From contig JAHWKR010000009.1 in the NCBI GenBank assembly GCA_019347805.1, positions 1-64,000 of the forward strand: a stretch of DNA of 64,000 nt. Direction: 5' to 3'. A program made the translations under genes and the position numbers. Under the pieces are notes generated by a model. That model was not told the DNA's origin, did no database searches, and saw nothing but the letters and a program-made list of their open reading frames with translations. Origin of the DNA: Methanobacteriota archaeon. GTDB lineage: Archaea; Thermoplasmatota; E2; JACPAO01; JAHWKR01. Positions 1 to 64,000 of the stretch are shown piece by piece (position 1 is the first letter of the stretch; each line of letters opens with the position of its first letter).

Positions 1-5
1 GGGGT

Positions 6-36
6 CTGGGGGAGGGGACGAAGTCCCCTCCCCCAG
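6..36. terminator. G-rich perfect hairpin at window edge
   Basis: A 13-bp perfect inverted repeat, CTGGGGGAGGGGA pairing with TCCCCTCCCCCAG around a five-base loop CGAAG. It may end a transcript or RNA gene lying left of the window. No T-tract follows on the plus strand, so a terminator role is a guess. The rest of the first 237 bases shows no convincing gene; a weak T-rich box near 199-206 could drive the next gene. Confidence 0.4.
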
Positions 37-237
37 TGACCCGGCCACGCCCTCTCATCATCCCTCTTTTTTGCACTCCCTTCAGGAAAATGCCCAGAAC
101 CCTTATCGCCTGAACCTGGGCTCCCTCTCCTGTGAGGACCCCTCGGCACCTCCTGGTGGCAGACGATCGTACCACCCGTCAGAGGATCACGCCAGGCTCC
201 TTTTGAGTCTCCTTCCGCTCCTTCAGCTCGAGAGCCC

Positions 238-2508
238 ATGCGCCCCCTACGACCATTCGTCCTTCCCGATGCCCGCCGCACCCTCCGAGCCGTGCTGCTC
301 GCCCTCGTCGTCGCTCTCTTCCTCGGCGGCGGCCTCGGCTTCGTCGCCGCGGCTGGGGACGAGACCGACACCGACCTCGACACGCTCGCGTCTTCGTTCG
401 GGACCGCCGAACCGATGATCGGGGACCGGGGCGTCTACACCAAGGAACAGGTGAAAGTGGACGACGGCACGCGCACCACGATCGAAGAAGAGGCCCGTTG
501 GGCGGACTTCGAATGGGTCGAACACGGACCGGTGTGGGACGTCCATGGAAAAGCCCGCCACACCGTCGGGCTCGTCTTCGACGAACCTTCCCTCTTTCCT
601 GAGACCGGGCGGATCGGTGACGAGAAGAGGACATGGCTGGTGGACCCGGCTTCGGCGGCCGCGCATGCGCTCCTCATCCAAAGCATCCATCAGATGAGCA
701 TGACCGTCCAACCGCCGCTCGGCGACGATGGGACGGACCACTACCGCTTCGAGAACGTGAACATCCATTATCCACCGCGCGCCGACGACGAGCCACTCTT
801 CTGCGGGCTGTTCCACTCCCTGCAGGGGACGACCGAGGACGTCCGCGACGGGATCGTGCTCCTGCCCTTCTGTCGCCTCGATTCGTGGGGCGGACCCCCC
901 GAGGGCACCCTTTTCGAACCCGAAGCGGTCGCCCACATCGGTGAAGAGACGACACTCGTCCTGCACGCAGCGGCCGATCCCACCGTCGAGAAACCCTGGG
1001 AACAGGTCAATCCGCGCGGGCCCTATTACCACGACTGGCAAGCGACGAGCACCGACATGCGTGTCTGGCTCAGCCGCGACAGTCCCTACCCGCTCCGCAT
1101 CGAAGCCCACGACGTGGTAAGCGGCTTCATGGAGATCTACCGACTCGCCGGTCTTGAACGAGGTGATGCATCCATGTCCCCGGCCTCTCCGCTTCCCCCC
1201 GACCTGCCCACCATCGAGACCGCTCCACTGCGACCGTGGGGACCCGACGACACCGACGCCGTGCACCCCTATTCCCTCGGTGAGGCGTTCCAAGGAGCGC
1301 GCGACGATCCCACCTACCCGGGACTTCGAGACTTCCTGGAGCGGTTCCCTGACGCGGACGTGACCGGCGCCCTGACCCATCCAGGATCCAAGCACGATTG
1401 GGTCTTCACGGTCACGAGCGACACGCACTACATCGCCGTCTGCGCGAGCCGACGGACGGTCGAAGCGGATGGAACGACAGGTCCGCAGATCGCGCGGCAC
1501 GAGACGTGCGCCGAGGAGGAGCATGACTGGCTCGCCTACGCGTTCTCCACGGCCGCCGCCAAGATCCGTAGCCTCCAAGACGTCTGGAGCGCCATCCATC
1601 CGGACATCGAGACGAACGGTCGGATCGACTATGGCTTCTATACCGAATGCGGCGACTCGTGCCATTATTTCATCACGATCGGGGTCGAGCGGACGACACA
1701 GACCGAGCGGCTCACACCATTGCGTGCAGAAGGGGACAGTGAACGCACCACCGTCCGCCACACGGTCCATTTCGGCCACGACGGCCGCATCCTGAAGATC
1801 GGGAACGCCACCTCGGAACGGAAGATGGATGGCGGGACACCGCTCCCTGATCCGGGTGACGACGACCAGGATCCTGTTCCGCTCACGATGGCCGGCTCCG
1901 TCTGGGTCCTCCCCGACTCCGGACCCATCGTCGGCACCGCACTCGTCGCCTTCCTCACCGGCCTCGCCTATTGGCTCTGGCCCACGGTCAAGTCGGGCCT
2001 CGCCCTGCCGCTCTTCAGCCGGGTGCAGCGCGCCAAAGCGCTCGATCATCCGGTCCGTGCCGAACTTTTTTCCGCGGTGGAGACCGAGCCGGGCATCCAC
2101 TTCCAGGAGATGGTGCGACGAACAGGCCACGCCGAGGGACAAGTCCAACACCACCTCGGCAAGCTCGTCGACACGGGGCTCCTGCAGGTCAAGAAGACGA
2201 AGGGCTACACCTGCTATTTCCCCGGCGGACGGGTCGACCGCGCCACGCTCGCCTCGGCGGGTCTATTGAAATCGGACGGGGCGCGGAGCGTGTTCACGGC
2301 TGTGGCGACCACGCCCGGAACGAGCGGTGCCGACATCGCGGAGGCGACCGGTCTTGCCCGACAGACGGTCGCCTACCACCTCAAACGTCTGGTCGAAGCG
2401 GGGCTTTTGGAACGGGAACGGAACGGAGCGCAAGTGCTCTTCCGGATCAGCGACCAGGGCGCGAAGACGGCCGGCGCTCCAGCCGGATCCGACGCTGCGG
2501 CCGCCTGA
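238..2508 (+). CDS. Membrane-tethered protein with two C-terminal winged-helix domains
   Basis: A predicted one-component surface-to-DNA regulator. An N-terminal hydrophobic segment (residues ~16-40) leads into a ~500-residue region with no motif I recognise, predicted to lie outside the membrane. A second hydrophobic span (~555-580, TALVAFLTGLAYWLWP) is followed on the cytoplasmic side by two tandem winged helix-turn-helix units: one starts near HPVRAELFSAVE with QVQHHLGKLVDTGLL, the second contains TVAYHLKRLVEAGLL. The helices match the ArsR/MarR-like fold common in archaea. The layout suggests that an external signal alters DNA binding of a membrane-anchored regulator; targets are unknown. 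ATG 238 is the first start in the frame. The gene runs directly against the convergent methyltransferase gene, whose stop is at 2509. Confidence 0.75.
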   Translation: MRPLRPFVLPDARRTLRAVLLALVVALFLGGGLGFVAAAGDETDTDLDTLASSFGTAEPMIGDRGVYTKEQVKVDDGTRTTIEEEARWADFEWVEHGPVWDVHGKARHTVGLVFDEPSLFPETGRIGDEKRTWLVDPASAAAHALLIQSIHQMSMTVQPPLGDDGTDHYRFENVNIHYPPRADDEPLFCGLFHSLQGTTEDVRDGIVLLPFCRLDSWGGPPEGTLFEPEAVAHIGEETTLVLHAAADPTVEKPWEQVNPRGPYYHDWQATSTDMRVWLSRDSPYPLRIEAHDVVSGFMEIYRLAGLERGDASMSPASPLPPDLPTIETAPLRPWGPDDTDAVHPYSLGEAFQGARDDPTYPGLRDFLERFPDADVTGALTHPGSKHDWVFTVTSDTHYIAVCASRRTVEADGTTGPQIARHETCAEEEHDWLAYAFSTAAAKIRSLQDVWSAIHPDIETNGRIDYGFYTECGDSCHYFITIGVERTTQTERLTPLRAEGDSERTTVRHTVHFGHDGRILKIGNATSERKMDGGTPLPDPGDDDQDPVPLTMAGSVWVLPDSGPIVGTALVAFLTGLAYWLWPTVKSGLALPLFSRVQRAKALDHPVRAELFSAVETEPGIHFQEMVRRTGHAEGQVQHHLGKLVDTGLLQVKKTKGYTCYFPGGRVDRATLASAGLLKSDGARSVFTAVATTPGTSGADIAEATGLARQTVAYHLKRLVEAGLLERERNGAQVLFRISDQGAKTAGAPAGSDAAAA

Positions 2509-3180
2509 TCACGGCCGCTTCCGCACCAGCATCATCCCGTCACGCACGGTGAGGAGGACGTTCTCGACCCGGTCGTCCGCCCGCACGTGTTCGTTGAAGG
2601 CGACGATGGCGAGGTCACTCGTCTCCTTCGGTTCCAGGACGGCGCCGCCCCAGAGCGTGTTGTCGACGATGATGAGGCCGCCGGGCCGGAGCCGTGCCAG
2701 CGCCGCCTCGTAGTAGACCAGGTAGCTTTCCTTGTCGGCGTCGATGAAGACGAGGTCGAACGGCCCCTTCTGGCCGATGATGGTCTCACGGGCATCGCCG
2801 ATTACGCTCACGATCTTTTTCCCGTGCGGGCTCCTGGACCAATGCTCCTGGGCGATCGCGACCGCGTCGGCGTCGACATCCAGCGTCACCACTTCGCCGT
2901 CCTCCGGCAGGGCCTCGGCCATGGCGAGGGCCGAATAGCCGGTGAAGGTGCCGACCTCGAGGACCCGCTTCGCCCCGATGGCGCCGACGAGGAGACGCAG
3001 GAACGCCCCCTCGAGCGGTCCGACCTGCATCTGAGGCACATCGGTCCTCTCCTTGGTGGTCGCCTCGAGCGCCTCGAAGACCGGCCCCATGGGCGTGCTG
3101 TGGCGTCGGGCGTACTGTTCGACCGTCTCGGGCACCAACGTGAGCATGATCCGTCCACCGGGCCGCTCGATATGGACCAT
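2509..3180 (-). CDS. SAM-dependent O-methyltransferase (caffeoyl-CoA OMT-like)
   Basis: A class I methyltransferase of the catechol/caffeoyl-CoA O-methyltransferase family. SAM-binding motif I is VLEVGTFTGYSALAMA (residues ~75-90), the acidic ribose-binding strand is VVTLDVDADAV, and the metal-binding aspartates are in FDLVFIDADKESY and IIVDNTLWGG, as in Mg-dependent members. About 220 residues is normal. Family members methylate catechols or other hydroxylated aromatics; the substrate here cannot be told. A second start, MLTLVPETVEQ, twelve codons in fits the family N-terminus about equally well. It lies 12 bp downstream of the GST-like gene on the same strand, so the two are probably co-transcribed. 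Confidence 0.85.
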   Translation of the reverse strand: MVHIERPGGRIMLTLVPETVEQYARRHSTPMGPVFEALEATTKERTDVPQMQVGPLEGAFLRLLVGAIGAKRVLEVGTFTGYSALAMAEALPEDGEVVTLDVDADAVAIAQEHWSRSPHGKKIVSVIGDARETIIGQKGPFDLVFIDADKESYLVYYEAALARLRPGGLIIVDNTLWGGAVLEPKETSDLAIVAFNEHVRADDRVENVLLTVRDGMMLVRKRP

Positions 3181-3192
3181 TCGGTCGCGGTG

Positions 3193-3879
3193 CTACACCA
3201 CGACGGGCACCCTGCGGTGCACTTCCAGGGGTTCGTCCTCCACCTCGTCGAAGTCGAGCACCCACGGCTCGTCGAGGGCGGCCTCGCGCCACTCACCGAA
3301 GGCAGGCAGGGCGAGGACGGCGTCGCGATACGCGGCGACCTCAGGCTCGAGCGGCACGGAATAGGTCCAGAAGCGCGACATGACCGGCGCATAGAACGCA
3401 TCGGCGGCCGTGAACGCACCGAACAGGAACGGGCCGCCGTCGCCGAAGCGACGACGCGCATCGAGCACCAACTCCTGGACGCGCGCGATATCGGCGGCCG
3501 CCTCGGGTCGTTCGCGGTACGCGAAGCTCTTGCCGAGGTTCATCGGAAGCGCCTCGCGCAGCCTCGAGAAGCCGGCGTGCATCTCCGCGACGATCGAGCG
3601 CGCCAAGGCACGCGCCTCCCGCCCCTTGGGCCACACCGGTGCAGCCGTCGTCTCCGCCAAGTGCTCCGTGATCGCGAGCGTGTCCCACACCGTGACATCG
3701 TCGTCCACGAGGACCGGGACACGACCGGCCGGGGACCACTCCGCGATACGCGCCGCCGATTCCGGCCGGTGGAGCGCGACCAGCGTCTCCTCGAACGGGA
3801 TGCCCAGGGTCCGCATGAGGATCCAAGGCCGGAGCGACCACGACGAGTAGAGCTTGTTGCCGACGAGAAGGCGACGCAT
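3193..3879 (-). CDS. Glutathione S-transferase-like protein
   Basis: A 228-residue protein with GST architecture: a thioredoxin-fold N-terminal domain (MRRLLVGNKLYSSWSLRPW, then the cis-proline region GRVPVLVDDDVTVWDTLAI) and an all-helical C-terminal domain. It resembles the cytosolic GST subfamily of bacteria. The start was moved to ATG 3879 because a TATA-like GGTTTAACC sits about 28 bp upstream and homology begins there; the track ORF adds 20 spurious residues. Most archaea do not make glutathione, so the thiol used, if any, is unclear. It leads a probable two-gene operon with the O-methyltransferase, which hints at detoxification of small aromatics (inference). Confidence 0.75.
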   Translation of the reverse strand: MRRLLVGNKLYSSWSLRPWILMRTLGIPFEETLVALHRPESAARIAEWSPAGRVPVLVDDDVTVWDTLAITEHLAETTAAPVWPKGREARALARSIVAEMHAGFSRLREALPMNLGKSFAYRERPEAAADIARVQELVLDARRRFGDGGPFLFGAFTAADAFYAPVMSRFWTYSVPLEPEVAAYRDAVLALPAFGEWREAALDEPWVLDFDEVEDEPLEVHRRVPVVV

Positions 3880-3951
3880 CAGGGGCGCCGAGCGGCAGAG
3901 GGCGGTTAAACCCGTCGCCGATACCCTCTGTTCGGCCAAGGCGACAGAAAG

Positions 3952-3961
3952 CCTATAAAGA
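3952..3961 (+). promoter_or_regulatory. TATA-like box of the LVIVD lipoprotein gene
   Basis: CCTATAAAGA is centred about 33 bp upstream of ATG 3990, in the normal position for an archaeal TATA box giving a nearly leaderless transcript. On the opposite strand GGTTTAACC (3903-3911) serves the divergent GST-like gene, so the 110-bp gap is a divergent promoter region. Confidence 0.55.
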
Positions 3962-3989
3962 ACCAGAAGACCCGACCGTATGGTCGAAG

Positions 3990-5297
3990 ATGCTGTCCAG
4001 AGCCTTCCTCGTCGTCGTCACCCTTCTTGCGATCAGCCTGTCCGGCTGCATCTCGGACGAGGGCGGACCTGCTTCTGACGCGGAAACGGTCACCGACACC
4101 GCCGCTGAGATCCTTGCGCGTCTCCAGGGCGACGCCGCGGCGCTTGGCTGCGAACCGTCCTACACCAAGGGTGAGACAAGCCCCATCTTCCGGGAGATCG
4201 GCACCTTCGACACCGCAGAGATCCGCTACGGTGAGGCCGATGTCGTCCACGGCACCGACTTCGTGGTCTTCGCGCGCTACGGCGGAGGCGGCTTCGACAT
4301 CCTGAACGTCTCGAACCCCTACGACCCCGAACATGTGGTCGGCTTCCCGATCCCGGTCGAGACCTCCTACACGCTCGACATCAAATCGTCACGCGACGGC
4401 AAGACGCTGTTTTCTGGCGGCCGCGGCAGCATCACCATCATCGACATCTCGAACGTCACCGACCCGGTCATCGAGAAGACCGTGGCGTTGCCCTACGAGG
4501 CGGCCGCCACCCGGGCCCAGGCCCACATGATCCATGTCGCCGAGATCGGCGGCGAACAATACCTCTTCGTGGCGAGCCAATGGGGACACGGCGTGCTCAT
4601 CTTCAAGCTCCTCGGCGAACCGGGCGCGCGCGACCTCAAGTTCCTGACCTATTTCGCGCCCGCCATCGGCGGCCCCATCGCCGCCCACGACATGATGGTG
4701 ATGCACGACCCCGTCGAGCAGGTCCCCATCCTCTGGGTGGCGAACGGCATCGGCGGCTTCATCGCCGCGGACGTCACCGACCCCGCGAACCCCTCCATCG
4801 TCTCCTACACACCGGAAGCGGACCCCTATCAAGGCTACACGCATACCGTCTCCGTGACCTTCTACGGCGACAAGCGGATCGCGGCCACCATGGCCGAACT
4901 CGGCGCGATGGCGCTCAAGGTCTACGATGTGACCGACCTTGCGACCCCTATCTTGCTCGGTACCTGGACCATCTCCCCGGTCCCCGACCAGACCCAGCAC
5001 AACACCCAGATCATCGGCGACTGGCTCTTCATCGGCCACTACCAACACGGCGTCCTGCAGTTCAACCTCTCCGCTTATGTCGCCGACCCTGGTGCGCTTC
5101 CTGCTTATAATTTGGGCGCCCTCTCACCTGTGATCGGCGGGATGGAACCGTTCGCGCAATACCTGCCCAACGACAGCACATCGACCTGGGAGACCATCAT
5201 CGTCAACGGCGTCCACTATACGACGGCTGGCGGGATCCGGGTGGCGTTGAACGGTTGCCTGGATGCGGGGGAGAAGGAAGCGCGGGCCTACGTGTAG
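3990..5297 (+). CDS. LVIVD-repeat-like beta-propeller lipoprotein
   Basis: A 435-residue secreted lipoprotein. The signal peptide ends in lipobox LSGC (cysteine ~20), so it should be lipid-anchored outside the membrane. The body contains repeats with the pattern hydrophobic-D-I/V-S/T-N-P: FDILNVSNPYDPEHVVGF, ITIIDISNVTDPVIEKT, FIAADVTDPANPSIVS and LKVYDVTDLATPILLGTW. This matches the LVIVD repeat family, expected to form a beta-propeller. Such proteins are common on archaeal surfaces and have no assigned enzymatic role. The TATA box is about 33 bp upstream. It converges on the toxin gene with only three bases between stops. Confidence 0.75.
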   Translation: MLSRAFLVVVTLLAISLSGCISDEGGPASDAETVTDTAAEILARLQGDAAALGCEPSYTKGETSPIFREIGTFDTAEIRYGEADVVHGTDFVVFARYGGGGFDILNVSNPYDPEHVVGFPIPVETSYTLDIKSSRDGKTLFSGGRGSITIIDISNVTDPVIEKTVALPYEAAATRAQAHMIHVAEIGGEQYLFVASQWGHGVLIFKLLGEPGARDLKFLTYFAPAIGGPIAAHDMMVMHDPVEQVPILWVANGIGGFIAADVTDPANPSIVSYTPEADPYQGYTHTVSVTFYGDKRIAATMAELGAMALKVYDVTDLATPILLGTWTISPVPDQTQHNTQIIGDWLFIGHYQHGVLQFNLSAYVADPGALPAYNLGALSPVIGGMEPFAQYLPNDSTSTWETIIVNGVHYTTAGGIRVALNGCLDAGEKEARAYV

Positions 5298-5300
5298 GGC

Positions 5301-5678
5301 TCAGACGCCGACAATGCGGTCCGGGTCCAGGCCGACGCGCACGAAGTCCTTCGGGTTCGTCGTGTAGAGGAGGTCGTCCTTCCGTACGTGTCCCGCGATC
5401 ATGGCGTCTCTCACGAGCCGTCGCCAGACACGGTCGTCCACCAGTCGGACCGCGATCCGTTCCGCCTCCGACTCGGCGAACGGCTCCACACCGATATGCA
5501 TGCGTTCCAACCACGCCCGGAAGCGCGCCACATCGCCACCGTCACGTCTCACCTGCCGCGCGCGTTCCATGAACGCCACCGCCGGCAACACGAGGGGTAC
5601 GTCCATCTGGGCGATCTGGTCCATCGCGCCTGGGCGCCAGAGTACGCCGGTGTCCAAGACGATCCTCACCCGGGCCAT
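5301..5678 (-). CDS. PIN-domain toxin (VapC-like ribonuclease)
   Basis: A PIN-fold endoribonuclease of about 125 residues, the toxin half of a VapBC-type pair. The acidic metal-binding residues fall in the expected places: VLDTGVLW near the N-terminus, an E in AFMERARQ, D in VRDAMIAGH, and the C-terminal TTNPKDF signature. Family members cleave tRNA or rRNA when freed of antitoxin. The start is taken as the third codon of the track ORF (MARVRIVLD), inside the end of the antitoxin gene. The antitoxin stop is at 5666, so the genes overlap by about 13 bp, typical of translationally coupled toxin-antitoxin operons. Confidence 0.8.
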   Translation of the reverse strand: MARVRIVLDTGVLWRPGAMDQIAQMDVPLVLPAVAFMERARQVRRDGGDVARFRAWLERMHIGVEPFAESEAERIAVRLVDDRVWRRLVRDAMIAGHVRKDDLLYTTNPKDFVRVGLDPDRIVGV

Positions 5679-5902
5679 TCCCACTCTTCCTTGGGCGGCT
5701 CAGGTCGCGTCAGGAACTCTTTCAGCCCCTTCACGTAGCGCTGACGGTCTTCCCTGACGGACTCGGAGTGGATGCCCATGCGGAGCACCTCGCTCTCGGT
5801 CGTGCCGCGCCGCTTCGCGACGCTGGTCAGCTGTTTGGCCTCACTGGGTGTCAAACGGACCTTCTTCACGACGGTGTGCTGCTCCATGGACGCGCTCACC
5901 AC
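5666..5902 (-). CDS. VapB-type antitoxin
   Basis: A 78-residue protein encoded just upstream of the PIN toxin. The N-terminal half (KKVRLTPSEAKQLTSVAKRRGTTESEVLRMGI) reads as a ribbon-helix-helix DNA-binding domain: a short basic strand followed by two helices, the second with TTESEVLR. The C-terminal tail (RPEPPKEEWEWPG) is acidic and tryptophan-rich, as expected of the segment that wraps a PIN toxin. The start is GTG 5902, or the internal ATG five codons later (MEQHTVVKK). Antitoxins of this class repress their own promoter; a preceding 34-aa ORF overlaps the GTG start. Confidence 0.75.
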   Translation of the reverse strand: MVSASMEQHTVVKKVRLTPSEAKQLTSVAKRRGTTESEVLRMGIHSESVREDRQRYVKGLKEFLTRPEPPKEEWEWPG

Positions 5903-6000
5903 TTCGCCTCATAGCGGGGCTTCGACCAGACCTCTCCTTCTGCCATCTCGATGAGCAGGTGGATCGCTCGCCGCCTGGCCTCGACCCGATCCTGGTCCAT
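5896..6000 (-). CDS. Possible 34-aa leader gene of the toxin-antitoxin operon
   Basis: An ORF too short for the track as a separate entry: starts ATG 6000, encodes MDQDRVEARRRAIHLLIEMA... and ends at a TGA overlapping the antitoxin GTG start. It is compact, charged and helical-looking, with codon use like its neighbours. An A-rich stretch (CCACAAAATCC on the minus strand) lies about 36 bp upstream and could be its TATA box. It may be a real small protein translationally coupled to the antitoxin, or merely the 5' extension of the operon. I cannot assign a function. Confidence 0.35.
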   Translation of the reverse strand: MDQDRVEARRRAIHLLIEMAEGEVWSKPRYEAKW

Positions 6001-6139
6001 GAGCACCCCTATGTGTGGCCCGGTTCTTGGATTTTGTGGCCCTGACCAGGGGTCCCTCTGGCCGTCCCGCCCCCGACAACCCTTATTCGACCCCTCCCCC
6101 TGGGTCGCCTGCGCCGTGGTGGCGCCGTGAGGACCCGAG

Positions 6140-7351
6140 ATGGACACGTACCGCATCGACCACCCGCTCGTCGCCGACCGTGTACAACACTTCCCCGAGA
6201 GCGTCATCCGCGACATGTCGCGCGTCGCCGCCGAACACAAGGCGATCAACCTCGGCCAAGGATTCCCCGACTTCGATCCGCCGAAGGAGATCATGGAGGC
6301 CGCCAAGAAGGCCATCGACGACGGCTACAACCAATACGCCGTCACCTGGGGGGCTCCACAGCTTCGTCACGCCATCTCGAGTAAGCTGAAAGCGTTCAAC
6401 AAGATCGACACCCACCCCGACCAGAACATCGTCGTCACCTGCGGCGCCACCGAAGCGATGATGGCTTCTCTTCTGGCCACGGTCGATCCCGGTGACGAGG
6501 TCGTTATTTTCGAGCCCTTCTACGAGAACTTCGGACCTGACGCTGTTGTGTCTGGGGCGAAGCCTGTGCACGTGCCTTTGCACGAACCTGAGTTCCAACC
6601 CGACGAGGAGCTCCTCAAGAAGGCTTTCCACAGGGGCACCAAGGCGGTCATCGTCAACACCCCCGGCAACCCCACCGGCCGCGTCTTCACCGACCCCACC
6701 TTGAAGCTCATTGCCGATCTGTGTGAAGAGAACAACGCCCTGGCGGTCACCGACGAGATCTACGAACACATGATCTACGACGGACTGCACCACACCTCCA
6801 TCGCCACGCTGGGGGACATGCATGAGAGGACCATCACCATCTGCGGGTTCTCCAAGACCTATTCTGTCACCGGGTGGCGTCTTGCCTACACGGCCGCTCC
6901 GAAGCCCATCACGGACGCCATCAAGCGGGTGCATGACTTCTTGACGGTCGGGGCTGCTCATCCTTTGCAGATCGCCGCCGTCGCCGCACTGGAACTGCCT
7001 TCATCTTATTACGACTGGCTGCGTGACACCTACGACAAGAAACGCGGCATCCTCCTCTCCGCTCTTGAGAAGGCCGGCTTCAAATGCTACCGGCCCAACG
7101 CCGCCTACTACATCATGACCGACATCACGGACTTCGGCTTCGAAGACGATTTCGCCTTCGCCTACTGGCTCACCAAAGAGATCGGTGTCACGCCGGTTCC
7201 AGGGAGTTCGTTCTTCGCCGACAAGGAGAAGGGAAAGCAGATGGTCCGGTTCGCTTTTCCGAAGAAGGAAGAGACGCTGAACGCTGCGGCGGAAAGGTTG
7301 GCGGGGACGAAAGAGAAAGCTGAGGCGAGGGTGAAGGCGGAGGTGGCTTGA
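6140..7351 (+). CDS. Class I/II pyridoxal-phosphate aminotransferase
   Basis: A fold-type I aminotransferase of 403 residues, normal for the aspartate / kynurenine aminotransferase branch. Visible signatures: substrate-binding GQGFPDFDPP near residue 40, YNQYAVTWGAPQLRHAI, the NTPGNPTGRVF loop, the PLP-contacting aspartate in VTDEIYEHM, and the Schiff-base lysine in GFSKTYSVTGWRLAY. It transfers an amino group between an amino acid and a 2-oxo acid in the cytoplasm; aromatic, aspartate, glutamine or kynurenine substrates are all possible. Divergent from the toxin-antitoxin genes. The next 190 bp mark the start of a lower-GC island. Confidence 0.88.
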   Translation: MDTYRIDHPLVADRVQHFPESVIRDMSRVAAEHKAINLGQGFPDFDPPKEIMEAAKKAIDDGYNQYAVTWGAPQLRHAISSKLKAFNKIDTHPDQNIVVTCGATEAMMASLLATVDPGDEVVIFEPFYENFGPDAVVSGAKPVHVPLHEPEFQPDEELLKKAFHRGTKAVIVNTPGNPTGRVFTDPTLKLIADLCEENNALAVTDEIYEHMIYDGLHHTSIATLGDMHERTITICGFSKTYSVTGWRLAYTAAPKPITDAIKRVHDFLTVGAAHPLQIAAVAALELPSSYYDWLRDTYDKKRGILLSALEKAGFKCYRPNAAYYIMTDITDFGFEDDFAFAYWLTKEIGVTPVPGSSFFADKEKGKQMVRFAFPKKEETLNAAAERLAGTKEKAEARVKAEVA

Positions 7352-7416
7352 GGGGATGGTTTGGTTCCCGCGCGAAAACTGTGGAAATGTTCAGGTTGGC
7401 AAGATGCGGGATGAGC

Positions 7417-7487
7417 AAACAAGTTCGGCCGATGCGCGCGAAGCGGGCTCGTTTAAAACATGAGGTTGGTTTCAGGGCATGTTAGGT
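7417..7487 (+). other. Predicted left boundary of cassette array (attI- or attC-like)
   Basis: The segment ends in GTTAGGT (7481-7487), a full match to the integron core consensus GTTRRRY, and begins with AAACAAGTTCGGCCGATG, reminiscent of the left half of an attC site. Pairing between the halves is poor, so it could be a degenerate attC or the insertion point of the first cassette. Base composition drops immediately after it. No integrase gene is found on either side within the window. Confidence 0.4.
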
Positions 7488-7542
7488 AGAAAACCGCTGA
7501 TTATCTAGTTGGGAGGCTTTCAAGATTGGCAGGCTCAATAAC

Positions 7543-8880
7543 ATGAAGACCGTACAAATAGCGACCAAAGCCGATCTAGAAGCAGCGATTAGTCATTTGG
7601 ACCGCCCTTCCCTGTTTCGAGGCCAACGCCGTCACTACGTTGACGATGACGACCGCCCCTCAATCGTGACCTCGATGCACAGGCAGGGCTGCAAACCTCC
7701 CTTGCAACACAAGTGGTCTCGATATGCGGAAGAAGTGCTCAGGGCCCTATCATTCGACAAGGATCGGACGGTGGACCTTAACGAGGTCCAGGCGGTGCTA
7801 CAACACTACGGATGGAGATCATTTTTCATCGATGCCACCGCTAGTCCGGCGGTGGCCAGTTGGTTCGCTGGACACCAATACTCGGAGAATCTTGTCCTTG
7901 AAATGGCGCAGGACTGTTTCGAGCACCCACTCGTCGCTGCCCACACGGCTGCTGAGTATCAGCCTAACGAAGGAGAAGCAGTTCTGTATGTCTTCTCAAT
8001 GGATCGACTTAGAGAATCTAATATGCCTACCTTTGATCTAAGCGTATTGACGTCGGAAGACTGCCGGCTTCGTCCTCAAGTTCAGGAAGCATGGCTCGTA
8101 GGAGTTTCATCAGGAAAACTCCCATCTGAGACCATCAGCCACGCTATACACGGACCTGCTAACGCATTCGCCGAGTATGCCCTGGATTTTGGTTTCGCCA
8201 CCACGCCGGACTTGTTCCCCGGTCGCCACGAAGACCCCATCTTAGCCCTGCTCTTGGCGGTGCCTTGGACGCACATTCCAATTGACGGGCAGATTGAAGG
8301 CTACTGCCGAGGTCTACCGTTGCCCGAACACGACCTTGATGTTATCAAAACCTACCCGCCGTGGATAGCCTTTGTACGTGATTTCTGGATTTCAGACAAG
8401 CCAAGGGAACCGGGTTCGCCGATATCAGATGCTACGTTCTTTCGAGTGCCGGAAACGGCATTTTACGTTTCCATGCAAAACCCAAGTGCCTCATTTCCTA
8501 CGATAACTGCCGAGCTCCGCAAACGCGGTACCATTGTGCTGGAATCTGAAGGACTGCTGGGAATTCCCGAATTCCATCCCAGTAATGACTACATGAAAGG
8601 GCTCCATCTCGTGCTCGATAGTGATGGCTGCGCAAAGCTCTCTGAAGTTTCAATTGAGCACCCCGGGAGGGAACCAGCGGGAATCGGCCTTATGCGACAC
8701 TGGACATACGAGATTCAGGATGATGGATTATGGCAACGGTCAGACAAGATTGGACAGTGCGAATGCAACAATTATCAACGCCACGAGGCAAATTTCCGCA
8801 GGCTAGCGGTATTCGAAGACTTCCTTTCAAGTGGGTGGTTCGATAGGCTCGACGACGAAACCTTTGTGTTCAACCAATAG
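7543..8880 (+). CDS. FRG-domain protein (first cassette gene)
   Basis: A 445-residue protein whose N-terminal part carries the F-R-G signature (RPSLFRGQRRHYVDDDD, residues ~21-37) and the downstream conserved block LQHYGWRSFFIDATASPAVASWFA, matching the FRG domain. FRG proteins are found in bacteria and phages, often near defence or mobile genes; their activity is poorly known. The remainder is not recognised. The gene's lower GC and codon use (AAT, TCA, CTA) differ from the core genes. A TATA-like GATTATCTAG lies near 7499. An attC-like palindrome begins three bases after the TAG stop, so this is cassette 1 of the putative integron array. Confidence 0.7.
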   Translation: MKTVQIATKADLEAAISHLDRPSLFRGQRRHYVDDDDRPSIVTSMHRQGCKPPLQHKWSRYAEEVLRALSFDKDRTVDLNEVQAVLQHYGWRSFFIDATASPAVASWFAGHQYSENLVLEMAQDCFEHPLVAAHTAAEYQPNEGEAVLYVFSMDRLRESNMPTFDLSVLTSEDCRLRPQVQEAWLVGVSSGKLPSETISHAIHGPANAFAEYALDFGFATTPDLFPGRHEDPILALLLAVPWTHIPIDGQIEGYCRGLPLPEHDLDVIKTYPPWIAFVRDFWISDKPREPGSPISDATFFRVPETAFYVSMQNPSASFPTITAELRKRGTIVLESEGLLGIPEFHPSNDYMKGLHLVLDSDGCAKLSEVSIEHPGREPAGIGLMRHWTYEIQDDGLWQRSDKIGQCECNNYQRHEANFRRLAVFEDFLSSGWFDRLDDETFVFNQ

Positions 8881-8882
8881 CC

Positions 8883-8944
8883 TCCCAACAAATCGCTCCA
8901 CCCGACCCTCCCTGCGGTCGGGCGAGTGAGCTCTACCGTTAGGC
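8883..8944 (+). repeat. attC-like recombination site 1 (best match)
   Basis: Imperfect palindrome with the layout of an integron attC. R'' is TCCCAAC followed by AAATCGCTCCACCC; the central stem is CCCGACC / GGTCGGG around CTCCCTGC; the outer arm is GCTC / GAGC; and R' is GTTAGGC (8938-8944), an exact GTTRRRY match. Left and right arms resemble well-known bacterial sites of the AACAATTCGTTCAAGCCGA / AACTC..GCGTTAG type (from memory). It lies immediately after the FRG gene stop and before the next gene's leader. Confidence 0.7.
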
Positions 8945-8996
8945 ACCTACAAAACCGCGAGACACCCGCAGAAGGTGAAATAGGAGGACCAGCAAA

Positions 8997-9869
8997 ATGA
9001 AAATCGATCTAATGGGTGACGCCGAGCAGATTGCGCGGAGGGTACTGACCAACGAAGGACATACGATTCCTGCCGCCACGCCGGCAGATGACGTGATACG
9101 TAACTTTCTCAATGTAACCCGACGAACGATTCCGCCCATGGCATACAGAGTCCACACTTCGCAAGCCCTTAGCGCGCGAACTCTTTCAGCAGACTACCTG
9201 GCGGGGCTCGACGCTCTAAGAACCGAAGCGAAGAAGGGAACGCCGCTCAGGCCTCGGCTAAGCCGGCGGCTCATGCAGGCAGACTACGAAGACATGATGC
9301 TAAACGACTGGGGCATTCATCACCTCCACCTCGGAATGACCATAGAGGCCGACGGCTTCGTCAAGCGCACAGATGTCATTGCTTTTGCGATTGCACAGCC
9401 GGAATCGGGTGACCTCTACCTGATCGATGCACTTCCCCACGCAGGTGCCTTTGTCCGCCAAGAGTTGTTGGCGGCTATTGAGGATGACTGGCCCCATTTG
9501 CTCGACCCTTACGTGCTCAAGGGCGTCGAAGTCACAAAAGGAATATCGGATGAGGAACTGTCCTCATGGCGGAAGGCAGGGACGAACGCTGTTGTCGTAA
9601 CACCCGGCGGCCGTCAAATCGCAGCAATGGGGGGAGGAGTCTCCACCGCCATGACAAGCATGGCGGATCAGCGCGCATTAATGCACATCAAGCAAGTGTT
9701 GCGACAGGTCGAAAAGGATGTTCTTGCCGACGCCAGCAGAATTGAGCAAGCCATAGGAGTTCCGTCTTCGACCATGGATATACGACTAGAGGCATTCGGA
9801 GACGAGGTGCTGTTACGAGAAAACGAAACGGGAATCCGGTTGCGATGGCCAGGCGCGGAGGGTGCCTGA
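8997..9869 (+). CDS. Unknown protein with HHLHLG motif (second cassette gene)
   Basis: A 290-residue soluble protein that I do not recognise with confidence. The most distinctive block is YEDMMLNDWGIHHLHLGMTIE (residues ~97-117), a cluster of histidines suggesting a metal or catalytic site, followed by FVKRTDVIAFAIAQPESGDLYLIDALPH. A second half rich in small residues (VVVTPGGRQIAAMGGGVST) precedes a helical C-terminus. A strong AGGAGG Shine-Dalgarno lies nine bases before ATG 8997, unlike the leaderless core genes. The TGA stop falls inside R'' of the following attC-like site, a hallmark of integron cassette genes. Cargo function, possibly toxin or defence, is speculative. Confidence 0.65.
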   Translation: MKIDLMGDAEQIARRVLTNEGHTIPAATPADDVIRNFLNVTRRTIPPMAYRVHTSQALSARTLSADYLAGLDALRTEAKKGTPLRPRLSRRLMQADYEDMMLNDWGIHHLHLGMTIEADGFVKRTDVIAFAIAQPESGDLYLIDALPHAGAFVRQELLAAIEDDWPHLLDPYVLKGVEVTKGISDEELSSWRKAGTNAVVVTPGGRQIAAMGGGVSTAMTSMADQRALMHIKQVLRQVEKDVLADASRIEQAIGVPSSTMDIRLEAFGDEVLLRENETGIRLRWPGAEGA

Positions 9870-9935
9870 CAAATCGGTCCAGCCGACCCCGCGCGAGGCT
9901 TTGCGCGCGGTGCGACTGACGTCCACCGTCGAGGC
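9864..9935 (+). repeat. attC-like recombination site 2
   Basis: GCCTGAC AAATCGGTCCAGCCGACC on the left, CGCGCG pairing with CGCGCG in the centre, and GACTGACGTCCACC GTCGAGGC on the right. The left arm shares AAATCGNTCCANCCGACC with site 1, and the right arm shares TGA.CTC/TCC.ACC. R' is GTCGAGG rather than GTTRRRY, so it is diverged from the bacterial consensus, but the arrangement and its overlap with the preceding gene's stop codon support a cassette boundary. Confidence 0.55.
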
Positions 9936-10050
9936 TCGACCTAGATACTGAGGCGCGTATAGATGTCCGGCCGTGGAGGATCCCCTCGAATTTCAGGCAT
10001 CGTCTTTATTCCTGAGCGGAGGAAATCGAGTCCGCGGGTACGGTGTCGGT

Positions 10051-10108
10051 CTAGTTGACTCATACCCGCTTTCTTAAATTCTGCGGCGGGTGAAGTCTAC
10101 GGTTCCGG
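10051..10108 (+). repeat. attC-like site 3 (degenerate)
   Basis: Contains CATACCCGC ... GCGGGTGAAGTCTACGGTTCCGG, with a six-base stem ACCCGC / GCGGGT. The right arm aligns with site 4 (GCGGGTGAACTCTAC..GGTTACTGG) and site 1. R' would be GTTCCGG. The right end overlaps the stop of the minus-strand lipase gene. The 115 bp between sites 2 and 3 hold no ORF and could be an empty cassette. Confidence 0.4.
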
Positions 10109-12037
10109 TAAGCGCAACCACTCATCGACCACATCTATGGCATCTTGACCAATCGTACAGCTGTCTGAAAAGATTCCGCAGAACTTCCCTGTGAGGTCAG
10201 TATGCCCGAGCGAAACGAGCCGCGTGCGCTCACCGAGGGCGATGGCGCTGTGGACGGAGACGATGAGATCCTGTGTCCCTGCGATCGTCCAGATGGGGAC
10301 ACTGTTCGTGCTCTCACCTAGCTCCAATATGAAATCGCTGGTTGGAGCAAGGTCGTCCAGACTGCCGCCCCAAGGGCTGATCATCCCGTCGATGGTGACA
10401 CCGAGGAGAAGGGAAGGAACACCGAGTCCGACCGCCGCCAAGGCGCCTTGGAGCAGAAGCGTAGCGGCTTTCTTTCCCGCAAATTGGATAATCTCGTTGG
10501 CCCAAATGCTGCCTTGATGGGGGGTCCCGAGAGTGATGATTCTCTCGACGGTGTGGTCAAGAGCCTCCTCATCGACAAGGACCCGCGAGATCAGGCCACC
10601 CATGCTATGGCCGACGATGATGATTTGCCGATTGTCAGGGTAGCCAGCCGATGAGATCCCCTCTTTGATCTGGGGGGCGACCACATTTAACGCGGTATCG
10701 CGGATTCCGTCTTGGTCACGCAGTGGAGTATACGTCAAACTCGTGAAGATGCCCTCGCCACTGTCGAAGCCCAACACATGATATCCCTCGGTCTTCAACG
10801 CTTTCTCACCGGCTTCCCATGTCTCGCCGCTGCTCCAGAGACCGTGGATGAGGATCACCAATGGCGCTGTTTCGAATATGCCCGTGGCCGATGAGGACGT
10901 CCCAGCATAGTTATCGTGGTTGAGGACGCGCCATTCGTACTGCGCTCCGGCTGCCGCGTGAAGACGGGTGGTGCATCTGTTTGTCCCAGAACATGCGAAC
11001 TTCCAGTCTTCGCTTGAGCCCATTGGGCGATACTCGACGCTTTGGCTAGAACTTCCCCCGACCCATTCGAAGGTCTTGTCACCTCCGGGGGGGACCCTCG
11101 AGGCGTCTTGGGCCAGAACGGCTGCGGGAGGGGCGTCAGGAGCCTTGAAAGTGAAGATGGGGGAGAGGACGCTGTTGCCGGCGCTGTCGCGCGATTCCAC
11201 TCGCCAGGCATATGTCTCACCAGAGTGGACGTTTAGTGTGGTGGTGACGCCGACGGTCTCGACCTCATGCCAAATGCCCTCTGTCGCTTGAGCCCAGATG
11301 ACGCGGTAGGTGATTTCGTCTCCTTCCAGGTCGCTGGAGGAGCTCCATTCGAGTCGGGTTTCTCCAATTGCGACTTCCGTGCCAGTCTGCGGAGCGATCG
11401 CGCGTACGGACGTGGGTGGCTTGTTGACGGCGATGCCAGGAAGAGTCTTCGAAACGTAGAGTCCGTTCTCTGCATAGGCTCGCAATTCGATGTCATACTC
11501 TGTGGACGACCTCAAAGGCTCGTCCAGCTCGCAACCGGCCCTCGTACACCCAGTGACAGGGCCCTTATCCGTGGGCCAGAACAGTGCGGCTTGATGTGCG
11601 ACTGCGGATCCTTGTGCGTTCCATGAGAATGTGCCGGAAGGAGGCAAGTGGCTTGGCGGCTCGAATGTGACGTCTGCCTGAATTGCGGGGGTGTATGCGC
11701 CAAACGAATCGCTTCGGACGATTCCCTTGTCGGTGATGGCGCGGATCCACCAGTGAAACTGAGTACCTGCTGTGAGTTCCGCCGGAGCGAAGCAGGCGGC
11801 TTCGGTGGTCGTGCAAATCGTGCGTCTGCCTGCGGGGGTTTCCAGGATGACATCCTGGGGTGTCGCAGGGGGAAGGTTCGATTCCCAGGTGATGAGCTGG
11901 GAAGGTAACAGCTCGCTCTCAGGTGACGGGGAGATGGGGCGGATCAATACAGCCGTTCTACCCAAAGCGCCATCGTCCGGCGCGATACACCCGGCAAGCG
12001 TTGCAACAAGGATGAGAGATCCGAAGACGGGGCTCAG
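10097..12037 (-). CDS. Surface lipoprotein with Ig-like repeats and lipase/esterase domain
   Basis: The C-terminal ~250 residues form an alpha/beta hydrolase: oxyanion strand VILIHGLWSSGETW, nucleophile elbow IIIVGHSMGGLISRV, then LGTPHQGS, as in lipases of the GHSMGG class. The N-terminal ~350 residues are Ig/Fn3-like repeats (TYRVIWAQATEG, YAWRVESRDSAGN). The first track codon is TTG (start 11965), but a signal peptide with lipobox (FGSLILVATLAGCIAP) is encoded in frame just upstream with no ATG, GTG or TTG before it; a CTG at 12037 overlaps the TGA of the preceding CARDB gene. I use that as the provisional start. A non-standard start, a frameshift relic or a coupled start are all possible. 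Expected to be lipid-anchored on the outside. Confidence 0.65.
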   Translation of the reverse strand: MSPVFGSLILVATLAGCIAPDDGALGRTAVLIRPISPSPESELLPSQLITWESNLPPATPQDVILETPAGRRTICTTTEAACFAPAELTAGTQFHWWIRAITDKGIVRSDSFGAYTPAIQADVTFEPPSHLPPSGTFSWNAQGSAVAHQAALFWPTDKGPVTGCTRAGCELDEPLRSSTEYDIELRAYAENGLYVSKTLPGIAVNKPPTSVRAIAPQTGTEVAIGETRLEWSSSSDLEGDEITYRVIWAQATEGIWHEVETVGVTTTLNVHSGETYAWRVESRDSAGNSVLSPIFTFKAPDAPPAAVLAQDASRVPPGGDKTFEWVGGSSSQSVEYRPMGSSEDWKFACSGTNRCTTRLHAAAGAQYEWRVLNHDNYAGTSSSATGIFETAPLVILIHGLWSSGETWEAGEKALKTEGYHVLGFDSGEGIFTSLTYTPLRDQDGIRDTALNVVAPQIKEGISSAGYPDNRQIIIVGHSMGGLISRVLVDEEALDHTVERIITLGTPHQGSIWANEIIQFAGKKAATLLLQGALAAVGLGVPSLLLGVTIDGMISPWGGSLDDLAPTSDFILELGESTNSVPIWTIAGTQDLIVSVHSAIALGERTRLVSLGHTDLTGKFCGIFSDSCTIGQDAIDVVDEWLRLPEP

Positions 12038-13371
12038 ACGCTGAAGGTGAGAGGCTGTGATGAGAACACCCCCTGTTTCGTGGTGACCTTGATCACGAGC
12101 GTGTACTCATCGACCTCTCCACAATAATCGATAACATGGAACTTTAGATCGTCGTAGGAGACGCTTGATCCTCCACCGATTTCAGCTAGGCGGTCGTCTG
12201 TTTCTTTGGCCAGGGTCACACCTTGCCAACTACCATAGGTGATGGTCGACTTCGACCCATCAAGCCATAGTTCGACTTTGGCATCGTCGGCCGGCCCTTG
12301 CCCGGTGTTCGAAATCGTGAACGAAACAAAGGCCTCGTCATAGCAATTCCATTCAGAATTGTATGGGTCTGTTGTCATCTGGATGGCGAGGCTCGGCCCC
12401 TGGACGTTGAGTGCTAGAGTCTCTTTGATCTCCTGGATATTGACGATGAGTTGCACTGAACCTGCCTGGTCGGAGGTCGCTTTGCCCGAGATTTGCGTAT
12501 CGGCAGAGCCAGATATTTTGACGGCTTCGGACCGGAGGTTCTGCGTGTCGAGACTGACAATGTAGGATACGGTGCCTTCGCGGTCCCCGACGTTTCGGAT
12601 CGTGAATGAATAGCTGAACTCCCGTCCTTGGTTCGGGGTGTCGTCATCGACCCGAAGATTCGCGATCTCAAAGGTAGCCGGAAGGTAGAACTCCACGTTT
12701 TGCGGATCGAGCCCGGGAACGCTGACAGAGCGGAGGCCGCGGGCTTGGGACGTGAAGGTGAATTTTAGGGTCCCGGTCTGCCCACCTTCCAGTGAGATTG
12801 ACTTCTCCAGGATCGGTTCACCGTCAAGCCTCAGTGGGACCACAGATTCTCCCTTCTGCTCGCCTTGATTCTCGAACTTAACTGTCGCTGTGACATCCTC
12901 ACCAAGGGCCGCTTCTTTGTGGGAGAGTTCCAAGCGAACGGGAACCAAGAGAGCCCCCTTTTGGACGACGATGGTGCTTGGACCCGCATAGACCTCTGTG
13001 GTTCCTTTCTCGCTGATGACACTGGCAGCGAGCTCCACGACATACTCCCCCGCTTCCGTGGGTTTGAAATCAAAACTACTTGATTCCCGTGTTCCGGCGA
13101 AGACACGAAACGTCTTTTCAAGATTGACTTGCCCGTCGACAAGGAGTTGGACGGCAAAAGATCCGTCTGCCTCGCCTTCGTTCACGACAGTGAACTCGAC
13201 GTGGGCCACATTGCCCAAGACGATAGGGCCGCTGGGGGCTTTGAACTCCTCCAGCTTGAGCTTCGCCGTCTTTCCATCTGCAAGTGTCTCGCCATCCGGG
13301 GCGACACAACCGGCCAACAACATGAAGGCCATAGCCACCAGTGCCACAAGGCCCACCCTCCGCACACGCAT
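12034..13371 (-). CDS. CARDB-repeat lipoprotein
   Basis: A 445-residue lipoprotein: basic N-terminus, hydrophobic core and lipobox LLAGC (cysteine ~22). The body is three to four repeats of about 100 residues with the CARDB cell-adhesion pattern, e.g. VLGNVAHVEFTVVNEGEADG, ALGEDVTATVKFENQGEQKG, NQGREFSYSFTIRNVGDREG and DEAFVSFTISNTGQGPADD. It is probably a surface adhesion or stalk protein. The promoter is clear: GTTATATATTTACC on the minus strand about 25 bp upstream of ATG 13371, giving a leaderless mRNA. The downstream lipase gene overlaps its stop, so the two form an operon, reversed relative to the other cassette-array genes. Confidence 0.7.
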   Translation of the reverse strand: MRVRRVGLVALVAMAFMLLAGCVAPDGETLADGKTAKLKLEEFKAPSGPIVLGNVAHVEFTVVNEGEADGSFAVQLLVDGQVNLEKTFRVFAGTRESSSFDFKPTEAGEYVVELAASVISEKGTTEVYAGPSTIVVQKGALLVPVRLELSHKEAALGEDVTATVKFENQGEQKGESVVPLRLDGEPILEKSISLEGGQTGTLKFTFTSQARGLRSVSVPGLDPQNVEFYLPATFEIANLRVDDDTPNQGREFSYSFTIRNVGDREGTVSYIVSLDTQNLRSEAVKISGSADTQISGKATSDQAGSVQLIVNIQEIKETLALNVQGPSLAIQMTTDPYNSEWNCYDEAFVSFTISNTGQGPADDAKVELWLDGSKSTITYGSWQGVTLAKETDDRLAEIGGGSSVSYDDLKFHVIDYCGEVDEYTLVIKVTTKQGVFSSQPLTFSV

Positions 13372-13449
13372 GAAACTTCACGAACCACTTGGTAAATATA
13401 TAACTTGGCTCGGGCGCTCCTTCTGTGTAGAACCCCGTAGGGATTCATC

Positions 13450-13576
13450 TTCGCATCTCTACAACGGCTTCGGACGATATGTGCAATGGCTGCCCGCGGA
13501 TGCCCCTCTTTACAAAATTGACATACGTTTTCTACCGAAGACCGAACAACTTGATCCACCCGATGCTGCATCATGA
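13450..13576 (+). pseudogene. Possible 3' fragment of a lost cassette gene
   Basis: A plus-strand frame reading YNGFGRYVQWLPADAPLYKIDIRF...DPPDAAS and stopping at 13576, inside attC-like site 4. The composition is protein-like, unlike the basic shadow reading that precedes it in the same frame, and ending inside an attC is typical for cassette genes. There is no start codon in a credible context, so it would be a truncated remnant. Weakly supported. Confidence 0.2.
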
Positions 13577-13603
13577 CGCGGGTGAACTCTACAAGGTTAC
13601 TGG
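13541..13603 (+). repeat. attC-like site 4
   Basis: ACCGAAC AACTTGATCCACCCG on the left, CGGGTGAACTCTACAAGGTTACTGG on the right, with a six-base stem CACCCG / CGGGTG. The left arm matches R'' (RYYYAAC-like) followed by AA and the TCCACCCG block of site 1; R' is GTTACTG, a partial match to GTTRRRY. It separates the reversed lipoprotein operon from the small-lipoprotein cassette. Confidence 0.5.
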
Positions 13604-13685
13604 CGCCAGCCGCCATTCCCACCGGTCTTCCGCCTTGCATTTGCGCAACCTGTCGCTTGAGAGCCGGATTATTCCTCCCGCCTGG

Positions 13686-13730
13686 GAAAACCAGCGACCC
13701 CGGACGTGAGCGATTTATGTACTTCAGGCA
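13686..13730 (+). promoter_or_regulatory. Cassette promoter copy 1 (45-bp direct repeat)
   Basis: GAAAACCAGCGACCCCGGAC... followed by GCGATTTATGTACTTCAGGCA. The TATA-like TTTATGTA is about 25 bp upstream of ATG 13742, a leaderless archaeal promoter. The same 45 bases recur at 14984-15028 with two differences, so the promoter is part of a duplicated unit. Confidence 0.6.
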
Positions 13731-13741
13731 GTTCAGCATCT

Positions 13742-14152
13742 ATGCATTGGCTCTTGCTCATCGCAATGCTGTTCGCCCTATCGGGTTGCATGGGACCACA
13801 GGCCCTTCGCGACGACGGCCGGGTAGTGCTGGCGGAAGACCAGTACTATCGGTCGGGATTCGAAATAGGCCGAACTGCCACTCTGAGCATCCAGGTGGAA
13901 GTATACTCAGGCCCGAATGTGGATGTCTTCGTTATGGACCAATTGAACTTCCAGCAATTCGAGAATGGAAATGACATAATCCATTTCTCCTCATGCGGAG
14001 GGGTCGCTGCTCAAGGATTCCAGCGATCCTGCACTCTCAGCGCGGGCACGTACTTCATCGTTCTGGACAATTCAGACAGAGGGTCTACAGCCCCACCGTT
14101 CAACGGCATCGATGACCCCGCTGATGTTGGTTGGATCATCGAATGGGAGTGA
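13742..14152 (+). CDS. Small secreted lipoprotein (cassette gene)
   Basis: A 136-residue lipoprotein. I start at ATG 13742 (MHWLLLIAMLFALSGC), the 13th codon of the track ORF, because it gives a compact signal peptide with lipobox LSGC and sits about 25 bp from the TATA-like box. The mature part has an early beta-strand region (LSIQVEVYSGPNVDVFVMD) and a C-terminal GTYFIVLDNSDRGS..., a pattern seen in bacterial pre-peptidase C-terminal (PPC)-like beta domains; that likeness is tentative. It is followed by attC-like site 5, so it fits a cassette with its own promoter. No enzymatic residues are evident. Confidence 0.6.
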   Translation: MHWLLLIAMLFALSGCMGPQALRDDGRVVLAEDQYYRSGFEIGRTATLSIQVEVYSGPNVDVFVMDQLNFQQFENGNDIIHFSSCGGVAAQGFQRSCTLSAGTYFIVLDNSDRGSTAPPFNGIDDPADVGWIIEWE

Positions 14153-14159
14153 CCGCCAC

Positions 14160-14240
14160 GGATGGCGCCAGTATGGATAAGGCGGTCCAGCCGACTCGCC
14201 GCGGCTTCGCCGCTCGCCGTAAATTCCTTAAGCGATTTCG
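14160..14240 (+). repeat. attC-like site 5
   Basis: GATGGCGCCAGT, then GGCGGTCCAGCCGACTCGCC, hairpin GCGGC TTC GCCGC, then CGCCGTAAATTCCTTAAGCG. The block GTCCAGCCGAC is shared with sites 2 and 6, and GATGGCGCCAGT is shared with site 6. R'' and R' do not match the bacterial consensus well. It follows the small lipoprotein stop (14152) and precedes the protease gene. Confidence 0.45.
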
Positions 14241-14256
14241 TTTGTGAACAGGTAGG

Positions 14257-14985
14257 ATGCCCAATTTCAACCGAAAATTTTGGTCGGTGGCTGGAGCATT
14301 CATTCTCCTTTTCGTGGCGGTAGCTTTTTTCGGCGTCAAGTTCCATGACGATATGGCGCTGCGGGAGCATGCCGAATCCTGCGATGCTGCCGTTCCCGGG
14401 ATGCCGAAGACCATTCCGGACCACCTTGTCTTTTCTATCGTCAACGAGGCCGGCGATCTGCTAGACATCGACGCCAACGGAATGCGGCCCATTTTCAACC
14501 AAGTGCCGAGCTACTACGCATTCGGGGACCGAATCCACTTTAATCCAGCACCCGAGCAGCCCTTGGAGGGAGTCGTCCACCACGCCCGTGTGATGGTATA
14601 CACCCACTCCGATATTGTCTCCGACTTGTGGCTCAGATCGTCTCCGCAAGGTAACCTCTGCGCCAATACCTTGGAAGTCGCGGCCCTTGACGATTCGGAG
14701 TTCTTTGAGTTTGTCATAGCCCATGAACTTGGTCACTTTCTTGGTCTATCTCATCTTGAAAACACTTTGATGCTCCACCCAAACAGCAATTGGCGAGAAG
14801 TAGAGGAATCGTTCATTGAGTGTCAGTTGGAAATTCTTGACCAATGGGCGGACATCGGTGGCAACTACACCCCCTGGTGGGGATTCGACCACTGTCAAGA
14901 CGAGCCGGCTGGTGTGTGGGAATGGCTATTCGGACTGTTCTGGGGCCAGCACAACCTGCCAGGTCTGCGAGCTCTCGGATTGTGA
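14257..14985 (+). CDS. Membrane-anchored metzincin-like zinc metalloprotease
   Basis: A 242-residue protein with one N-terminal membrane span (residues ~8-28) and an extracellular domain bearing the full metzincin zinc site HELGHFLGLSH (His156, Glu157, His160, His166), followed by TLMLHP, which fits the methionine turn (Met172). This resembles matrixin/archaemetzincin-like peptidases. Cysteines and the tryptophan-rich C-terminus (WWGFDHCQDEPAGVWEW) suggest an extracellular fold. AT-richer than core genes. It lies between attC-like site 5 and the second promoter repeat, whose first bases overlap its stop. A surface protein-processing role is inferred. Confidence 0.75.
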   Translation: MPNFNRKFWSVAGAFILLFVAVAFFGVKFHDDMALREHAESCDAAVPGMPKTIPDHLVFSIVNEAGDLLDIDANGMRPIFNQVPSYYAFGDRIHFNPAPEQPLEGVVHHARVMVYTHSDIVSDLWLRSSPQGNLCANTLEVAALDDSEFFEFVIAHELGHFLGLSHLENTLMLHPNSNWREVEESFIECQLEILDQWADIGGNYTPWWGFDHCQDEPAGVWEWLFGLFWGQHNLPGLRALGL

Positions 14986-15028
14986 AAACCAGCGACCCCG
15001 GACGTGAACGATATATGTACTTCAGGCA
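14984..15028 (+). repeat. Cassette promoter copy 2 (45-bp direct repeat)
   Basis: A near-identical copy (43 of 45 bases by eye) of 13686-13730, with the TATA-like element now ACGATATATGTAC. It is joined after only two bases to GATGGCGCCAGT of attC-like site 6, so no gene follows. It reads as a copy of the small-lipoprotein cassette from which the coding part was deleted. Confidence 0.65.
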
Positions 15029-15030
15029 CT

Positions 15031-15095
15031 GATGGCGCCAGTTTACACGGCGATCCAGCCGACCTTGCTATTGGTAGACTCCCATTGACTTCGGA
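15031..15095 (+). repeat. attC-like site 6
   Basis: ATGGCGCCAGTTTACACGGC followed by GATCCAGCCGACC and a right arm GGTAGACTCCCATTGACTTCGG. The left side is homologous to site 5 and shares TCCAGCCGACC with sites 2 and 5. R' is unclear. Last recognisable site of the array; the 150 bp that follow contain a T-rich box (CATTTATCGG, ~15140) and no gene. Confidence 0.4.
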
Positions 15096-15246
15096 ACTCA
15101 CGAAGGCGAGAATCTAACACGAGGTGAAGATCAAGGAATCATTTATCGGACTCGGTATCACCGCAACGCTTTGCTGTGTTCCGGTCACCAGGAGCATGTG
15201 ACTAATCCGTACCACGCTGGTTCGACCCACTCCCGAACCTTCCGCC

Positions 15247-16695
15247 ATGCGAAAAAGTGACATACCCCAAGTCCATGGAGCGGGCATGGCGGGAGCGACG
15301 AACGGAGCCAGACCGGATTTTGTGGTGCAGGGTGAACCGGCACGGCTCATCCCGATCCCGGGCGCAGGCAGGAACAACAAGGAGACGGCTGCGACCTCGG
15401 CCTTCCTTGCTACGATGATAGCCGTGGACGAGTTCGCCCAGGCGATCACCGATCTCATCGGGATCCACCTAGGAGCCAAGGCCAGGGTGCAATGCTACAC
15501 TGAAGTCGTCTTCAAGACCCCGAAGGGACAACCTAAGTTCCGTCCGGACGGGCTCATCCATATCGCGACAGGAAAGCAGGACCGCTATTTTCTCGTCGAG
15601 GCGAAAGTGGCCAACGCGGACCTCGATCCAGCACAGATCGAGGAATACGTGACGATCGCGAAGGAGTTCGGTGTCGAAGGGGTCATTACGATCTCGAACC
15701 AGTACGCCCCGCTTCCGACATACCATCCTGTGACCCTACCCAAGTCGAGGACGAAGGGAATCAACCTTTACCATTGGTCTTGGACATCCATCTTGACGGA
15801 AGCACAAATCGCGGCCAAGCACACGGGCGTAGCCGACCCGGACCAGGCGTTCATCCTCAACGAACTGATCCGTTTCCTCGAGCATCCATCCGCCGGGGTC
15901 TTGGTCGCGCCATCGATGGGATCACAGTGGAGCGAGGGAACACGAGCGGCATTCCAAGGTCATGGGTTACACTCCGCCTCACCAGCCGTCGAGGCCATGG
16001 TCGGGTCCTGGCACCAATTGATCCGACACATCACGCTGGACCTTAGCGCCAGGTTGGGGCGCCCCGTCACGCTCTATCTGACGAGAAAGCACCGCGGGGC
16101 CCCGGAAGACCGCCTTCGTCACGATTGCCAGTCGCTCCAGGTAACCAAACGGCTCGTCTCGGAAATCGAGATTCCAGACGCAGCGTCCAGGCTCCTGCTC
16201 ATATGCGACTTCCAACGTCGGGCACTCGAGGCCCGCATGACACTCAACGCTCCCACAGACAAGGCCCAGGTGCGCGCACATCGAACTTGGATCAAGGGTC
16301 AATTATCGAAAAGTGATGACCCGAACATCGGCATCGTGGCCCATTGGCCAGGTCGGGCACCGTCCACCACGGACACCCTGGGCAGGCTCGACACTGAAGA
16401 CTCAACGCTGATTCCCAACGGCATCACCATGATGCCGACGAAATTCGAGATATTCCGGCTCCTCGATCTTGGGGATAAGATCACACAGACGACCAAGTTC
16501 CCCGATTACTGCAAGAGCTTCCTGTGGTCATATTACAAGGACATCGGTCAGCATTTGCGGCCGTACCAAGCACCGGCCCCCCGTGCAAAGGAACCCCCCA
16601 CACTCAGGGAAGACGGCCTGACTCTCGGAGACCCTGGGCCATCGATCGAGGAAGTGGCGCTGGAAATAGAGGAACATTTGACGCCAACGGATTAG
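15247..16695 (+). CDS. Putative PD-(D/E)XK nuclease-fold protein
   Basis: A 482-residue protein not placed in a named family. An internal block has the order expected of a restriction-endonuclease-like core: FRPDGLIHI (Asp101), then FLVEAKV (Glu118, Lys120) after a short turn, preceded by a possible helix-borne acidic residue (TEVVFK). Conserved-looking VEGVITISNQYAPLPTYHPV and INLYHWSWTSILTEAQ follow. The C-terminal half is unassigned. It is followed after 19 bp by an unknown 178-aa gene, the two probably forming an operon at the right end of the low-GC island. A role in DNA cleavage or defence is an inference from the motif and context. Confidence 0.55.
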   Translation: MRKSDIPQVHGAGMAGATNGARPDFVVQGEPARLIPIPGAGRNNKETAATSAFLATMIAVDEFAQAITDLIGIHLGAKARVQCYTEVVFKTPKGQPKFRPDGLIHIATGKQDRYFLVEAKVANADLDPAQIEEYVTIAKEFGVEGVITISNQYAPLPTYHPVTLPKSRTKGINLYHWSWTSILTEAQIAAKHTGVADPDQAFILNELIRFLEHPSAGVLVAPSMGSQWSEGTRAAFQGHGLHSASPAVEAMVGSWHQLIRHITLDLSARLGRPVTLYLTRKHRGAPEDRLRHDCQSLQVTKRLVSEIEIPDAASRLLLICDFQRRALEARMTLNAPTDKAQVRAHRTWIKGQLSKSDDPNIGIVAHWPGRAPSTTDTLGRLDTEDSTLIPNGITMMPTKFEIFRLLDLGDKITQTTKFPDYCKSFLWSYYKDIGQHLRPYQAPAPRAKEPPTLREDGLTLGDPGPSIEEVALEIEEHLTPTD

Positions 16696-16714
16696 CCCCC
16701 CACTTCGTGAGAAA

Positions 16715-17251
16715 ATGAACCCCGAATTGATCGACCTGATGAGGCACCGCGTCGCCAGTACGTCCGTTGGTGCCTCTACTGCGCGGGGAATGGGCCCGAA
16801 GGGCACCATCGAATCAGCCAGGGCCTTTCTCAGATCTATCGACTTAAACAAATTCGCCACTGAGTCAGAGGCGGAATTTCGATCAGTCCTGAACCGCACC
16901 ACGCGCGCCTACAAGAGGAAATTACCCGCCGGTGCCCAACACTGGGGAGCATCCCGCAAGTTCCTGAACATTTTTCTGCGGGGCGTCGTCTACCAAAAGT
17001 ATCTCGTCAATCACTTCGGCTTGCACCATATTGAGCCGTGGCTCGAGGTCCCAATGGACAGTCACGTTGCCAAACGACTACGCCAGGAACTAGGTGGAGT
17101 GGAAGCGGTACCCCGGTGGCGAACGGTCATCAGCCTTGATGCGCGTATTAACGACCAGTATCAGAGATTCGCATCCGAAGTCGCTGCCAGGAAAGGAATT
17201 GATCGGGTTCATCTTGACCTCATCTACTGGAGGCATCTTCATGACAGTTAG
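16715..17251 (+). CDS. Conserved-looking protein of unknown function
   Basis: A 178-residue soluble protein. From memory, similar sequences with GAQHWGASRKFLNIFLRGVVYQKYL and IEPWLEVPMDSHVAKRLR are widespread hypothetical proteins in bacteria, but I cannot name a family. It is helical, with basic and aromatic residues and no catalytic signature that I can see; the C-terminus reads RVHLDLIYWR. It follows the PD-(D/E)XK-like gene by 19 bp and has the same AT-richer codon use. The next 199 bp contain only an AT-rich stretch (17275-17295) and the promoter of the following gene. Confidence 0.55.
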   Translation: MNPELIDLMRHRVASTSVGASTARGMGPKGTIESARAFLRSIDLNKFATESEAEFRSVLNRTTRAYKRKLPAGAQHWGASRKFLNIFLRGVVYQKYLVNHFGLHHIEPWLEVPMDSHVAKRLRQELGGVEAVPRWRTVISLDARINDQYQRFASEVAARKGIDRVHLDLIYWRHLHDS

Positions 17252-17450
17252 CCCTTCGATGGTTCGACTTGCGCATTAACTTTTATTTGATCATGTGAAC
17301 CCAGACGACCCGAGGCCAGCCACAAGCAAGATCACCAGTACTGCTCCGACCGCGTGACGCATCCAGCCCGGCATGGCATATCCTACGCAACCCAAGACTT
17401 GCCAGCCACCGCAACGCTTTTTACCCAACATCCACCCCTCCTGACCGTCC

Positions 17451-18971
17451 GTGGTCCCTGTGCGCGTCTCCAACACCCTTCTCGCCGTCCTGTTCGTCGC
17501 CCCGGTCTTCGCGGGCTGCATCGTCGGAGACACCCCGGAAGAACCCCTCCAGGATGTCCTGCCGAGCCTGGTGAACGCCACTTTGAAGGACGCCGAAGGC
17601 GCCATCGCCTCCCTTGCCCTCATCGCAGGCCTCGACGCAGACGGCACACCACTCTGGTACGAGACGAGCCGGCTCGACGGCCGCATCGAGAACAAGACCA
17701 TCGGCGCCGAGGTCGACCGCCTCGTCGCCTGGTCGAACGGAAGCGCCTACGAGATCACCTTCGAAGCACAAGGCCGCGCCGACCTCGTCCTGTCCGACAC
17801 CCTCGTCGACCTGCCCCACCCCGCCCCCGTCTCCGAGCGCATCGCGTTCACCGACTCCACCTTCCCGCTCCAACTCGGCACCACCTGCCTCGAAAAAGAC
17901 GACGGCGACATGGGCTGCGGTCTCGACGAACCCTCAATCGAGGTGGACGGCCGCGGTTGGATCTATTACACCGCCGTCTGCTGTTTCTTCGTCTCGAGCC
18001 CCGTGTGGGTCTCCAAGGACGGTGGCGCCACCTTCGAACCCCTCGAACACCCCATGAAGGACGTCTACGGCAACGAAGGCGACCTCGCCATCGATGACGA
18101 AGGCAACCTCTACTACATGGACATCGATCTTGCGACCTTCGGCATCGCCCGCTGGAACGCCGAACTGGAGCCCCAGTACAGCTACCGGCGCCCCGGTGAA
18201 CCGCTCGTCGACCGGCCCTGGATCCGCGCCGGAGAAGGAGGCGTCGTCCACGCCATCTACAACACCGGTGTCGACACCGTCTATTACCGCTCCACCGACC
18301 ACGCCCTCACCTTCAGTGCAGCACCGGAAGCACGTTTCGGCAGCGCCCTCGCCCGCGCCTACTCGGACGTCCAGCGCGGCATCGTCGGTATGGTGAACGC
18401 CGGCGACTACATGGAATCGACCGACGCCGGCGTCACCTGGGGCGAACGCACTGACGTCCCCCGTTGCAGCGCCGACACCGCCTCCGTCGATGAAGCCGGC
18501 AACGTGTGGTACCAAGGCAAAGGCTGCGTCATCGGAAGACTCGCCGATGGGAACTGGACGAAGCCCATGCTGCTGGCGCCCGGCATCACGAAATCCTTCA
18601 CCTGGATGGGCGCCGGAGCCGAAGGCGCGGTCGCCACAGCCTACTATGGGCAGATCGAGGAACCCAGTCATGCCGAAGCCCTCGGCATCGAGACGAACGG
18701 TTGGTACCTCTTCGTCTCCTGGTCCAACGACGCCCACAGCGAGACACCCCACTGGGCCCACATGCTCGTCGACCCCGACCCGCTCGGCTTCGACGACCTG
18801 GGAAGACGCCTCGGTGACTTCTTCCAGACCGTCATCGGCCCTGACGGCGCCATCCACATCGCCTACTCGATGAACGCCGAGATGGACGACTCCGCCACCT
18901 CGGTCTACCGCAAGGTCGGACCGGTCGCCGGGCTCGCACCGACCAAGCCGCTCGTCGGGCCGTTCGCTTAG
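17451..18971 (+). CDS. BNR/Asp-box beta-propeller lipoprotein
   Basis: A 506-residue surface lipoprotein: signal peptide with lipobox FAGC (cysteine ~23), start GTG 17451 (GTG 17460 also possible) about 30 bp after a TTTTTA box. It contains Asp-box/BNR motifs: VSKDGGATFEP, STDHALTFS and STDAGVTW, each of the S-x-D-x-G-x-T-W/F type that caps propeller blades in sialidases and related proteins. The acidic and tyrosine residues that define true sialidases are not obvious, so enzymatic activity is uncertain. Possible sugar or polymer binding on the cell surface. It opens a stretch of four secreted proteins. Confidence 0.7.
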   Translation: MVPVRVSNTLLAVLFVAPVFAGCIVGDTPEEPLQDVLPSLVNATLKDAEGAIASLALIAGLDADGTPLWYETSRLDGRIENKTIGAEVDRLVAWSNGSAYEITFEAQGRADLVLSDTLVDLPHPAPVSERIAFTDSTFPLQLGTTCLEKDDGDMGCGLDEPSIEVDGRGWIYYTAVCCFFVSSPVWVSKDGGATFEPLEHPMKDVYGNEGDLAIDDEGNLYYMDIDLATFGIARWNAELEPQYSYRRPGEPLVDRPWIRAGEGGVVHAIYNTGVDTVYYRSTDHALTFSAAPEARFGSALARAYSDVQRGIVGMVNAGDYMESTDAGVTWGERTDVPRCSADTASVDEAGNVWYQGKGCVIGRLADGNWTKPMLLAPGITKSFTWMGAGAEGAVATAYYGQIEEPSHAEALGIETNGWYLFVSWSNDAHSETPHWAHMLVDPDPLGFDDLGRRLGDFFQTVIGPDGAIHIAYSMNAEMDDSATSVYRKVGPVAGLAPTKPLVGPFA

Positions 18972-19033
18972 CGAGAAGGAGAGAAAAGGCCGGGACGGAA
19001 CCCGGCCTTGCCAGACGGGACCGGCTGTCCCAC

Positions 19034-20914
19034 CTAGCAGTTGTTGTCCTTCCACGACTGCGGCATGTTCTCGTGCGCACACGGGTCCCAGACCGGCGGC
19101 GTGAAGAACGCATCCTCGCCGCGCGTGATGGTCGGCAGCTTGAGGACGCTCCCCGCATCCTCCACGGTGACCGGTGTCACCACCGTCGACGGGAGATAAT
19201 CCCACACGGTCGGCGTGAGGCGCAACTCCAGAACGGTGCCATTCGCGACGAACACGTCCATCGGGAAGAACTCCATCTGCGCCGTGATCGTTTCACCGGG
19301 GACGACGGTCTGCATCTCGTCGCCACCGGCATGGTAACGCAGGTCCATGACGGCGTGTCCGATGTGCGCTCCGTCGGCGAGCAGTGTCGCCCCGATCTGT
19401 CCGCCCGGTCCACCCGGCGTCACCTGGACATGCAGGCGCGGCAGACCGGCGATGCGCAGGTCCTCTTGCAGTTCCATGGTGTAGACCGGACCGGTGGACG
19501 TGGATGTCAGGGTCGGCGCGCCGAACAACCCGCCTGGAGGCACGTCCTGTCCGCTGTGGGGACCGAACGTGCGGTCCCCGGACGTGAACGCCAGGTCGCC
19601 ACCCAAAGCCAGAACGTCCCATGCGACATCGCGCGGTGGCCAGGTCTCCTCGATCCGCCAGGCACCCTGCTGGTCCTGCATCTCGACGACGAGCTCCGGC
19701 TTCGGTCCGGTGCCCTTCAGATAGTGGTCGAACCACTCCAAAAGGTCCTGCGCCCAATCGAAGCGCACCGTCGAACCCTCAGGGCCGATGCGGGTCCCAT
19801 GCTCGCTCGGACGGTCCGGATAGTTGTGCGCCCACTGTCCGAACAGGCCCTTCATCTCCAGGCCCTTCTCCTCCAGTTGTTGATAGTAGGGGAACGCCAT
19901 GTGGGGATCGACGTTCCAATCCTGCATGCCGTGGATGAAATAGACGCTCCCTTTGTAATTCTGGAGCACCTCATCACCGAAGCTGCGTTCCTCCCAATAG
20001 CGCGCCATCTCCGGTGTCTGCTCGGACCCGAGCGCGTAGGTGGTGGCGCCGTGCGCGAGGGCGGTCTGTGTGTCGGGGCAGATCGTGTTCTCCGCCGCCT
20101 GGCGTGCCTGCAGCACGGGGTCGAGGTCTTTCTGGGTGTAGGTGAACGTGTAGTAGATGCCCCACAACAAGCCAGGCCCGCGGCTTTCCGCCGATCCGTT
20201 CTTCCACATCAGATCCTTCTGACCGGTGAGACCGGAGATCGGCACCACCGTCTTGACGTACGGGTTGCCGTCCATCGCCGCCTCCCAAGGCGTCGAACCG
20301 TCATAGCTGCGCCCGGTCAAAGCGACGTTGCCGTTCGACCACGGTGCGGTGCCGAGCCATTCCGCCGCCGCCTGGACGCCCGCCTGTTCGACCGGTCCCA
20401 TGAGGTCCATGCAACCGCCGGAATCACCGGTACCCATCACGCTCACCTGCGCGATGGCATAGCCGTGCGGCACGAGGTTGTCGATGAGGAACTTGCCGAG
20501 GCGTCCCGCCGGTTTCGTGGCGTGCTCGTCGAACAGGAGTTCTCCATAGTAGGGTCCCGCATCGGCGACGACCGGGACCTTGCATTCATCGGGCAGTTCC
20601 GCCGCGGCCCAATCGCAGCCCTCGATGTCGGGCAGGAAGATGCCCATGTGCGCCTGCTGCACCGGAAGTCCGTTGCCGAGCGGCACCTCGACATCGAAGG
20701 AGACGCCGAAGCCGGGCAGGATGTCATAGACGCCCGCTTCGAGGGTCTTGCTCCATCTGCCGGTCGTGTCGAACTCCAGCACGTGCCGGTCGCGGATCGG
20801 GACGAGCGAAGGCGTCTCATCATCTTCGACGGAAGCGACAGGTTCCTTCTCCCCGGCGATGCAGCCGGAGACGATCGAGGCAAGGAGGACGAGGACGACA
20901 AGGTGGGACCGCAT
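19034..20914 (-). CDS. CocE/NonD-family serine hydrolase lipoprotein (X-Pro dipeptidyl-peptidase-like)
   Basis: A 626-residue lipid-anchored hydrolase. The start is set at ATG 20912-20914 because it gives signal peptide MRSHLVVLVLLASIVSGC with a lipobox; the 867-aa track ORF extends through an unrelated region. The peptidase S15/CocE domain shows nucleophile elbow TGRSYDGSTPW, an aspartate region QDWNVDPHMAF, and the family's C-terminal jelly-roll domain (GGLFGAPTLTSTSTGPVYT...VTPGGPGGQIGATLLADG). Family members cleave X-Pro dipeptides, esters or amides such as cocaine esters. An extracellular location suggests peptide scavenging (inference). The stop is 60 bp from the convergent BNR gene. 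Confidence 0.8.
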   Translation of the reverse strand: MRSHLVVLVLLASIVSGCIAGEKEPVASVEDDETPSLVPIRDRHVLEFDTTGRWSKTLEAGVYDILPGFGVSFDVEVPLGNGLPVQQAHMGIFLPDIEGCDWAAAELPDECKVPVVADAGPYYGELLFDEHATKPAGRLGKFLIDNLVPHGYAIAQVSVMGTGDSGGCMDLMGPVEQAGVQAAAEWLGTAPWSNGNVALTGRSYDGSTPWEAAMDGNPYVKTVVPISGLTGQKDLMWKNGSAESRGPGLLWGIYYTFTYTQKDLDPVLQARQAAENTICPDTQTALAHGATTYALGSEQTPEMARYWEERSFGDEVLQNYKGSVYFIHGMQDWNVDPHMAFPYYQQLEEKGLEMKGLFGQWAHNYPDRPSEHGTRIGPEGSTVRFDWAQDLLEWFDHYLKGTGPKPELVVEMQDQQGAWRIEETWPPRDVAWDVLALGGDLAFTSGDRTFGPHSGQDVPPGGLFGAPTLTSTSTGPVYTMELQEDLRIAGLPRLHVQVTPGGPGGQIGATLLADGAHIGHAVMDLRYHAGGDEMQTVVPGETITAQMEFFPMDVFVANGTVLELRLTPTVWDYLPSTVVTPVTVEDAGSVLKLPTITRGEDAFFTPPVWDPCAHENMPQSWKDNNC

Positions 20915-21026
20915 AGGGCGGAGAGCGGGAGAGGAGGTTCTTGGTCTTTCTGGTGTTCGGCTCCGCGATTCCCCTAGAGGGGTATGTGGGGATGATGAAA
21001 GACGTGCTACAGGAGACGGCGCAGGA

Positions 21027-22247
21027 TCACCGACGCATCCGGCCGAACAGCAGCATGCCGGCGAGCGCCACCAAGAACGGAACGGCGGCGGTCCAGAGCG
21101 CGACCGGAACACCCTCCCGCCCGCTACCCCGCTCGTCGCTCGATTCGGCGAAGGCGAGCGGTCCCGCACCGCTGACCACCGCCACGTGGCTGCGCGCGCC
21201 CGACAGCGCGCTCTTCGTACCACAAGGGCCGATCTCGTCGATGACCCGGTCGATGCGCACGAGCCCGTAGCCGAACGCATGGTCACGTCCCGGCTCCCCC
21301 AGGTCCTCGGCCGTGTCCTGGAACACCGTGCGCAGATCAGCCGCCGACAGGTCGGGCCGACACGAGAGCGCCAGAGCGAACGCCCCCGCCACGTGGGGTG
21401 CCGCCATCGAAGTCCCGCTGGCGCGCCGATATCCTCCGTCGAGATCCGTCGAGACGATGCGTCTGCCGGGGGCCGAGAACTCCACTTCCGGCCCGCGGCC
21501 GGACGAACCGACACGCTCGCCAGCCGCATCGACGGCCGCGACCGCGATGACCTCCGGATAGGCGCCGGGGAACTTGACGCAGTCGTCGTCCTCGCATTCG
21601 CGGCCCGAGTTGCCGACGGCCGCGACCAGGACCACACCCTCGGACGCCGCGTGCTCCACCGCCGTCCGCAACGCCGTCGAACTGGTCTTCGTGCCGAGGC
21701 TCATGAGGATGACGTGCGCACCGGCGTCGACCGCGCGATGAACGCCCCGCGCGACGGCGGCATGGTCCCCGCCGCATTTCTCCTCGCCGCGCGGCCCGAT
21801 GACCTGGATGGGCAGCAAGCGCACCTGGGCCGCACCCGCGACCCCTTCGCCGTTGCCCATCGTCGCGCCGAGGATCCCCGCCACGTGGGTGCCGTGGCCG
21901 CACGTGTCCTCCGGCTCTGTGTCGTCCCCCACCTCATCGTAGCCGGGCAGGATGCGCGACGGATCGAGGTCCGGGTGGTCGCGCACGATGCCGGTGTCGA
22001 GGACAGCGACAAGGACCTCGCGGGAGCCGTTCCCGGCCGACGCCCAGGCGAGCGGGAACCCCATCTGGCGCAAGCCGTACTGGCCGTCGAAGTAGCGGTC
22101 GGCCGGGGCCGGCGCGACGACAGGGACGGCCGGCGACGCCGCTGCAGGCCCCACGAGGACCAGGAGGAACACCGCGAGGATGACGAAAGGGCGGCTGAAG
22201 GTCGGTCCCCGAATGCGGCGGCGAGGAGGGTCTCCATGTCCACCCAT
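21027..22247 (-). CDS. Subtilisin-like serine protease, C-terminally membrane-anchored
   Basis: A 406-residue S8 family protease. The catalytic triad is complete: Asp in VAVLDTGIVRDHPDL, His in CGHGTHVAGILGA, Ser in ASGTSMAAPHVAGAF, with the oxyanion asparagine in VVLVAAVGNSGRE. An N-terminal signal sequence (FVILAVFLLVLVGPAAA) exports it, and a C-terminal hydrophobic segment ending LLFGRMRR should hold it in the membrane with the catalytic domain outside. Leaderless start: GTTTATACG lies about 31 bp upstream. It is divergent from the giant propeller gene across a 270-bp promoter region. Likely surface proteolysis or protein maturation. Confidence 0.88.
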   Translation of the reverse strand: MGGHGDPPRRRIRGPTFSRPFVILAVFLLVLVGPAAASPAVPVVAPAPADRYFDGQYGLRQMGFPLAWASAGNGSREVLVAVLDTGIVRDHPDLDPSRILPGYDEVGDDTEPEDTCGHGTHVAGILGATMGNGEGVAGAAQVRLLPIQVIGPRGEEKCGGDHAAVARGVHRAVDAGAHVILMSLGTKTSSTALRTAVEHAASEGVVLVAAVGNSGRECEDDDCVKFPGAYPEVIAVAAVDAAGERVGSSGRGPEVEFSAPGRRIVSTDLDGGYRRASGTSMAAPHVAGAFALALSCRPDLSAADLRTVFQDTAEDLGEPGRDHAFGYGLVRIDRVIDEIGPCGTKSALSGARSHVAVVSGAGPLAFAESSDERGSGREGVPVALWTAAVPFLVALAGMLLFGRMRR

Positions 22248-22556
22248 AGAACGCTTCCGTGCTCAGGGGGAGACGTATAAACGCTTGTCCGCAGAGCCGA
22301 AGGTGCGCATGTCGACGTTGTGCAGGTGTGGTGGCCGGACAGGCAAGACCCATATCGGACAACGGGGCGCTTCGACCCGCCGCCGACCCCTTGCCCACCG
22401 GAAATGCGATGCCAAGCTCGCCGGCCTCTCCTGGCCCCACCCTCCCCTCGCCGTCTGATGGTTCCAAAAGCCCCCGCTTGAAGAACGCCTTTTAGCTCCG
22501 TAAACAGCTTTCGCGTGACAGAGACCCCAGGTCAGGTCACGCCCGAGGCAGACCCC

Positions 22557-25500
22557 ATGCGTCGCATCACGAAGATCGGTTCGGTACTCATCGCCCTCCT
22601 TGTGGCAGTGCCGGCCCTGTCCTACATGGACCTCTTCGGAGGCGCCGAGGCGGCACCCGAGGCCCCGCTCCTCTACAGCGTGCAGACCCCACACCCCGTC
22701 CGTCACGTGGCCTACGCCAACGGACCCGTCGACCCAGCGGCCGCCCCCGGCGCCCAACGCTTCGTCTACGCCTACGTCATCGACGCCCCCGACGGCGACC
22801 TCCTCTTCATCCGCGAAAAAGTGGAGGATGGCACCGTCTTCTTCCAATCCGGTGTCGACGGCGCGCCCCGCTTCGACAACGTCACCGGCATCGCCATCTC
22901 CCACGACGGCCTCAGTCTCGTCCTCGGCACGCACGAAGGCGTCGTGCACTACTTCACCTCCAACAGCCGCTCGTACGACACGCATGTCACCTACGACACC
23001 CGCAGCCACGTCACAGACGTCGCCATCGACCTGTCGGGCCGCTACAGCACGGCCGTGACCTACCACGGCGACGTCTACTTCTTCGAACGCGACCGCCTCG
23101 TCGCCACCGGCCTCCCCTACTTCCACCACAACCCGCTCACGCCCTTCGGCCTCCTCAATCCCGACGGCCTACCCCCCGGTGTGCTCGACCCGATCCCGGA
23201 ACGGGTCCCCGTGCACAACGTCACCGCCCTCGACCTCACCCTGCGCGTCTACACCGACGTCGACATCGGAGGACTCCCCTCGGGACCCAACGACCCGGCC
23301 GGCCTCGGTGTCGTCGCCACCAGCGCCGACGGACAGGTCTTCTCCTTCAACGTCGCCTCCTTCTCGCCCATCCGCGTCACCGGCGTCGGCGCGGTCCCAC
23401 AGGCCGCCGCCCAACCGGCCGCCTACCGCCTCACCGAAGGCCGCTGCACCGAACACACACTCCAAGGCGTCACCTTCCGGATGCCCTGCGACAGCGCCGC
23501 CCTCGCCGACCTCATCGACCAACTCGACGGCCTCAGCTCCGGCATCGCCACCGAGATCCTCAGCACGGTCTCCGACACCGTGCGCGCCCAGACGGTCCTC
23601 GATCCGGTGCTCGGGGTGCTCGGCCGAGAGGATTCCGTCCGACCTGTCATCGCCCTCGAGGCGACGGAAGGACTCGCCGCCCAAGGGGCGCACCTGTTCG
23701 TCGTCGCGCTCTCCGACGGCGAGGTCCATGGTTTCCGCTCCGTCTTCGCAAGCGGCAACGGCGACCCGCTCGAGCCGATGTGGACCACGAAGCCGACCCC
23801 CGGCCTCACCAGTCTCGACCTCAGCAACCTGTTCGCGACGAACGGACGCATCGTCGCCCGCATGGCGACCGGGTCCGATGACGGCACGGTGCGTCTCTAT
23901 CGCGCCGAGCCCGTCGCACCCGACCTCGGCGACCCGCTCGAGCCCTACCGAAGCCATCAAACGAGCGGCGGCTCCGCGATCCACGCCGTCGGCGTCAGCC
24001 ACGGCGACGGGCAAGGCCTCGGTGGCGCCGGTGACCATGTCGCCGCCCTCACGGCCGACGGCCGCATCCTCCTTGTCCATGCCGTCAAGACCGACGGCTC
24101 CGGCGGACCCGAGCTGGTCTACACCGGCCTCCTGCCCGTCGCCGGGCTGCCGACGCACGCCGACCTCAGCGACGGCGGCTCGGTGCTCGCATCGACCGAA
24201 GACGCCGGTGTCGCCCTCTACGGTTTCCTCCTCGCGGTCGACCTCGTCGCGCCCACCAGCATCGGCAAGATGGAGACCTGGAGGGCGAAAGCGGTCGCCA
24301 CCGCCCGTGACGCGGCCGTCATCCGGTACGACTGGACCATCGAACCCACGAACCCCGACAGCACCGTCCTCCCGGTCACGCTGAGCGGAGAGACGGTCGA
24401 CCATGTCTTCACCGAAAAAGGCGTCTATTCCGTCCTCCTGGAGGTCGAGGACGCCCTCGGTTTCATCGCCAACGACACCACCACCGTCGCCGTCGGCGTC
24501 AAACCCCCCATCGTCCGCATGGCGCTCCCTTCGGGCACCGTGAAGGACGTCGACGTCACGATCGACCTCAACGGCACACGCGACCAGGACCCGTCCCCCG
24601 GTGCGGCCAACGACGGCATCAAGAGCCTCACGCTCGACCTCGGCGACGGCCGCAAGGGCATCCCTGTGGACCTCGCGACCAAGACCATCGTCGTCAACTG
24701 GACCAAGGCCGGCAGCTACACGGTCCGCGCCACCGCCACCGACCAGGACGGCCTGAGCGCCAGCACGCAACGGTCCATCACCATCAGCGACGACGGTGGT
24801 GAATGCGTCCCCTCGCCCTGTCCCCCACCGCCCTCGAGCGACATCCGCCTCACCGGCATGACGATGGCGCGCGACAGCGCCCACTCCGTGTCCTGGGGCG
24901 GCATCGCGACCGGCTCCGACGGCCGTTATGTCATCCGGGGCCCCACAGGCAGTATCCTCTTCGACTCCGGCGCGACATCCCCCGGCGCCCTCTCGAGCCC
25001 CATCCGCAACGCCGTCATGACGCCCGACGGCAGCGCCTTCGTGGCAGGATTGCAGAACGGCAGTGCCATGCACGTCCCCCTCGCCAGCCCCGCCACCCCG
25101 TTCTTCCTCAAGGTCACGGACGAACCCCTCGTCCACGCGCTCGTCAACGACGACGGCAGCGAAGTGCTCCTCGCCACGGCGAACGGGCTCCTCGTGCGCA
25201 TGGAGGCCGACCTGCGCCGCGAGGTCGCACGCTACGACATGGAGACCGAGATCACCCACGTCGTCGCCGACCAGCACTTCGTCCGCATCGTGGTCGTCGA
25301 CCGGACCAACACGGTCCAACTCTTCATGGGACGCGACCTCGCCTTCGGCCGCGACGACCACTTCGTCTCCGGGTCCAACGTCCGCAGCATCGCCATCACG
25401 CCCGACTTCGGCATCAACGGCCGCGGCAACCTCTATCTCGGCCGCGACGACGGACGCGTCCAGATCGTCGCCCTCACAGGAGACCGCATGTTCCCGGCCA

Positions 25501-27272
25501 CCCCGGTCGACATGGACCTCCGGTTCCCGATCGGCCGCCTCGTCGCCTTCCCCTTCGACGAACAGGCGCACTGGAAACTGGCCGCCGCCTCCGATTCCGA
25601 CTCGGACCGATGCGTCGTCGAGGTCACCGACCCCGCCACGCAACGCCCCTGCGGCAAGCTCATGCTCATCGACTCGCGCGGCCCGAAGAAGGACAACATC
25701 CCCCAACTCACGAGGTCGACCCCCCTGGAAGGCCGCGCCGTGTCGCTCGAGGCGACACCATCCGCACGCCACTTCTTCGTCGGCCTCGCAGGCGCCGAAC
25801 CGCGCATCCACCGCTACGACACGCTCTGGCACCTCGGGCCCGTTCTCAAGATGGAGCACGGCCTGCCCCGGTCCGGCATCGTCAAGATGGACATGGCCGC
25901 GAGCGGGACCTCGCACACGCTCTTCGCCGACGGCCGGTTCTACTGGCTCTTCGGACCCCCCACCGCCGACTTCCGCGTCGGACCGCATGACGACGGTGGC
26001 CTGCCGCAATGGGGCGAACGGGTCACGGTGCGCGACAACGCCACTTTCGACTCCGGCCTCTCTCTCCCCGGCGACGGCACGATCACAAGCTGGGCGTGGG
26101 ACCTCAACGGCGACGGCGTCACCGACAGCACCGAAGAGAGCCCGGTCTACGTCTACGGCCGAGAAGGCACCTACACCGTCCGCCTCACGGTCTTCTCCAC
26201 CGTCACCTCGACCGGAGAGAGCACCCAGTTCGACCGCTGGGAGACGAAGCTCGCTGTCTGGAACCCGCCCCCGGTCGCCGCCCTCAAGGCACGTGCACCC
26301 GGGCTGACCTACTCCACCGACCCGATCACCATCGACAGCGGAGAACGCGTCGGCTTCGACGCCACCGGCTCCTACGACCCCGATGGACGGCTCTGGTACT
26401 ACCGGTTCGCCTTCGGCAACGGCGTCGAACTGTCCTCCGAGCACCCGTGGATGAACTACACCTACCAGGTGCCCGGCGTCTACCATGCCCGCGCCATCGT
26501 CGCCGACATGGACGGCTTCACCGACGAATCCGACCCGATCCGCATCGAGGTCCTGAACCGCGCCCCCACCGCACGGCTCTTCGGACAGCAACCTGCCCGC
26601 AACGAGACGGAATGGACCTACACCCAAAACGTCCCCGTGCAGTTCTTCGGCCGCTCCTCGTCCGACCCCGACGGCACCGTCCAAGCCTACGAGTGGCAGG
26701 TCGTCTGGACCGACGGCGTGGCGAACAGCACCGACAGCGGCACCGGCGAGAAGTTCACCTACACGTTCACCCGCCTCGCCGTCGACCACACGGTGCGCCT
26801 GCGCGTCCAGGACAACGCCGGCGCCTGGTCGGCATGGACCGAGAAACCGGTCCTGGTGGACGACGGCATCCGTCTGCGGCAGAGCTACAACGACCCCGAC
26901 CGCCACTACATCAACCCGACAGAAGACATCGAGGTGACCGGGTTCGTGCACGACTTCACCACCTATCCGGGCACCGGAGCAGCGGTCGCCGGCGCTGACA
27001 TCCTCGTCACCGTCTGGTATGACGGCCCGCTCGGCTCCGACCGCACCCCGAAGAAGGTCGAAGAGGTCTGGCACACCACCGCAGGCGACGGAACGGCGAC
27101 CCATGTCGTCAAGAAGACCGACGCCGGCGTCGCCTACAGTCCCGGCCAATACCGGGTCCAGATGGTCGCCCTGCAAGAGCCGTCGTGGGACCCGGCAGCG
27201 AAATCGATGACCGGCGGCCCTGAATGGTCGGACGAGACCGAGACGGTGTTCATCGTCGAACCCCCCAACTGA
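22557..27272 (+). CDS. Giant secreted beta-propeller / PKD-domain protein
   Basis: A protein of about 1570 residues with a Sec signal (MRRITKIGSVLIALLVAVPALS). ATG 22557 gives a clean signal peptide; a GTG at 22515, about 23 bp from a TTTTAG box, would be a leaderless alternative adding 14 residues. Two WD40/PQQ-like propeller regions (~60-590 and ~770-1150) alternate with PKD-type domains (YDWTIEPTNPDSTVLP, ITSWAWDLNGDGVTDSTEESPVYVYG, GSYDPDGRLWYYRFAFG, SSDPDGTVQAYEWQV). No C-terminal anchor or sorting signal is evident. The likely role is structural or ligand binding at the cell surface. The minus-strand 1335-aa ORF across it is a shadow. Confidence 0.7.
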   Translation: MRRITKIGSVLIALLVAVPALSYMDLFGGAEAAPEAPLLYSVQTPHPVRHVAYANGPVDPAAAPGAQRFVYAYVIDAPDGDLLFIREKVEDGTVFFQSGVDGAPRFDNVTGIAISHDGLSLVLGTHEGVVHYFTSNSRSYDTHVTYDTRSHVTDVAIDLSGRYSTAVTYHGDVYFFERDRLVATGLPYFHHNPLTPFGLLNPDGLPPGVLDPIPERVPVHNVTALDLTLRVYTDVDIGGLPSGPNDPAGLGVVATSADGQVFSFNVASFSPIRVTGVGAVPQAAAQPAAYRLTEGRCTEHTLQGVTFRMPCDSAALADLIDQLDGLSSGIATEILSTVSDTVRAQTVLDPVLGVLGREDSVRPVIALEATEGLAAQGAHLFVVALSDGEVHGFRSVFASGNGDPLEPMWTTKPTPGLTSLDLSNLFATNGRIVARMATGSDDGTVRLYRAEPVAPDLGDPLEPYRSHQTSGGSAIHAVGVSHGDGQGLGGAGDHVAALTADGRILLVHAVKTDGSGGPELVYTGLLPVAGLPTHADLSDGGSVLASTEDAGVALYGFLLAVDLVAPTSIGKMETWRAKAVATARDAAVIRYDWTIEPTNPDSTVLPVTLSGETVDHVFTEKGVYSVLLEVEDALGFIANDTTTVAVGVKPPIVRMALPSGTVKDVDVTIDLNGTRDQDPSPGAANDGIKSLTLDLGDGRKGIPVDLATKTIVVNWTKAGSYTVRATATDQDGLSASTQRSITISDDGGECVPSPCPPPPSSDIRLTGMTMARDSAHSVSWGGIATGSDGRYVIRGPTGSILFDSGATSPGALSSPIRNAVMTPDGSAFVAGLQNGSAMHVPLASPATPFFLKVTDEPLVHALVNDDGSEVLLATANGLLVRMEADLRREVARYDMETEITHVVADQHFVRIVVVDRTNTVQLFMGRDLAFGRDDHFVSGSNVRSIAITPDFGINGRGNLYLGRDDGRVQIVALTGDRMFPATPVDMDLRFPIGRLVAFPFDEQAHWKLAAASDSDSDRCVVEVTDPATQRPCGKLMLIDSRGPKKDNIPQLTRSTPLEGRAVSLEATPSARHFFVGLAGAEPRIHRYDTLWHLGPVLKMEHGLPRSGIVKMDMAASGTSHTLFADGRFYWLFGPPTADFRVGPHDDGGLPQWGERVTVRDNATFDSGLSLPGDGTITSWAWDLNGDGVTDSTEESPVYVYGREGTYTVRLTVFSTVTSTGESTQFDRWETKLAVWNPPPVAALKARAPGLTYSTDPITIDSGERVGFDATGSYDPDGRLWYYRFAFGNGVELSSEHPWMNYTYQVPGVYHARAIVADMDGFTDESDPIRIEVLNRAPTARLFGQQPARNETEWTYTQNVPVQFFGRSSSDPDGTVQAYEWQVVWTDGVANSTDSGTGEKFTYTFTRLAVDHTVRLRVQDNAGAWSAWTEKPVLVDDGIRLRQSYNDPDRHYINPTEDIEVTGFVHDFTTYPGTGAAVAGADILVTVWYDGPLGSDRTPKKVEEVWHTTAGDGTATHVVKKTDAGVAYSPGQYRVQMVALQEPSWDPAAKSMTGGPEWSDETETVFIVEPPN

Positions 27273-27381
27273 TCCCGTTCACCCGCCCACCGTGAGTGGG
27301 CCGGGGCCGCGCGCCCCTGGAGGTACCGGAGGTGGTACGGGTGGGGCCGTGTGCCCCACCCCCTTCCTCAGGTCCGTCCGA

Positions 27382-28971
27382 CTACGCGTCCGCGGTCTTT
27401 CCATGCCCGCCACCGCCCGGACTGCGGATACGGAGACGCTCTTCCGGACGCAACGTCACCACACCTTTCGCGGGAAGAAGCGTCCACCCGTCACCGCGGT
27501 CGACGGCGTCCTCCCCGGGTGCACCGTCCGCGCCTCCGGCGAGTCCAGGTGGGCCCCGCGAGCGCCGCTCGCCAAGGAGCGACACGGTCGCGACACCCGA
27601 ACGTGGACCGATGATCCGCTCGACGCCCTCGCCACCGCGCTGCGTCCCGAGCCCGCCGCTCCCTTCCCGCAACCGCGTGGCATGGACGCGGAGCGGATAG
27701 GCACGCTCGAGCGCCTCGACCGGCGTGTTCTGCGTGTTCGTCATGTGCGTCTGGATCCCCGATTGTCCGTCGCGCCACGGCGTCGCCCCTTCACCACCCC
27801 CCATCGTCTCATAATAGGAATAGCGCGTCCCGTCCGCGTCGACGAGCCCGACCATGAGGTTGTTCATCGTCCCCTGCGACGACGCCGGCACGCGCTCCGG
27901 AACGAGTCGCCCCAAGGCACCAAGGACGACGTCGACGATGCGTTGGCTCGTCTCGACGTTGCCACCCGAGACCTGCGCCGGCCAGGCGGGGTCGACCACC
28001 GTGCCCTTCTTCGTCCTCAGGTCCAAGACCTCGAGCGCACCGGCGTTCGGAGGCGCGGTCGGGTCGCACACCACCATGAGGGCATAGAGCGCGGCCGAGC
28101 GTGTCACCGGAAGCGGCGCGTTGAGGTTCCCCACGACCTCGGGATCCGAGCCGGAAAGGTCGACCACCACGCGGTCGCCCTCACGCCGCACCCGGACCCG
28201 GATCGCGACCGGACGCTCGTCGACACCATCGGAATCGAGCACGTCCTCGTGCACCCCCTCCTCGCCCTCTGGGAGCACCTGCACCGCGCGCGCAAGACGG
28301 CGACGACCATACGCCACGACCTCCGCCAGGTCATCGTCCCAACGCTCCGGACCCAACCGCTCCCGCAGTTCCCACAAGCGCCGCTTGCCACGCTCGAGCG
28401 CCGACCATTGCGCCGCAAGGTCGCCACGACGCTCCTCCGGGGTGCGCGAGTTCGCGAAGAAGATCTCCTGCGCCGCCGCGACCGGCCGACCCCCTTCCCA
28501 GAACAGGACGCCGGGGATCGTCACCCCCTCCGCCAACGCGTCGCCCCGACCCGGTGCGAGCGAACCTGGTTCGCGGCCGCCGACATCGGCATGGTGCGCC
28601 CGGTCCGCGACGAAACCGACAAGACGCGTACCCGCGTCATCCGAAAAGACCGGCGCGATGAGCGTCAGGTCCGGCAGATGCGTGCCGCCCTTGTACGGGT
28701 CGTTCAACGCGAAGACGTCGCCGGGTCGCCACGCCTCGGCCGGACGGCTGTCGAGGGCCGCCGCCATCGAGGCCGGCATGGCGCCGAGATGCACGGGAAT
28801 GTGCGCCGCATGCGCCACCATGCGCCCGGTGGCGTCGAACGCCGCACAGGAAAAATCGCGCCGCTCCTTGATGTTCGGCGAGAAGGCACTGCGTGCGAGT
28901 GCTTCCCCCATCTCCTCGCACGCCGATTCGACGCCACGCCGCACCACCTCCGTCCGCACCGGGTCCGTCAT
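27382..28971 (-). CDS. hyuB: Hydantoinase/oxoprolinase subunit B
   Basis: A 529-residue HyuB-type protein. The start is ATG 28971 (MTDPVRTEVVRRGVESACEEMG), where homology begins; the track ORF has 50 extra residues. Family blocks are plain: ALARSAFSPNIKERRDFSCA, IPVHLGAMPASM, GDVFALNDPYKGGTHLPDL, FVADRAHHADVGG, and near the end YETMGGGEGATPWRDGQSGIQTHMTNTQNTPVE. With HyuA it forms the ATP-dependent enzyme that opens five-membered lactam/imide rings such as 5-oxoproline or N-methylhydantoin; the substrate cannot be told. Its ATG overlaps the stop of the macro-domain gene by four bases, so expression is coupled. Confidence 0.9.
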   Translation of the reverse strand: MTDPVRTEVVRRGVESACEEMGEALARSAFSPNIKERRDFSCAAFDATGRMVAHAAHIPVHLGAMPASMAAALDSRPAEAWRPGDVFALNDPYKGGTHLPDLTLIAPVFSDDAGTRLVGFVADRAHHADVGGREPGSLAPGRGDALAEGVTIPGVLFWEGGRPVAAAQEIFFANSRTPEERRGDLAAQWSALERGKRRLWELRERLGPERWDDDLAEVVAYGRRRLARAVQVLPEGEEGVHEDVLDSDGVDERPVAIRVRVRREGDRVVVDLSGSDPEVVGNLNAPLPVTRSAALYALMVVCDPTAPPNAGALEVLDLRTKKGTVVDPAWPAQVSGGNVETSQRIVDVVLGALGRLVPERVPASSQGTMNNLMVGLVDADGTRYSYYETMGGGEGATPWRDGQSGIQTHMTNTQNTPVEALERAYPLRVHATRLREGSGGLGTQRGGEGVERIIGPRSGVATVSLLGERRSRGPPGLAGGADGAPGEDAVDRGDGWTLLPAKGVVTLRPEERLRIRSPGGGGHGKTADA

Positions 28972-29567
28972 TCCGACCCCATCCAGACCGGCGATGACGG
29001 ACGACTGTCCCCCGGCCGCTCGTCCTCCTCCGACTCCCATGACATCTCCTTCAACGTCACCTCGAGCGCCGAGCGGAACGCCTGCTTCGTGCCGTCGTCG
29101 AAACAGACGAAACGCACACACTCGATCTCCGGAAGCTCCTTCAAAGCAGACACAACGGCCCGCGTCGCGACCCGCGCCGCACGCTCAACGGGATAACCGA
29201 ACGCGCCGGTCGAGATGGCCGGCAACGCCACCGTACCCGCGCCCACCTCAGCGGCGCAGCGCAGCGCGTTGCGATGACAGGCCGTGAGCAATTCATCCTC
29301 TTTGGCCGTACCGTCTTTCCAGACCGGCCCGACCGTGTGGACGACATGACGCGCGGGGAGACCATGCCCGGCGGTCACGACCGCCTCACCCGTCGCGCAA
29401 CCCGAGTAACGCCGATCCAGTTCTTCCTGCAGTGTCGGTCCGGCGGCCCGATGGATCGCCCCGTCGACCCCGCCGCCCGCCTTGAGACGCTCGTTGGCCG
29501 CGTTCACGACGACATCGACCTCCTCTTCCGTGATGTCGCCCTTCGTCACTTCGATGCGCGGATGCAT
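28968..29567 (-). CDS. MacroD-type macro-domain protein (ADP-ribose hydrolase)
   Basis: A 199-residue protein dominated by one macro domain. ADP-ribose-binding signatures: IEVTKGDITEEEVDVVVNAAN, the catalytic-loop pattern ERLKAGGGVDGAIHRAAG (N-x6-GGGVD type of MacroD-like hydrolases), and the phosphate loop ISTGAFGYP. Such enzymes remove mono-ADP-ribose from proteins or hydrolyse O-acetyl-ADP-ribose and ADP-ribose phosphate. A ~30-residue hydrophilic tail (SWESEEDERPGDSRPSS) follows. The gene sits between hyuA (37 bp upstream) and hyuB (4-bp overlap), an unusual operon partner; a link between ring-opening metabolism and ADP-ribosylation is not established. Confidence 0.85.
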   Translation of the reverse strand: MHPRIEVTKGDITEEEVDVVVNAANERLKAGGGVDGAIHRAAGPTLQEELDRRYSGCATGEAVVTAGHGLPARHVVHTVGPVWKDGTAKEDELLTACHRNALRCAAEVGAGTVALPAISTGAFGYPVERAARVATRAVVSALKELPEIECVRFVCFDDGTKQAFRSALEVTLKEMSWESEEDERPGDSRPSSPVWMGSE

Positions 29568-29604
29568 GATCCTCCGTCCAGGAACCGGAAGTCTTTCCGG
29601 GTCA

Positions 29605-31740
29605 TCAGTCCTCCGGCCCTCCAGTCGTACGGGTCAGCCGAAGCGAGCCATCTGCCCGCTCGGCATGGACCCGCCAATGCGGCGGGACATAGGTGGTCGC
29701 CGTCGGGTCCGGCACGACAAGCGGCCCCTCGACCGCCTGGCCCGGCGCCAGGTCTGTGCGCCACACGACTCGTGCGCGGCTCCGCTCCGGCCCGGCGCGG
29801 CCACGCACCAGGAGGTCGACCTCGTGCGCAAGCCCCTCGGGCCGCGGTGCCCCGGCACGCGACCCCGCGCCCCAACCGGGGTCCGGTGATGATTCCACAC
29901 GCTCCAACAAGAGCCGCACCGCCTCCAACGGCCGGTCATCATGCACATGTCCGAAGGAGCGCAGATGCGCCGCACGGAACGCCGCACGCACCTCCGCCTC
30001 CGCCGCATCGCCCTCGACCGGCACCTCCAACTCGTGTGACTGTCCGGCATAACGCATCGCGACACGCCCCACCAAGACCGCCCCCTCGTGCTCCAATCCC
30101 GAAGCCAGCGCCGACCAGTCGGCCGCGAACGGATGCGACGTGTCCCCTTTCGTGAGTGTCAAGGCGAGACCGCGTGCCCTTCGTTCCACGACCGGCGCCG
30201 TCGCCATTCCGCGCGCCGACCAGGTACCGGCGTCCCACGGCACGAGCACCTCGGCCGCCCCGAGCGCATCGGCGAGTTCCGCGGCAAGGAGCGGCCCTGC
30301 CCCACCGAACGCGACGACCGTCGCCCCACGCGGGTCGTGCCCCCGATGCGTCGTGACGACACGCACGCCGCCCGCCATCGCCTCGGTCACGACACGCACC
30401 GCGCCCAGGACCACCTCCTCGACCGGGAGACGCAGACGACCGGCAAGACGCTCGACGACACGCCACGCCGCATCCCGGTCCGGACGGGTCCGTTCACCGA
30501 AGACGAGCCCGGGCGGGATCCGACCAGCAAGGAGGAGAGCATCGGTCAACGTCGGTTCTTCACCACCGCGACCATAACAAGCAGGACCCGGGACGGCACC
30601 TTGGCTCTCCGGTCCGACCTGGAGATGACCTCCCGCGTCACGCCACAGACGGCTGCCGCCCCCCGCACCCAGCGTGTGGATCCCCACCGCCGGGAAGCGG
30701 CACGCGAAACCGCCGACACGGCTCTCGGTGCCGATGCGCGGCGCGCCGTCGACGATATACGCGACATCGGTGGAGGTACCACCGACATCGAACGACACGA
30801 CCTCGGCGACCTTGCGGGCCTTCGCCTGACCCGCCGCCGCGCGCACACCCCCCGCCGGGCCCGACAAAAGCAGGCTCGCCGGCAGCCGGGCGGCGTCCGC
30901 AGCCCGCCGCAACGCACCGGCCGAATCCATCACCCTTGCCGGGCGCGCACCGCCCCACGCGGAGAGCGCCTTGGTCATCGCCGCATCGAGCCGCTCGAGG
31001 TAGGGCCCCATGAGCGGCATGAGATAGGCGTTCGCCACCGTGGTCTCGAACCGCTCCACCTCGCGCATCTCGGGCCAGACCTCGTGGCTGGTCACGACCG
31101 GCACCCCCGGAAGCGCATCGCGAAGATGGTCCCGCACGCGTCGTTCGTCGTCCGGCCACAGGTCGGCGTGCAGCAGTCCGACGGCGATCGCCTCCACTTC
31201 CCGCAGGACCTTGATGATGCCGTCGAGCGCCGACTCGACTTCCCCCTCCGACCAATCCTCCCCCGCGGGTCCACGACGCAGCGGCACACCGAAGCGCAAC
31301 GCCTTCGGGACGAGCGGTTCAGGGCGCGTGACGCTCAGGTCATAGAGGTCGGCACGGTCCTGGCGGCGGATGGCAAGCAGGTCCTCGAACCCCGCATTGG
31401 TGATGAACGCCGTCTTGGCGCCACGCCGTTCCAGGAGCGCGTTCGTCGCCACCGTCGAGCCGTGGTGGATGGCGACAGGGCCAAGACCGGAGAGATCGCG
31501 GGTGGAGACGCCGTCGACCTCCCCACGCGCCACATCGTCCTCGAACGCCTTGCGCACGGTCTTGAGTCCAGCGACGACGCCCAGTTCCTCGGACCTCGGA
31601 CGGGTCGCGCTCTTCGCCGACCAGACCCGGCCGTCCTCGCGGTCGAAGAGGATCGTGTCGGTGAACGTGCCGCCGACATCGGAGGCGACGACGAACCGGT
31701 CCGGGGAGGCCACGGGCGCCTGCAGCCGGGGACGGGGCAT
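29605..31740 (-). CDS. hyuA: Hydantoinase/oxoprolinase subunit A
   Basis: A 711-residue HyuA-type ATP-dependent subunit. The start is ATG 31740 (MPRPRLQAPVASPDRFVVASDVGGTFTDT); the 1217-aa track ORF continues antisense through mutY. ASKHA-fold ATP-binding motifs are visible: VASDVGGTFTDTILFD (phosphate 1), VSFDVGGTSTDVAYI (phosphate 2) and the adenosine-side VVAFGGAGPLLAAELADALG. The block IHHGSTVATNALLERRGAKTAFITN is typical of the family. First gene of hyuA-macro-hyuB; its start is 60 bp from divergent mutY. Likely cytoplasmic; the substrate is 5-oxoproline, hydantoin or a similar ring. Confidence 0.9.
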   Translation of the reverse strand: MPRPRLQAPVASPDRFVVASDVGGTFTDTILFDREDGRVWSAKSATRPRSEELGVVAGLKTVRKAFEDDVARGEVDGVSTRDLSGLGPVAIHHGSTVATNALLERRGAKTAFITNAGFEDLLAIRRQDRADLYDLSVTRPEPLVPKALRFGVPLRRGPAGEDWSEGEVESALDGIIKVLREVEAIAVGLLHADLWPDDERRVRDHLRDALPGVPVVTSHEVWPEMREVERFETTVANAYLMPLMGPYLERLDAAMTKALSAWGGARPARVMDSAGALRRAADAARLPASLLLSGPAGGVRAAAGQAKARKVAEVVSFDVGGTSTDVAYIVDGAPRIGTESRVGGFACRFPAVGIHTLGAGGGSRLWRDAGGHLQVGPESQGAVPGPACYGRGGEEPTLTDALLLAGRIPPGLVFGERTRPDRDAAWRVVERLAGRLRLPVEEVVLGAVRVVTEAMAGGVRVVTTHRGHDPRGATVVAFGGAGPLLAAELADALGAAEVLVPWDAGTWSARGMATAPVVERRARGLALTLTKGDTSHPFAADWSALASGLEHEGAVLVGRVAMRYAGQSHELEVPVEGDAAEAEVRAAFRAAHLRSFGHVHDDRPLEAVRLLLERVESSPDPGWGAGSRAGAPRPEGLAHEVDLLVRGRAGPERSRARVVWRTDLAPGQAVEGPLVVPDPTATTYVPPHWRVHAERADGSLRLTRTTGGPED

Positions 31741-31800
31741 GACGCTTTCGGCTGGAACACGGACGGCAAAGCCTTTGCCGCACCCCCCGGTGGACCGGCC

Positions 31801-32847
31801 GTGGACCGCTCCCGTGCGTCGCTCGTCCGCGCGCTCCTCCGCTGGTACGACGCCGAGCGGCGCGACCTGCCGTGGCGCGGCATCGACGACCCGTACGCCG
31901 TCTGGGTCTCCGAGGTCATGCTGCAACAGACCCGGGTCGAGACCGCCACCCCCTACTTCCTCGCCTGGATGGAACACTTCCCCGACCTCGAAACGCTCGC
32001 CGCGTCCGACCGCGACGCCGTCCTCCGCAGTTGGCAGGGCCTCGGCTACTATTCCCGCGCGCGCAACCTCCACGAGGCGGCCCGTGTCGTCGTCGCGCAG
32101 CATGGGGGCCGGATGCCGACGACGCGCGACGGACTCATGCGCCTGCCGGGGATCGGCGCCTACACGGCCGGCGCCATCGCCTCCATCGCCTTCGGCGAGG
32201 CGGTCCCCGCCGTCGACGGCAACGTGCTGCGTGTCCTGGCGCGTCTCACCGGGAACGATGTCGACATCACCACGCCGAACGGCCGGAAGGTGCTGACAGA
32301 AGCGGCGACGGGGTTCGTGCCCCGCGACCGCCCGGGGGACTGGAACCAGGCGCTCATGGAACTCGGGGCGACCCTCTGCACGCCGCGTTCGCCCGATTGT
32401 GACCGCTGTCCAGTCCGGGCCGATTGTGTCGCCCATCGCACCGGTCGCACCTTGACACTCCCCGCCCGTTCGGCGAAGCCCGCACCGCGCGAGGTCCGCA
32501 TGCGTCTCGCCTGGGTGGAGTGCGATGACGCGGTGCTGCTCACGCGCGCCCCCGAAAACGGTCTCCTTGGCGGATTGTGGGGCCTTCCAGGAGGTCCCGA
32601 CGACCGGCCCCTCGGCCGCATGGTGCGTGAACAGACAGGCGTCCGGGTCCGACAAGGCCGCCTGTTGGGGGAGACCGAGCACCGGTTCACGCACCGCCTC
32701 TGGCGCATCGAGGTGCGAAGATGCCGTGTCACCGGACAGGACGACGGCGCCGCGGACGGGACCGCCTGGGTCCCCAAGGCGCGCCTCCACGAGCAGGCCA
32801 TCGCCACCGCACATCGGAAAGCGCTGGCCTGCGCTCTCAGCGGTTGA
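31801..32847 (+). CDS. mutY: A/G-specific adenine DNA glycosylase
   Basis: A 348-residue MutY homologue that removes adenine mispaired with 8-oxoguanine or guanine. HhH-GPD domain: catalytic Glu region SEVMLQQTRVETATPY, helix-hairpin-helix LMRLPGIGAYTAGAIASIAFG, catalytic Asp in AVPAVDGNVLRVLARL. The 4Fe-4S ligands are C-x6-C-x2-C-x5-C (CTPRSPDCDRCPVRADC). A C-terminal NUDIX-like domain for 8-oxoG recognition follows (LLGGLWGLPGG). Start GTG 31801 (VDRSRASLVRALLRWYD) fits the family N-terminus; the 919-aa track ORF is a false extension. Divergent from hyuA with a 60-bp gap. Confidence 0.92.
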   Translation: MDRSRASLVRALLRWYDAERRDLPWRGIDDPYAVWVSEVMLQQTRVETATPYFLAWMEHFPDLETLAASDRDAVLRSWQGLGYYSRARNLHEAARVVVAQHGGRMPTTRDGLMRLPGIGAYTAGAIASIAFGEAVPAVDGNVLRVLARLTGNDVDITTPNGRKVLTEAATGFVPRDRPGDWNQALMELGATLCTPRSPDCDRCPVRADCVAHRTGRTLTLPARSAKPAPREVRMRLAWVECDDAVLLTRAPENGLLGGLWGLPGGPDDRPLGRMVREQTGVRVRQGRLLGETEHRFTHRLWRIEVRRCRVTGQDDGAADGTAWVPKARLHEQAIATAHRKALACALSG

Positions 32848-32889
32848 CATGGACAAAGACTTAAGAGGACCAGCGGGGACTTCCACAGC

Positions 32890-33801
32890 GTGGCTGGTCG
32901 GCCTGCAGCGCCTCCTCTCCTGTTCCTCTTCGCCCTCATCCTCGTGAGCGTCAGCCTCGCCGGCTGCGGCGGCGATGACGAAGAGGTGGTGCTGCGCGAC
33001 GGACCCATCGGCGACGACGACGAAACGTTCAGCGTGCCCAAGGGGACCGAGCGCCTCAAGATCGTCTTCTCGACCAGACCCGAGACGGTCGATTGTGCAA
33101 AGGATCCGTTCGCGTGCACAGCGGGCATGCAGGACTGGGGCCAGGACCCGCCCGAAGGCAAGGTCAGGTTCGGAGCTCTCAACATCGGCGCCCTGCAGCG
33201 CGGCGACCTGGATGGGATGGTGGAATCGACACTCACCTACAACAAAGAGGCGACCCACACCCTCTCCGACCCTCCCTCAGGCACCTGGCTGATCGAAGCC
33301 GACATGGAGGAAGACGGCCAAAGCTACGATGGGCCGGCCACCGCCAAGGTCACCACCACCGGCGCCCCAGGGGCCGGCTTCGTCTTCGGCAACGCCATCT
33401 TCGACATCCTCGGCCTCGTCGTCGCAATCGCCGGTTTCGTCGGTGCCTACCTCATCTATCGTCGCCGCTCCCGCTTCATGTCGACCCAGTTGCACCGCAT
33501 CGACGACACGTTCGAACGCTTCGGTGACGACCTCAACGAATGTCGGACCAACCTCATCGAACTCAAGAAGGAACTCAATCAGATGCTCATGAGGCGCAAG
33601 ATCGAGGAGCCCCAATACCTCATCCTCGAGAAACGCATCGAACAGTACCTCCACGACATCAACACCCCCGGCAACCGGCATTTCCCCGTTTCTCGGGCGC
33701 CCGAACCCGAGACGGTCTCGGTCCTGGAATCCGAAGAGGACGTCTTCCCGGCCGACCCTGCCCTCGAACACCTGCGGCGAGGCCGCATGACCGACGACTG
33801 A
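32890..33801 (+). CDS. Lipoprotein with central membrane span and cytoplasmic coiled region
   Basis: A 303-residue protein of unknown function. GTG 32890 is about 28 bp from a CTTAAGA box (leaderless). The N-terminal signal ends in lipobox LAGC (cysteine ~28). A ~130-residue extracellular domain with two cysteines (VDCAKDPFACTAG) is followed by a membrane span (FDILGLVVAIAGFVGAYLIY, ~175-195), a basic RRRSR stop-transfer, and a helical, probably coiled-coil, cytoplasmic region (RIDDTFERFGDDLNECRTNLIELKKELNQML). The topology suggests a receptor-like or scaffold role (inference). It precedes a small winged-helix gene, possibly a functional pair. Confidence 0.6.
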   Translation: MAGRPAAPPLLFLFALILVSVSLAGCGGDDEEVVLRDGPIGDDDETFSVPKGTERLKIVFSTRPETVDCAKDPFACTAGMQDWGQDPPEGKVRFGALNIGALQRGDLDGMVESTLTYNKEATHTLSDPPSGTWLIEADMEEDGQSYDGPATAKVTTTGAPGAGFVFGNAIFDILGLVVAIAGFVGAYLIYRRRSRFMSTQLHRIDDTFERFGDDLNECRTNLIELKKELNQMLMRRKIEEPQYLILEKRIEQYLHDINTPGNRHFPVSRAPEPETVSVLESEEDVFPADPALEHLRRGRMTDD

Positions 33802-33889
33802 CGGGTCCACCACCCGCCCACCCGACGGTGTGACCGGCCGGGAACCTCCCGCATCTTCTTATGACCCCCTTGCCTGCCGGAGCGTGCGG

Positions 33890-34249
33890 ATGGCCGGCGA
33901 CACGCAACTCCGGACACGCGTCGTCCGGTACCTGAAAGACCAGGACGGCGAGGAGTGCACGATCGAGGAGATCTCGGAAGGCACTGGTCTCACCGAGGAA
34001 GAGATCCGTCGCGGCATCGATCACAACCTCTTTGTCGACAGCCTCCGGCCCAACCTCTATTATGGCGTCATCCAACGCATCGATGTCGGCGACCGCAGCC
34101 GTTTCCGCTTCAACCGTGCCCAATACGTACAGAACCGCTCACGGTGGATCGATTCGCGCGGACGTGAACGACGCGACGGAGGAGGCGGTGGACTGACCAT
34201 CCCGAGGCCCCGACTCCCGCGCTGGTTCAAACGCAAAGGCGGAGACTGA
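33890..34249 (+). CDS. Small winged-helix DNA-binding protein
   Basis: A 119-residue protein starting at ATG 33890, about 30 bp after a TTCTTATGA box; the track's GTG 33830 start lies upstream of that promoter. Residues ~8-75 fit a winged helix-turn-helix: RTRVVRYLKDQDGEECTIEEISEGTGLTEEEIRRGIDHNLFVDSLRP, with the recognition helix near TEEEIRRGIDHN. The C-terminus is strongly basic (RGRERRDGGGGG...RLPRWFKRKGGD), which may add nonspecific nucleic-acid contacts. It is followed after nine bases by the FAD oxidoreductase gene, so it may regulate that operon. The target is unknown. Confidence 0.6.
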   Translation: MAGDTQLRTRVVRYLKDQDGEECTIEEISEGTGLTEEEIRRGIDHNLFVDSLRPNLYYGVIQRIDVGDRSRFRFNRAQYVQNRSRWIDSRGRERRDGGGGGLTIPRPRLPRWFKRKGGD

Positions 34250-34258
34250 GGCACGCCG

Positions 34259-35482
34259 ATGCGGGTCGTCATCGTCGGGGCCGGGGCTTTGGGCACCGCG
34301 GCCGCCTATCACGGTCAGAAAGCCGGACACGAGGTCACGCTCCTGGATGCCGGGGGCGTCGCGGGAGAGACCACCGGATACGCCGCCGGGATCCTCTCCA
34401 CCGGCATCGTGCACGACCATGACCGCCGTCTCGTCCGGCTGACGATGGAAGGGCTCGAGCGCCTGGAAGAGGCACACCCTCGGGCAGGGGCCGACACCGG
34501 ACCCCTTCTCCGGCGACCGGGCAGCCATCTGGTCGCGCGTGACGGTCCGGAAGGGCGGATCATCCCGCTCATCGCCGACGGGTGCGCCGCGCTCGGTGTC
34601 GAACACGAGATCCTCAGCGGATCCGAATGGGCGGACGGGATGGCACGCCGAGGTGTCGAGGCGGCCGCCCACGACGTCGGCCTCGTCTTGTCATTGCCCC
34701 AGGACGCATGGAGCCTCAGCACGGACGCCACAGACCTCATGGCGCGCGCAGCGAAGGCGGAAGGGATCCGCATCCGCACCATGACGCGCGTCGACCGCCT
34801 GCTCCTCGACACCGACAGTTCGGGGCCGTCACCCGTGGTGCGGATCGGTGGCGTGCTCCTTGCCGACGGCACACGCATCGAAGCCGACCGGGTCATCGTG
34901 GCCATGGGCGCCTGGACGCGCACGTTCCTGGCCGCGCACGGCCTGCGTCTTCCCGCACAATGCTTCCGCACCCACGCGGCCATCCTCGAGACGCCGCATG
35001 CCGAAGCGATGCCGATCGTCCATGACGATCCCAACGGTTACTACCTGCGCCCGGAAGGGCCAAGACATCTCCTCGTGGGAAACGGGACCCGCACGGAACC
35101 CATCCCGTCGGACGGCTTCACCCATGATGCGGAACCGTCGTTCCTCGACTCGATCGCGCTCGTCGTCCCCCGGCGCTTCCCGGGGCTCGCGACGGCCGGG
35201 CTCGGCCGTGCCTGGAAAGGCCTGTTGACCGGTACCCCGGACCGTGCCCCGCTCATGGGTCCCCATCCCGACGCCGAAGGTCTGCACATCCTCACCGGCG
35301 GCAACGGCTACGGCTTCATGCGTTCTTTCGCGCTCGGCGCATGCGCCGCGGCCTTCCTCGACGATGGCGACGCGCCGGATGGGCTCCCGCCGGACATCCT
35401 CGGTCGTCTGTCTGTCGCACGCTTCTGGCCCGAGCCACCGGAATCGTTCCCCGTGCGGGAAGGCTTCACGCTCGAACCCTGA
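34259..35482 (+). CDS. FAD-dependent amine/amino-acid oxidoreductase (DAO family)
   Basis: A 407-residue flavoprotein of the D-amino-acid oxidase/glycine oxidase/sarcosine oxidase superfamily. The dinucleotide-binding motif is MRVVIVGAGALGTAAAYHGQKAGHEVTLLDAG, followed by GETTGYAAGILSTGIVHD typical of DadA/SoxB-like proteins. A second FAD contact is VIVAMGAWTRTFLAA, and the C-terminal TPDRAPLMGPHPDAEGLHILTGGNGYGFMRSF closes the FAD domain. It oxidises an amine or D-amino acid to an imine; substrate and electron acceptor are not predictable. Cytoplasmic. It begins nine bases after the winged-helix gene. Confidence 0.82.
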   Translation: MRVVIVGAGALGTAAAYHGQKAGHEVTLLDAGGVAGETTGYAAGILSTGIVHDHDRRLVRLTMEGLERLEEAHPRAGADTGPLLRRPGSHLVARDGPEGRIIPLIADGCAALGVEHEILSGSEWADGMARRGVEAAAHDVGLVLSLPQDAWSLSTDATDLMARAAKAEGIRIRTMTRVDRLLLDTDSSGPSPVVRIGGVLLADGTRIEADRVIVAMGAWTRTFLAAHGLRLPAQCFRTHAAILETPHAEAMPIVHDDPNGYYLRPEGPRHLLVGNGTRTEPIPSDGFTHDAEPSFLDSIALVVPRRFPGLATAGLGRAWKGLLTGTPDRAPLMGPHPDAEGLHILTGGNGYGFMRSFALGACAAAFLDDGDAPDGLPPDILGRLSVARFWPEPPESFPVREGFTLEP

Positions 35483-35568
35483 GGGGAATACGGGTGGACA
35501 TCTCTCGGACCGGTAGAGAACGGCCTTTAGGAGCGCATCGGCGAGCACTCTGCGGGGCGGTATCGAAC

Positions 35569-36381
35569 ATGTCCACGACGCGCAGACTCGAGACCGAACG
35601 GGAACGAATGGTCGGGCTCATCCGCCAACGGGGCGTACAGGAGACGCACATCCTCGACGCCTTCCGCGCCGTGCCGCGACACGCGTTCGTCGGCTCCGAC
35701 CTGGAAGAGTTCGCCTACGAGGACGCACCGCTCCCCATCGGCTCCGGGCAGACCGTCTCGCAGCCCTACATGGTCGCGCTCATGGTCCAGGACGCCTGTG
35801 TGCGGCCAGGCGAGAAGGTGCTCGAGGTCGGCACCGGTTCGGGCTATGCGGCCGCCGTCTATGCCGAGATCGCCCGCGACGTCTACACCATCGAACGCTA
35901 CGCCGACCTCGCCGACACGGCCCGCACCCTCCTCGACCGCCTTGGCTACGACAACATCCATGTCCGACACGGCGACGGGACGACGGGCTGGCGCGACGAA
36001 GCGCCGTTCGATGCCATCATCGTCGCGGCCGGCGGCCCGCAGGTGCCCGAGTCGTTGAAGCGCCAATTGCAGATCGGCGGCCGTCTTGTCGTCCCGGTCG
36101 GCGAGACGCCACGCGACCAGGTCATCGTCCGCGTCACCCGCCTCGGTGAAGAGGAATGGCGACGTGAAGAACTGGGGGCGGTACGCTTCGTCCCGCTCGT
36201 CGGCGAGGAAGGTTGGCGCGAGGAGGCGTCGACGCGGCCCGAGGCGAAAGCCAAGGCGCCGATGTTGACCGAGGGGGACGAGACAGGGAGCGACCGGGAT
36301 GCCCGAGACCGATCCGTTCGGGGTCTGACCCGCCCGTCTCCCATCGAACTGATGCCGACAGCGCGCCCCGTGAGCCGGTGA
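35569..36381 (+). CDS. pcm: Protein-L-isoaspartate O-methyltransferase
   Basis: A 270-residue PIMT that methylates isoaspartyl residues for repair of aged proteins. ATG 35569 gives the family N-terminus (ERMVGLIRQRGVQETHILDAFRAVPRHAFVGSD). Typical motifs follow: AYEDAPLPIGSGQTVSQPYMVALM, SAM-binding motif I KVLEVGTGSGYAAAVYAEIA, post-I VYTIERYADLADTA and FDAIIVAAGGPQVPESLKRQL, then GGRLVVPVG. The last ~55 residues form a disordered, charged extension absent from most homologues. A CCTTTAGG box sits about 42 bp upstream. It converges on the ABC exporter operon with four bases between stops. Confidence 0.92.
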   Translation: MSTTRRLETERERMVGLIRQRGVQETHILDAFRAVPRHAFVGSDLEEFAYEDAPLPIGSGQTVSQPYMVALMVQDACVRPGEKVLEVGTGSGYAAAVYAEIARDVYTIERYADLADTARTLLDRLGYDNIHVRHGDGTTGWRDEAPFDAIIVAAGGPQVPESLKRQLQIGGRLVVPVGETPRDQVIVRVTRLGEEEWRREELGAVRFVPLVGEEGWREEASTRPEAKAKAPMLTEGDETGSDRDARDRSVRGLTRPSPIELMPTARPVSR

Positions 36382-36384
36382 GCG

Positions 36385-37122
36385 CTACCCTTCCGCGACG
36401 CCGAGCGTGAACGGACGCACCGAATAGTAGAACCCGGTGATGGCAAGGAAGACCAACGCGTAGAGGATCGCGATGACACCCGAGCCGCCGTCCCCCGGGA
36501 TGACCCCCACTTTGGCCGCCTCGTCCGCCGCCCGGCCCATGAGGCCCCAGGAGTGCCAGCTGACGGTCAGGTTGCGCAGACTGGCAAAAGGCAATCGGGA
36601 GAGCGCTGATTCAAGGACCGCATGGATGATGGCGATGCCGAGGGCGTAGCGGTGTAGACTCAGGATGAGTCCGTAGAGGACGCCGAGGGCGAAACCGCCG
36701 ACGAAGAGACCCGGCACCGCACTGAAGACGATGCCAGGTTGCCCAAGCGGTATAATGAGCGCCACGCCGCAGAGGACGGCGAGCGCACCGACCGCCGTGC
36801 CGGCCGCGGCGCCGCGGGCGATCCCGATCCACATCCGTTTGGCGGGGCGGGTCATGAAGTAGACCAGTGTGCCGTCCTCGAGCGGTTGTCGCAACACCGT
36901 CCCGCCCGCCACGATGGCGAGGAGCGCCACGAGGCCGGGGAACACGAACGTGGTGAGGACCACGGCCGCGACACGTGGCGCCTCGCGCGCCGGCACCGGT
37001 GATTCAGTGAGCGCGATGATGAGGATGAAGACCGTCGGGATGAGCGCCGCGGCGACGAGCACGATCCCTCGCGGCCCCTGTAGGGTGTCCCGAAGGGCCC
37101 ATTCGAAAGCGACGCGGCTCAT
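36385..37122 (-). CDS. ABC-2 type transporter permease (exporter 2)
   Basis: A 245-residue integral membrane protein with six predicted spans, in the size range and pattern of ABC-2 family permeases. A conserved feature is the RQPLEDGTLVYFMTRPAKRMWIGIARG segment between spans 2 and 3, analogous to the cytoplasmic coupling region. It is the last gene of a four-gene operon; its ATG overlaps the stop of the preceding ATPase by four bases (ATGA). Together they form an exporter of unknown substrate, comparable to Nat/bacitracin-type systems. Confidence 0.8.
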   Translation of the reverse strand: MSRVAFEWALRDTLQGPRGIVLVAAALIPTVFILIIALTESPVPAREAPRVAAVVLTTFVFPGLVALLAIVAGGTVLRQPLEDGTLVYFMTRPAKRMWIGIARGAAAGTAVGALAVLCGVALIIPLGQPGIVFSAVPGLFVGGFALGVLYGLILSLHRYALGIAIIHAVLESALSRLPFASLRNLTVSWHSWGLMGRAADEAAKVGVIPGDGGSGVIAILYALVFLAITGFYYSVRPFTLGVAEG

Positions 37123-38036
37123 TCGCGACCCCTCCTCTCGACAAGGAGCCCGTAGACGCTCTCCAGGTCCTCGTCCAACGGCCCATAGGCATCGATGGGC
37201 AGCTTCGGCCCGAGCCGGGTAAGGTCACGGAAGAACGTGGTGCCGTGCCTGATGCGCACGACCAGTTGTCCGTCCCTCAGGTCGAGCCCTTCGACATCGT
37301 CATGTTGAAGGAGCGTCGCGGCGACCTTGCGGGGGTCCTTCGTGCGGATGCCGATACGGAGCGGCACCGACGCGAGCCGGGCGCGTACATCGCGCACCGA
37401 GCCATGGGCGACGATGCGGCCACGGAGCAGCATAAGGACATCACGTGTCACCGCCTCCACCTCGCCGAGCACATGGCTGGAGAAGACCACTTGCACACCC
37501 TCCTTCGCGACATCTTGGATCGACCGCGTCATCATGGCGCGCCCGGGTGGGTCGAGGCCGGTGAACGGTTCGTCCAAAAGGAGGAGACGGGGCTTGTGGA
37601 TGAGCGCCTGGGCGAGCTTGACGCGCTGCCGCATCCCTTGGCTGTAGCCGCGGATGGGCCGGTGCATCGCATGCGCGAGCCCGAGCCGTTTGAGGATGAG
37701 CGTCGCTTCGTGGCGCGACTCGTACTTGCCGAGGCCGCTCATGCGGGCGAGGTCGGCGACGAAGCGGTGGCCGGTCAGCCAACGGGCGGGCATGAGGGGT
37801 TCCGGGACGAGGCCGATGTGCTTGAGCACCTCGGGGTCGTCGTAGGGTTCGTCCCCGTCGATGAAGACCGCGCCCGTCTTCGGTCGGCGCAAGCCCGCAA
37901 GGAGAGACAGCAGGGTCGACTTGCCGGCCCCGTTCGGACCCAGGAGGCCGATGACAGGCGTCTCGATGCGCGCGCTTACGCCGTTGAGGGCGATGACGTC
38001 CCCATACCATGACGAGACATCCTCGATGGTGATCAT
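37119..38036 (-). CDS. ABC transporter ATP-binding protein (exporter 2)
   Basis: A 305-residue ATPase. The start is set at ATG 38036 (MITIEDVSSWYGD); the 626-aa track ORF is extended through the upstream permease. Walker A GLLGPNGAGKSTLL, Q-loop LVPEPLMP, signature YSQGMRQRVKLAQAL, Walker B LLLLDEPFTGLD and H-loop VVFSSHVL are all present. A ~90-residue C-terminal region (VPLRIGIRTKDPRKVAATLL...) is of the regulatory type seen in drug-exporter ATPases. It overlaps the neighbours on both sides by four bases, so it is translationally coupled with its permease partners. Confidence 0.9.
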   Translation of the reverse strand: MITIEDVSSWYGDVIALNGVSARIETPVIGLLGPNGAGKSTLLSLLAGLRRPKTGAVFIDGDEPYDDPEVLKHIGLVPEPLMPARWLTGHRFVADLARMSGLGKYESRHEATLILKRLGLAHAMHRPIRGYSQGMRQRVKLAQALIHKPRLLLLDEPFTGLDPPGRAMMTRSIQDVAKEGVQVVFSSHVLGEVEAVTRDVLMLLRGRIVAHGSVRDVRARLASVPLRIGIRTKDPRKVAATLLQHDDVEGLDLRDGQLVVRIRHGTTFFRDLTRLGPKLPIDAYGPLDEDLESVYGLLVERRGRE

Positions 38037-38836
38037 CGGACCACCTCCTGGATGCGCAGGCGCAACACCACCAAGGGGACGACGAAGTACAGGACCGCCA
38101 CGAGCCACGCCGCCCCGACGCTGTCGCCGACGAACGGCACCCCCATGAAGGTGGCGCCAAGGCTGCCGAGCGAGACGATGGGATTGAACGCCCACCACCA
38201 ATCCGCGCCCATCTCCTCTGCGATGCCGACAAGCGGTGTGGTGACCCACGCGACGGCGAGCCAGGCCGCCGTGGCGAAACGTGGATTGGAGACGAGGCTC
38301 CCCACCGCGACCGCGAGCGGTGCGAGGCCGACCGTGTAGAGGAGCGCGTAGCCGAGCGCTCCGAAGAGCGCACCGGTGCCGCCGGCGGGGATCGGATCGA
38401 CAAGAACCGACAGAAGGGCCACCATGACGAACGCAGGCAGGAACACGATGACCGTGGCGGCAAGAAGCGGCGTCGCGGTGCGTGCGAGCACATAGCCCCA
38501 CGGCGGCACCGGCTTGGAGAGGATGAACTCGAGGCCGCCGAGCATCCGGTCGCGCGAGGTGACACGGGCACCGACCGTGGCGAGGACCACGACGAGCGGC
38601 AGACCGGTGAGGATACCAAGAACGGTGGCGAAGAACTCGCCGTTGAAGAAGAAACCGACCTCGTCGGGATCGAACATGCTCACGATCACGATGGTCGTGA
38701 CGGAGACGGCGACGATGATGCCGGCCGCGGCCAGGGTGAGCCACATCACGATGCTGCGGAACACACCGGCGAAACCGGACAGGGTGAGCGCCCAGATGGA
38801 GCCGAGCGTCCCTTGCGGCCCGACCCACTCCTTCAT
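38033..38836 (-). CDS. ABC-2 type transporter permease (exporter 1)
   Basis: A 267-residue membrane protein with six hydrophobic spans (e.g. IVMWLTLAAAGIIVAVSVTTIVIV; VLGILTGLPLVVVLATVGA). The cytoplasmic RVTSRDRMLGGLEFILSKPVPPWGYVLA loop is diagnostic of ABC-2 permeases, where the SKPV/TRPA motif precedes span 3; the same motif appears in the other permease of the operon. ATGA overlap with the upstream ATPase stop. The two permeases may pair in one heteromeric exporter, or each may work with its own ATPase. Confidence 0.82.
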   Translation of the reverse strand: MKEWVGPQGTLGSIWALTLSGFAGVFRSIVMWLTLAAAGIIVAVSVTTIVIVSMFDPDEVGFFFNGEFFATVLGILTGLPLVVVLATVGARVTSRDRMLGGLEFILSKPVPPWGYVLARTATPLLAATVIVFLPAFVMVALLSVLVDPIPAGGTGALFGALGYALLYTVGLAPLAVAVGSLVSNPRFATAAWLAVAWVTTPLVGIAEEMGADWWWAFNPIVSLGSLGATFMGVPFVGDSVGAAWLVAVLYFVVPLVVLRLRIQEVVR

Positions 38837-39744
38837 GCGCCCACCTCCCCTTCCATGTACTCCACGATGACGTCATGGACCGCACGCGAATGGGGCTTCG
38901 CCGATCGGATGGCGACACCGGCGCGGTGGGCGGTCGCGAGGATCGGGCCGATGGCGTCGGTCCCATGCACGATGATGCGGTCGCCGACGGTCTCGACATC
39001 CAGGCCCTGCCCTTTCAGGTCGCGGACGAGCGCCTCGGGCGCATCGAGCGGCTCCAGGACGACGCCACCGAGATCCTGGGCGAGGTCCTCGAGCGGGCCC
39101 TTGTGGAGCACCTTGCCCTCGCGCAGGATGACCGCCTGGTCGCACACCTTGCGTACTTCGGGCAGGATGTGGCTCGACATGAGCAGCGACCGTCCTTCCC
39201 CTTTGAGGTCACGGATGAGATCGAGCATGGCGTCGCGGCCGTCCGGGTCGAGCCCGTTGGTCGGTTCGTCCAGGATAATGAGCTCGGGATCGTGCACGAG
39301 CGCCTGGGCCAGTTTGACGCGGTTGCGCATGCCTGTGGAGTAGGTCTCCACCTTGCGGTAGCGCGCCTCGCCGAGCCCGACGTCGTCGACGGTGACATGG
39401 GCGGCCCGGCGTGCGGCGTTGGCGTTCATGCCGGAGAGCTTCGCGGCGAGGGTGACGTACTGGATGCCGGTGAGCCCCGGAAGGAGCGCGGGGGACTCGG
39501 GCATGTAGCCCACGCGGCGACGCACACCGGCCGGGTCCGCCGCGGGATTCTTGCCGAGCACGAAGACGCTGCCCTGGCTCGGCTGGGTGAGGCCCAGCAT
39601 GGCGCGGATCAGCGTGCTCTTGCCGGCGCCGTTCGGCCCGAGGAGCGCCCAGGTCCCCTTCGGGATCTCGAAGCTCGTGGGCAGGAGGGCACGGACCTTG
39701 CCGTAGCGTACGGCGAGACCGGAAGCGGCCACCAGGGCGGACAT
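38833..39744 (-). CDS. ABC transporter ATP-binding protein (exporter 1)
   Basis: A 303-residue ATPase leading the exporter operon. Walker A ALLGPNGAGKSTLIRA, Q-loop GYMPESPAL, signature YSTGMRNRVKLAQAL, Walker B LIILDEPTNGLD and switch histidine SLLMSSHIL are intact. The C-terminal extension (VLEPLDAPEALVRDLKGQGLDVETVGDRIIVHG) resembles the CcmA/NatA-type regulatory domain. The start ATG 39744 follows a weakly AT-rich stretch (GAAAAAGAGATAGTCAA, ~39765-39781). The operon order is ATPase, permease, ATPase, permease, all with four-base overlaps. The 236 bp upstream carry no gene. Confidence 0.9.
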   Translation of the reverse strand: MSALVAASGLAVRYGKVRALLPTSFEIPKGTWALLGPNGAGKSTLIRAMLGLTQPSQGSVFVLGKNPAADPAGVRRRVGYMPESPALLPGLTGIQYVTLAAKLSGMNANAARRAAHVTVDDVGLGEARYRKVETYSTGMRNRVKLAQALVHDPELIILDEPTNGLDPDGRDAMLDLIRDLKGEGRSLLMSSHILPEVRKVCDQAVILREGKVLHKGPLEDLAQDLGGVVLEPLDAPEALVRDLKGQGLDVETVGDRIIVHGTDAIGPILATAHRAGVAIRSAKPHSRAVHDVIVEYMEGEVGA

Positions 39745-39980
39745 CGGGGGGAGGGAGCGAGGGGTTGACTATCTCTTTTTCCATGCTCGTGTGCGCACAA
39801 GAGCCTCCGTCCGGTGCGTCGGTCGGTCGAGAGGCTGAGTGCATCCGATGCCGCAGCGGCCCTCCAAAGCTCGGCTCTCACGTTTCTGCGGCGGCTCAGG
39901 TCGACCCGGTGCTCCCGCTCTCCCGATGAACGTCCGCATGCATCGGGCACGCGACACCCGGCACATGCGGCACCATTGTC

Positions 39981-41606
39981 CTACTTCAGGTACGCGAGAC
40001 CGTAGCCGTCCTCTGCGATGCGCTGGGCGATGTGGTCCCCGACGTCGATGCCGAGTTCGACCCCGACATCGTTGTCGGAGCGGATGTGGATGCCGCCGTA
40101 GAAGCGGGCCATCGCCGCATCGGTCTGGTAGGCGCGGAACTCGGGCACGTCCTCGGGGAAGAGGTGCTTGAGCACCTGTTGTCCGGCGCCGGTGAAGCTG
40201 GCGTGGCCGGAGACGTAGCCGGGGAACTGCGGGGTGACCGCGTGCGGGAACCACCTGTTGATGACCTCGCCGGTCGTGGGATTGGTGTTGGCCTCCCACC
40301 AGCCGTCGTATTTCGGGTCGAGGTCCCACGCGTAGCGGTGCACCGAGGTGATCGGGCGCTCGGCCCAGTACGCGTATTTGGAGTCCCAGGCGGCGATGCC
40401 GACATCGGCTTGGGCGACGGCGACGTAGGCCAGCACCCGGACGTGGTGCATCGTACTGAGGCCGTATTCCTCGGATTTGTCCATGGCGATCTGGAGGTTC
40501 ATGCCGGGCGGGAGGACGGTGAGTTCTCCGGCTTCCCAATAGTCGGCGATCTCCTTCTGCCGGTCGGTGAGGTTGAGGTAGGCCTCCCAGAGGTCGCGGG
40601 TCTGCGCCATCCAATCCGGTCCGTCGCACGGTGGCGGTGGCGGCACGCGGAACTGGTCGCCGGAATCGAGCCAGATCGGGTCGACGTTGCCCCAAGCGGG
40701 TTCGAGTGGCGGGTTGCCGTTGTCGGGGGTCTCGATATAGACGCAGTTGGCGGGGAAGTCCGGGTCGGAGCCGTCGTGGTGGACGGGGCGCGTGCTCGGG
40801 TCCCATTGGGCGTCCTGGCCGTCGGATGCGCGTTCGGCAAGGACATACGCGGCGACCTGTTTGCCGATGGAGAAACCGGCTTCCACGTCGGAGCGGTAGT
40901 TGCCTCCGCCCCAGAGACGGCTGTCGGCGGCGAGCCGGCCGTTCTCGAGGATCGTGAAGCCGTCCTCGTCGACGTCTTTGTCGGGGAAGAAGTGTTCGAG
41001 GATCTCCGATGCGGCCGCGGCGACCGCGGCATGTTCACTGGGATAGCTCGGCAGGTCGCGCTCCTCGACGAGCGGGCGGAGGAGCGGGTCGACATGGTAG
41101 GGCGCCGGGCGTTCATAGCAATACTTGTAGTGCCAGCTGATGACGAGCGCGTCGTGCATGGCGGTCTCGAGGAGCCCCATCATGAGCGCCATGCGCGGCG
41201 GGTTCTTCTTCGGAAGCGGGGAATTCTCGATGACCAGGTCGAGCATCTTGTCCTCCCAGAAGCGACCGGCGGGCCCGCTGTCGACGAGAGCGGCCTTGAA
41301 GCTCTGGAACGACGTGCGGTTCTCTTGCCAGGCGTGGAGTTCGGCGAGCTCTTCGGCCGTCGTGGCGCTCGCTGTGGCCGGAGGCGGGGCCACGTGGACC
41401 TGGCCAGGGCCGATCCACCACGGGGTCCAGGCGCCGGCATCAGGGTCCTCGGTGAAGCGGACCACGCCGCCGCCTGCGAGAAGCGGATTGACGGGGTCGG
41501 TCGCGATGCAAGGGCCGTTGTGTTCGGCGGCCGTCTGCGGCACCGGCAAGGCGGTGAGGACGAGCGCGAGAAGGACGGGCAAGGCTTTGTGGATCGGATG
41601 CACCAT
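39981..41606 (-). CDS. Secreted vanadium-haloperoxidase / PAP2-superfamily protein
   Basis: A 541-residue exported protein; ATG 41606 gives signal peptide MVHPIHKALPVLLALVLTALPVPQTA (the 611-aa track form starts before it). The vanadate/phosphate-binding motifs of the acid-phosphatase fold appear twice: PSYPSEHAAVAAAASEIL in the first half and PGYVSGHASFTGAGQQVL with GGIHIRSDNDVGVELG in the second. The Lys/Arg (YWAERPITSVHRY) and Ser-Gly-His residues match vanadium-dependent haloperoxidases. It may halogenate, or simply dephosphorylate extracellular substrates; haloperoxidase activity depends on vanadium loading and cannot be inferred. The region before the start holds a TTATAAACC box at about 41668-41676. 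Confidence 0.75.
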   Translation of the reverse strand: MVHPIHKALPVLLALVLTALPVPQTAAEHNGPCIATDPVNPLLAGGGVVRFTEDPDAGAWTPWWIGPGQVHVAPPPATASATTAEELAELHAWQENRTSFQSFKAALVDSGPAGRFWEDKMLDLVIENSPLPKKNPPRMALMMGLLETAMHDALVISWHYKYCYERPAPYHVDPLLRPLVEERDLPSYPSEHAAVAAAASEILEHFFPDKDVDEDGFTILENGRLAADSRLWGGGNYRSDVEAGFSIGKQVAAYVLAERASDGQDAQWDPSTRPVHHDGSDPDFPANCVYIETPDNGNPPLEPAWGNVDPIWLDSGDQFRVPPPPPCDGPDWMAQTRDLWEAYLNLTDRQKEIADYWEAGELTVLPPGMNLQIAMDKSEEYGLSTMHHVRVLAYVAVAQADVGIAAWDSKYAYWAERPITSVHRYAWDLDPKYDGWWEANTNPTTGEVINRWFPHAVTPQFPGYVSGHASFTGAGQQVLKHLFPEDVPEFRAYQTDAAMARFYGGIHIRSDNDVGVELGIDVGDHIAQRIAEDGYGLAYLK

Positions 41607-41667
41607 TAGGAAACCACCACTGCTTGGGCGAGGGAACCGGAGGGCTGGATGAAAACCCTTGGTCGGG

Positions 41668-41676
41668 TTTATAATC
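41668..41676 (-). promoter_or_regulatory. TATA box of the haloperoxidase-like gene
   Basis: On the minus strand, TTATAAACC inside the AT-rich stretch TTGATTATAAACCCG. The distance to ATG 41606 is about 66 bp, so unlike most genes here the mRNA would carry a ~40-base leader. Confidence 0.5.
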
Positions 41677-41794
41677 AATGAGGGATGGTTTTTCGCATAT
41701 TGTGCCACTCTCCGGTAGATGACCTGGGGTTTCGCGCGCGGCTTCTTCCGCCCGTACCTGCCTGCGGCCACCGTCGTCCTTCCAGACGCGCAGC

Positions 41795-42421
41795 CTAGAT
41801 CCCGAGCGACTCCCACGCCTCCAGATAACCCTTGACAAGCGCATCCGGCGGCCGGTACCGCACGAGAAGCGCAAGAAGCCGGTCATGTTCCACGAGCCGG
41901 AAGACCCGCTCGCGGCCCCGCTTGTCCACCTCGAGGACCCCCGCCTCCACCAACCGCTTCAGATGGTAGCTCAACGTCGACTGCGCCACATCGACGTCCG
42001 CCAAGAGCGACACCTGGCTCGCCTCGTCGCGCTCCAGGAGCGACAGGACGATGCGCAACGGCACCGGACGACGCAACAACGCCAGGACCTTCTTGTCGCC
42101 GCTCGGAATGCGGTCCACCGGCCCCAACTCCGACGCCTCCTTCGGCCAAAAACGCCGGTAACCCTCCTCCGTCCGGCCCGTCACCAGACCATGCCTTTCC
42201 AGGTATCCCAGATGATACTTGGCATGGTTCGTGCCAAGCCCCGTGCCACGTGCCACCTCGGCCAGATGCAGCCCGGGATACCGCTCCACATAGCGATAGA
42301 CCCTGCGCCTCGCATCCAAAGCCAAGAGGTCCTCCCTCGACGCGAGGAAGACGACATAGAGCGCAAGCAGCCGATCGGCGGGGAGGGTCTCCCGCGCCTC
42401 GGGTGCGGCCAGTACGGTCAC
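41795..42421 (-). CDS. Transcriptional regulator with tandem winged-helix domains
   Basis: A 208-residue cytoplasmic regulator starting at GTG 42421 (VTVLAAPEARETLP); the longer track start overlaps the upstream membrane gene. After ~45 residues come two winged helix-turn-helix units: ARRRVYRYVERYPGLHLAEVARGTGLGTNHAKYHLGYLERHGLVTGRTE and PLRIVLSLLERDEASQVSLLADVDVAQSTLSYHLKRLVEAGVLEVDKRG. Double winged-helix proteins of this kind, often with an added membrane segment, are abundant in Thermoplasmatota-like archaea; here the N-terminal LLALYVVFLAS is too short to be a confident span. Position next to the haloperoxidase-like gene suggests a regulatory link. Confidence 0.75.
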   Translation of the reverse strand: MTVLAAPEARETLPADRLLALYVVFLASREDLLALDARRRVYRYVERYPGLHLAEVARGTGLGTNHAKYHLGYLERHGLVTGRTEEGYRRFWPKEASELGPVDRIPSGDKKVLALLRRPVPLRIVLSLLERDEASQVSLLADVDVAQSTLSYHLKRLVEAGVLEVDKRGRERVFRLVEHDRLLALLVRYRPPDALVKGYLEAWESLGI

Positions 42422-42455
42422 CGATGACCGCAGGACGGTCGGTCTATTTGGGACC

Positions 42456-42725
42456 CTACGCCCGTGCCACGGCCGCGGCATGGAACGAGCCGATCGCCAC
42501 AAGGTCCAGGAAGACCGCCGGCACGAGGCTCTCCATGGCCCAGCGCGGCTCGATGAAGAGCATCACGCTCAGGAAGAGGCCTTTTACGAAGAAGACCAGG
42601 AAACCGAGAGCAAGGAGCAACACCTTCGTCGTCCGCGCATGCCACCAGGCACGCAACGCCACGAGCGCGACGACCAGGGCCACAGCCGTCAACGCCCCAG
42701 TGGCAAGACTGGCGACCGAGACCAT
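42456..42725 (-). CDS. Small three-helix membrane protein
   Basis: An 89-residue protein starting at ATG 42725, which overlaps the stop of the preceding gene by one base (TGATG). It has three hydrophobic spans: MVSVASLATGALTAVALVVALVAL, VLLLALGFLVFFVKGLFLSVML and LVPAVFLDLVAIGSFHAAAVA, with a basic WWHARTTK loop. The pattern resembles small archaeal DUF7521-like membrane proteins often found near winged-helix regulators (likeness from memory, tentative). It lies between a surface protein and a double winged-helix regulator, and may sense or anchor that regulator. Confidence 0.6.
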   Translation of the reverse strand: MVSVASLATGALTAVALVVALVALRAWWHARTTKVLLLALGFLVFFVKGLFLSVMLFIEPRWAMESLVPAVFLDLVAIGSFHAAAVARA

Positions 42726-43717
42726 CAACGCACCTCCCGGAGCCGCATCACAGCGGGCACCCCGGCCGCAACGAGCGCAACGAGCGCGCCTGTGGCGTAG
42801 ACCCACGGCTCACCCTCGGTGAAGAAGCGCACGACCTCTTCCGGAACGCCGACGGTGCGCGCCGCACCGAGCCGGAGCGGTCCGAGCGAGGCCGTCTCAC
42901 GCGCCATCGAGAAAGCGACCACGGCACCGTCTTCCGCGAGCACGGCGGCCGGAGGGGCGTCCATCTCAGGCCACGCGTAGCGCGACGAGAAGACCCCTTC
43001 GCCGACCGATAGACCGGAGGCGGCATCCGTGACATCGACAAGCGGTCGGTTCGACGCGAACCGCGTCTCCAAGGCGACCTGCGTGTCGCCTTCCTGGAAC
43101 GGGAAACGGTCGAGGGCGACATCGATCGCCACCTCGGTCGGGGCGACACGGCCCGACGGCGCGATGCGCACCTCGGGCGACATCCGGAAGACGAAGCGCA
43201 GTTCACCCGGTACCAACTCGGGCGTGTCGCCACCGAGCGGCCCCTCGTCGCCGCGTGAGCGGTTCTCGAGCGGATAGGTCGCGACGGCCGCGAACCCGCC
43301 CTCCAGGACCGGCTCGGCGGGCGCCATGCGCGCATCCAGCGTGGCGAGGTCGTAGCGTTGCACCGCCTCGTCACCCAGGCCGTATCGGCCGTCCTCGTCC
43401 CGGTCGCGGAACTCGACGAGCGCCAGGAAAGCCAGACGCGTGACGATGACCGTCTCGTTCCCCTCTTCGAGCGAGACGAACGAATAGCGCAACGATGCGT
43501 CGTCGACCGAGAAGGAGACCTCGATGCGGTCCGAGCCGAGTTCGGAGTCGCGCCGACTCATCAGACTGAAACCGTCGGCCATGGCGCGCCCTTCCAGTTC
43601 GCGCGGCTCTTCGCGCCACGCCTCGTCGGTGTCGTCGGCCTGCGCCGAGGCGGCCCCCGCGGTGGCGAAGACGGCGACGGTGAAGAGCGCGAAGAGACGC
43701 AGGTTCGTCCGGGACAT
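42725..43717 (-). CDS. Surface protein with signal peptide and C-terminal membrane anchor
   Basis: A 330-residue protein of unknown function. Signal peptide MSRTNLRLFALFTVAVFATAGAASA. The ectodomain is acidic and beta-rich (RIEVSFSVDDASLRYSFVSLEEGNETVIVTRLAFLALVEFRDRDEDGRYGLGDEAVQ); the DRDEDGRYGLGDE stretch resembles an EF-hand-like calcium loop. A C-terminal span (WVYATGALVALVAAGVPAVM) precedes RLREVR, so the C-terminus is cytoplasmic. It heads a probable operon with the small membrane protein and the regulator, suggesting a sensing cassette (inference). Confidence 0.6.
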   Translation of the reverse strand: MSRTNLRLFALFTVAVFATAGAASAQADDTDEAWREEPRELEGRAMADGFSLMSRRDSELGSDRIEVSFSVDDASLRYSFVSLEEGNETVIVTRLAFLALVEFRDRDEDGRYGLGDEAVQRYDLATLDARMAPAEPVLEGGFAAVATYPLENRSRGDEGPLGGDTPELVPGELRFVFRMSPEVRIAPSGRVAPTEVAIDVALDRFPFQEGDTQVALETRFASNRPLVDVTDAASGLSVGEGVFSSRYAWPEMDAPPAAVLAEDGAVVAFSMARETASLGPLRLGAARTVGVPEEVVRFFTEGEPWVYATGALVALVAAGVPAVMRLREVR

Positions 43718-43830
43718 AGGTCATCGAAGGGAAGGAAGGGAAGAAGCCGGGACAAGGTCCCCGGGGACCGCAGGTCAGACAGGTACTTGAGCGGTGCCCC
43801 GGGGGGTGTGGAGGGAGAGAGGGAAGGAGA

Positions 43831-44598
43831 TCATTCCGATCCGGTGCCGTGATAGATGCGGAGTTCACCGGTGGCCCGGCTTGCGCCGCTCTCGGCGATG
43901 AGCTCGAGGACGAAGGTGCCCTCACCGGTGAGCGCCTCGGCCGATTCGACGGTGACGTTCTCGCCCTGGCCGACCTCGACCAGTTCCTCGAACAGCACCG
44001 TGCCGTTGTCGTCGACGACCCGGACGGTCATCTTCGAGTCGCCGAGGGCCATCGCGTTCTCGACCAGGAGGTCGAGCTCATAACGCTCGGCCGTCTCGTT
44101 GGCCTCGAAGGCGCGTTCCGAGCGTGCCGTCGCCGAGGAGTTGGTCGGCGCGGCGGCGACCATCGCAGGTCCGATGTCGATGCGGCGGTCGACGATGACG
44201 GTGCGCTCGGTGGTCGTGTTGAGCGGTCCCTCCTGGTCTGTCGCATCATCGAAGACGGTCAAGGTGACCGAATAGACGCCACCGGCGTCATAGCGGTGCT
44301 TGACACGCGCCTCGTCGACGTCCTCGGTCTCGAAAGTCTCGCCGTCACCGAAGTCGAACACCCATTTCGTGATGTTGCCGTTCGGGTCGGACGACGACTG
44401 CGCGTCGAAGGTGAAGGGTTCGCCCGCGAAGCGGGATTCCCGGTCGACCTCGAGGACCGCACGGGGCGCTGTGCTTTCGATCGAGTCCGCATCGTCCTCT
44501 CCGAGACAGCCGGAGAGCGCGGCCATCGTGAAGATGGCCACCGCGACGAGCGGAAGGAGCCTTTTGTCTTTGTTTCGTCCTACCATGGTGTGTTTCAC
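43831..44598 (-). CDS. PKD-domain lipoprotein
   Basis: A 255-residue lipid-anchored surface protein. Lipobox ALSGC follows a hydrophobic core (cysteine ~31). One PKD domain spans residues ~45-135 with the core motif SSSDPNGNITKWVFDFGDGETFETED and YDAGGVYSVTLTVFDD. The second half is an unassigned beta-rich domain ending RATGELRIYHGTGSE. The start is ambiguous: GTG 44598 lies about 24 bp after a TCATATACC box (leaderless), whereas ATG 44586 gives a more ordinary N-terminus (MVGRNKDKRLL). PKD domains usually mediate protein or polysaccharide contacts. Confidence 0.75.
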   Translation of the reverse strand: MKHTMVGRNKDKRLLPLVAVAIFTMAALSGCLGEDDADSIESTAPRAVLEVDRESRFAGEPFTFDAQSSSDPNGNITKWVFDFGDGETFETEDVDEARVKHRYDAGGVYSVTLTVFDDATDQEGPLNTTTERTVIVDRRIDIGPAMVAAAPTNSSATARSERAFEANETAERYELDLLVENAMALGDSKMTVRVVDDNGTVLFEELVEVGQGENVTVESAEALTGEGTFVLELIAESGASRATGELRIYHGTGSE

Positions 44599-44814
44599 CG
44601 GACCCTAAGAACGACAGACGGTATATGACCTGTCTTTCACGCGGTTCGATGGATCCCCCCTAGCGGCGGACATGTCGGCCGGACAGAGATGGTGGAAAGC
44701 GTCCTCAGAACAGGAGGTCGATCGCCACGGGTACGACAAGGATGAGGTCACGGGCGCGGCACGTCGAAGCTCCTTCGCCGGTTTTATCTAATGACGGCGC
44801 TTCGTGCAGCGAAC

Positions 44815-45531
44815 ATGGACCTCCGCGACAAGGTGTGCGTCGTGACCGGCGCGAGCCGTGGCATCGGAAAGGCGGTGGCCGAAGCCTTCGCTGCACGGGG
44901 CGCCCATCTGTTCCTGGTCGCCCGGAACGAGCGCGACCTGCAGGCGACCGCCGACGCCTGCTCGACGGCCGGTGCACCGGAGGTGGTCGTGCATGCGGCC
45001 GATCTTGCGACGACGGCCGGTGTGCGCTCGACGACGAAGACCGTGACCGAGGTCTTCGGTGGTTATGACGTCCTCGTCAACAACGCCGGTCGCGGCGAAG
45101 CGAAGCCGATCACCGAGGTGTCGGACGCAGAATTCGACATCGACATGGCCCTCAACCTGCGCGCACCCTACCTCCTGACCCGCCATGCGGTCGAGGTGAT
45201 GCGAAGACGCGGAGGTGGCCAGGTGGTCCAGATCGCGAGCGGACTCGCCTATGGAGGCCGCGCGGAATGGTCCCTCTATGCGGCCGCCAAGTTCGGTCTG
45301 CGCGGCTTCACAGAATCGGTGCGCCAAGAGGTCTCCCAGGAGAACATCAAGGTGGGGACGGTCGCCCCCGGCTACACGGCCACCCACTTCTTCGATTCGT
45401 GGGGCGTGCCCGACGCCTTCGCGCTGCCTCTGGCTCCGGAGGACGTGGCGCACGCTGTCGTCGCGATGGTCGAACAACCGGAGACGAGCGACATGAAGGA
45501 GATCACGGTGCGCAACCGCGCCAGTCCGTGA
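44815..45531 (+). CDS. Short-chain dehydrogenase/reductase
   Basis: A 238-residue classical SDR. I use ATG 44815 (MDLRDKVCVVTGASRGIGKA) rather than ATG 44791, because a TTTTATCTA box is only ten bases before 44791 but about 30 before 44815. Motifs: TGASRGIG nucleotide loop, NNAG at ~90, catalytic Ser in VVQIASGLAYGG, and YAAAKFGLRGF with Tyr and Lys. An arginine at the end of strand 2 (LVARNERD) favours NADP(H). Reactions include 3-oxoacyl or ketone reduction; the substrate is not predictable. Convergent with the antiporter gene. Confidence 0.85.
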   Translation: MDLRDKVCVVTGASRGIGKAVAEAFAARGAHLFLVARNERDLQATADACSTAGAPEVVVHAADLATTAGVRSTTKTVTEVFGGYDVLVNNAGRGEAKPITEVSDAEFDIDMALNLRAPYLLTRHAVEVMRRRGGGQVVQIASGLAYGGRAEWSLYAAAKFGLRGFTESVRQEVSQENIKVGTVAPGYTATHFFDSWGVPDAFALPLAPEDVAHAVVAMVEQPETSDMKEITVRNRASP

Positions 45532-45555
45532 CGGCGCCGGGACCGTCTCACCGCC

Positions 45556-47415
45556 TCAGGAGCTGATGCGCTCCTGAGGTACGGCTTCAACGCTCTCGTC
45601 TTCCCGTGCAAGAGAGATGATGATGGTCTCCGGCTCCGGTGTCGGCCAGTGCGCGCTCGTGAACGGCCAGGCCCGTCCCTCGTAGACCAGGAAGAGCGGG
45701 ACGAAGTCGTCGCCATACAAGCGTTTGTAATCCTCCCAATCGAACTCTTCGGTGATCTTGGTCGTCTTCACCACCCATCCCGAGCGCAGGTGGTCATGCA
45801 GACGCGCATAGGACCAGCGGGAACCGAAGAGCATGCGCCCGGCGAGGCGCCTCGCAGGCGTCCCGACCGGTTCTTTCCGCTCGGTCATGGGCAGTTGGTA
45901 CGCCTCCGCCCGGTCGACATAATCGCCGAGATGAAGGGCGGCGAGCATGTTCGTCTCGTCGTTCGGCGTGAGCACTAGGACCTGCGTGATCCGCTCCAGC
46001 TCGATCTCCTCCTCGATGCGGTCGGACAGGGCGTTGCACCGTCTCGCGTTCAGGTCCTCGACGTTCGCCTGCGTCACGTTGGACCGGTTCGTGTCGATGA
46101 GGAGGACCCCGATGCCGGCCCGGCCGAGCGCCTTCGCCACTTGACGGGCGAAGAGGTTGGCACCGACGATGAGCACGTCCCCCGCGCCCTTCTGCGCGAC
46201 GCCGAGCAAGTGTCCGAGCGGCCGCGAGGCGAGGCTGTAGACGATCCCCGTCCCGAAGATGACCAGGAAGGTGTACGGCACGAGAAGGTCGGCCTCGGTG
46301 AGTCCACGGTCCGCGAGGCGGATGGCGAAGACCGAGGCGATGGCCGCCGCGACGATCCCACGGGGCATGAGCCCCGCGACGAAGATCCGCTCCCGAAGGG
46401 AGAGATCGGTGCCCCGTGTGGCAAGGGCGACCGTCACCGGGCGCACGACGAGGATGAGGAAACCCAGGAAGGCCAGACTCGCTCCGCCGACGACCGCGAG
46501 ATCCCCGAGCTCGAGCCGCGCCGTGAGCAGGATGAAGAGCGCCGGGATGATGAGCACGCGCAGCGTCTCCTTGAACTCGATGATGCGCTCGAGGTCGACG
46601 AAGCGCTGGTTCGCGAGGACGATCCCCATGAGGGTGACCGCGAGCAGACCGGACTCGGATTGCACCGCGTTCGCGCCGACGAACGCGAGCAAGACGAGCA
46701 TGAGCGTGACCGCGCTCTGGAGGAAATCGGGGATCCAGAAACGATGCAGGCCGAGGACCAGGAGCGCTGCACCGACGACACCCAGGACGCTGCCGACGAA
46801 GACCGCGCTCAGGACCGACAGGAGCGTCGAGAGCGCAGCGGCACCCGGGTCGCCGAGGATGATGGCGTCGAAGACAAGGATGGCGAGGAGGGCGCCGACC
46901 GGGTCGATGACGATGCCTTCCCACTTGAGCACCGGCCCGACCGCACCACGCGGCCGTACATGACGCAGAAGGGGTCCGACGACGGTGGGTCCGCTCACGA
47001 CCACGATGCTCCCGAGAAGCAGCGCCAGTGAGACCGAAAGGTCAAGAAGGAGATGCGCGGCGATGGCGGAGAGGATCCATGTGATGAGTACGCCGACGGT
47101 GACAAGATGCCCCACGACCGCGCCGGTCTTGCGCACCTCCCGTGCGCGCAACGACATCCCGCCTTCGAACAGGATGACGGCGACGCCCAACGACACGATG
47201 GGTGATAGGAGGTCGCCGAGCATGGTGTCGGGGTCGAGAAAGCCGGTCATCGGCCCGGCGATGAAACCGACGGCGAGGAAAAGAAGGATGGGCGCGACGC
47301 GGACCCGCCAGGCGAGCCAATGGGAGGCGATCCCGAGGATGATGATGCCCGCGACGCCATAGACGAGAGTGCCCGCCACGGGCGCGGCGAACGGCTCTCC
47401 GCCTTTGAAGGCCAC
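45556..47415 (-). CDS. Cation:proton antiporter with TrkA-type NAD-binding domain
   Basis: A 619-residue NhaP/CPA1-like antiporter exchanging Na+ or K+ for H+. About twelve membrane spans occupy residues 15-410. Family blocks include FLAVGFIAGPMTGFLDPD, VAVILFEGGMSLRAREVRKTG, VVVSGPTVVGPLLRHVRP, GVLKWEGIVIDPVGALLAILVF-type D-P pair and GLMPRGIVAAAIASVFA. A cytoplasmic Rossmann domain follows (DVLIVGANLFARQVAKALGRAGIGVLLIDTNRSN), as in TrkA-N/KTN regulatory domains, then a ~150-residue tail. GTG 47415 is the start; TATCA about 25 bp away is shared with the divergent xthA promoter. Role in ion and pH homeostasis. Confidence 0.87.
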   Translation of the reverse strand: MAFKGGEPFAAPVAGTLVYGVAGIIILGIASHWLAWRVRVAPILLFLAVGFIAGPMTGFLDPDTMLGDLLSPIVSLGVAVILFEGGMSLRAREVRKTGAVVGHLVTVGVLITWILSAIAAHLLLDLSVSLALLLGSIVVVSGPTVVGPLLRHVRPRGAVGPVLKWEGIVIDPVGALLAILVFDAIILGDPGAAALSTLLSVLSAVFVGSVLGVVGAALLVLGLHRFWIPDFLQSAVTLMLVLLAFVGANAVQSESGLLAVTLMGIVLANQRFVDLERIIEFKETLRVLIIPALFILLTARLELGDLAVVGGASLAFLGFLILVVRPVTVALATRGTDLSLRERIFVAGLMPRGIVAAAIASVFAIRLADRGLTEADLLVPYTFLVIFGTGIVYSLASRPLGHLLGVAQKGAGDVLIVGANLFARQVAKALGRAGIGVLLIDTNRSNVTQANVEDLNARRCNALSDRIEEEIELERITQVLVLTPNDETNMLAALHLGDYVDRAEAYQLPMTERKEPVGTPARRLAGRMLFGSRWSYARLHDHLRSGWVVKTTKITEEFDWEDYKRLYGDDFVPLFLVYEGRAWPFTSAHWPTPEPETIIISLAREDESVEAVPQERISS

Positions 47416-47468
47416 GGCATGGGCCCCGGGGCGCAGGCGTGATAGGGGACCGGCTCTTGCGAGCGGTC

Positions 47469-48251
47469 GTGCGCGTCATCACCTGGAACGTCAACTCGGT
47501 GCGGGCCCGGCTCGAGCGACTGGCCGGTGTGCTCGAACGGCATGCGCCTGATGTCCTCTGCCTCCAGGAGACCAAGGTGAAGGACGAGGCGTTCCCGCAC
47601 GACGCCGTGGTCCAGGCGGGCTATCGTGCGGTGACCTACGGGACGGGCCCTTACAATGGCGTCGCGCTTCTTTCCAAGGAACCGCTCGAGGACGTGATGC
47701 GGGGTTTCCCGCACGACCCGGTGGCGGAGCAGCCCCGCGTCGTCGCCGGTCGCATCGGCGACTTGACCGTGGTGAACGTCTATGTCGTGAACGGGAAGGC
47801 CGTGGGGGATCCTGCGTACGCCATCAAGCTGGAATGGCTGGAACTGTTGCGCGACTGGATCGCCGAGACCTGGTCACCCCAAGACCCGCTCCTTGTCGTC
47901 GAGGACTTCAACGTCGCACCGACCGACGCCGATGTGCACGATCCCGAGCGCTGGCGCGAGCGCAACCTCTGCAGCACGCCGGAGCGCGAACGGGTGTCGG
48001 ACCTGTTGGGTTGGGGACTGGTGGACCTGCACCGACAGGCGGACCCGGAGGCGGCGTTCACCTGGTGGGACCATCGTGCGGGTTCGTTCCACCGCGGCTG
48101 GGGGCTACGCATCGACCTGGCGCTCGGCACCGAGCCGGTGGCCCGCCGGGTCGCGTCGGTCACCGTGGACCGGGAGGAACGCAAGAAGACCTCCGGCGAG
48201 GGGAACCCGAGCGACCACGCGCCGGTCATCGTCGATCTTGCGGACGCCTAA
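47469..48251 (+). CDS. xthA: Exodeoxyribonuclease III / AP endonuclease
   Basis: A 260-residue ExoIII-family enzyme of base-excision repair, cutting at abasic sites and trimming 3' ends with Mg2+. Signatures: VITWNVNSVRARLERL, LCLQETKVKDEAFP (metal Glu), VVNVYVVNG, VVEDFNVAPTDADVHDP (catalytic Asp/Asn) and PSDHAPVIVDL (Asp-His). In most homologues the residue before DFN is glycine; here it is glutamate. Start GTG 47469 (VRVITWNVNS) is about 27 bp downstream of TGATAGGG and fits the family; the track start adds ten residues. Confidence 0.9.
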   Translation: MRVITWNVNSVRARLERLAGVLERHAPDVLCLQETKVKDEAFPHDAVVQAGYRAVTYGTGPYNGVALLSKEPLEDVMRGFPHDPVAEQPRVVAGRIGDLTVVNVYVVNGKAVGDPAYAIKLEWLELLRDWIAETWSPQDPLLVVEDFNVAPTDADVHDPERWRERNLCSTPERERVSDLLGWGLVDLHRQADPEAAFTWWDHRAGSFHRGWGLRIDLALGTEPVARRVASVTVDREERKKTSGEGNPSDHAPVIVDLADA

Positions 48252-48309
48252 GCCTTCTGTTGATATGTTTCATCTTGCTGGAGAAAGGGTATAAGTCTCC
48301 AACCGCGCC

Positions 48310-48325
48310 TGAAGCCATGGCTTCA
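48310..48325. promoter_or_regulatory. Perfect 16-bp palindrome upstream of the heme operon
   Basis: TGAAGCCATGGCTTCA is an exact inverted repeat in the AT-rich 140-bp gap between xthA and hemH, about 35-50 bp upstream of the predicted TATA box. A dimeric regulator site, perhaps for iron or heme control, is an attractive reading. No repressor gene is adjacent to support it. Confidence 0.4.
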
Positions 48326-48356
48326 TGCTAATTGACATGTAAACTTGATATGGAGT

Positions 48357-48367
48357 CTTTTGATATA
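48357..48367 (+). promoter_or_regulatory. TATA box of the heme operon
   Basis: CTTTTGATATA is centred about 29 bp upstream of ATG 48392, predicting a leaderless hemH mRNA. A second box GGTATAAGTC at 48287-48296 is an alternative, longer-leader promoter. Confidence 0.55.
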
Positions 48368-48391
48368 GCAGGGCCTTTTCACCGGACCTCG

Positions 48392-49417
48392 ATGACGGGT
48401 GCCGTCCACCCTGCCCGGGATGAAGAAGCCGCGGTGGCCCTCCTGGCCATGGGCGGACCCCGCGAGGAAACCGAGGTCGCGCCCTTCCTCGAGGCGCTGT
48501 TCTCGGACCGGCGCATGATCCGCCTGCCTTGGTTCCTGCGCCCGTTCCAGGACCGGCTCGCCCGTCGCATCGCCCGACGACGCACGCCCCTCGTCGCGCC
48601 CAAATACGCCGCCATCGGCCATTCTCCACTCGTCGCCACCACGGAAGCGCTCGCCCGCGCGCTCGAAGACACCGCCGGCGCCGCCGGCCGACGCCTCTCG
48701 GCATGGGCCGGGATGCGCTACGGCCCGCCACGCACGCCCGACGTCCTCGGTAACGCCCTCCCCACGGCCCGCGCCACCCGTGTCGTGCTCCTGCCGCAAT
48801 ACCCTTTCTACAGCGGCGCCACCACCGAAAGCAGCCTGCTCGAAGCGGAAGCGGCCGTCACCGCCCACGGACTCCGCCCGCTGCGCATCGAACGCTTCGG
48901 CGACCATCCCCTTCATCTCCAGCTCGTCGAAGAGCAGGTCCGCGCCGTCTGGGACGACGTCCCCATGTCTCGGCGCGACGAGGCCCACCTCCTTTTTTCC
49001 GCGCACGGGCTGCCCGAATCCTATGTCCGCCGCGGCGACCCCTACCACGACGAGGTCCGACGCGCCTTCGAAGCCGTGAGGGACCGGCTCGCCGACATCG
49101 TCCCGAAAGAGCGCTTCCACCTGTCCTTCCAATCCCGTGTCGGCCCCGTCGAATGGCTGCGTCCCTACACCGACGAGACCCTCGTGCGTCTCGGCCGCTC
49201 CGGCGTGCGCAGCCTTGTGGTCGTCCCGTTCGGCTTCACCTGCGAACATCTTGAGACGCTGGAAGAGATCGACATCCAGTACCGGGAACTGGCGCACGAC
49301 AACGGCATCACCGGCTTCCACCGTGTCCCCACCCCCGGCACCGACCCCCGGTATGTCGCCCTTCAACTGGACCTCGTGGAGCAAGCGCTCGCCGATGACG
49401 ACGGGGGTGCGCGCTGA
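48392..49417 (+). CDS. hemH: Ferrochelatase
   Basis: A 341-residue ferrochelatase that inserts Fe2+ into protoporphyrin IX (or coproporphyrin III in the coproporphyrin-dependent variant). The start is moved to ATG 48392, the 21st track codon, on TATA spacing and homology (AAVALLAMGGPREETEVAPFL). Hallmarks: metal-binding His in HLLFSAHGLPESYVRRGDPYHDEV, SFQSRVGPVEWLRPYTDETL, and the conserved Glu region VPFGFTCEHLETLEEIDIQY. VVLLPQYPFYSGATTESS matches the family's PQYP box. First gene of the heme operon, ending in a TGATG overlap with hemA. Of bacterial type; very unusual in archaea. Confidence 0.9.
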   Translation: MTGAVHPARDEEAAVALLAMGGPREETEVAPFLEALFSDRRMIRLPWFLRPFQDRLARRIARRRTPLVAPKYAAIGHSPLVATTEALARALEDTAGAAGRRLSAWAGMRYGPPRTPDVLGNALPTARATRVVLLPQYPFYSGATTESSLLEAEAAVTAHGLRPLRIERFGDHPLHLQLVEEQVRAVWDDVPMSRRDEAHLLFSAHGLPESYVRRGDPYHDEVRRAFEAVRDRLADIVPKERFHLSFQSRVGPVEWLRPYTDETLVRLGRSGVRSLVVVPFGFTCEHLETLEEIDIQYRELAHDNGITGFHRVPTPGTDPRYVALQLDLVEQALADDDGGAR

Positions 49418-50715
49418 TGCGCCCCCCGACCCCGCGCGACCCCCACGGCCGGCTCCTCGTCATCACCTGGCGGCTCCCCAACACCCCCGCGGAACGACTG
49501 GAAAGGCTCCGTCTCGACGACGCGACCGGCCGCCGTGTGCTCGACAACGAGGACATCGAAGAGGTCTTCCTCCTCTCGACCTGCCAACGCCGCCTCGTCG
49601 CGCTCCTGCCGCGCGCTTCCTCGCGACCCGGCTCCCTCGCCCGCCGACTCGCCGACGCCCTCGCCGACGGCAATGCCACGATGCCCCCACCCGAGGTGTT
49701 CCATGGCTGGGACGCCGTCGCGCATCTTGCCGAGGTGGCCACCAGTCTCGACGCCCTCACTCCTGGCGAGACACAGGTCGTGGCACAGTTCCGCGACGCC
49801 GTCGCCCGCGCCCGCCGCGCCGCCTCGACCCGAGGCGCGCTCGACCGCATCCTTGACGGCTGTCTCCGCGTGTCGCGCAACGTCCGCAAGGACAGCCCTC
49901 TCGGCAAGGTGCGATCGCTCGTCCCCCTCGTCACCCCCCACCTCGAACAAGCGAAAGTGCGCGCCCACGGCGAAGGTCGCAAAGCGGTCGTGAGCGTCTA
50001 TGGCACCGGCGAGATGGCGTCCACCCTGCTGCAAGGCATCGACACGCGCGACATCACGCTCCACCTCGTCTCGCGCGACAGCGACCGCGCCCAAAGGCTC
50101 GTCGCCGGACGCGGCGACGCGACCGCGTGGGACCTCGACGCCTACCGCGCCGCCCGTATCGAAGCCGACGCCATCCTACTCGTCATGAAGACCACGACGC
50201 CGGTCTTCGACATCACAGACATCCCGAGTGGGCCAGGAGAGACGGTGGTGCTGGACCTCGGCCTGCCCCGCAACGCCGACCCCGCCATCGCCGGTTCCGT
50301 CCGGCTCATCGCGCTCGAAGACCTCGCACGCGTCGCCAACGCGGTCCCGCCCGACACGGCGCTCCTCGCCGTCCGTGCCCGTTTCGCCGACGAGATCGCC
50401 CGCTGGCGCCGACGCGCCGCCATCGAGGCCGACCGCGGCCGCATCGACTCCCTCCGCGCCGTCCTCGACGGCACCAGCGACGCGCTCATCACGCGACTGG
50501 AAGAGGACCTCGCCGCCGGACGGACAGAAAGCATCGACGTCTACCGCAGCGCCCTCAAACGCATGCGCCACCTCGCCCTCGAACACCTCGCCGAAGCGCT
50601 CTCGGCGCGCGCCGACACGAGGGGAAACGAGAAGAGAGACGAGGTCACACAAGGACCGGTCGCGGACGAGCGTAGGACCGAAGACCTTCACGGTGTCGAC
50701 GAGGTGCCGACATGA
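49417..50715 (+). CDS. hemA: Glutamyl-tRNA reductase
   Basis: A 432-residue enzyme reducing Glu-tRNA(Glu) to glutamate-1-semialdehyde with NADPH, the first step of tetrapyrrole synthesis. The catalytic cysteine lies in FLLSTCQRRLVALLP, a variant of the usual STCNR box with Gln for Asn. SLDALTPGETQVVAQFRDAVARAR matches the family's GE.QI.GQ.K.A region, and the Rossmann domain is VSVYGTGEMASTLLQGI. The C-terminal dimerisation helix is SIDVYRSALKRMRHLALEHLAEAL. TGATG overlap with hemH and ATGA overlap with hemCD place it firmly in the operon. It works with HemL. Confidence 0.88.
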   Translation: MRPPTPRDPHGRLLVITWRLPNTPAERLERLRLDDATGRRVLDNEDIEEVFLLSTCQRRLVALLPRASSRPGSLARRLADALADGNATMPPPEVFHGWDAVAHLAEVATSLDALTPGETQVVAQFRDAVARARRAASTRGALDRILDGCLRVSRNVRKDSPLGKVRSLVPLVTPHLEQAKVRAHGEGRKAVVSVYGTGEMASTLLQGIDTRDITLHLVSRDSDRAQRLVAGRGDATAWDLDAYRAARIEADAILLVMKTTTPVFDITDIPSGPGETVVLDLGLPRNADPAIAGSVRLIALEDLARVANAVPPDTALLAVRARFADEIARWRRRAAIEADRGRIDSLRAVLDGTSDALITRLEEDLAAGRTESIDVYRSALKRMRHLALEHLAEALSARADTRGNEKRDEVTQGPVADERRTEDLHGVDEVPT

Positions 50716-52358
50716 CCCTCCGGCTCGGCACACGGGCCAGCCCCCTCGCCATGGCACAGGCACGGCTCGCCGTCGCTCCCCTCTCCGGGGCGACGGAAGA
50801 GAAGGTCGAGGTCGTCCCGCTGTCGAGCCTCGGCGACGAAGACCAGGTCCGGCCACTGTCCCGGTTCCTGGAACCCGGCGCCTTCACCCGCCGGCTCGAC
50901 GACGCCCTCCTCGATGGTAGCATCGACCTCGCGGTACACAGCCTGAAGGACGTCCCCCTCGACCCCCCGCCCGGCATCTCGCGCACCTACACGCTTGAAC
51001 GCGCCGACCCCGCCGACCGACTGCTTCTAGCGGCCGGACACGAGATTGGTGCACTGGGCGGCCTCCGCATCGGTACGAGCGCGCCGCGCCGACAGACCCA
51101 ACTCCACTCCCTGCACTCCCACGCCATCCCGATCGATGTCCGGGGCAACATCTCGACCCGCATCTCCCGTATCGCGCACGGTGAGCTCGACGGACTCTTC
51201 GTCGCCTCGGCCGTCTTCGCACGTGACGCGCCTACGCTGCCAATCGGCGTCGAGGCACACCGTCTTCCGCTCGACACATGGCCGACCGCACCGGGACAAG
51301 GCGCCCTCGCACTGCAGGCGCGCGCCGGTGACGAGGCTGAAACACTTCTTGCAGAGGTCGAGGATGTCACCACCCACACCGCTGTCGCCACAGAACGCGC
51401 GATCCTGCGCCGGCTCGGCGGCGGTTGCGGCACACCGCTCGGCGCGACCTGTCTTCCCCCCGGACACCCAGAAGGCGACGCGGACCGATGGACGCTGCAC
51501 GCGACCCTCGCGCACGACGGAGCGGATGGCGCACCCGCGCGGCTTGCCCGGGCGACCGCGACAGGGGAACCGGACGCCCTGGTGACGCGGGCTCTCATCG
51601 CGCTCCAAGCGCCACCAGGACCGGATCCTCGAGTGACTCAGCCCACTTCAAAAGGCCGGGTCCTCCTGGTCCAGGACCCGGATCCCTTGTGGGTCGAAAC
51701 GCTCGCCGCGTACGGCTGGGAAACGACCTCGTGGTGGCCTTTCACCACGCGCATGACGCTCGACACCACCGACACCCACGCCATCGAAGCATGGCGCGAC
51801 GCCGACTGGGTCCTCGTCACGAGCCGCCGCGCCGTCGAAGCGTGCCGCCGGCTCGATGCGGCCGCCGAAGCGGGACCGAAACGCATCGCCTGCACCGGAC
51901 CCACGACGGCACGCGCCCTACGCGCCGCCGGGCAACCGGTCACGCTCATGCCAAGAAGCGCCACAGGGCGCGACACGGCACGGCTCCTTGCCGAGCGGAT
52001 GATGCGGGAAGGCACGACCCGGGTCCTGTGGCCCTGCGGCGCGAACGTCCGACCCGAGCCGCTGGCGATCCTGGAGGAGGCCGGTATCGATGTCGAACGC
52101 CTCACGGTCTACGATGTCCGGCCGAAACAGGTCCCCGCGCCGAGCGGGCGGTTCGACCTGGTCCTCTTCACGAGCCCGGCCACCGCGCGTACCATACTCG
52201 CCGAGCCGCCACCCGCGCTCCTGGAGACGCCGTTCGCCGCCATCGGCCCGACGACCGGCGCGACCCTCGAAGCACTCGGCCATCCCACCCACACGCTCCC
52301 CGAGCCGACCCCCCAAGGGCTCGTACGACTCCTTTCCACATTGCAGGTGACCCCATGA
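50712..52358 (+). CDS. hemCD: HemC-HemD fusion: hydroxymethylbilane synthase and uroporphyrinogen-III synthase
   Basis: A 548-residue bifunctional protein. The N-terminal ~300 residues are porphobilinogen deaminase: LRLGTRASPLAMAQARL, DLAVHSLKDVPLDPPPG, IGTSAPRRQTQL, DVRGNISTRISRI, APGQGALALQAR, and the dipyrromethane-cofactor cysteine in RRLGGGCGTPLGA. After a short linker (~300-315) a HemD-like domain follows (GRVLLVQDPDPLWVETLAAYGWE...RIACTGPTTARALRAAGQPV...LVLFTSPATARTILA...AAIGPTTGATLEALG). Linking the two steps may channel the unstable linear hydroxymethylbilane. Fusions of this kind occur in some bacteria such as Leptospira; I know of none as standard in archaea. Confidence 0.88.
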   Translation: MTLRLGTRASPLAMAQARLAVAPLSGATEEKVEVVPLSSLGDEDQVRPLSRFLEPGAFTRRLDDALLDGSIDLAVHSLKDVPLDPPPGISRTYTLERADPADRLLLAAGHEIGALGGLRIGTSAPRRQTQLHSLHSHAIPIDVRGNISTRISRIAHGELDGLFVASAVFARDAPTLPIGVEAHRLPLDTWPTAPGQGALALQARAGDEAETLLAEVEDVTTHTAVATERAILRRLGGGCGTPLGATCLPPGHPEGDADRWTLHATLAHDGADGAPARLARATATGEPDALVTRALIALQAPPGPDPRVTQPTSKGRVLLVQDPDPLWVETLAAYGWETTSWWPFTTRMTLDTTDTHAIEAWRDADWVLVTSRRAVEACRRLDAAAEAGPKRIACTGPTTARALRAAGQPVTLMPRSATGRDTARLLAERMMREGTTRVLWPCGANVRPEPLAILEEAGIDVERLTVYDVRPKQVPAPSGRFDLVLFTSPATARTILAEPPPALLETPFAAIGPTTGATLEALGHPTHTLPEPTPQGLVRLLSTLQVTP

Positions 52359-53383
52359 GAACCGAGACCCACCTTGCTGAACTCGCACCCCGCGACCGGT
52401 CCGTCGCACGGCCACGGCGCCTTCGCGCGCACGGCGCGATCCGAGACGCCATCGCCGACGCCTCGGTCGACCCGGCCCGACTGGCCCTCCCGGTCTTCGC
52501 GCTCGACGGCGACGGACGCGAGGAGCCCATCGCCAGCCTCCCCGGCCACGCACGCCTCGGGCCCGACCGGCTCGTCGAACGGCTCGCCCCCCTCGTCGAC
52601 GCCGGGCTTCGCTCGGTGATGGTGTTCGGCGTACCGGACGATAAGCACGACGATGCCCGCACGCTCACCGCGGAGGATGGACCCGCCCAGAAGGCGTTGC
52701 ACGCATTGCGCGAGGCATTCGGCGATCGCCTGCTCCTCATGGCCGACGTCTGCCTCTGCCCCCACACGACACATGGCCACTGCGGCGTGCCCGTCACCGA
52801 CGCCTCGACCGGACGCGTGCGCATCGACGGCGACGCCGCTCTCCCGCTCCTTTCCGCCGGCGCCGTCTCCCTCGCCCGGGCGGGCGCCGACTGGGTCGCG
52901 CCGAGCGACATGATGGACGGCCGGGTCGCCGCCGTCCGGACCGCGCTGGACGACGCCGGCCATCGCGACACCGCCATCCTCTCCTACACCGCCAAATTCG
53001 CGAGCGCCCACTACGGCCCCTTCCGCGAAGCGGCAGGATCTGCGCCCGCCTTCGGAGACCGCCGCACGTATCAGATGGACCCTCGGGGCGTGCGCGACGC
53101 ACTGCGCTCCGCCCGGCTCGATGAGACGGCCGGCGCCGACATGCTCCTTGTCAAACCCGGCCTCCCCTACCTCGACGTACTTTCTGCCCTACACGACCGC
53201 ACCGATCTTCCTCTTGCCGCCTACCACGTCTCCGGCGAATACGCCATGGTGCACGCCGCGGCCGAGCGGGGGTGGGTCGACGCCCGCGCGGTCTACGAGG
53301 AACAACTCGTCGCCCTCAGACGGGCCGGCGCCGACCTCGTCCTCACCTACGCCGCGCTCGACATCCTCTCGGAGGACATCTGA
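52355..53383 (+). CDS. hemB: Porphobilinogen synthase (delta-aminolevulinate dehydratase)
   Basis: A 342-residue PBGS condensing two 5-aminolevulinates. ATG 52355 overlaps hemCD by four bases; the 652-aa track ORF is a false extension. The active-site zinc ligands are present: DVCLCPHTTHGHCG (three cysteines, the Zn-dependent class). Schiff-base lysines: SYTAKFASAHYGPFR and MLLVKPGLPYLD. Also typical are PSDMMDGRV, RRTYQMDP and YHVSGEYAMV. The N-terminal arm (~30 residues before LALPVF) matches the octamer-forming arm. The stop TGA overlaps the hemL ATG (TGATG). Confidence 0.93.
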   Translation: MRTETHLAELAPRDRSVARPRRLRAHGAIRDAIADASVDPARLALPVFALDGDGREEPIASLPGHARLGPDRLVERLAPLVDAGLRSVMVFGVPDDKHDDARTLTAEDGPAQKALHALREAFGDRLLLMADVCLCPHTTHGHCGVPVTDASTGRVRIDGDAALPLLSAGAVSLARAGADWVAPSDMMDGRVAAVRTALDDAGHRDTAILSYTAKFASAHYGPFREAAGSAPAFGDRRTYQMDPRGVRDALRSARLDETAGADMLLVKPGLPYLDVLSALHDRTDLPLAAYHVSGEYAMVHAAAERGWVDARAVYEEQLVALRRAGADLVLTYAALDILSEDI

Positions 53384-54678
53384 TGAACATGCGACAAGAG
53401 ACACGCGACCATTGGAAAGAGGCCACCGCGCTGCTTGCCGGCGGCGTCTCGTCACCGGTCCGGGCGTTCCACGCGGTCGGCGGTGACCCGGTCTTCCTCG
53501 TCGAAGGCGACGGTGCCCATGTCCGCGACGCGTCCGGCCGCGACTACATCGACCTCTCCATGGCGTGGGGTCCACTGGTCCTCGGCCATGCCCGGCCCGA
53601 GGTGATCAAGGCGGTCCAGGAGACGGCCGCGAAAGGGCTCCACTTCGGCGCATGCCATCCGCTCGAGGCCCGCTTGGCACGGCTCATCGTCGACCACCAC
53701 AGCGCCGCCGAGAAGGTGCGGTTCACCACCTCCGGCACGGAGGCCGTGATGAGCGCCGTGCGGCTCGCCCGCCACGCCACCGGACGCAACAAGGTGGTCG
53801 CGTTCCAGGGTTGCTATCACGGCCATGCCGACCTGTTCCTTGCCGCCGGTGGCAGCGGACTCGCCACGTTCGGATTGTCCGGTGCGCCCGGCGTGCCCGA
53901 CGGCACGGTCGACGACACCGCGTTCCTTCCCCTTGACGACCTCGCGACGGTCCGGGCGTTCTTCGACGCGCACGGCGACGAAGTGGCCTGCGTGGTCATG
54001 GAGGGCGTCCCCGCCAACAACGGCCTGCTCGTGCAGGACCCGGCTTTCGTCCGCGCTGTCGAACGCATCGCCCATCGGCACGGCGCGCTCTTGCTTCTCG
54101 ATGAGGTCATCACCGGGTTCCGTCTCGGCCCTGGTGGCGCGACCTCCTACTATGGCCTCAAACCCGACCTCGTCACGTTCGGGAAGGTCATCGGCGGCGG
54201 CATGCCGCTCGCCGCCTACGCCGGCCGCAGCGACCTCATGGACCTCCTTGCGCCGACCGGCCCGGTCTACCAGGCCGGGACGCTCTCCGGCAGCCCGGTC
54301 GCGCTCGCAGCAGGTGTCGCGACCCTCGAGACGCTCCTTTCCGAGGCGCCATGGGACCACCTGTCGCACGCCTCCTCGCGCCTCTTCTCCGGTCTTGTGA
54401 ACAGTGCGGAATCCGCCGGTGTTCCGTTCACCGGGCAGGTCATGGACAGCATCGTCTGGGGGCTCTTCGCTGATGGGCCTCCGCCTGTCCGCCCGGACGG
54501 CATCACAGCGGACGCCGTCGCGCGCTATGCCCGGTTCCATCAGGCGGCGTTGCGGAACGGCGTTTACCTGCCACCGAGCGCGCACGAGGTGTCGTTCGTC
54601 TCCACGGCGCACGACGACGCGATCATCGACGAGACCACGGAGCGACTCGGACGCGCCATGGACGAGGTGGGCGCATGA
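53383..54678 (+). CDS. hemL: Glutamate-1-semialdehyde 2,1-aminomutase
   Basis: A 431-residue PLP enzyme converting glutamate-1-semialdehyde to 5-aminolevulinate. ATG 53383 (MNMRQETRDHWKEATALLAGGVSSPVRAF) fits the family; the track start is 37 codons too early. Motifs: GGVSSPVRAF, SMAWGPLVLGHA, TTSGTEAVMSAVRLAR, FQGCYHGHAD, LLLDEVITGFR, and PLP lysine in TFGKVIGGGMPLAAYAGR, then YQAGTLSGSPVA. The gene lies between hemB and hemE with TGATG and ATGA overlaps, so all are translated from one mRNA. Confidence 0.93.
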   Translation: MNMRQETRDHWKEATALLAGGVSSPVRAFHAVGGDPVFLVEGDGAHVRDASGRDYIDLSMAWGPLVLGHARPEVIKAVQETAAKGLHFGACHPLEARLARLIVDHHSAAEKVRFTTSGTEAVMSAVRLARHATGRNKVVAFQGCYHGHADLFLAAGGSGLATFGLSGAPGVPDGTVDDTAFLPLDDLATVRAFFDAHGDEVACVVMEGVPANNGLLVQDPAFVRAVERIAHRHGALLLLDEVITGFRLGPGGATSYYGLKPDLVTFGKVIGGGMPLAAYAGRSDLMDLLAPTGPVYQAGTLSGSPVALAAGVATLETLLSEAPWDHLSHASSRLFSGLVNSAESAGVPFTGQVMDSIVWGLFADGPPPVRPDGITADAVARYARFHQAALRNGVYLPPSAHEVSFVSTAHDDAIIDETTERLGRAMDEVGA

Positions 54679-55718
54679 CGACGATGACGGCGCGCGAACG
54701 CTTCCTCGCCGCCTGCGCGGGCCGCCCCGTCGACCATGTGCCGGTCTGGTTCATGCGCCAAGCGGGCCGACATCTGCCGGAATACCGGGCGCTGCGTCGC
54801 GACATGGATTTCTGGACCTCCCTCACGACGCCCGACGTCGCGGCCCGCATCACCTTGCAACCCGTCGAACGCTACGGCGTCGACGCCGCGGTGCTTTTTT
54901 CGGACATCCTGGTGGCGCTTCCCGCCATCGGGGCGCCCGTCACCTTCGAAGGCGGCAAAGGCCCACGGGTCCTCGAACCGGTGCGCGACGCCGAAGCGGT
55001 CGACGCGCTCGGAGACGCCTCTATGTCCGACCTGTCGTTCCTCGCCGGGACCTGCCGGGCGGTGCGCGAAGCATCCCCGGACATCGCCATCGTCGGCTTC
55101 TCGGGCGCCCCCTTCACGCTCGCCGCCTACCTTGTCGAAGGCGGCGGCAGCAAGGATTGGGCCAAGACGCGCGCCTTCCTCCATGACGACCCGGAGACTT
55201 TCGGTCGCCTCCTCGACAAGACGGCGACCGCCGCCGAGGCCCAGATCGATGTCCAGATCGATGCCGGTACCGATGTCATCCAGATCTTCGATTCCTGGGC
55301 CGAGGTGCTCTCTGCCGAGGTCTACCGCGACGTCGTCCTGCCGCACCTGTCACGGCTTGTGACGCATGTCCAAGACCGCGGCCTCCCCTGCATCGCCTTC
55401 GCCAAAGGAAGCCCCCATCTTCTCGAGGTGGTCGCCGAGAGTCCGGCAGCGGTCATCGGTGTCGACTGGCGCGTCCCGCTCGATGTGGCACGACACCGGA
55501 CCAGTGGGCGTCCCTTGCAGGGCAACCTCGACCCGGCCCTCATGGCCGCCGCGCCCGAGGTCGCCGTCGCCGCGACACGACAAGCGCTCGCCGCCGCCGG
55601 GCCCGGCGGCCACATCCTCAACACCGGCCACGGCCTCTCTCCCGAGGCCCGTCCGGAGACGGTCGCCGCCGTCGTCAAATACGTCCAGAGCGCGACGCTC
55701 GTCAAGGAGGCGCCATGA
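54675..55718 (+). CDS. hemE: Uroporphyrinogen decarboxylase
   Basis: A 347-residue UroD that removes the four acetate carboxyls of uroporphyrinogen III. The N-terminal signature is PVWFMRQAGRHLPEYR (substrate-binding Arg residues), followed by LFSDILVALPAIG (conserved Asp), IVGFSGAPFTLAAYLVEGGGS, IQIFDSWAEVLS, IGVDWRVPL and the closing GGHILNTGHGLSPEARPETV. ATGA overlap with hemL and hemN. Its presence commits flux to the coproporphyrinogen branch, unlike the siroheme-derived route of most archaea. Confidence 0.93.
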   Translation: MTTMTARERFLAACAGRPVDHVPVWFMRQAGRHLPEYRALRRDMDFWTSLTTPDVAARITLQPVERYGVDAAVLFSDILVALPAIGAPVTFEGGKGPRVLEPVRDAEAVDALGDASMSDLSFLAGTCRAVREASPDIAIVGFSGAPFTLAAYLVEGGGSKDWAKTRAFLHDDPETFGRLLDKTATAAEAQIDVQIDAGTDVIQIFDSWAEVLSAEVYRDVVLPHLSRLVTHVQDRGLPCIAFAKGSPHLLEVVAESPAAVIGVDWRVPLDVARHRTSGRPLQGNLDPALMAAAPEVAVAATRQALAAAGPGGHILNTGHGLSPEARPETVAAVVKYVQSATLVKEAP

Positions 55719-57076
55719 AGATCGACGCAGAGACCGTCCGCCGGTTCGATGTCCCCGGGCCCCGCTACACCTCCTACCCGACGGTGCCCCAATGGACCGA
55801 GACGCACGGCGCCCAAGCGCACGAGCGTGCCCTTGCCGCCGCCGCTTCCTCGACCGCGCCCCTGGCCCTCTACGTGCACATCCCGTTCTGCGCCAAGCGC
55901 TGCCTGTTCTGCGGCTGCAACACCCACATCACCCGCGACCCGAACCATCCACCGGTCTTCATCGAGACGCTCCTTGAAGAGGCGCGACGTGTGGCCGAAC
56001 GACTCGGCACCCGCCGGTCGCTGCGGCAACTCCACCTCGGTGGTGGTACCCCGACCCACCTCACACCGGACGAACTCGATTCACTCCTGTCTCCCCTGCT
56101 GCGACTTTTTCCGGCCCTTCCCGACGCCGAACTCGGCATCGAGGTCCACCCGGCGGTCACGACGACCGATCATATCGACATGCTCGCGCGACACGGCTTC
56201 GACCGCATCTCGATGGGCGTGCAGGATTTCGACCCGCAGGTCCAGGACGCCATCCGGCGCCACCAGAGCGTCGCCGAGACACAGACGCTCATCGAACATG
56301 CCCGCGCAGTGGGCTTCTCCGGGGTCAACCTCGACCTCATCTACGGTCTCCCCCACCAGACACCTGGACGGTGGACCCGAACGCTCGATGCGGTCATCGG
56401 TCTTCGTCCGGACCGCCTCGCGCTTTACTCCTATGCGCATCTGCCCTCCCGGTTCCCGCACCAGGCGGCGATGCCCGAAAGGGCCATGCCCAAAGAGGAC
56501 GGCAAGGTGCGCCTCTTCCTCATGGCGCGCGACCGCTTCCTCGACGCCGGCTACGAGGCCATCGGGTTCGACCACTTCGCGCTGCCCACGGACGACCTGG
56601 CACGCGGCCTCCACGACGGCACGCTCCACCGCAACTTCATGGGCTACACGACGCGCCATGCCCCCGACCTCGTGGCACTGGGACCGAGCGCCATCTCCCA
56701 GGTCGGTCCGACCTTCGCGCAGAACGACCACGCGCTCGCCGGCTGGGCCGAACGTGTGTGTGATGGACGCCTGGCGACCGTCCGCGGGATCGCGCTTTCG
56801 GCGGACGACCTCGCGCGGCGGGACGCCATCGAAGGGTTCCTCTGCCGGTTCGTCCTCGACGTCACCGCTCTTCGGCAACGGCATGGGCCGGCCGCCGGCG
56901 GTGTGGTCGCCGACATCGAACGGAACACGCCGGAGTGGGAGGCGGCACGACTGGTGGAGAAGGACGGGGCCCTGGTGCGGGCGACCGGACTCGGCCGGCT
57001 TTTTGCACGCAACATCGCAATGGGACTGGACGCCTATCTCGACAAGAACGCGACCGCCTTCTCGCGTACCGTGTGA
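55715..57076 (+). CDS. hemN: Oxygen-independent coproporphyrinogen III oxidase
   Basis: A 453-residue radical-SAM enzyme forming protoporphyrinogen IX without oxygen. It shows RYTSYPTVPQW near the N-terminus, the 4Fe-4S motif C-x3-C-x2-C in IPFCAKRCLFCGCNTHI including the extra downstream cysteine typical of true HemN, LHLGGGTPTHLTPDEL, and ISMGVQDFDPQVQDAIRRHQS. The C-terminal HemN domain is present (AIEGFLCRFVLDV). These features separate it from HemW-type chaperones, which lack the C-x-C extension. AAGGAGG Shine-Dalgarno before the ATG, which also overlaps the hemE stop. It works in anoxic or oxic cytoplasm. Confidence 0.92.
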   Translation: MKIDAETVRRFDVPGPRYTSYPTVPQWTETHGAQAHERALAAAASSTAPLALYVHIPFCAKRCLFCGCNTHITRDPNHPPVFIETLLEEARRVAERLGTRRSLRQLHLGGGTPTHLTPDELDSLLSPLLRLFPALPDAELGIEVHPAVTTTDHIDMLARHGFDRISMGVQDFDPQVQDAIRRHQSVAETQTLIEHARAVGFSGVNLDLIYGLPHQTPGRWTRTLDAVIGLRPDRLALYSYAHLPSRFPHQAAMPERAMPKEDGKVRLFLMARDRFLDAGYEAIGFDHFALPTDDLARGLHDGTLHRNFMGYTTRHAPDLVALGPSAISQVGPTFAQNDHALAGWAERVCDGRLATVRGIALSADDLARRDAIEGFLCRFVLDVTALRQRHGPAAGGVVADIERNTPEWEAARLVEKDGALVRATGLGRLFARNIAMGLDAYLDKNATAFSRTV

Positions 57077-57085
57077 GGGGACTGG

Positions 57086-58396
57086 ATGGATCGCGTGGAC
57101 GCCATCGTCGTGGGCGCCGGATTGGCGGGACTCGCCGCCGCACACCGGTTGCGCGCGCTCGGCCTGGACGTGCTTGTCCTGGAGAGCGCTTCCCGACCCG
57201 GAGGTGCCGTCCGCACCGTCCGTGACAGAGACTGGCTCCTCGAACAAGGACCCCACGCCGTCGATGCGTCCGCACCCGCGCTCCGCGCGCTTCTTTCGGA
57301 AGCCGACGTCGACCCGGGTCTTCTGGTCCCCGCCACACCTTCGTCGCGGGAGCGGTTCGTCGTACAGGACGGTCGACGACGCGCTGTTCCACTCACACCC
57401 ATCGACCTTCTGCGCTCGGACGTGCTTCCGTTCAGCGCAAAACTGCGGCTCTTATTGGAACCGCTCGTCCGTCGGCGCGTGGACACGGACGAGGAGAGCG
57501 TCGCCGCATTCGCCTCGCGCCGCTTCGGCCCAAGGACGCTCGACCTCGTCGACGCGGTCGTGACCGGAGTGCATGCAGGCGACCCCCAGCGCCTGTCGGT
57601 GCGCGCGGCTTTCCCGGCCCTCGTCGAGGCGGAGCGAACATATGGAAGTGTCCTGCGCGGGATCGCGAAGGGGTCCCGCAGGAAGCGTACGCTCGCTGCA
57701 CCCTTGGGCGGGATGGAACGCCTTATCGAGGCCTTATGCGAACGGCTCACGGTGCGGACAGCGACGCAGGTCACCTCGGTCGAAAAAAGTCCGGATGGAT
57801 CTGTCGTGACCCTTGCGGACGCGACCCGATACACGACACACCACCTCGTCTTGGCGGCACCACCCGGACCGGTCGCCGAGATGCTCGGGATAACACGACC
57901 GGATGTGCCGAACGCGCCGGTCACGGTCGTGGGGCTCGGATTCCGCGACGATGACCTTCCTGCCGACACCTTGCGCGGCTACGGCGCGTTGCACCCGCAC
58001 AATGAAGGACTGTTCACCCTCGGGATGCTCCACGAATCCACCCTGTTCCCTGCACAGGCGCCCGCCGGTCACTCGCTTGTGCGGGCTCTGGTGGGAGGCA
58101 GACGCGCCGCCGATCGCGCCCACCTTCCGGACAATCTCCTCGTCGATGGCGTCCTGGACGACCTGGAACGGATCGTCGGCATGAACGCACGACCGGTCTG
58201 GTCGCACGTGCTCCGGAACAGACGCGGGATCCCGCAACTGGAACTCTGTCATCAAGCCCATATCGAGCCGATCGTCGGGACGGTGGGCCGGATGGCCGGC
58301 GTCGCCTTGGCGGGATGGGGATGGAGCGGCATCGGCATCGAGAACTCGATCGCAAGCGGTCAGGAGGCAGCGAAGGCTGTCCTCAGCGACGCATAG
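57086..58396 (+). CDS. hemY: Protoporphyrinogen oxidase (FAD-dependent)
   Basis: A 436-residue FAD flavoprotein of the HemG/HemY (PPO) family. The dinucleotide fold is VDAIVVGAGLAGLAAAHRLRALGLDVLVLESASRPGGAVRT, followed by WLLEQGPHAVDASAPALRALL. FGPRTLDLVDAVVTGVHAGDPQRLSVRAAFP and PLGGMERLIEALCERL match PPO, and the C-terminal FAD closure is VALAGWGWSGIGIENSIASGQEAAKAV. It oxidises protoporphyrinogen IX (or coproporphyrinogen III) with oxygen or another acceptor. Last operon gene, nine bases after hemN. It could supply HemH directly, making the pathway complete in this locus. Confidence 0.87.
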   Translation: MDRVDAIVVGAGLAGLAAAHRLRALGLDVLVLESASRPGGAVRTVRDRDWLLEQGPHAVDASAPALRALLSEADVDPGLLVPATPSSRERFVVQDGRRRAVPLTPIDLLRSDVLPFSAKLRLLLEPLVRRRVDTDEESVAAFASRRFGPRTLDLVDAVVTGVHAGDPQRLSVRAAFPALVEAERTYGSVLRGIAKGSRRKRTLAAPLGGMERLIEALCERLTVRTATQVTSVEKSPDGSVVTLADATRYTTHHLVLAAPPGPVAEMLGITRPDVPNAPVTVVGLGFRDDDLPADTLRGYGALHPHNEGLFTLGMLHESTLFPAQAPAGHSLVRALVGGRRAADRAHLPDNLLVDGVLDDLERIVGMNARPVWSHVLRNRRGIPQLELCHQAHIEPIVGTVGRMAGVALAGWGWSGIGIENSIASGQEAAKAVLSDA

Positions 58397-58465
58397 ATCG
58401 CTGGAAATGGCGTACGCTGGAAACGCAAAAGAAGCCGAGGGGAAAGAGACGGGAAAGGCTCCGTC

Positions 58466-58813
58466 CTAGACGCGAGCCGGCCGGGCACTCTGCTGTCCCT
58501 GATAGATGTTCACGGCCGCGAAGACGGCGACGAGGACACCCACGACGATATGGGTCCAGAGCGCGGTACCGCCCATCACGAAGACGAACGGCGCGATGAT
58601 GGCCCAAAGACCGAGCAACAGGTTGGCGGTCGCCACACCCGTGCTCGCCGGACGATCACCCGCAGCACGCGCGAAGTTCACAGCACCAAGCACCGCGATG
58701 AGCACGCCGACGATGATGGCGTTCCAAAGCGGTACGGTCGCCATGGCGACAAAGAATGGGGTCAAGAACAGCCATACGCCCAAGAGGACGTTCAGGCCGG
58801 CCATCGATTTCAC
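58466..58813 (-). CDS. SPW-repeat integral membrane protein
   Basis: A 115-residue protein with four membrane helices built from two repeats: NVLLGVWLFLTPFFVAMATVPLWNAIIVGVLIAVLGAVNFAR and NLLLGLWAIIAPFVFVMGGTALWTHIVVGVLVAVFAAVNIYQG. This matches the SPW repeat family (L.G.WL...PF.........WN..I.G). Function unknown in the family; stress-related membrane roles have been suggested. A TTAGTAATAAG stretch on the minus strand near 58855-58866 is the likely promoter. Convergent with the heme operon. Confidence 0.8.
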   Translation of the reverse strand: MKSMAGLNVLLGVWLFLTPFFVAMATVPLWNAIIVGVLIAVLGAVNFARAAGDRPASTGVATANLLLGLWAIIAPFVFVMGGTALWTHIVVGVLVAVFAAVNIYQGQQSARPARV

Positions 58814-59123
58814 TACGGTTTCGTTCTGTGCCAGAGCTGGTCACCTCGATGGAACTTATTACTAAGGCCGAGAGTAAACGGTTTTGGAACAGGTACACGC
58901 TTCGTGGTATGACATATGCGCCGCATCGAAATGGAGGGGAGGCATATCAGCGCACGCCGACCTTGATAAGGGAAGGCCGAAGAATGCGAGGTGGGTTTGC
59001 TCCACAGCAGTGACGCCCGCCCTCGTACCACCGGGGCGCAAGGATGCGGGCACGGGTTGCCGGAGAGAGCGAAGCGAACGACGGCTCTCCCGGTGGTCGC
59101 ACAAGCGACCGAAGGGAGCGAAG
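58814..59123. other. Intergenic region between SPW gene and tRNA-Gly, with repeat element
   Basis: No protein gene is supported. The left part holds the SPW promoter. The right part is the 3' flank of tRNA-Gly and contains a copy of that tRNA's 3' end and a structured hairpin, described separately. Confidence 0.5.
59045..59123 (-). repeat. tRNA-Gly 3' flank element with duplicated tRNA end
   Basis: Reading from the tRNA, hairpin GCTCCCTTCGGTCGC ... GCGACCACCGGGAGAGC follows directly; then CCCGTGCCCGCA at 59045-59056 repeats the tRNA 3' end (CCCGGTGCCCGCA at 59124-59136) with an offset of 79 bp. The outer hairpin arms GCTCCC / GGGAGAGC are identical to those beside tRNA-Leu, while the inner stems differ but still pair. 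Confidence 0.5.
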
Positions 59124-59194
59124 TGCGGGCACCGGGATTCGAACCCGGGCTGATGGCTTGGAAGGCCATAGTGATACCACTTCACTATGCCCGC
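59124..59194 (-). tRNA. tRNA-Gly(TCC)
   Basis: A 71-nt gene with full cloverleaf: acceptor GCGGGCA / TGCCCGC, D arm GTG...CAC, anticodon stem ATGGC CTTCCAA GCCAT with anticodon TCC, T arm CCGGG TTCGAAT CCCGG, discriminator A. CCA is not encoded. No intron. It decodes GGA/GGG glycine codons. Confidence 0.93.
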
Positions 59195-59324
59195 GTGATG
59201 GCGTCCCGGTCGCCAAGAGGCCCTCCGGGATGCGCCCTCACTTGGCTCCTGTTCTTAAACCGTGCGGCCGGCGTCGCACGGTCGGACCTGTCGTGGGCCA
59301 GACCCAACGGCGACCGAGCGCGGA

Positions 59325-60035
59325 TCAATATCCGCTGAACTGCTCGGTCCGGATCTGCTCGTCCGGAATCCCCTCTTCCTCGAGCATGTGCACCATCGAG
59401 TCGACCATCTGGGGCGGACCACAGATGTAGTAGATCGCATCCTCGTTCCAGATGCGGTCTTTCTTGAGCATCCGGGCCTCGATGCGGCCGGTCTTGTACT
59501 CCTCGGGGACGCCGGTGTGCGGCTCTCTTGTGATGAAATAATCGACGTGGATATTGTCGTGTTCTTCCTCAAGTTCTTCAAGGCGGTCCATGAACGCGAT
59601 CTCTTCCCGCGTCGAGTTGCTGTAGGCGAGATCGATCTCCCGGTCGATGTCCTTGTCGACAACATACTCGATGATGCTCTTGAGAGGCGTGATGCCGATC
59701 CCGCCCGAGAGCATGATGATCGGTTCGTTCTCATCCTCCTTGTAGACGAAGCCGCCTGCCGGCCCTTGGATCGACAGCGTTTCTCCCGGCTCCATGGCGT
59801 GCAGCGTCTCCTTGAACGGGCTCCCGGAATCTTTCGTGGCGAACTCGAGATGGTCGCGCAGTGGCGAGGACGCGATCGAGAGCGGGCGTGCCTCCTCACC
59901 GTCGCCGGTGTTCACACGCACGACGGCGAACTGGCCCGGCTTGAAATCGAAATCCTTCGGCTTCCTGACCTGGACGGCATGGGTCGTCGGCGTCTCTTGC
60001 CAAGAACGCAACACTTCGACATCGTACTTTTGCAT
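59325..60035 (-). CDS. FAD/NAD(P)-binding oxidoreductase (ferredoxin-reductase fold)
   Basis: A 236-residue FNR-superfamily reductase. FAD-binding domain: DFDFKPGQFAVVRV and RPLSIASSP (R-x-x-S type). NAD(P) domain: IIMLSGGIGITPLKSIIEYVV, then AIYYICGPPQMVDSMVHML and the C-terminal EQFSGY, where an aromatic tail stacks on FAD. There is no 2Fe-2S ferredoxin domain. It probably passes electrons between NAD(P)H and a separate ferredoxin, haem or oxygenase partner. The start ATG 60035 begins at the homologous MQKYDVEVLRSW; ATG 60074 would add 13 residues. Codon use is AT-richer than flanks but otherwise ordinary. Confidence 0.85.
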   Translation of the reverse strand: MQKYDVEVLRSWQETPTTHAVQVRKPKDFDFKPGQFAVVRVNTGDGEEARPLSIASSPLRDHLEFATKDSGSPFKETLHAMEPGETLSIQGPAGGFVYKEDENEPIIMLSGGIGITPLKSIIEYVVDKDIDREIDLAYSNSTREEIAFMDRLEELEEEHDNIHVDYFITREPHTGVPEEYKTGRIEARMLKKDRIWNEDAIYYICGPPQMVDSMVHMLEEEGIPDEQIRTEQFSGY

Positions 60036-60163
60036 CTGTGGCCTACGGTCCCCGAAGACGGTGCTTTCCACCATCAGAAGTAACTGTTGGATTCCGGTAT
60101 TGACGGAGCAACCTCGTCGTCGGCGACCCGCCCTGCCGAGCAGAGTGAAGCGAAGGGAGACGA

Positions 60164-60253
60164 CAGGGAGAGGGAACGCCGAACGAAGTGAGGCGTCTGC
60201 CCCTCCCTGCATGCGACCGCTCTCCCGCCGCCGCAGGCGGCGGAAGGGAGCCA
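60164..60253 (-). repeat. tRNA-Leu 3' flank element with duplicated tRNA end
   Basis: Reading from the tRNA, hairpin GCTCCCTTCCGCCGCC TGC GGCGGCGGGAGAGC follows, then an inverted copy of the acceptor end (GCATGCAGGGAGGGG), then TCCCTCTCCCTG at 60164-60175, an exact direct copy of tRNA bases 60256-60267 with an offset of 92 bp. The inner stem is 8 bp with a 3-base loop. Confidence 0.5.
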
Positions 60254-60337
60254 TGCAGGGAGAGGGATTCGAACCCCCGAACCTCTTCAGGACAGGATCT
60301 TAAGTCCCGCGCCGTTGGCCAGCTTGGCTATCCCTGC
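60254..60337 (-). tRNA. tRNA-Leu(TAA)
   Basis: An 84-nt class II tRNA: acceptor GCAGGGA / TCCCTGC, D arm GCC...GGC, anticodon loop CTTAAGA (anticodon TAA), long variable arm near TCCTGAAGAGG, T arm GGGGG TTCGAAT CCCTC, discriminator A, no encoded CCA and no intron. Confidence 0.93.
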
Positions 60338-60850
60338 GGACAGCGGGAGTCCGGTGTCGGTCTTGAAGCTGGCCCCTCGGCCTCTCGACCGCAAGCCTTA
60401 GGAGCCGGCCTCGGCTCGGCGCAGCCACTCCACCTAGCGCGAGTGAAGTCCACGATCTAGAACGTTCGGCCCACTGCGCCGGGGCCTCGCGCGCATGCTG
60501 CGCCCGGTACCCTGCAGAACGACACGAGGGGACGAGGGAGCCGATTCCCTCGATATAGGTGCGGGGGGGCAAAGCCCCCCGCGAACATTAGCTGGACCGC
60601 TAGCCATGGGAGGGGCATGCCCCCCATCTCGACGCGCTTCGTCCCTACTCCAGATCCCGGGGACCGCATCTGGGCCCACCGGTATGGCGATCGGAAGGAA
60701 AACACAGCTCTGGAACCACGCTAGAGCCCGTCCGCGCGTTGGCGGGACCGGCCGTGGCCCCCACATCTATTTAGGACGACGCGCCATTCGAGGCATGTGG
60801 TCCACCAGCAACTTATTTAAAGTGCCGCTGGTGCCTCGGAGCTGATCCCC
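60338..60850. other. Gene-poor intergenic region with GC-rich hairpins
   Basis: No convincing ORF in 513 bp; track ORFs here have non-protein-like composition. Structures visible: GCGGGGGGGC AAA GCCCCCCGC near 60560-60582, ATGGGAGGGGCATGCCCCCCAT near 60604-60625, and GAGGGA..TCCCTC pairing near 60535-60555. CTAAATAG-type AT-rich boxes lie at about 60766-60776. A structured noncoding RNA is possible, but I find no SRP or RNase P signature. The right end holds the promoter of the next operon, CTTATTTAAAG (60811-60821). Confidence 0.4.
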
Positions 60851-61012
60851 ATGGCCTCCCCGTCCCCCGTCCAGGAGCCAGTCCTAAAACTGACCAAGCA
60901 GGAATTTTTGGAAGCGCTGTCCAAACCAGATCCTGAACTTCCGGAAGCCGACGCACTTGACGAGGGCGAAGAGGTCACGCCGGATACATTGAGGATAGTT
61001 TTTACAGTCTAA
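60851..61012 (+). CDS. Small 53-aa protein upstream of papain-like gene
   Basis: An ORF below the track's size cut-off. ATG 60851 lies about 35 bp after the TATA-like CTTATTTAAAG, and the TAA is 16 bp before the next gene. The sequence MASPSPVQEPVLKLTKQEFLEALSKPD... is acidic and helical in the middle (KLTKQEFLEAL), with an extended acidic end. It may be the small partner, inhibitor or leader of the following papain-like protein, in the manner of a toxin-antitoxin or defence pair (inference). Codon use is AT-richer than the core genome, like the larger gene. Confidence 0.5.
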   Translation: MASPSPVQEPVLKLTKQEFLEALSKPDPELPEADALDEGEEVTPDTLRIVFTV

Positions 61013-61028
61013 CCGGCTCCTCGACGTC

Positions 61029-62564
61029 ATGTACACTGTTCTTCCATTCTCGGAAGACGGGTTCGTAGGATCTTGCACCCACCCTAAGCTGAGTGAGAAC
61101 GCGTGCAGGCAAAATGCCCATACAAGGTACTTCATCGAGTATCTGCGGGCCATTGGCTGCAAGACAATCGTGGTGGAACAGGATTATGTGGATCGAGACT
61201 ACCTCGTAGACTTCACAGCTTACTATGCTAGGTGCTTTTTCGACTACGACCGGAAGTGTAAGCGTCTCCATTTCTTCTCTGGCGATTTCGCTGCCGGCGA
61301 CCTCGAAGCATTGCTGGATGGCTCGATGTCACCCATGCCGGAGCGGTTCGGAAAATATCTTGGATTCATCGTTGTAAAGCCTCTGCCTGTCAGGTTCTTT
61401 GGGCGCACCTGCCTTGTCACTTATCCGACCGATGGCGGCAGGCGATTCCCTTCTCTGCGCCGATACGATGTACATTTGGCAGGCGAACCCTTGTCGGTAG
61501 AAAGCCTTGCGTTCCAAGAACAAGACCGTGACGTGGCCGCATGCGCCACCGCTGCCATCTGGTCGGCACTGCACAAGACGGCCAAGGAGTTCGGGTTCCG
61601 CATTCCTACGCCATCAGAAATCACACGCATGGTCGACGAAAGTTCGTCAACATCCCAACGGAACATCCCGAACAACGGATTGACCGTCGAACAGATTCGC
61701 CACGCCATCAAGAAAACGGGTTTAGAAGCGGAAATATTCTCTGTCCCAAACTTGGCTGCGCTAAAGACTCATATTTACGCGTATCATGCGTTCGGACTAC
61801 CGGTTATTCTCGGTTATGGACTTGAAACTAATCAGGGCGAGTTGCTTGGGGCGCACGCGGTAACAGTTGCTGGGATGAACCTGGATACAAAAGGCGCAGC
61901 ACCAACACTGACGGCCCAGAGAATCATAAAACTCTACTTGCATGATGACCAAGCCGGGCCCTTTTCCCGGGCCACTTTTGGCGCAGGAGAAACTCTTGAA
62001 ACACAGTTTCCTGATCCGCACGGCCCTGTTCTTGCCAAGCCAAGGAAGGTTCCGGGGCAGCAGCCGTCGTATACTGTCATCGTCCCTGTGTATCCAAAGA
62101 TTAGGATTAGCGTAACAGAAGCCATCGACTACCTGAAAGACCTCCTCAAATTTTTCAGTCGCCTCCAATTCGGCGGCATTGAGTGGGATGTCCGTTTAAT
62201 TTCCAATACAGAATACAAAAAGCAGATTCCGACCACTACCACAGCCCGAGAAGTAATCCGTCGCGTCAGAACGGCTCAGCTCCCCCGATTCATGTGGCTC
62301 CTGAGGGGAACGACGCAGAGGGGCCTTCTTTTTGACCTACTGCTCGACGCAACAAGCATTCGCGACGCCGAATTGCACGTGCATCGCGTATTCTACGACG
62401 AAGCCGTTCGCAGTCACGTGTGGAACAACATCCTCGCCGACAAGTCGGTTCAGGACCGACTTATGCAATCAACCCATGAACGTTTTGCTAAAGCCATACT
62501 TGCCGTATTTGAACCGGACAAGCCGACGGCACCTGCGAACTCAGACGCAGTCATTATCGCATGA
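61029..62564 (+). CDS. Papain/C39-like cysteine peptidase-fold protein
   Basis: A 511-residue soluble protein. The central region has a C39/papain-like order of catalytic residues: Cys172 in DRDVAACATAAIWSALHK and His276 in ELLGAHAVTVAGMN, followed by KLYLHDDQAGPFSRATF, where an Asp would complete the triad. The N-terminal 165 residues include a ferry-like KYLGFIVVKPLP block; the C-terminal ~150 residues are unassigned (RTAQLPRFMWLLRG). It is lower in GC than flanking genes, consistent with acquisition. No signal peptide or ABC-transporter domain is present, so it is not a standard bacteriocin-processing C39 exporter. A self-targeting or defence effector is possible. Confidence 0.6.
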   Translation: MYTVLPFSEDGFVGSCTHPKLSENACRQNAHTRYFIEYLRAIGCKTIVVEQDYVDRDYLVDFTAYYARCFFDYDRKCKRLHFFSGDFAAGDLEALLDGSMSPMPERFGKYLGFIVVKPLPVRFFGRTCLVTYPTDGGRRFPSLRRYDVHLAGEPLSVESLAFQEQDRDVAACATAAIWSALHKTAKEFGFRIPTPSEITRMVDESSSTSQRNIPNNGLTVEQIRHAIKKTGLEAEIFSVPNLAALKTHIYAYHAFGLPVILGYGLETNQGELLGAHAVTVAGMNLDTKGAAPTLTAQRIIKLYLHDDQAGPFSRATFGAGETLETQFPDPHGPVLAKPRKVPGQQPSYTVIVPVYPKIRISVTEAIDYLKDLLKFFSRLQFGGIEWDVRLISNTEYKKQIPTTTTAREVIRRVRTAQLPRFMWLLRGTTQRGLLFDLLLDATSIRDAELHVHRVFYDEAVRSHVWNNILADKSVQDRLMQSTHERFAKAILAVFEPDKPTAPANSDAVIIA

Positions 62565-62589
62565 GAATAGGAGTCTCTCAGTCAACGGA

Positions 62590-62943
62590 TCAGTGTGCGT
62601 AAGGCCGGAACAAGTGAGCGAGTAGTGCCTTGCTACCCGCGTACTTCAAAAAATGCCGCACTGTGGTGGTGCCATGCGCGACTGCTTCTCCGGTAGCCTC
62701 CAGGTCGCGGTGGTTCAGGTAGAACGCGGGTTTTATAAGGGAGGCGTCTTTGAGACCCTCGGCACGGCGGAGTCCGAGGAACATTCGGGCGACTCCCTGG
62801 TACGCTCGCGGCGACGCGGACGCCGTCCTGGTTCGTCGGGCCGGTCTCGGAGAGCACCATTTGGGGTACCCTTCCTTGTACGCTTCGGTGTCTCTCAGCG
62901 TACAGGGTGGCGATGACCTCCGAATGCATGCTACCAAGGTCAT
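62590..62943 (-). pseudogene. Possible ORF or gene remnant beside tRNA-Pro
   Basis: A 117-aa minus-strand frame whose second half reads like protein (YQGVARMFLGLRRAEGLKDASLIKPAFYLNHRDLEATGEAVAHG) and ends FRPYAH. The first half is basic and proline-rich and looks like noncoding or another frame; a neighbouring frame (MHSEVIATLYAERH) looks more protein-like there, so a frameshift could separate the two. A strong CTTATAAAACC lies inside it. I cannot identify a family. The 385-bp interval holds nothing else convincing. Confidence 0.25.
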
Positions 62944-62949
62944 ACTCTA

Positions 62950-63022
62950 GGGTCCGTGGGTTAGTTTGGTATACTTGGGGCTTTGGGAGCCTTAGACTCC
63001 GGTTCAAATCCGGGCGGACCCA
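62950..63022 (+). tRNA. tRNA-Pro(TGG)
   Basis: A 73-nt gene: acceptor GGGTCCG / CGGACCC, D arm with GGTTAGTTTGGTATACT, anticodon stem GGGGC TTTGGGA GCCTT (two G-U pairs; anticodon TGG), T arm TCCGG TTCAAAT CCGGG, discriminator A. No intron, CCA not encoded. Confidence 0.92.
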
Positions 63023-63103
63023 TCCACACTTTGCGGCAGCGGAGCTGACGCAGGGCGTGGCTCCACCCGGTGTTGCTCGCTGACGCTCGCAATCCGGGCG
63101 GAC
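63023..63103 (+). repeat. tRNA-Pro 3' flank element with duplicated tRNA end
   Basis: AATCCGGGCGGAC at 63091-63103 is an exact 13-nt copy of the tRNA 3' part at 63007-63019, offset 84 bp. Between them lie GGAGC TGACGC AGG GCGT GGCTCC, a hairpin, and GCTCGCTGACGCTCGC. The layout matches the flanks of the other two tRNAs in this window, although the intervening sequence is not obviously the same. Confidence 0.5.
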
Positions 63104-63136
63104 AACATGGACGGAGTGATCGCGCCGCCATGGTGG

Positions 63137-63616
63137 TCAATATTCATCCGCATGGGCGGCGATGAGACCGAAGGTGTCGATGTAGTTGGCGACGGCCTGT
63201 TCGAGGTCCTTGTCGTCCGGGTCATAGCCGACGCGGCGGCCTTCGGCGAGAGCGTCACGGCCGCTCCAACCTTCGCGGACGGCCCGTTCGATGAGGAGGA
63301 AGGCGCCGGAGCGTTTGCCGCCAGAACAATGGACGAGCACAGGACGCGGCAGTTCTTGCAGGATCTTCAGGAAGGTCTGCACCTTCTCCATCTTGGGATG
63401 CGCGCGGTGGACAGGGAGATGGATGTGGTCGAGGCCGCGGCGGCGTGACAGACGGGCCTCCTGGAGGGGGTCGAGCCGACCCTCCGCGAGCTCCTCGTCC
63501 TCGGTCCTGAGGTCGACGATGGCGCGGTAGCCCTCGCTCTCGAGTTCATCGATGTCGGCTTCGGTCAGGGCCCCCGAAGAAGTGGTGTCGTCGTCAAAAT
63601 GGATGCGTCGACGCAT
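63137..63616 (-). CDS. Tyrosine/dual-specificity phosphatase-like protein with short P-loop
   Basis: A 159-residue protein. After LESEGYRAIVDLRTEDEELAEG and HIHLPVHRAHPKMEKVQTFLKILQELPRPVLVHCSGGKRSG it has a Cys-x4-Arg loop (HCSGGKRSG) rather than the Cys-x5-Arg of classical tyrosine phosphatases; this spacing is seen in the DUF442/BLH phosphatase-like family. The start is uncertain: ATG 63616 is about 31 bp after CTTTACAC, while ATG 63640 also lies in frame. It may dephosphorylate protein or small-molecule phosphates. Situated between tRNA-Pro and the membrane protein gene. Confidence 0.7.
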   Translation of the reverse strand: MRRRIHFDDDTTSSGALTEADIDELESEGYRAIVDLRTEDEELAEGRLDPLQEARLSRRRGLDHIHLPVHRAHPKMEKVQTFLKILQELPRPVLVHCSGGKRSGAFLLIERAVREGWSGRDALAEGRRVGYDPDDKDLEQAVANYIDTFGLIAAHADEY

Positions 63617-63766
63617 GGCGGACGGTGTTCTGGTCGCCATGGTGTAAAGGTTCCCCGTCAACCGCCGTGGATTGCCGAGAGGTCTCTGAGGGCGGATCTC
63701 CCCTCACACCATTGACCCGTCAGACGGACGGGAAACATCAAGACGGGGGGGTCCGTCCCGCGCCGC

Positions 63767-64000
63767 ATGGCGAACCTGGACATCGAGGCCGCGCTCCGCT
63801 TCCTGCACGTCTTCTTCGCGGTCGGCTGGCTCGGACTCATCTGGTTCACGGCTTGGGTGCTCCCGGGAATCATGGGTCAGACGAAACCGGAGACCCGGAT
63901 GGACCTGCAACCGAAACTCGGCAAGCGGCTCGTTCCGCTCATGGCGGGCGCCTCCGGAGGCACCATCCTTCTCGGCTTCATCGTCTACACCCTCCAGGGG
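63767..64000 (+). CDS. Integral membrane protein, truncated by the window end
   Basis: Not in the ORF track because it runs off the window. ATG 63767 encodes MANLDIEAALRFLHVFFAVGW..., with a first membrane span carrying a histidine (FLHVFFAVGWLGLIWFTAWVL) and a second (VPLMAGASGGTILLGFIVYTL). The RFLHVFF..GW.G start resembles membrane urate-oxidase/PuuD-like or CopD-like proteins that bind haem with span histidines. Only 78 residues are available, so the assignment is tentative. Confidence 0.5.
   Translation, partial: MANLDIEAALRFLHVFFAVGWLGLIWFTAWVLPGIMGQTKPETRMDLQPKLGKRLVPLMAGASGGTILLGFIVYTLQG

Follow-up and report, generated by a model that had tools for sequence, protein, structure and literature searches.

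At about 19 of the 44 tRNA genes examined (~43%) in the archaeal genome G000, the tRNA is followed by one or more short hairpin units whose last bases repeat the 3′ end of the same tRNA. G000 is our label for the genome that contains the window, i.e., the whole 64,000-nucleotide stretch of DNA analyzed here. The units have a common anatomy, stand in tandem arrays, have covarying hairpin arms and occur in further archaea; in Escherichia coli, comparable units vary in copy number by exact unit lengths. Judged from these sequences, the arrangement looks like an apparently widespread, largely unnoticed class linked to tRNA genes rather than the scars of mobile elements. With about even confidence, we take the units to be tandemly duplicating candidate RNAs similar to E. 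coli RtT RNA, with 3′ ends that probably derive from tRNA 3′ processing.

The window holds three tRNA genes, each identified by ARAGORN and Rfam. On the reverse strand, tRNA-Gly(TCC) occupies 59124–59194 with its discriminator at 59124. Its unit comprises a 5′ arm, TGCGACCACCGGG (59089–59101, reverse strand), that by sequence reading pairs with the tRNA 3′ end with some mismatches, and the copy ACCCGTGCCCGCA (59045–59057, reverse strand), of which the part GTGCCCGCA (59045–59053) is exact at an offset of 79. Also on the reverse strand are tRNA-Leu(TAA) (60254–60337, discriminator at 60254), a first hairpin in its trailer (60216–60252; RNAfold, −56.0 kcal/mol for the whole unit), the 5′ arm TGCAGGGAGGGGC read from the sequence (60199–60211) and the copy TCCCTCTCCCTGTC (60162–60175), with the exact part TCCCTCTCCCTG at 60164–60175 and an offset of 92. 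On the forward strand, tRNA-Pro(TGG) (62950–63022, discriminator at 63022) is followed by a trailer hairpin (63024–63060, RNAfold) that overlaps the start of the 5′ arm TGGCTCCACCCGG (63058–63070). An inner hairpin found by alignment and pair counts (TGTTGC-TC-GC-TGAC-GC-TC-GCAAT, 63071–63093) replaces the T-loop, and the copy AATCCGGGCGGAC (63091–63103) lies in register at an offset of 84. The arm falls within a match of covariance model R1 (63058–63106, E 1.2e-10), a model whose training set included this sequence. The three copies are thus found where a sequence-only reading had placed them, and the intervening segment, which it had called hairpin-rich, is filled by a covarying hairpin.

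Between tRNA-Leu and tRNA-Pro, an ORF of 511 aa (61029–62561, forward strand) has no Pfam match. A run of forward-strand ORFs at 49417–58393 resembles a haem/tetrapyrrole synthesis cluster, from glutamyl-tRNA reductase (Pfam) to an amine-oxidase-fold protein resembling protoporphyrinogen oxidase.

When 120-bp pieces were drawn at random from the window, 13 of 1500 reached the score of the Gly copy, 1 of 1500 that of the Leu copy and 0 of 1500 that of the Pro copy. The tRNA-Gly copy is therefore weak if taken alone and could be due to chance, and hence all 44 tRNAs of the genome were tested. We searched with the last 20 nt of each tRNA (match +1, mismatch −2) for in-register copies with a score of at least 11 within 200 bp downstream. 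Such copies were present at 18 of 44 tRNAs, compared with 0/44 upstream, 0/43 farther downstream (+600 to +790) and 0/880 in dinucleotide shuffles. The sequence-only reading had called for this search of every tRNA gene; against the outcome it named as adverse, i.e., other tRNAs lacking the pattern and shuffled sequence matching equally well, about 43% of the tRNAs carry a copy and the shuffles do not. Its statement that all three tRNAs have copies is true of these three, but partly a matter of luck given the genome-wide frequency of about 19 in 44. When probes were swapped between tRNAs, only 11 of 1892 combinations (0.6%) scored at least 11, isoacceptors with shared ends included. As the sequence-only reading had held, the copies are specific for their tRNA and do not represent a shared repeat.

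Carriers in G000 include all five Leu tRNAs, four of five Arg, both Pro, both Glu and two of three Gly tRNAs, together with some Gln, Ala, Val and Ser tRNAs. At least two tandem units were found at loci L008, L015, L016, L029, L031, L033, L035, L039 and L041. By our own reading, the archaeal assignment of G000 rests on its intron-bearing tRNA loci, its tRNA genes that lack an encoded CCA and a kinship class in common with other archaeal-type genomes.

In order along the DNA come the tRNA, a short trailer that often has a small hairpin of its own, and a further hairpin, in which the copy forms the 3′ strand. Archaeal units are mostly 60–130 bp long. In 74 copies from six genomes, the copied stretch corresponds to about nt 58–73 of the tRNA, i.e., it starts inside the T-loop and ends at the discriminator. 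The left limit lies 13–19 nt from the tRNA end in nearly all copies and the right edge is nt 73, beyond which nothing is duplicated in most units. The Asn, Phe and Met genes of genome G005 encode CCA, yet CCA is absent from their copies. The 5′ strand of the hairpin was complementary to the copy in 17 of 23 G000 units (at least 10 Watson–Crick pairs over 13 positions, starting opposite the discriminator) compared with 3% of shuffled bodies; mismatches between arm and copy were mostly C·C and T·C. Complementary 5′ arms were found in 7 of 18 G005 units (0.6% in shuffled bodies) and, among DPANN units, in only 0 of 5 and 1 of 14. When eight units that belong to six tRNAs were aligned, 77.8% of the cells were paired, compared with 65% in column shuffles, none of 500 reaching the observed value, and with at most 49% in slid versions. 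Nine pairs of this alignment had changes on both sides. The interior of the units is variable, with TC-GC-NNNN-GC-TC in many G000 units. A mini-hairpin, GCGAAGC/GCTTCGC, was enriched about 11-fold in G000 units relative to their surroundings and about 55-fold in those of G001.

G001, an order-level relative of G000, carries units at 9 of 45 tRNAs, with one assignment ambiguous. Its arms also pair through the T-loop, and a mimic of the tRNA minihelix with its T-loop was therefore rejected as a general model. G005, which belongs to another family of the same class, has units at 12 of 27 tRNAs. Here a common body, recognizable by AATTA-CC motifs in the trailer and by the core GGCCAAT...ATTAG, recurs after the Cys, Ser, Arg, Thr, Asn and Met tRNAs, and each of these bodies ends in the 3′ end of its own tRNA. 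When named genomes were scanned for a Pro/Val end that is repeated, further carriers came from the Woesearchaeota, along with an Aenigmatarchaeote, a DPANN archaeon and a Thermoplasmata MAG. Copies were found at 15 of 30 tRNAs in the DPANN genome G081, at about 4 of 35 in G080 (neighboring tRNAs left out) and at one or two of 6 in G082; the Thermoplasmata MAG G083 has units of the same anatomy at 11 of 24 tRNAs. The relatives G008 (0/27 tRNAs) and G004 (0/13) were free of units. Among 80 genomes of the class, covariance models built from the units of G000 (R1) and of G005 (R2) each matched their own genome only. A shared sequence family was therefore rejected, i.e., the bodies are not conserved across lineages at that sensitivity. 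Actinobacterial, Chloroflexi and other bacterial matches of the scan were discarded as repeats with no tRNA at the match. A viral origin was likewise rejected, as the four IMG/VR contigs that matched the Pro/Val-end pattern had no tRNA there and represent unrelated repeats. In the open-access papers searched, we found no archaeal description of such units.

Several loci depart from the simple arrangement or resemble one another across tRNAs. In the Thermoplasmata MAG DAOVJP01, locus L154 (5154–5258), on which no tRNA was found, is an orphan copy-unit-copy of the tRNA-Pro/Val end; it sits just upstream of an ORF that, by its sequence, reads like Spt5/NusG. Locus L123 (G005, C109, 5770–5810) is a displaced unit of tRNA-Ser type, spanning the trailer half up to the discriminator, with no tRNA before it. 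At L122 (G005, C9), the 3′ end of tRNA-Arg(GCG) recurs 558 bp downstream, past a tRNA-Ile gene. At the DPANN loci L150, L166, L177, L213, L218, L220, L233 and L234, units that follow Val, Glu, Ser, Gln and Pro tRNAs have a common core like CATGCTCA-stem-TGGCA, and a second class, GTGGGCTCGA...CAACCGAAAGGTTG, follows Cys, Leu and Val tRNAs. ATTAMCC trailer motifs about 17 nt before the unit hairpin are common to the distant genomes G005 (L106, L110, L116) and G083 (L235, L245, L238).

E. coli has a known counterpart, RtT RNA (rttR). The units that follow tyrV are 178 bp long and terminate in AATCCTTCCCCCACCACCA, the tRNA-Tyr end, and a similar 175-bp unit stands behind tyrT. The Rfam RtT model (RF00391) spans each tyr unit, with GGGGAAGGAU/AUCCUUCCCC as the closing helix and its last position on CCA; E. 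coli genes encode the mature CCA end, and CCA is part of the copies there. An RtT unit also follows proK (101 bits); its terminus is AATCCTCTATCACCGACCA, the tRNA-Pro end. As the ends at tyrT/tyrV and at proK differ, the same rule applies as in the archaea, i.e., the body is shared and the end comes from the local tRNA. Behind tRNA-Pro(CGG), E. coli strains carry 0, 1 or 2 complete proK units in steps of 168 bp (L307, L311, L312, L313); units therefore come and go in whole multiples.

Like RtT, the archaeal units lie downstream of tRNAs, occur in tandem and end in the 3′ end of their own tRNA from the T-loop on. They also share the closing helix formed by a 5′ arm and the tRNA-end copy (17/23 units in G000 and 7/18 in G005, but not most DPANN units) and a body common to several tRNAs with the end set by the local one, as with Tyr and Pro in E. 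coli. However, archaeal units are mostly shorter (60–130 bp compared with 168–178 bp), end at the discriminator and not at CCA, and can accompany as many as half of the tRNAs in a genome, whereas RtT accompanies a few. RF00391 matched none of 14 archaeal loci at E ≤ 0.5; at E ≤ 0.1 it matched nothing in the whole genomes of six unit carriers, while the E. coli control was matched. The archaeal units are therefore RtT-like in their working at most and not members according to the family model. Trailer RNAs of the 3′ETS-leuZ type also are small RNAs cut from downstream of a tRNA, as the units would be, but there is no tRNA-end copy at E. coli leuZ.

The RtT-like reading draws on several observations. 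The copies at 18 of 44 tRNAs are absent upstream, farther downstream and in shuffles, a complementary 5′ arm shows two-sided pair changes, and shared bodies carry different, tRNA-matched ends both in G005 and in E. coli (tyrT/V compared with proK). The GCGAAGC/GCTTCGC mini-hairpin enriched in the units is, moreover, of a type that also occurs as an inner hairpin in E. coli RtT. Finally, RtT is reported to come free from the tyrT primary transcript as the tRNA is processed (PMC4986893, citing Bosl and Kersten 1991). We propose that a unit would be co-transcribed with its own tRNA and that tRNA 3′-end processing, i.e., RNase Z in archaea and exonucleolytic maturation in E. coli, would recognize the copy like the tRNA itself. 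Processing at the copy may then give the released small RNA a tRNA-like 3′ end. The end at nt 73 in archaea and at CCA in E. coli is what would be expected if the processing that makes the mature tRNA 3′ end also set the end of the copy; a tRNA 3′-processing feature had been among the possibilities raised by the sequence-only reading, and we agree that it is possible. Selection for a tRNA-like end, together with exchange between direct repeats, may keep the copy identical to its tRNA while the interior of the hairpin drifts, and recombination between direct repeats or slippage could add and remove units in exact multiples.

Some observations count against the RtT-like reading. T-runs lie between tRNA and unit in some G081 loci, and at E. 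coli proK a terminator-like hairpin does so. As most DPANN units are without a complementary arm, an RNase Z minihelix is not universal. The lack of RF00391 matches likewise speaks against it. In G000, the C·C and T·C mismatches of the arm are destabilizing and there is no excess of GU over AC, contrary to what is predicted for an RNA hairpin in the sense of the tRNA: an ungapped count gave 9 G·T and 26 A·C pairs (p 0.006), gapped alignments gave 12 GU and 11 AC, and blind helix counts were even.

This missing GU bias would suit selfish or recombinational DNA hairpins, single-stranded or cruciform, that undergo exchange at tRNA 3′ ends and would not have to be transcribed, a reading that we consider rather improbable. 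It would also accommodate the imperfect inverted arms with variable tip and unpaired spacers, the enrichment of GCGAAGC, a hyperstable DNA mini-hairpin, and the orphan units away from tRNAs (L123, L154). Furthermore, the TC/TC internal loops on the sense strand of G000 are tandem G·A on the other strand, where mismatches become G·G, G·A and G·T. However, the loop orientation is not constant, with TC in G000 and GA in G005, G083 and E. coli, and the edge at nt 73 ignores encoded CCA. In integron attC arrays, an anchor site is followed by imperfect hairpins whose tips vary, and in this general shape the units resemble them. Unlike attC, the units have no cassettes or ORF-sized cargo and their arm sequence tracks the tRNA. 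Unit-rich genomes have few or no tyrosine recombinases (PF00589, phage-integrase family): there was one match in G000, none in G005 and G080, one in G081 and two in G083.

The units might instead be a neutral by-product, in which replication pausing at tRNA genes leads to template switching and thereby to tandem and inverted copies, with gene conversion keeping them identical and no function involved; we give this a similarly small share of our belief. Exact-unit copy-number change in the tandem arrays at E. coli proK and the inverted copies of G001 that take in the T-loop are in line with it. Two-sided compensatory changes and cores common to different tRNAs speak against it, as do copies that end at nt 73 with no spread into the trailer and the same anatomy in distant lineages while many genomes have none.

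Least of all do we believe in att sites or scars of integrated elements, or in casposon target-site duplications, although the attR of tRNA-targeting archaeal elements likewise repeats the tRNA 3′ end in direct orientation on the 3′ side of the gene, with a T-loop edge, the T-loop is a known sub-site of tRNA-targeting integrases (PMC8371274), and the copy is close in length to the 14–15 bp of a casposon duplication. Here, tandem 60–130 bp hairpins with covarying arms occupy the gap between tRNA and copy, leaving no room for a gene, and the edge respects the tRNA end. Tyrosine recombinases number 0–1 in G000, G005, G080 and G081, compared with seven in the unit-free G008. The casposon duplication of Methanosarcina mazei takes in the last 4 bp of the tRNA and 10 bp beyond (PMC6977970), whereas the bases duplicated in the units lie inside the tRNA and mostly stop at nt 73. 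With the E. coli RtT parallel added, which involves no integrase, the att sites, miniature elements and island scars offered by the sequence-only reading are unsupported, and integrase att sites and casposon duplications were both rejected.

If the RtT-like reading is followed further, the units may, as a tentative generalization, represent an unrecognized class of tRNA-linked RNA that is present in two or more archaeal groups (Thermoplasmata-type and DPANN) and in enterobacteria, in which the copy of the tRNA 3′ end would act as a portable processing signal that gives small RNAs a tRNA-specific, possibly CCA-tailed terminus. Annotators should be cautious not to take the tRNA-end copies of such units for att sites or integration scars. 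With these findings, an isolated E. coli curiosity becomes a recurrent arrangement that marks as many as half of the tRNA genes in certain archaea, and a testable signal can be named, i.e., tRNA nt 61–73 as a portable 3′ end. The different tRNAs, bodies and lineages provide natural replicates for finding the role of RtT-like RNAs, and the differences between E. coli strains in 168-bp RtT units at proK are a ready natural experiment.
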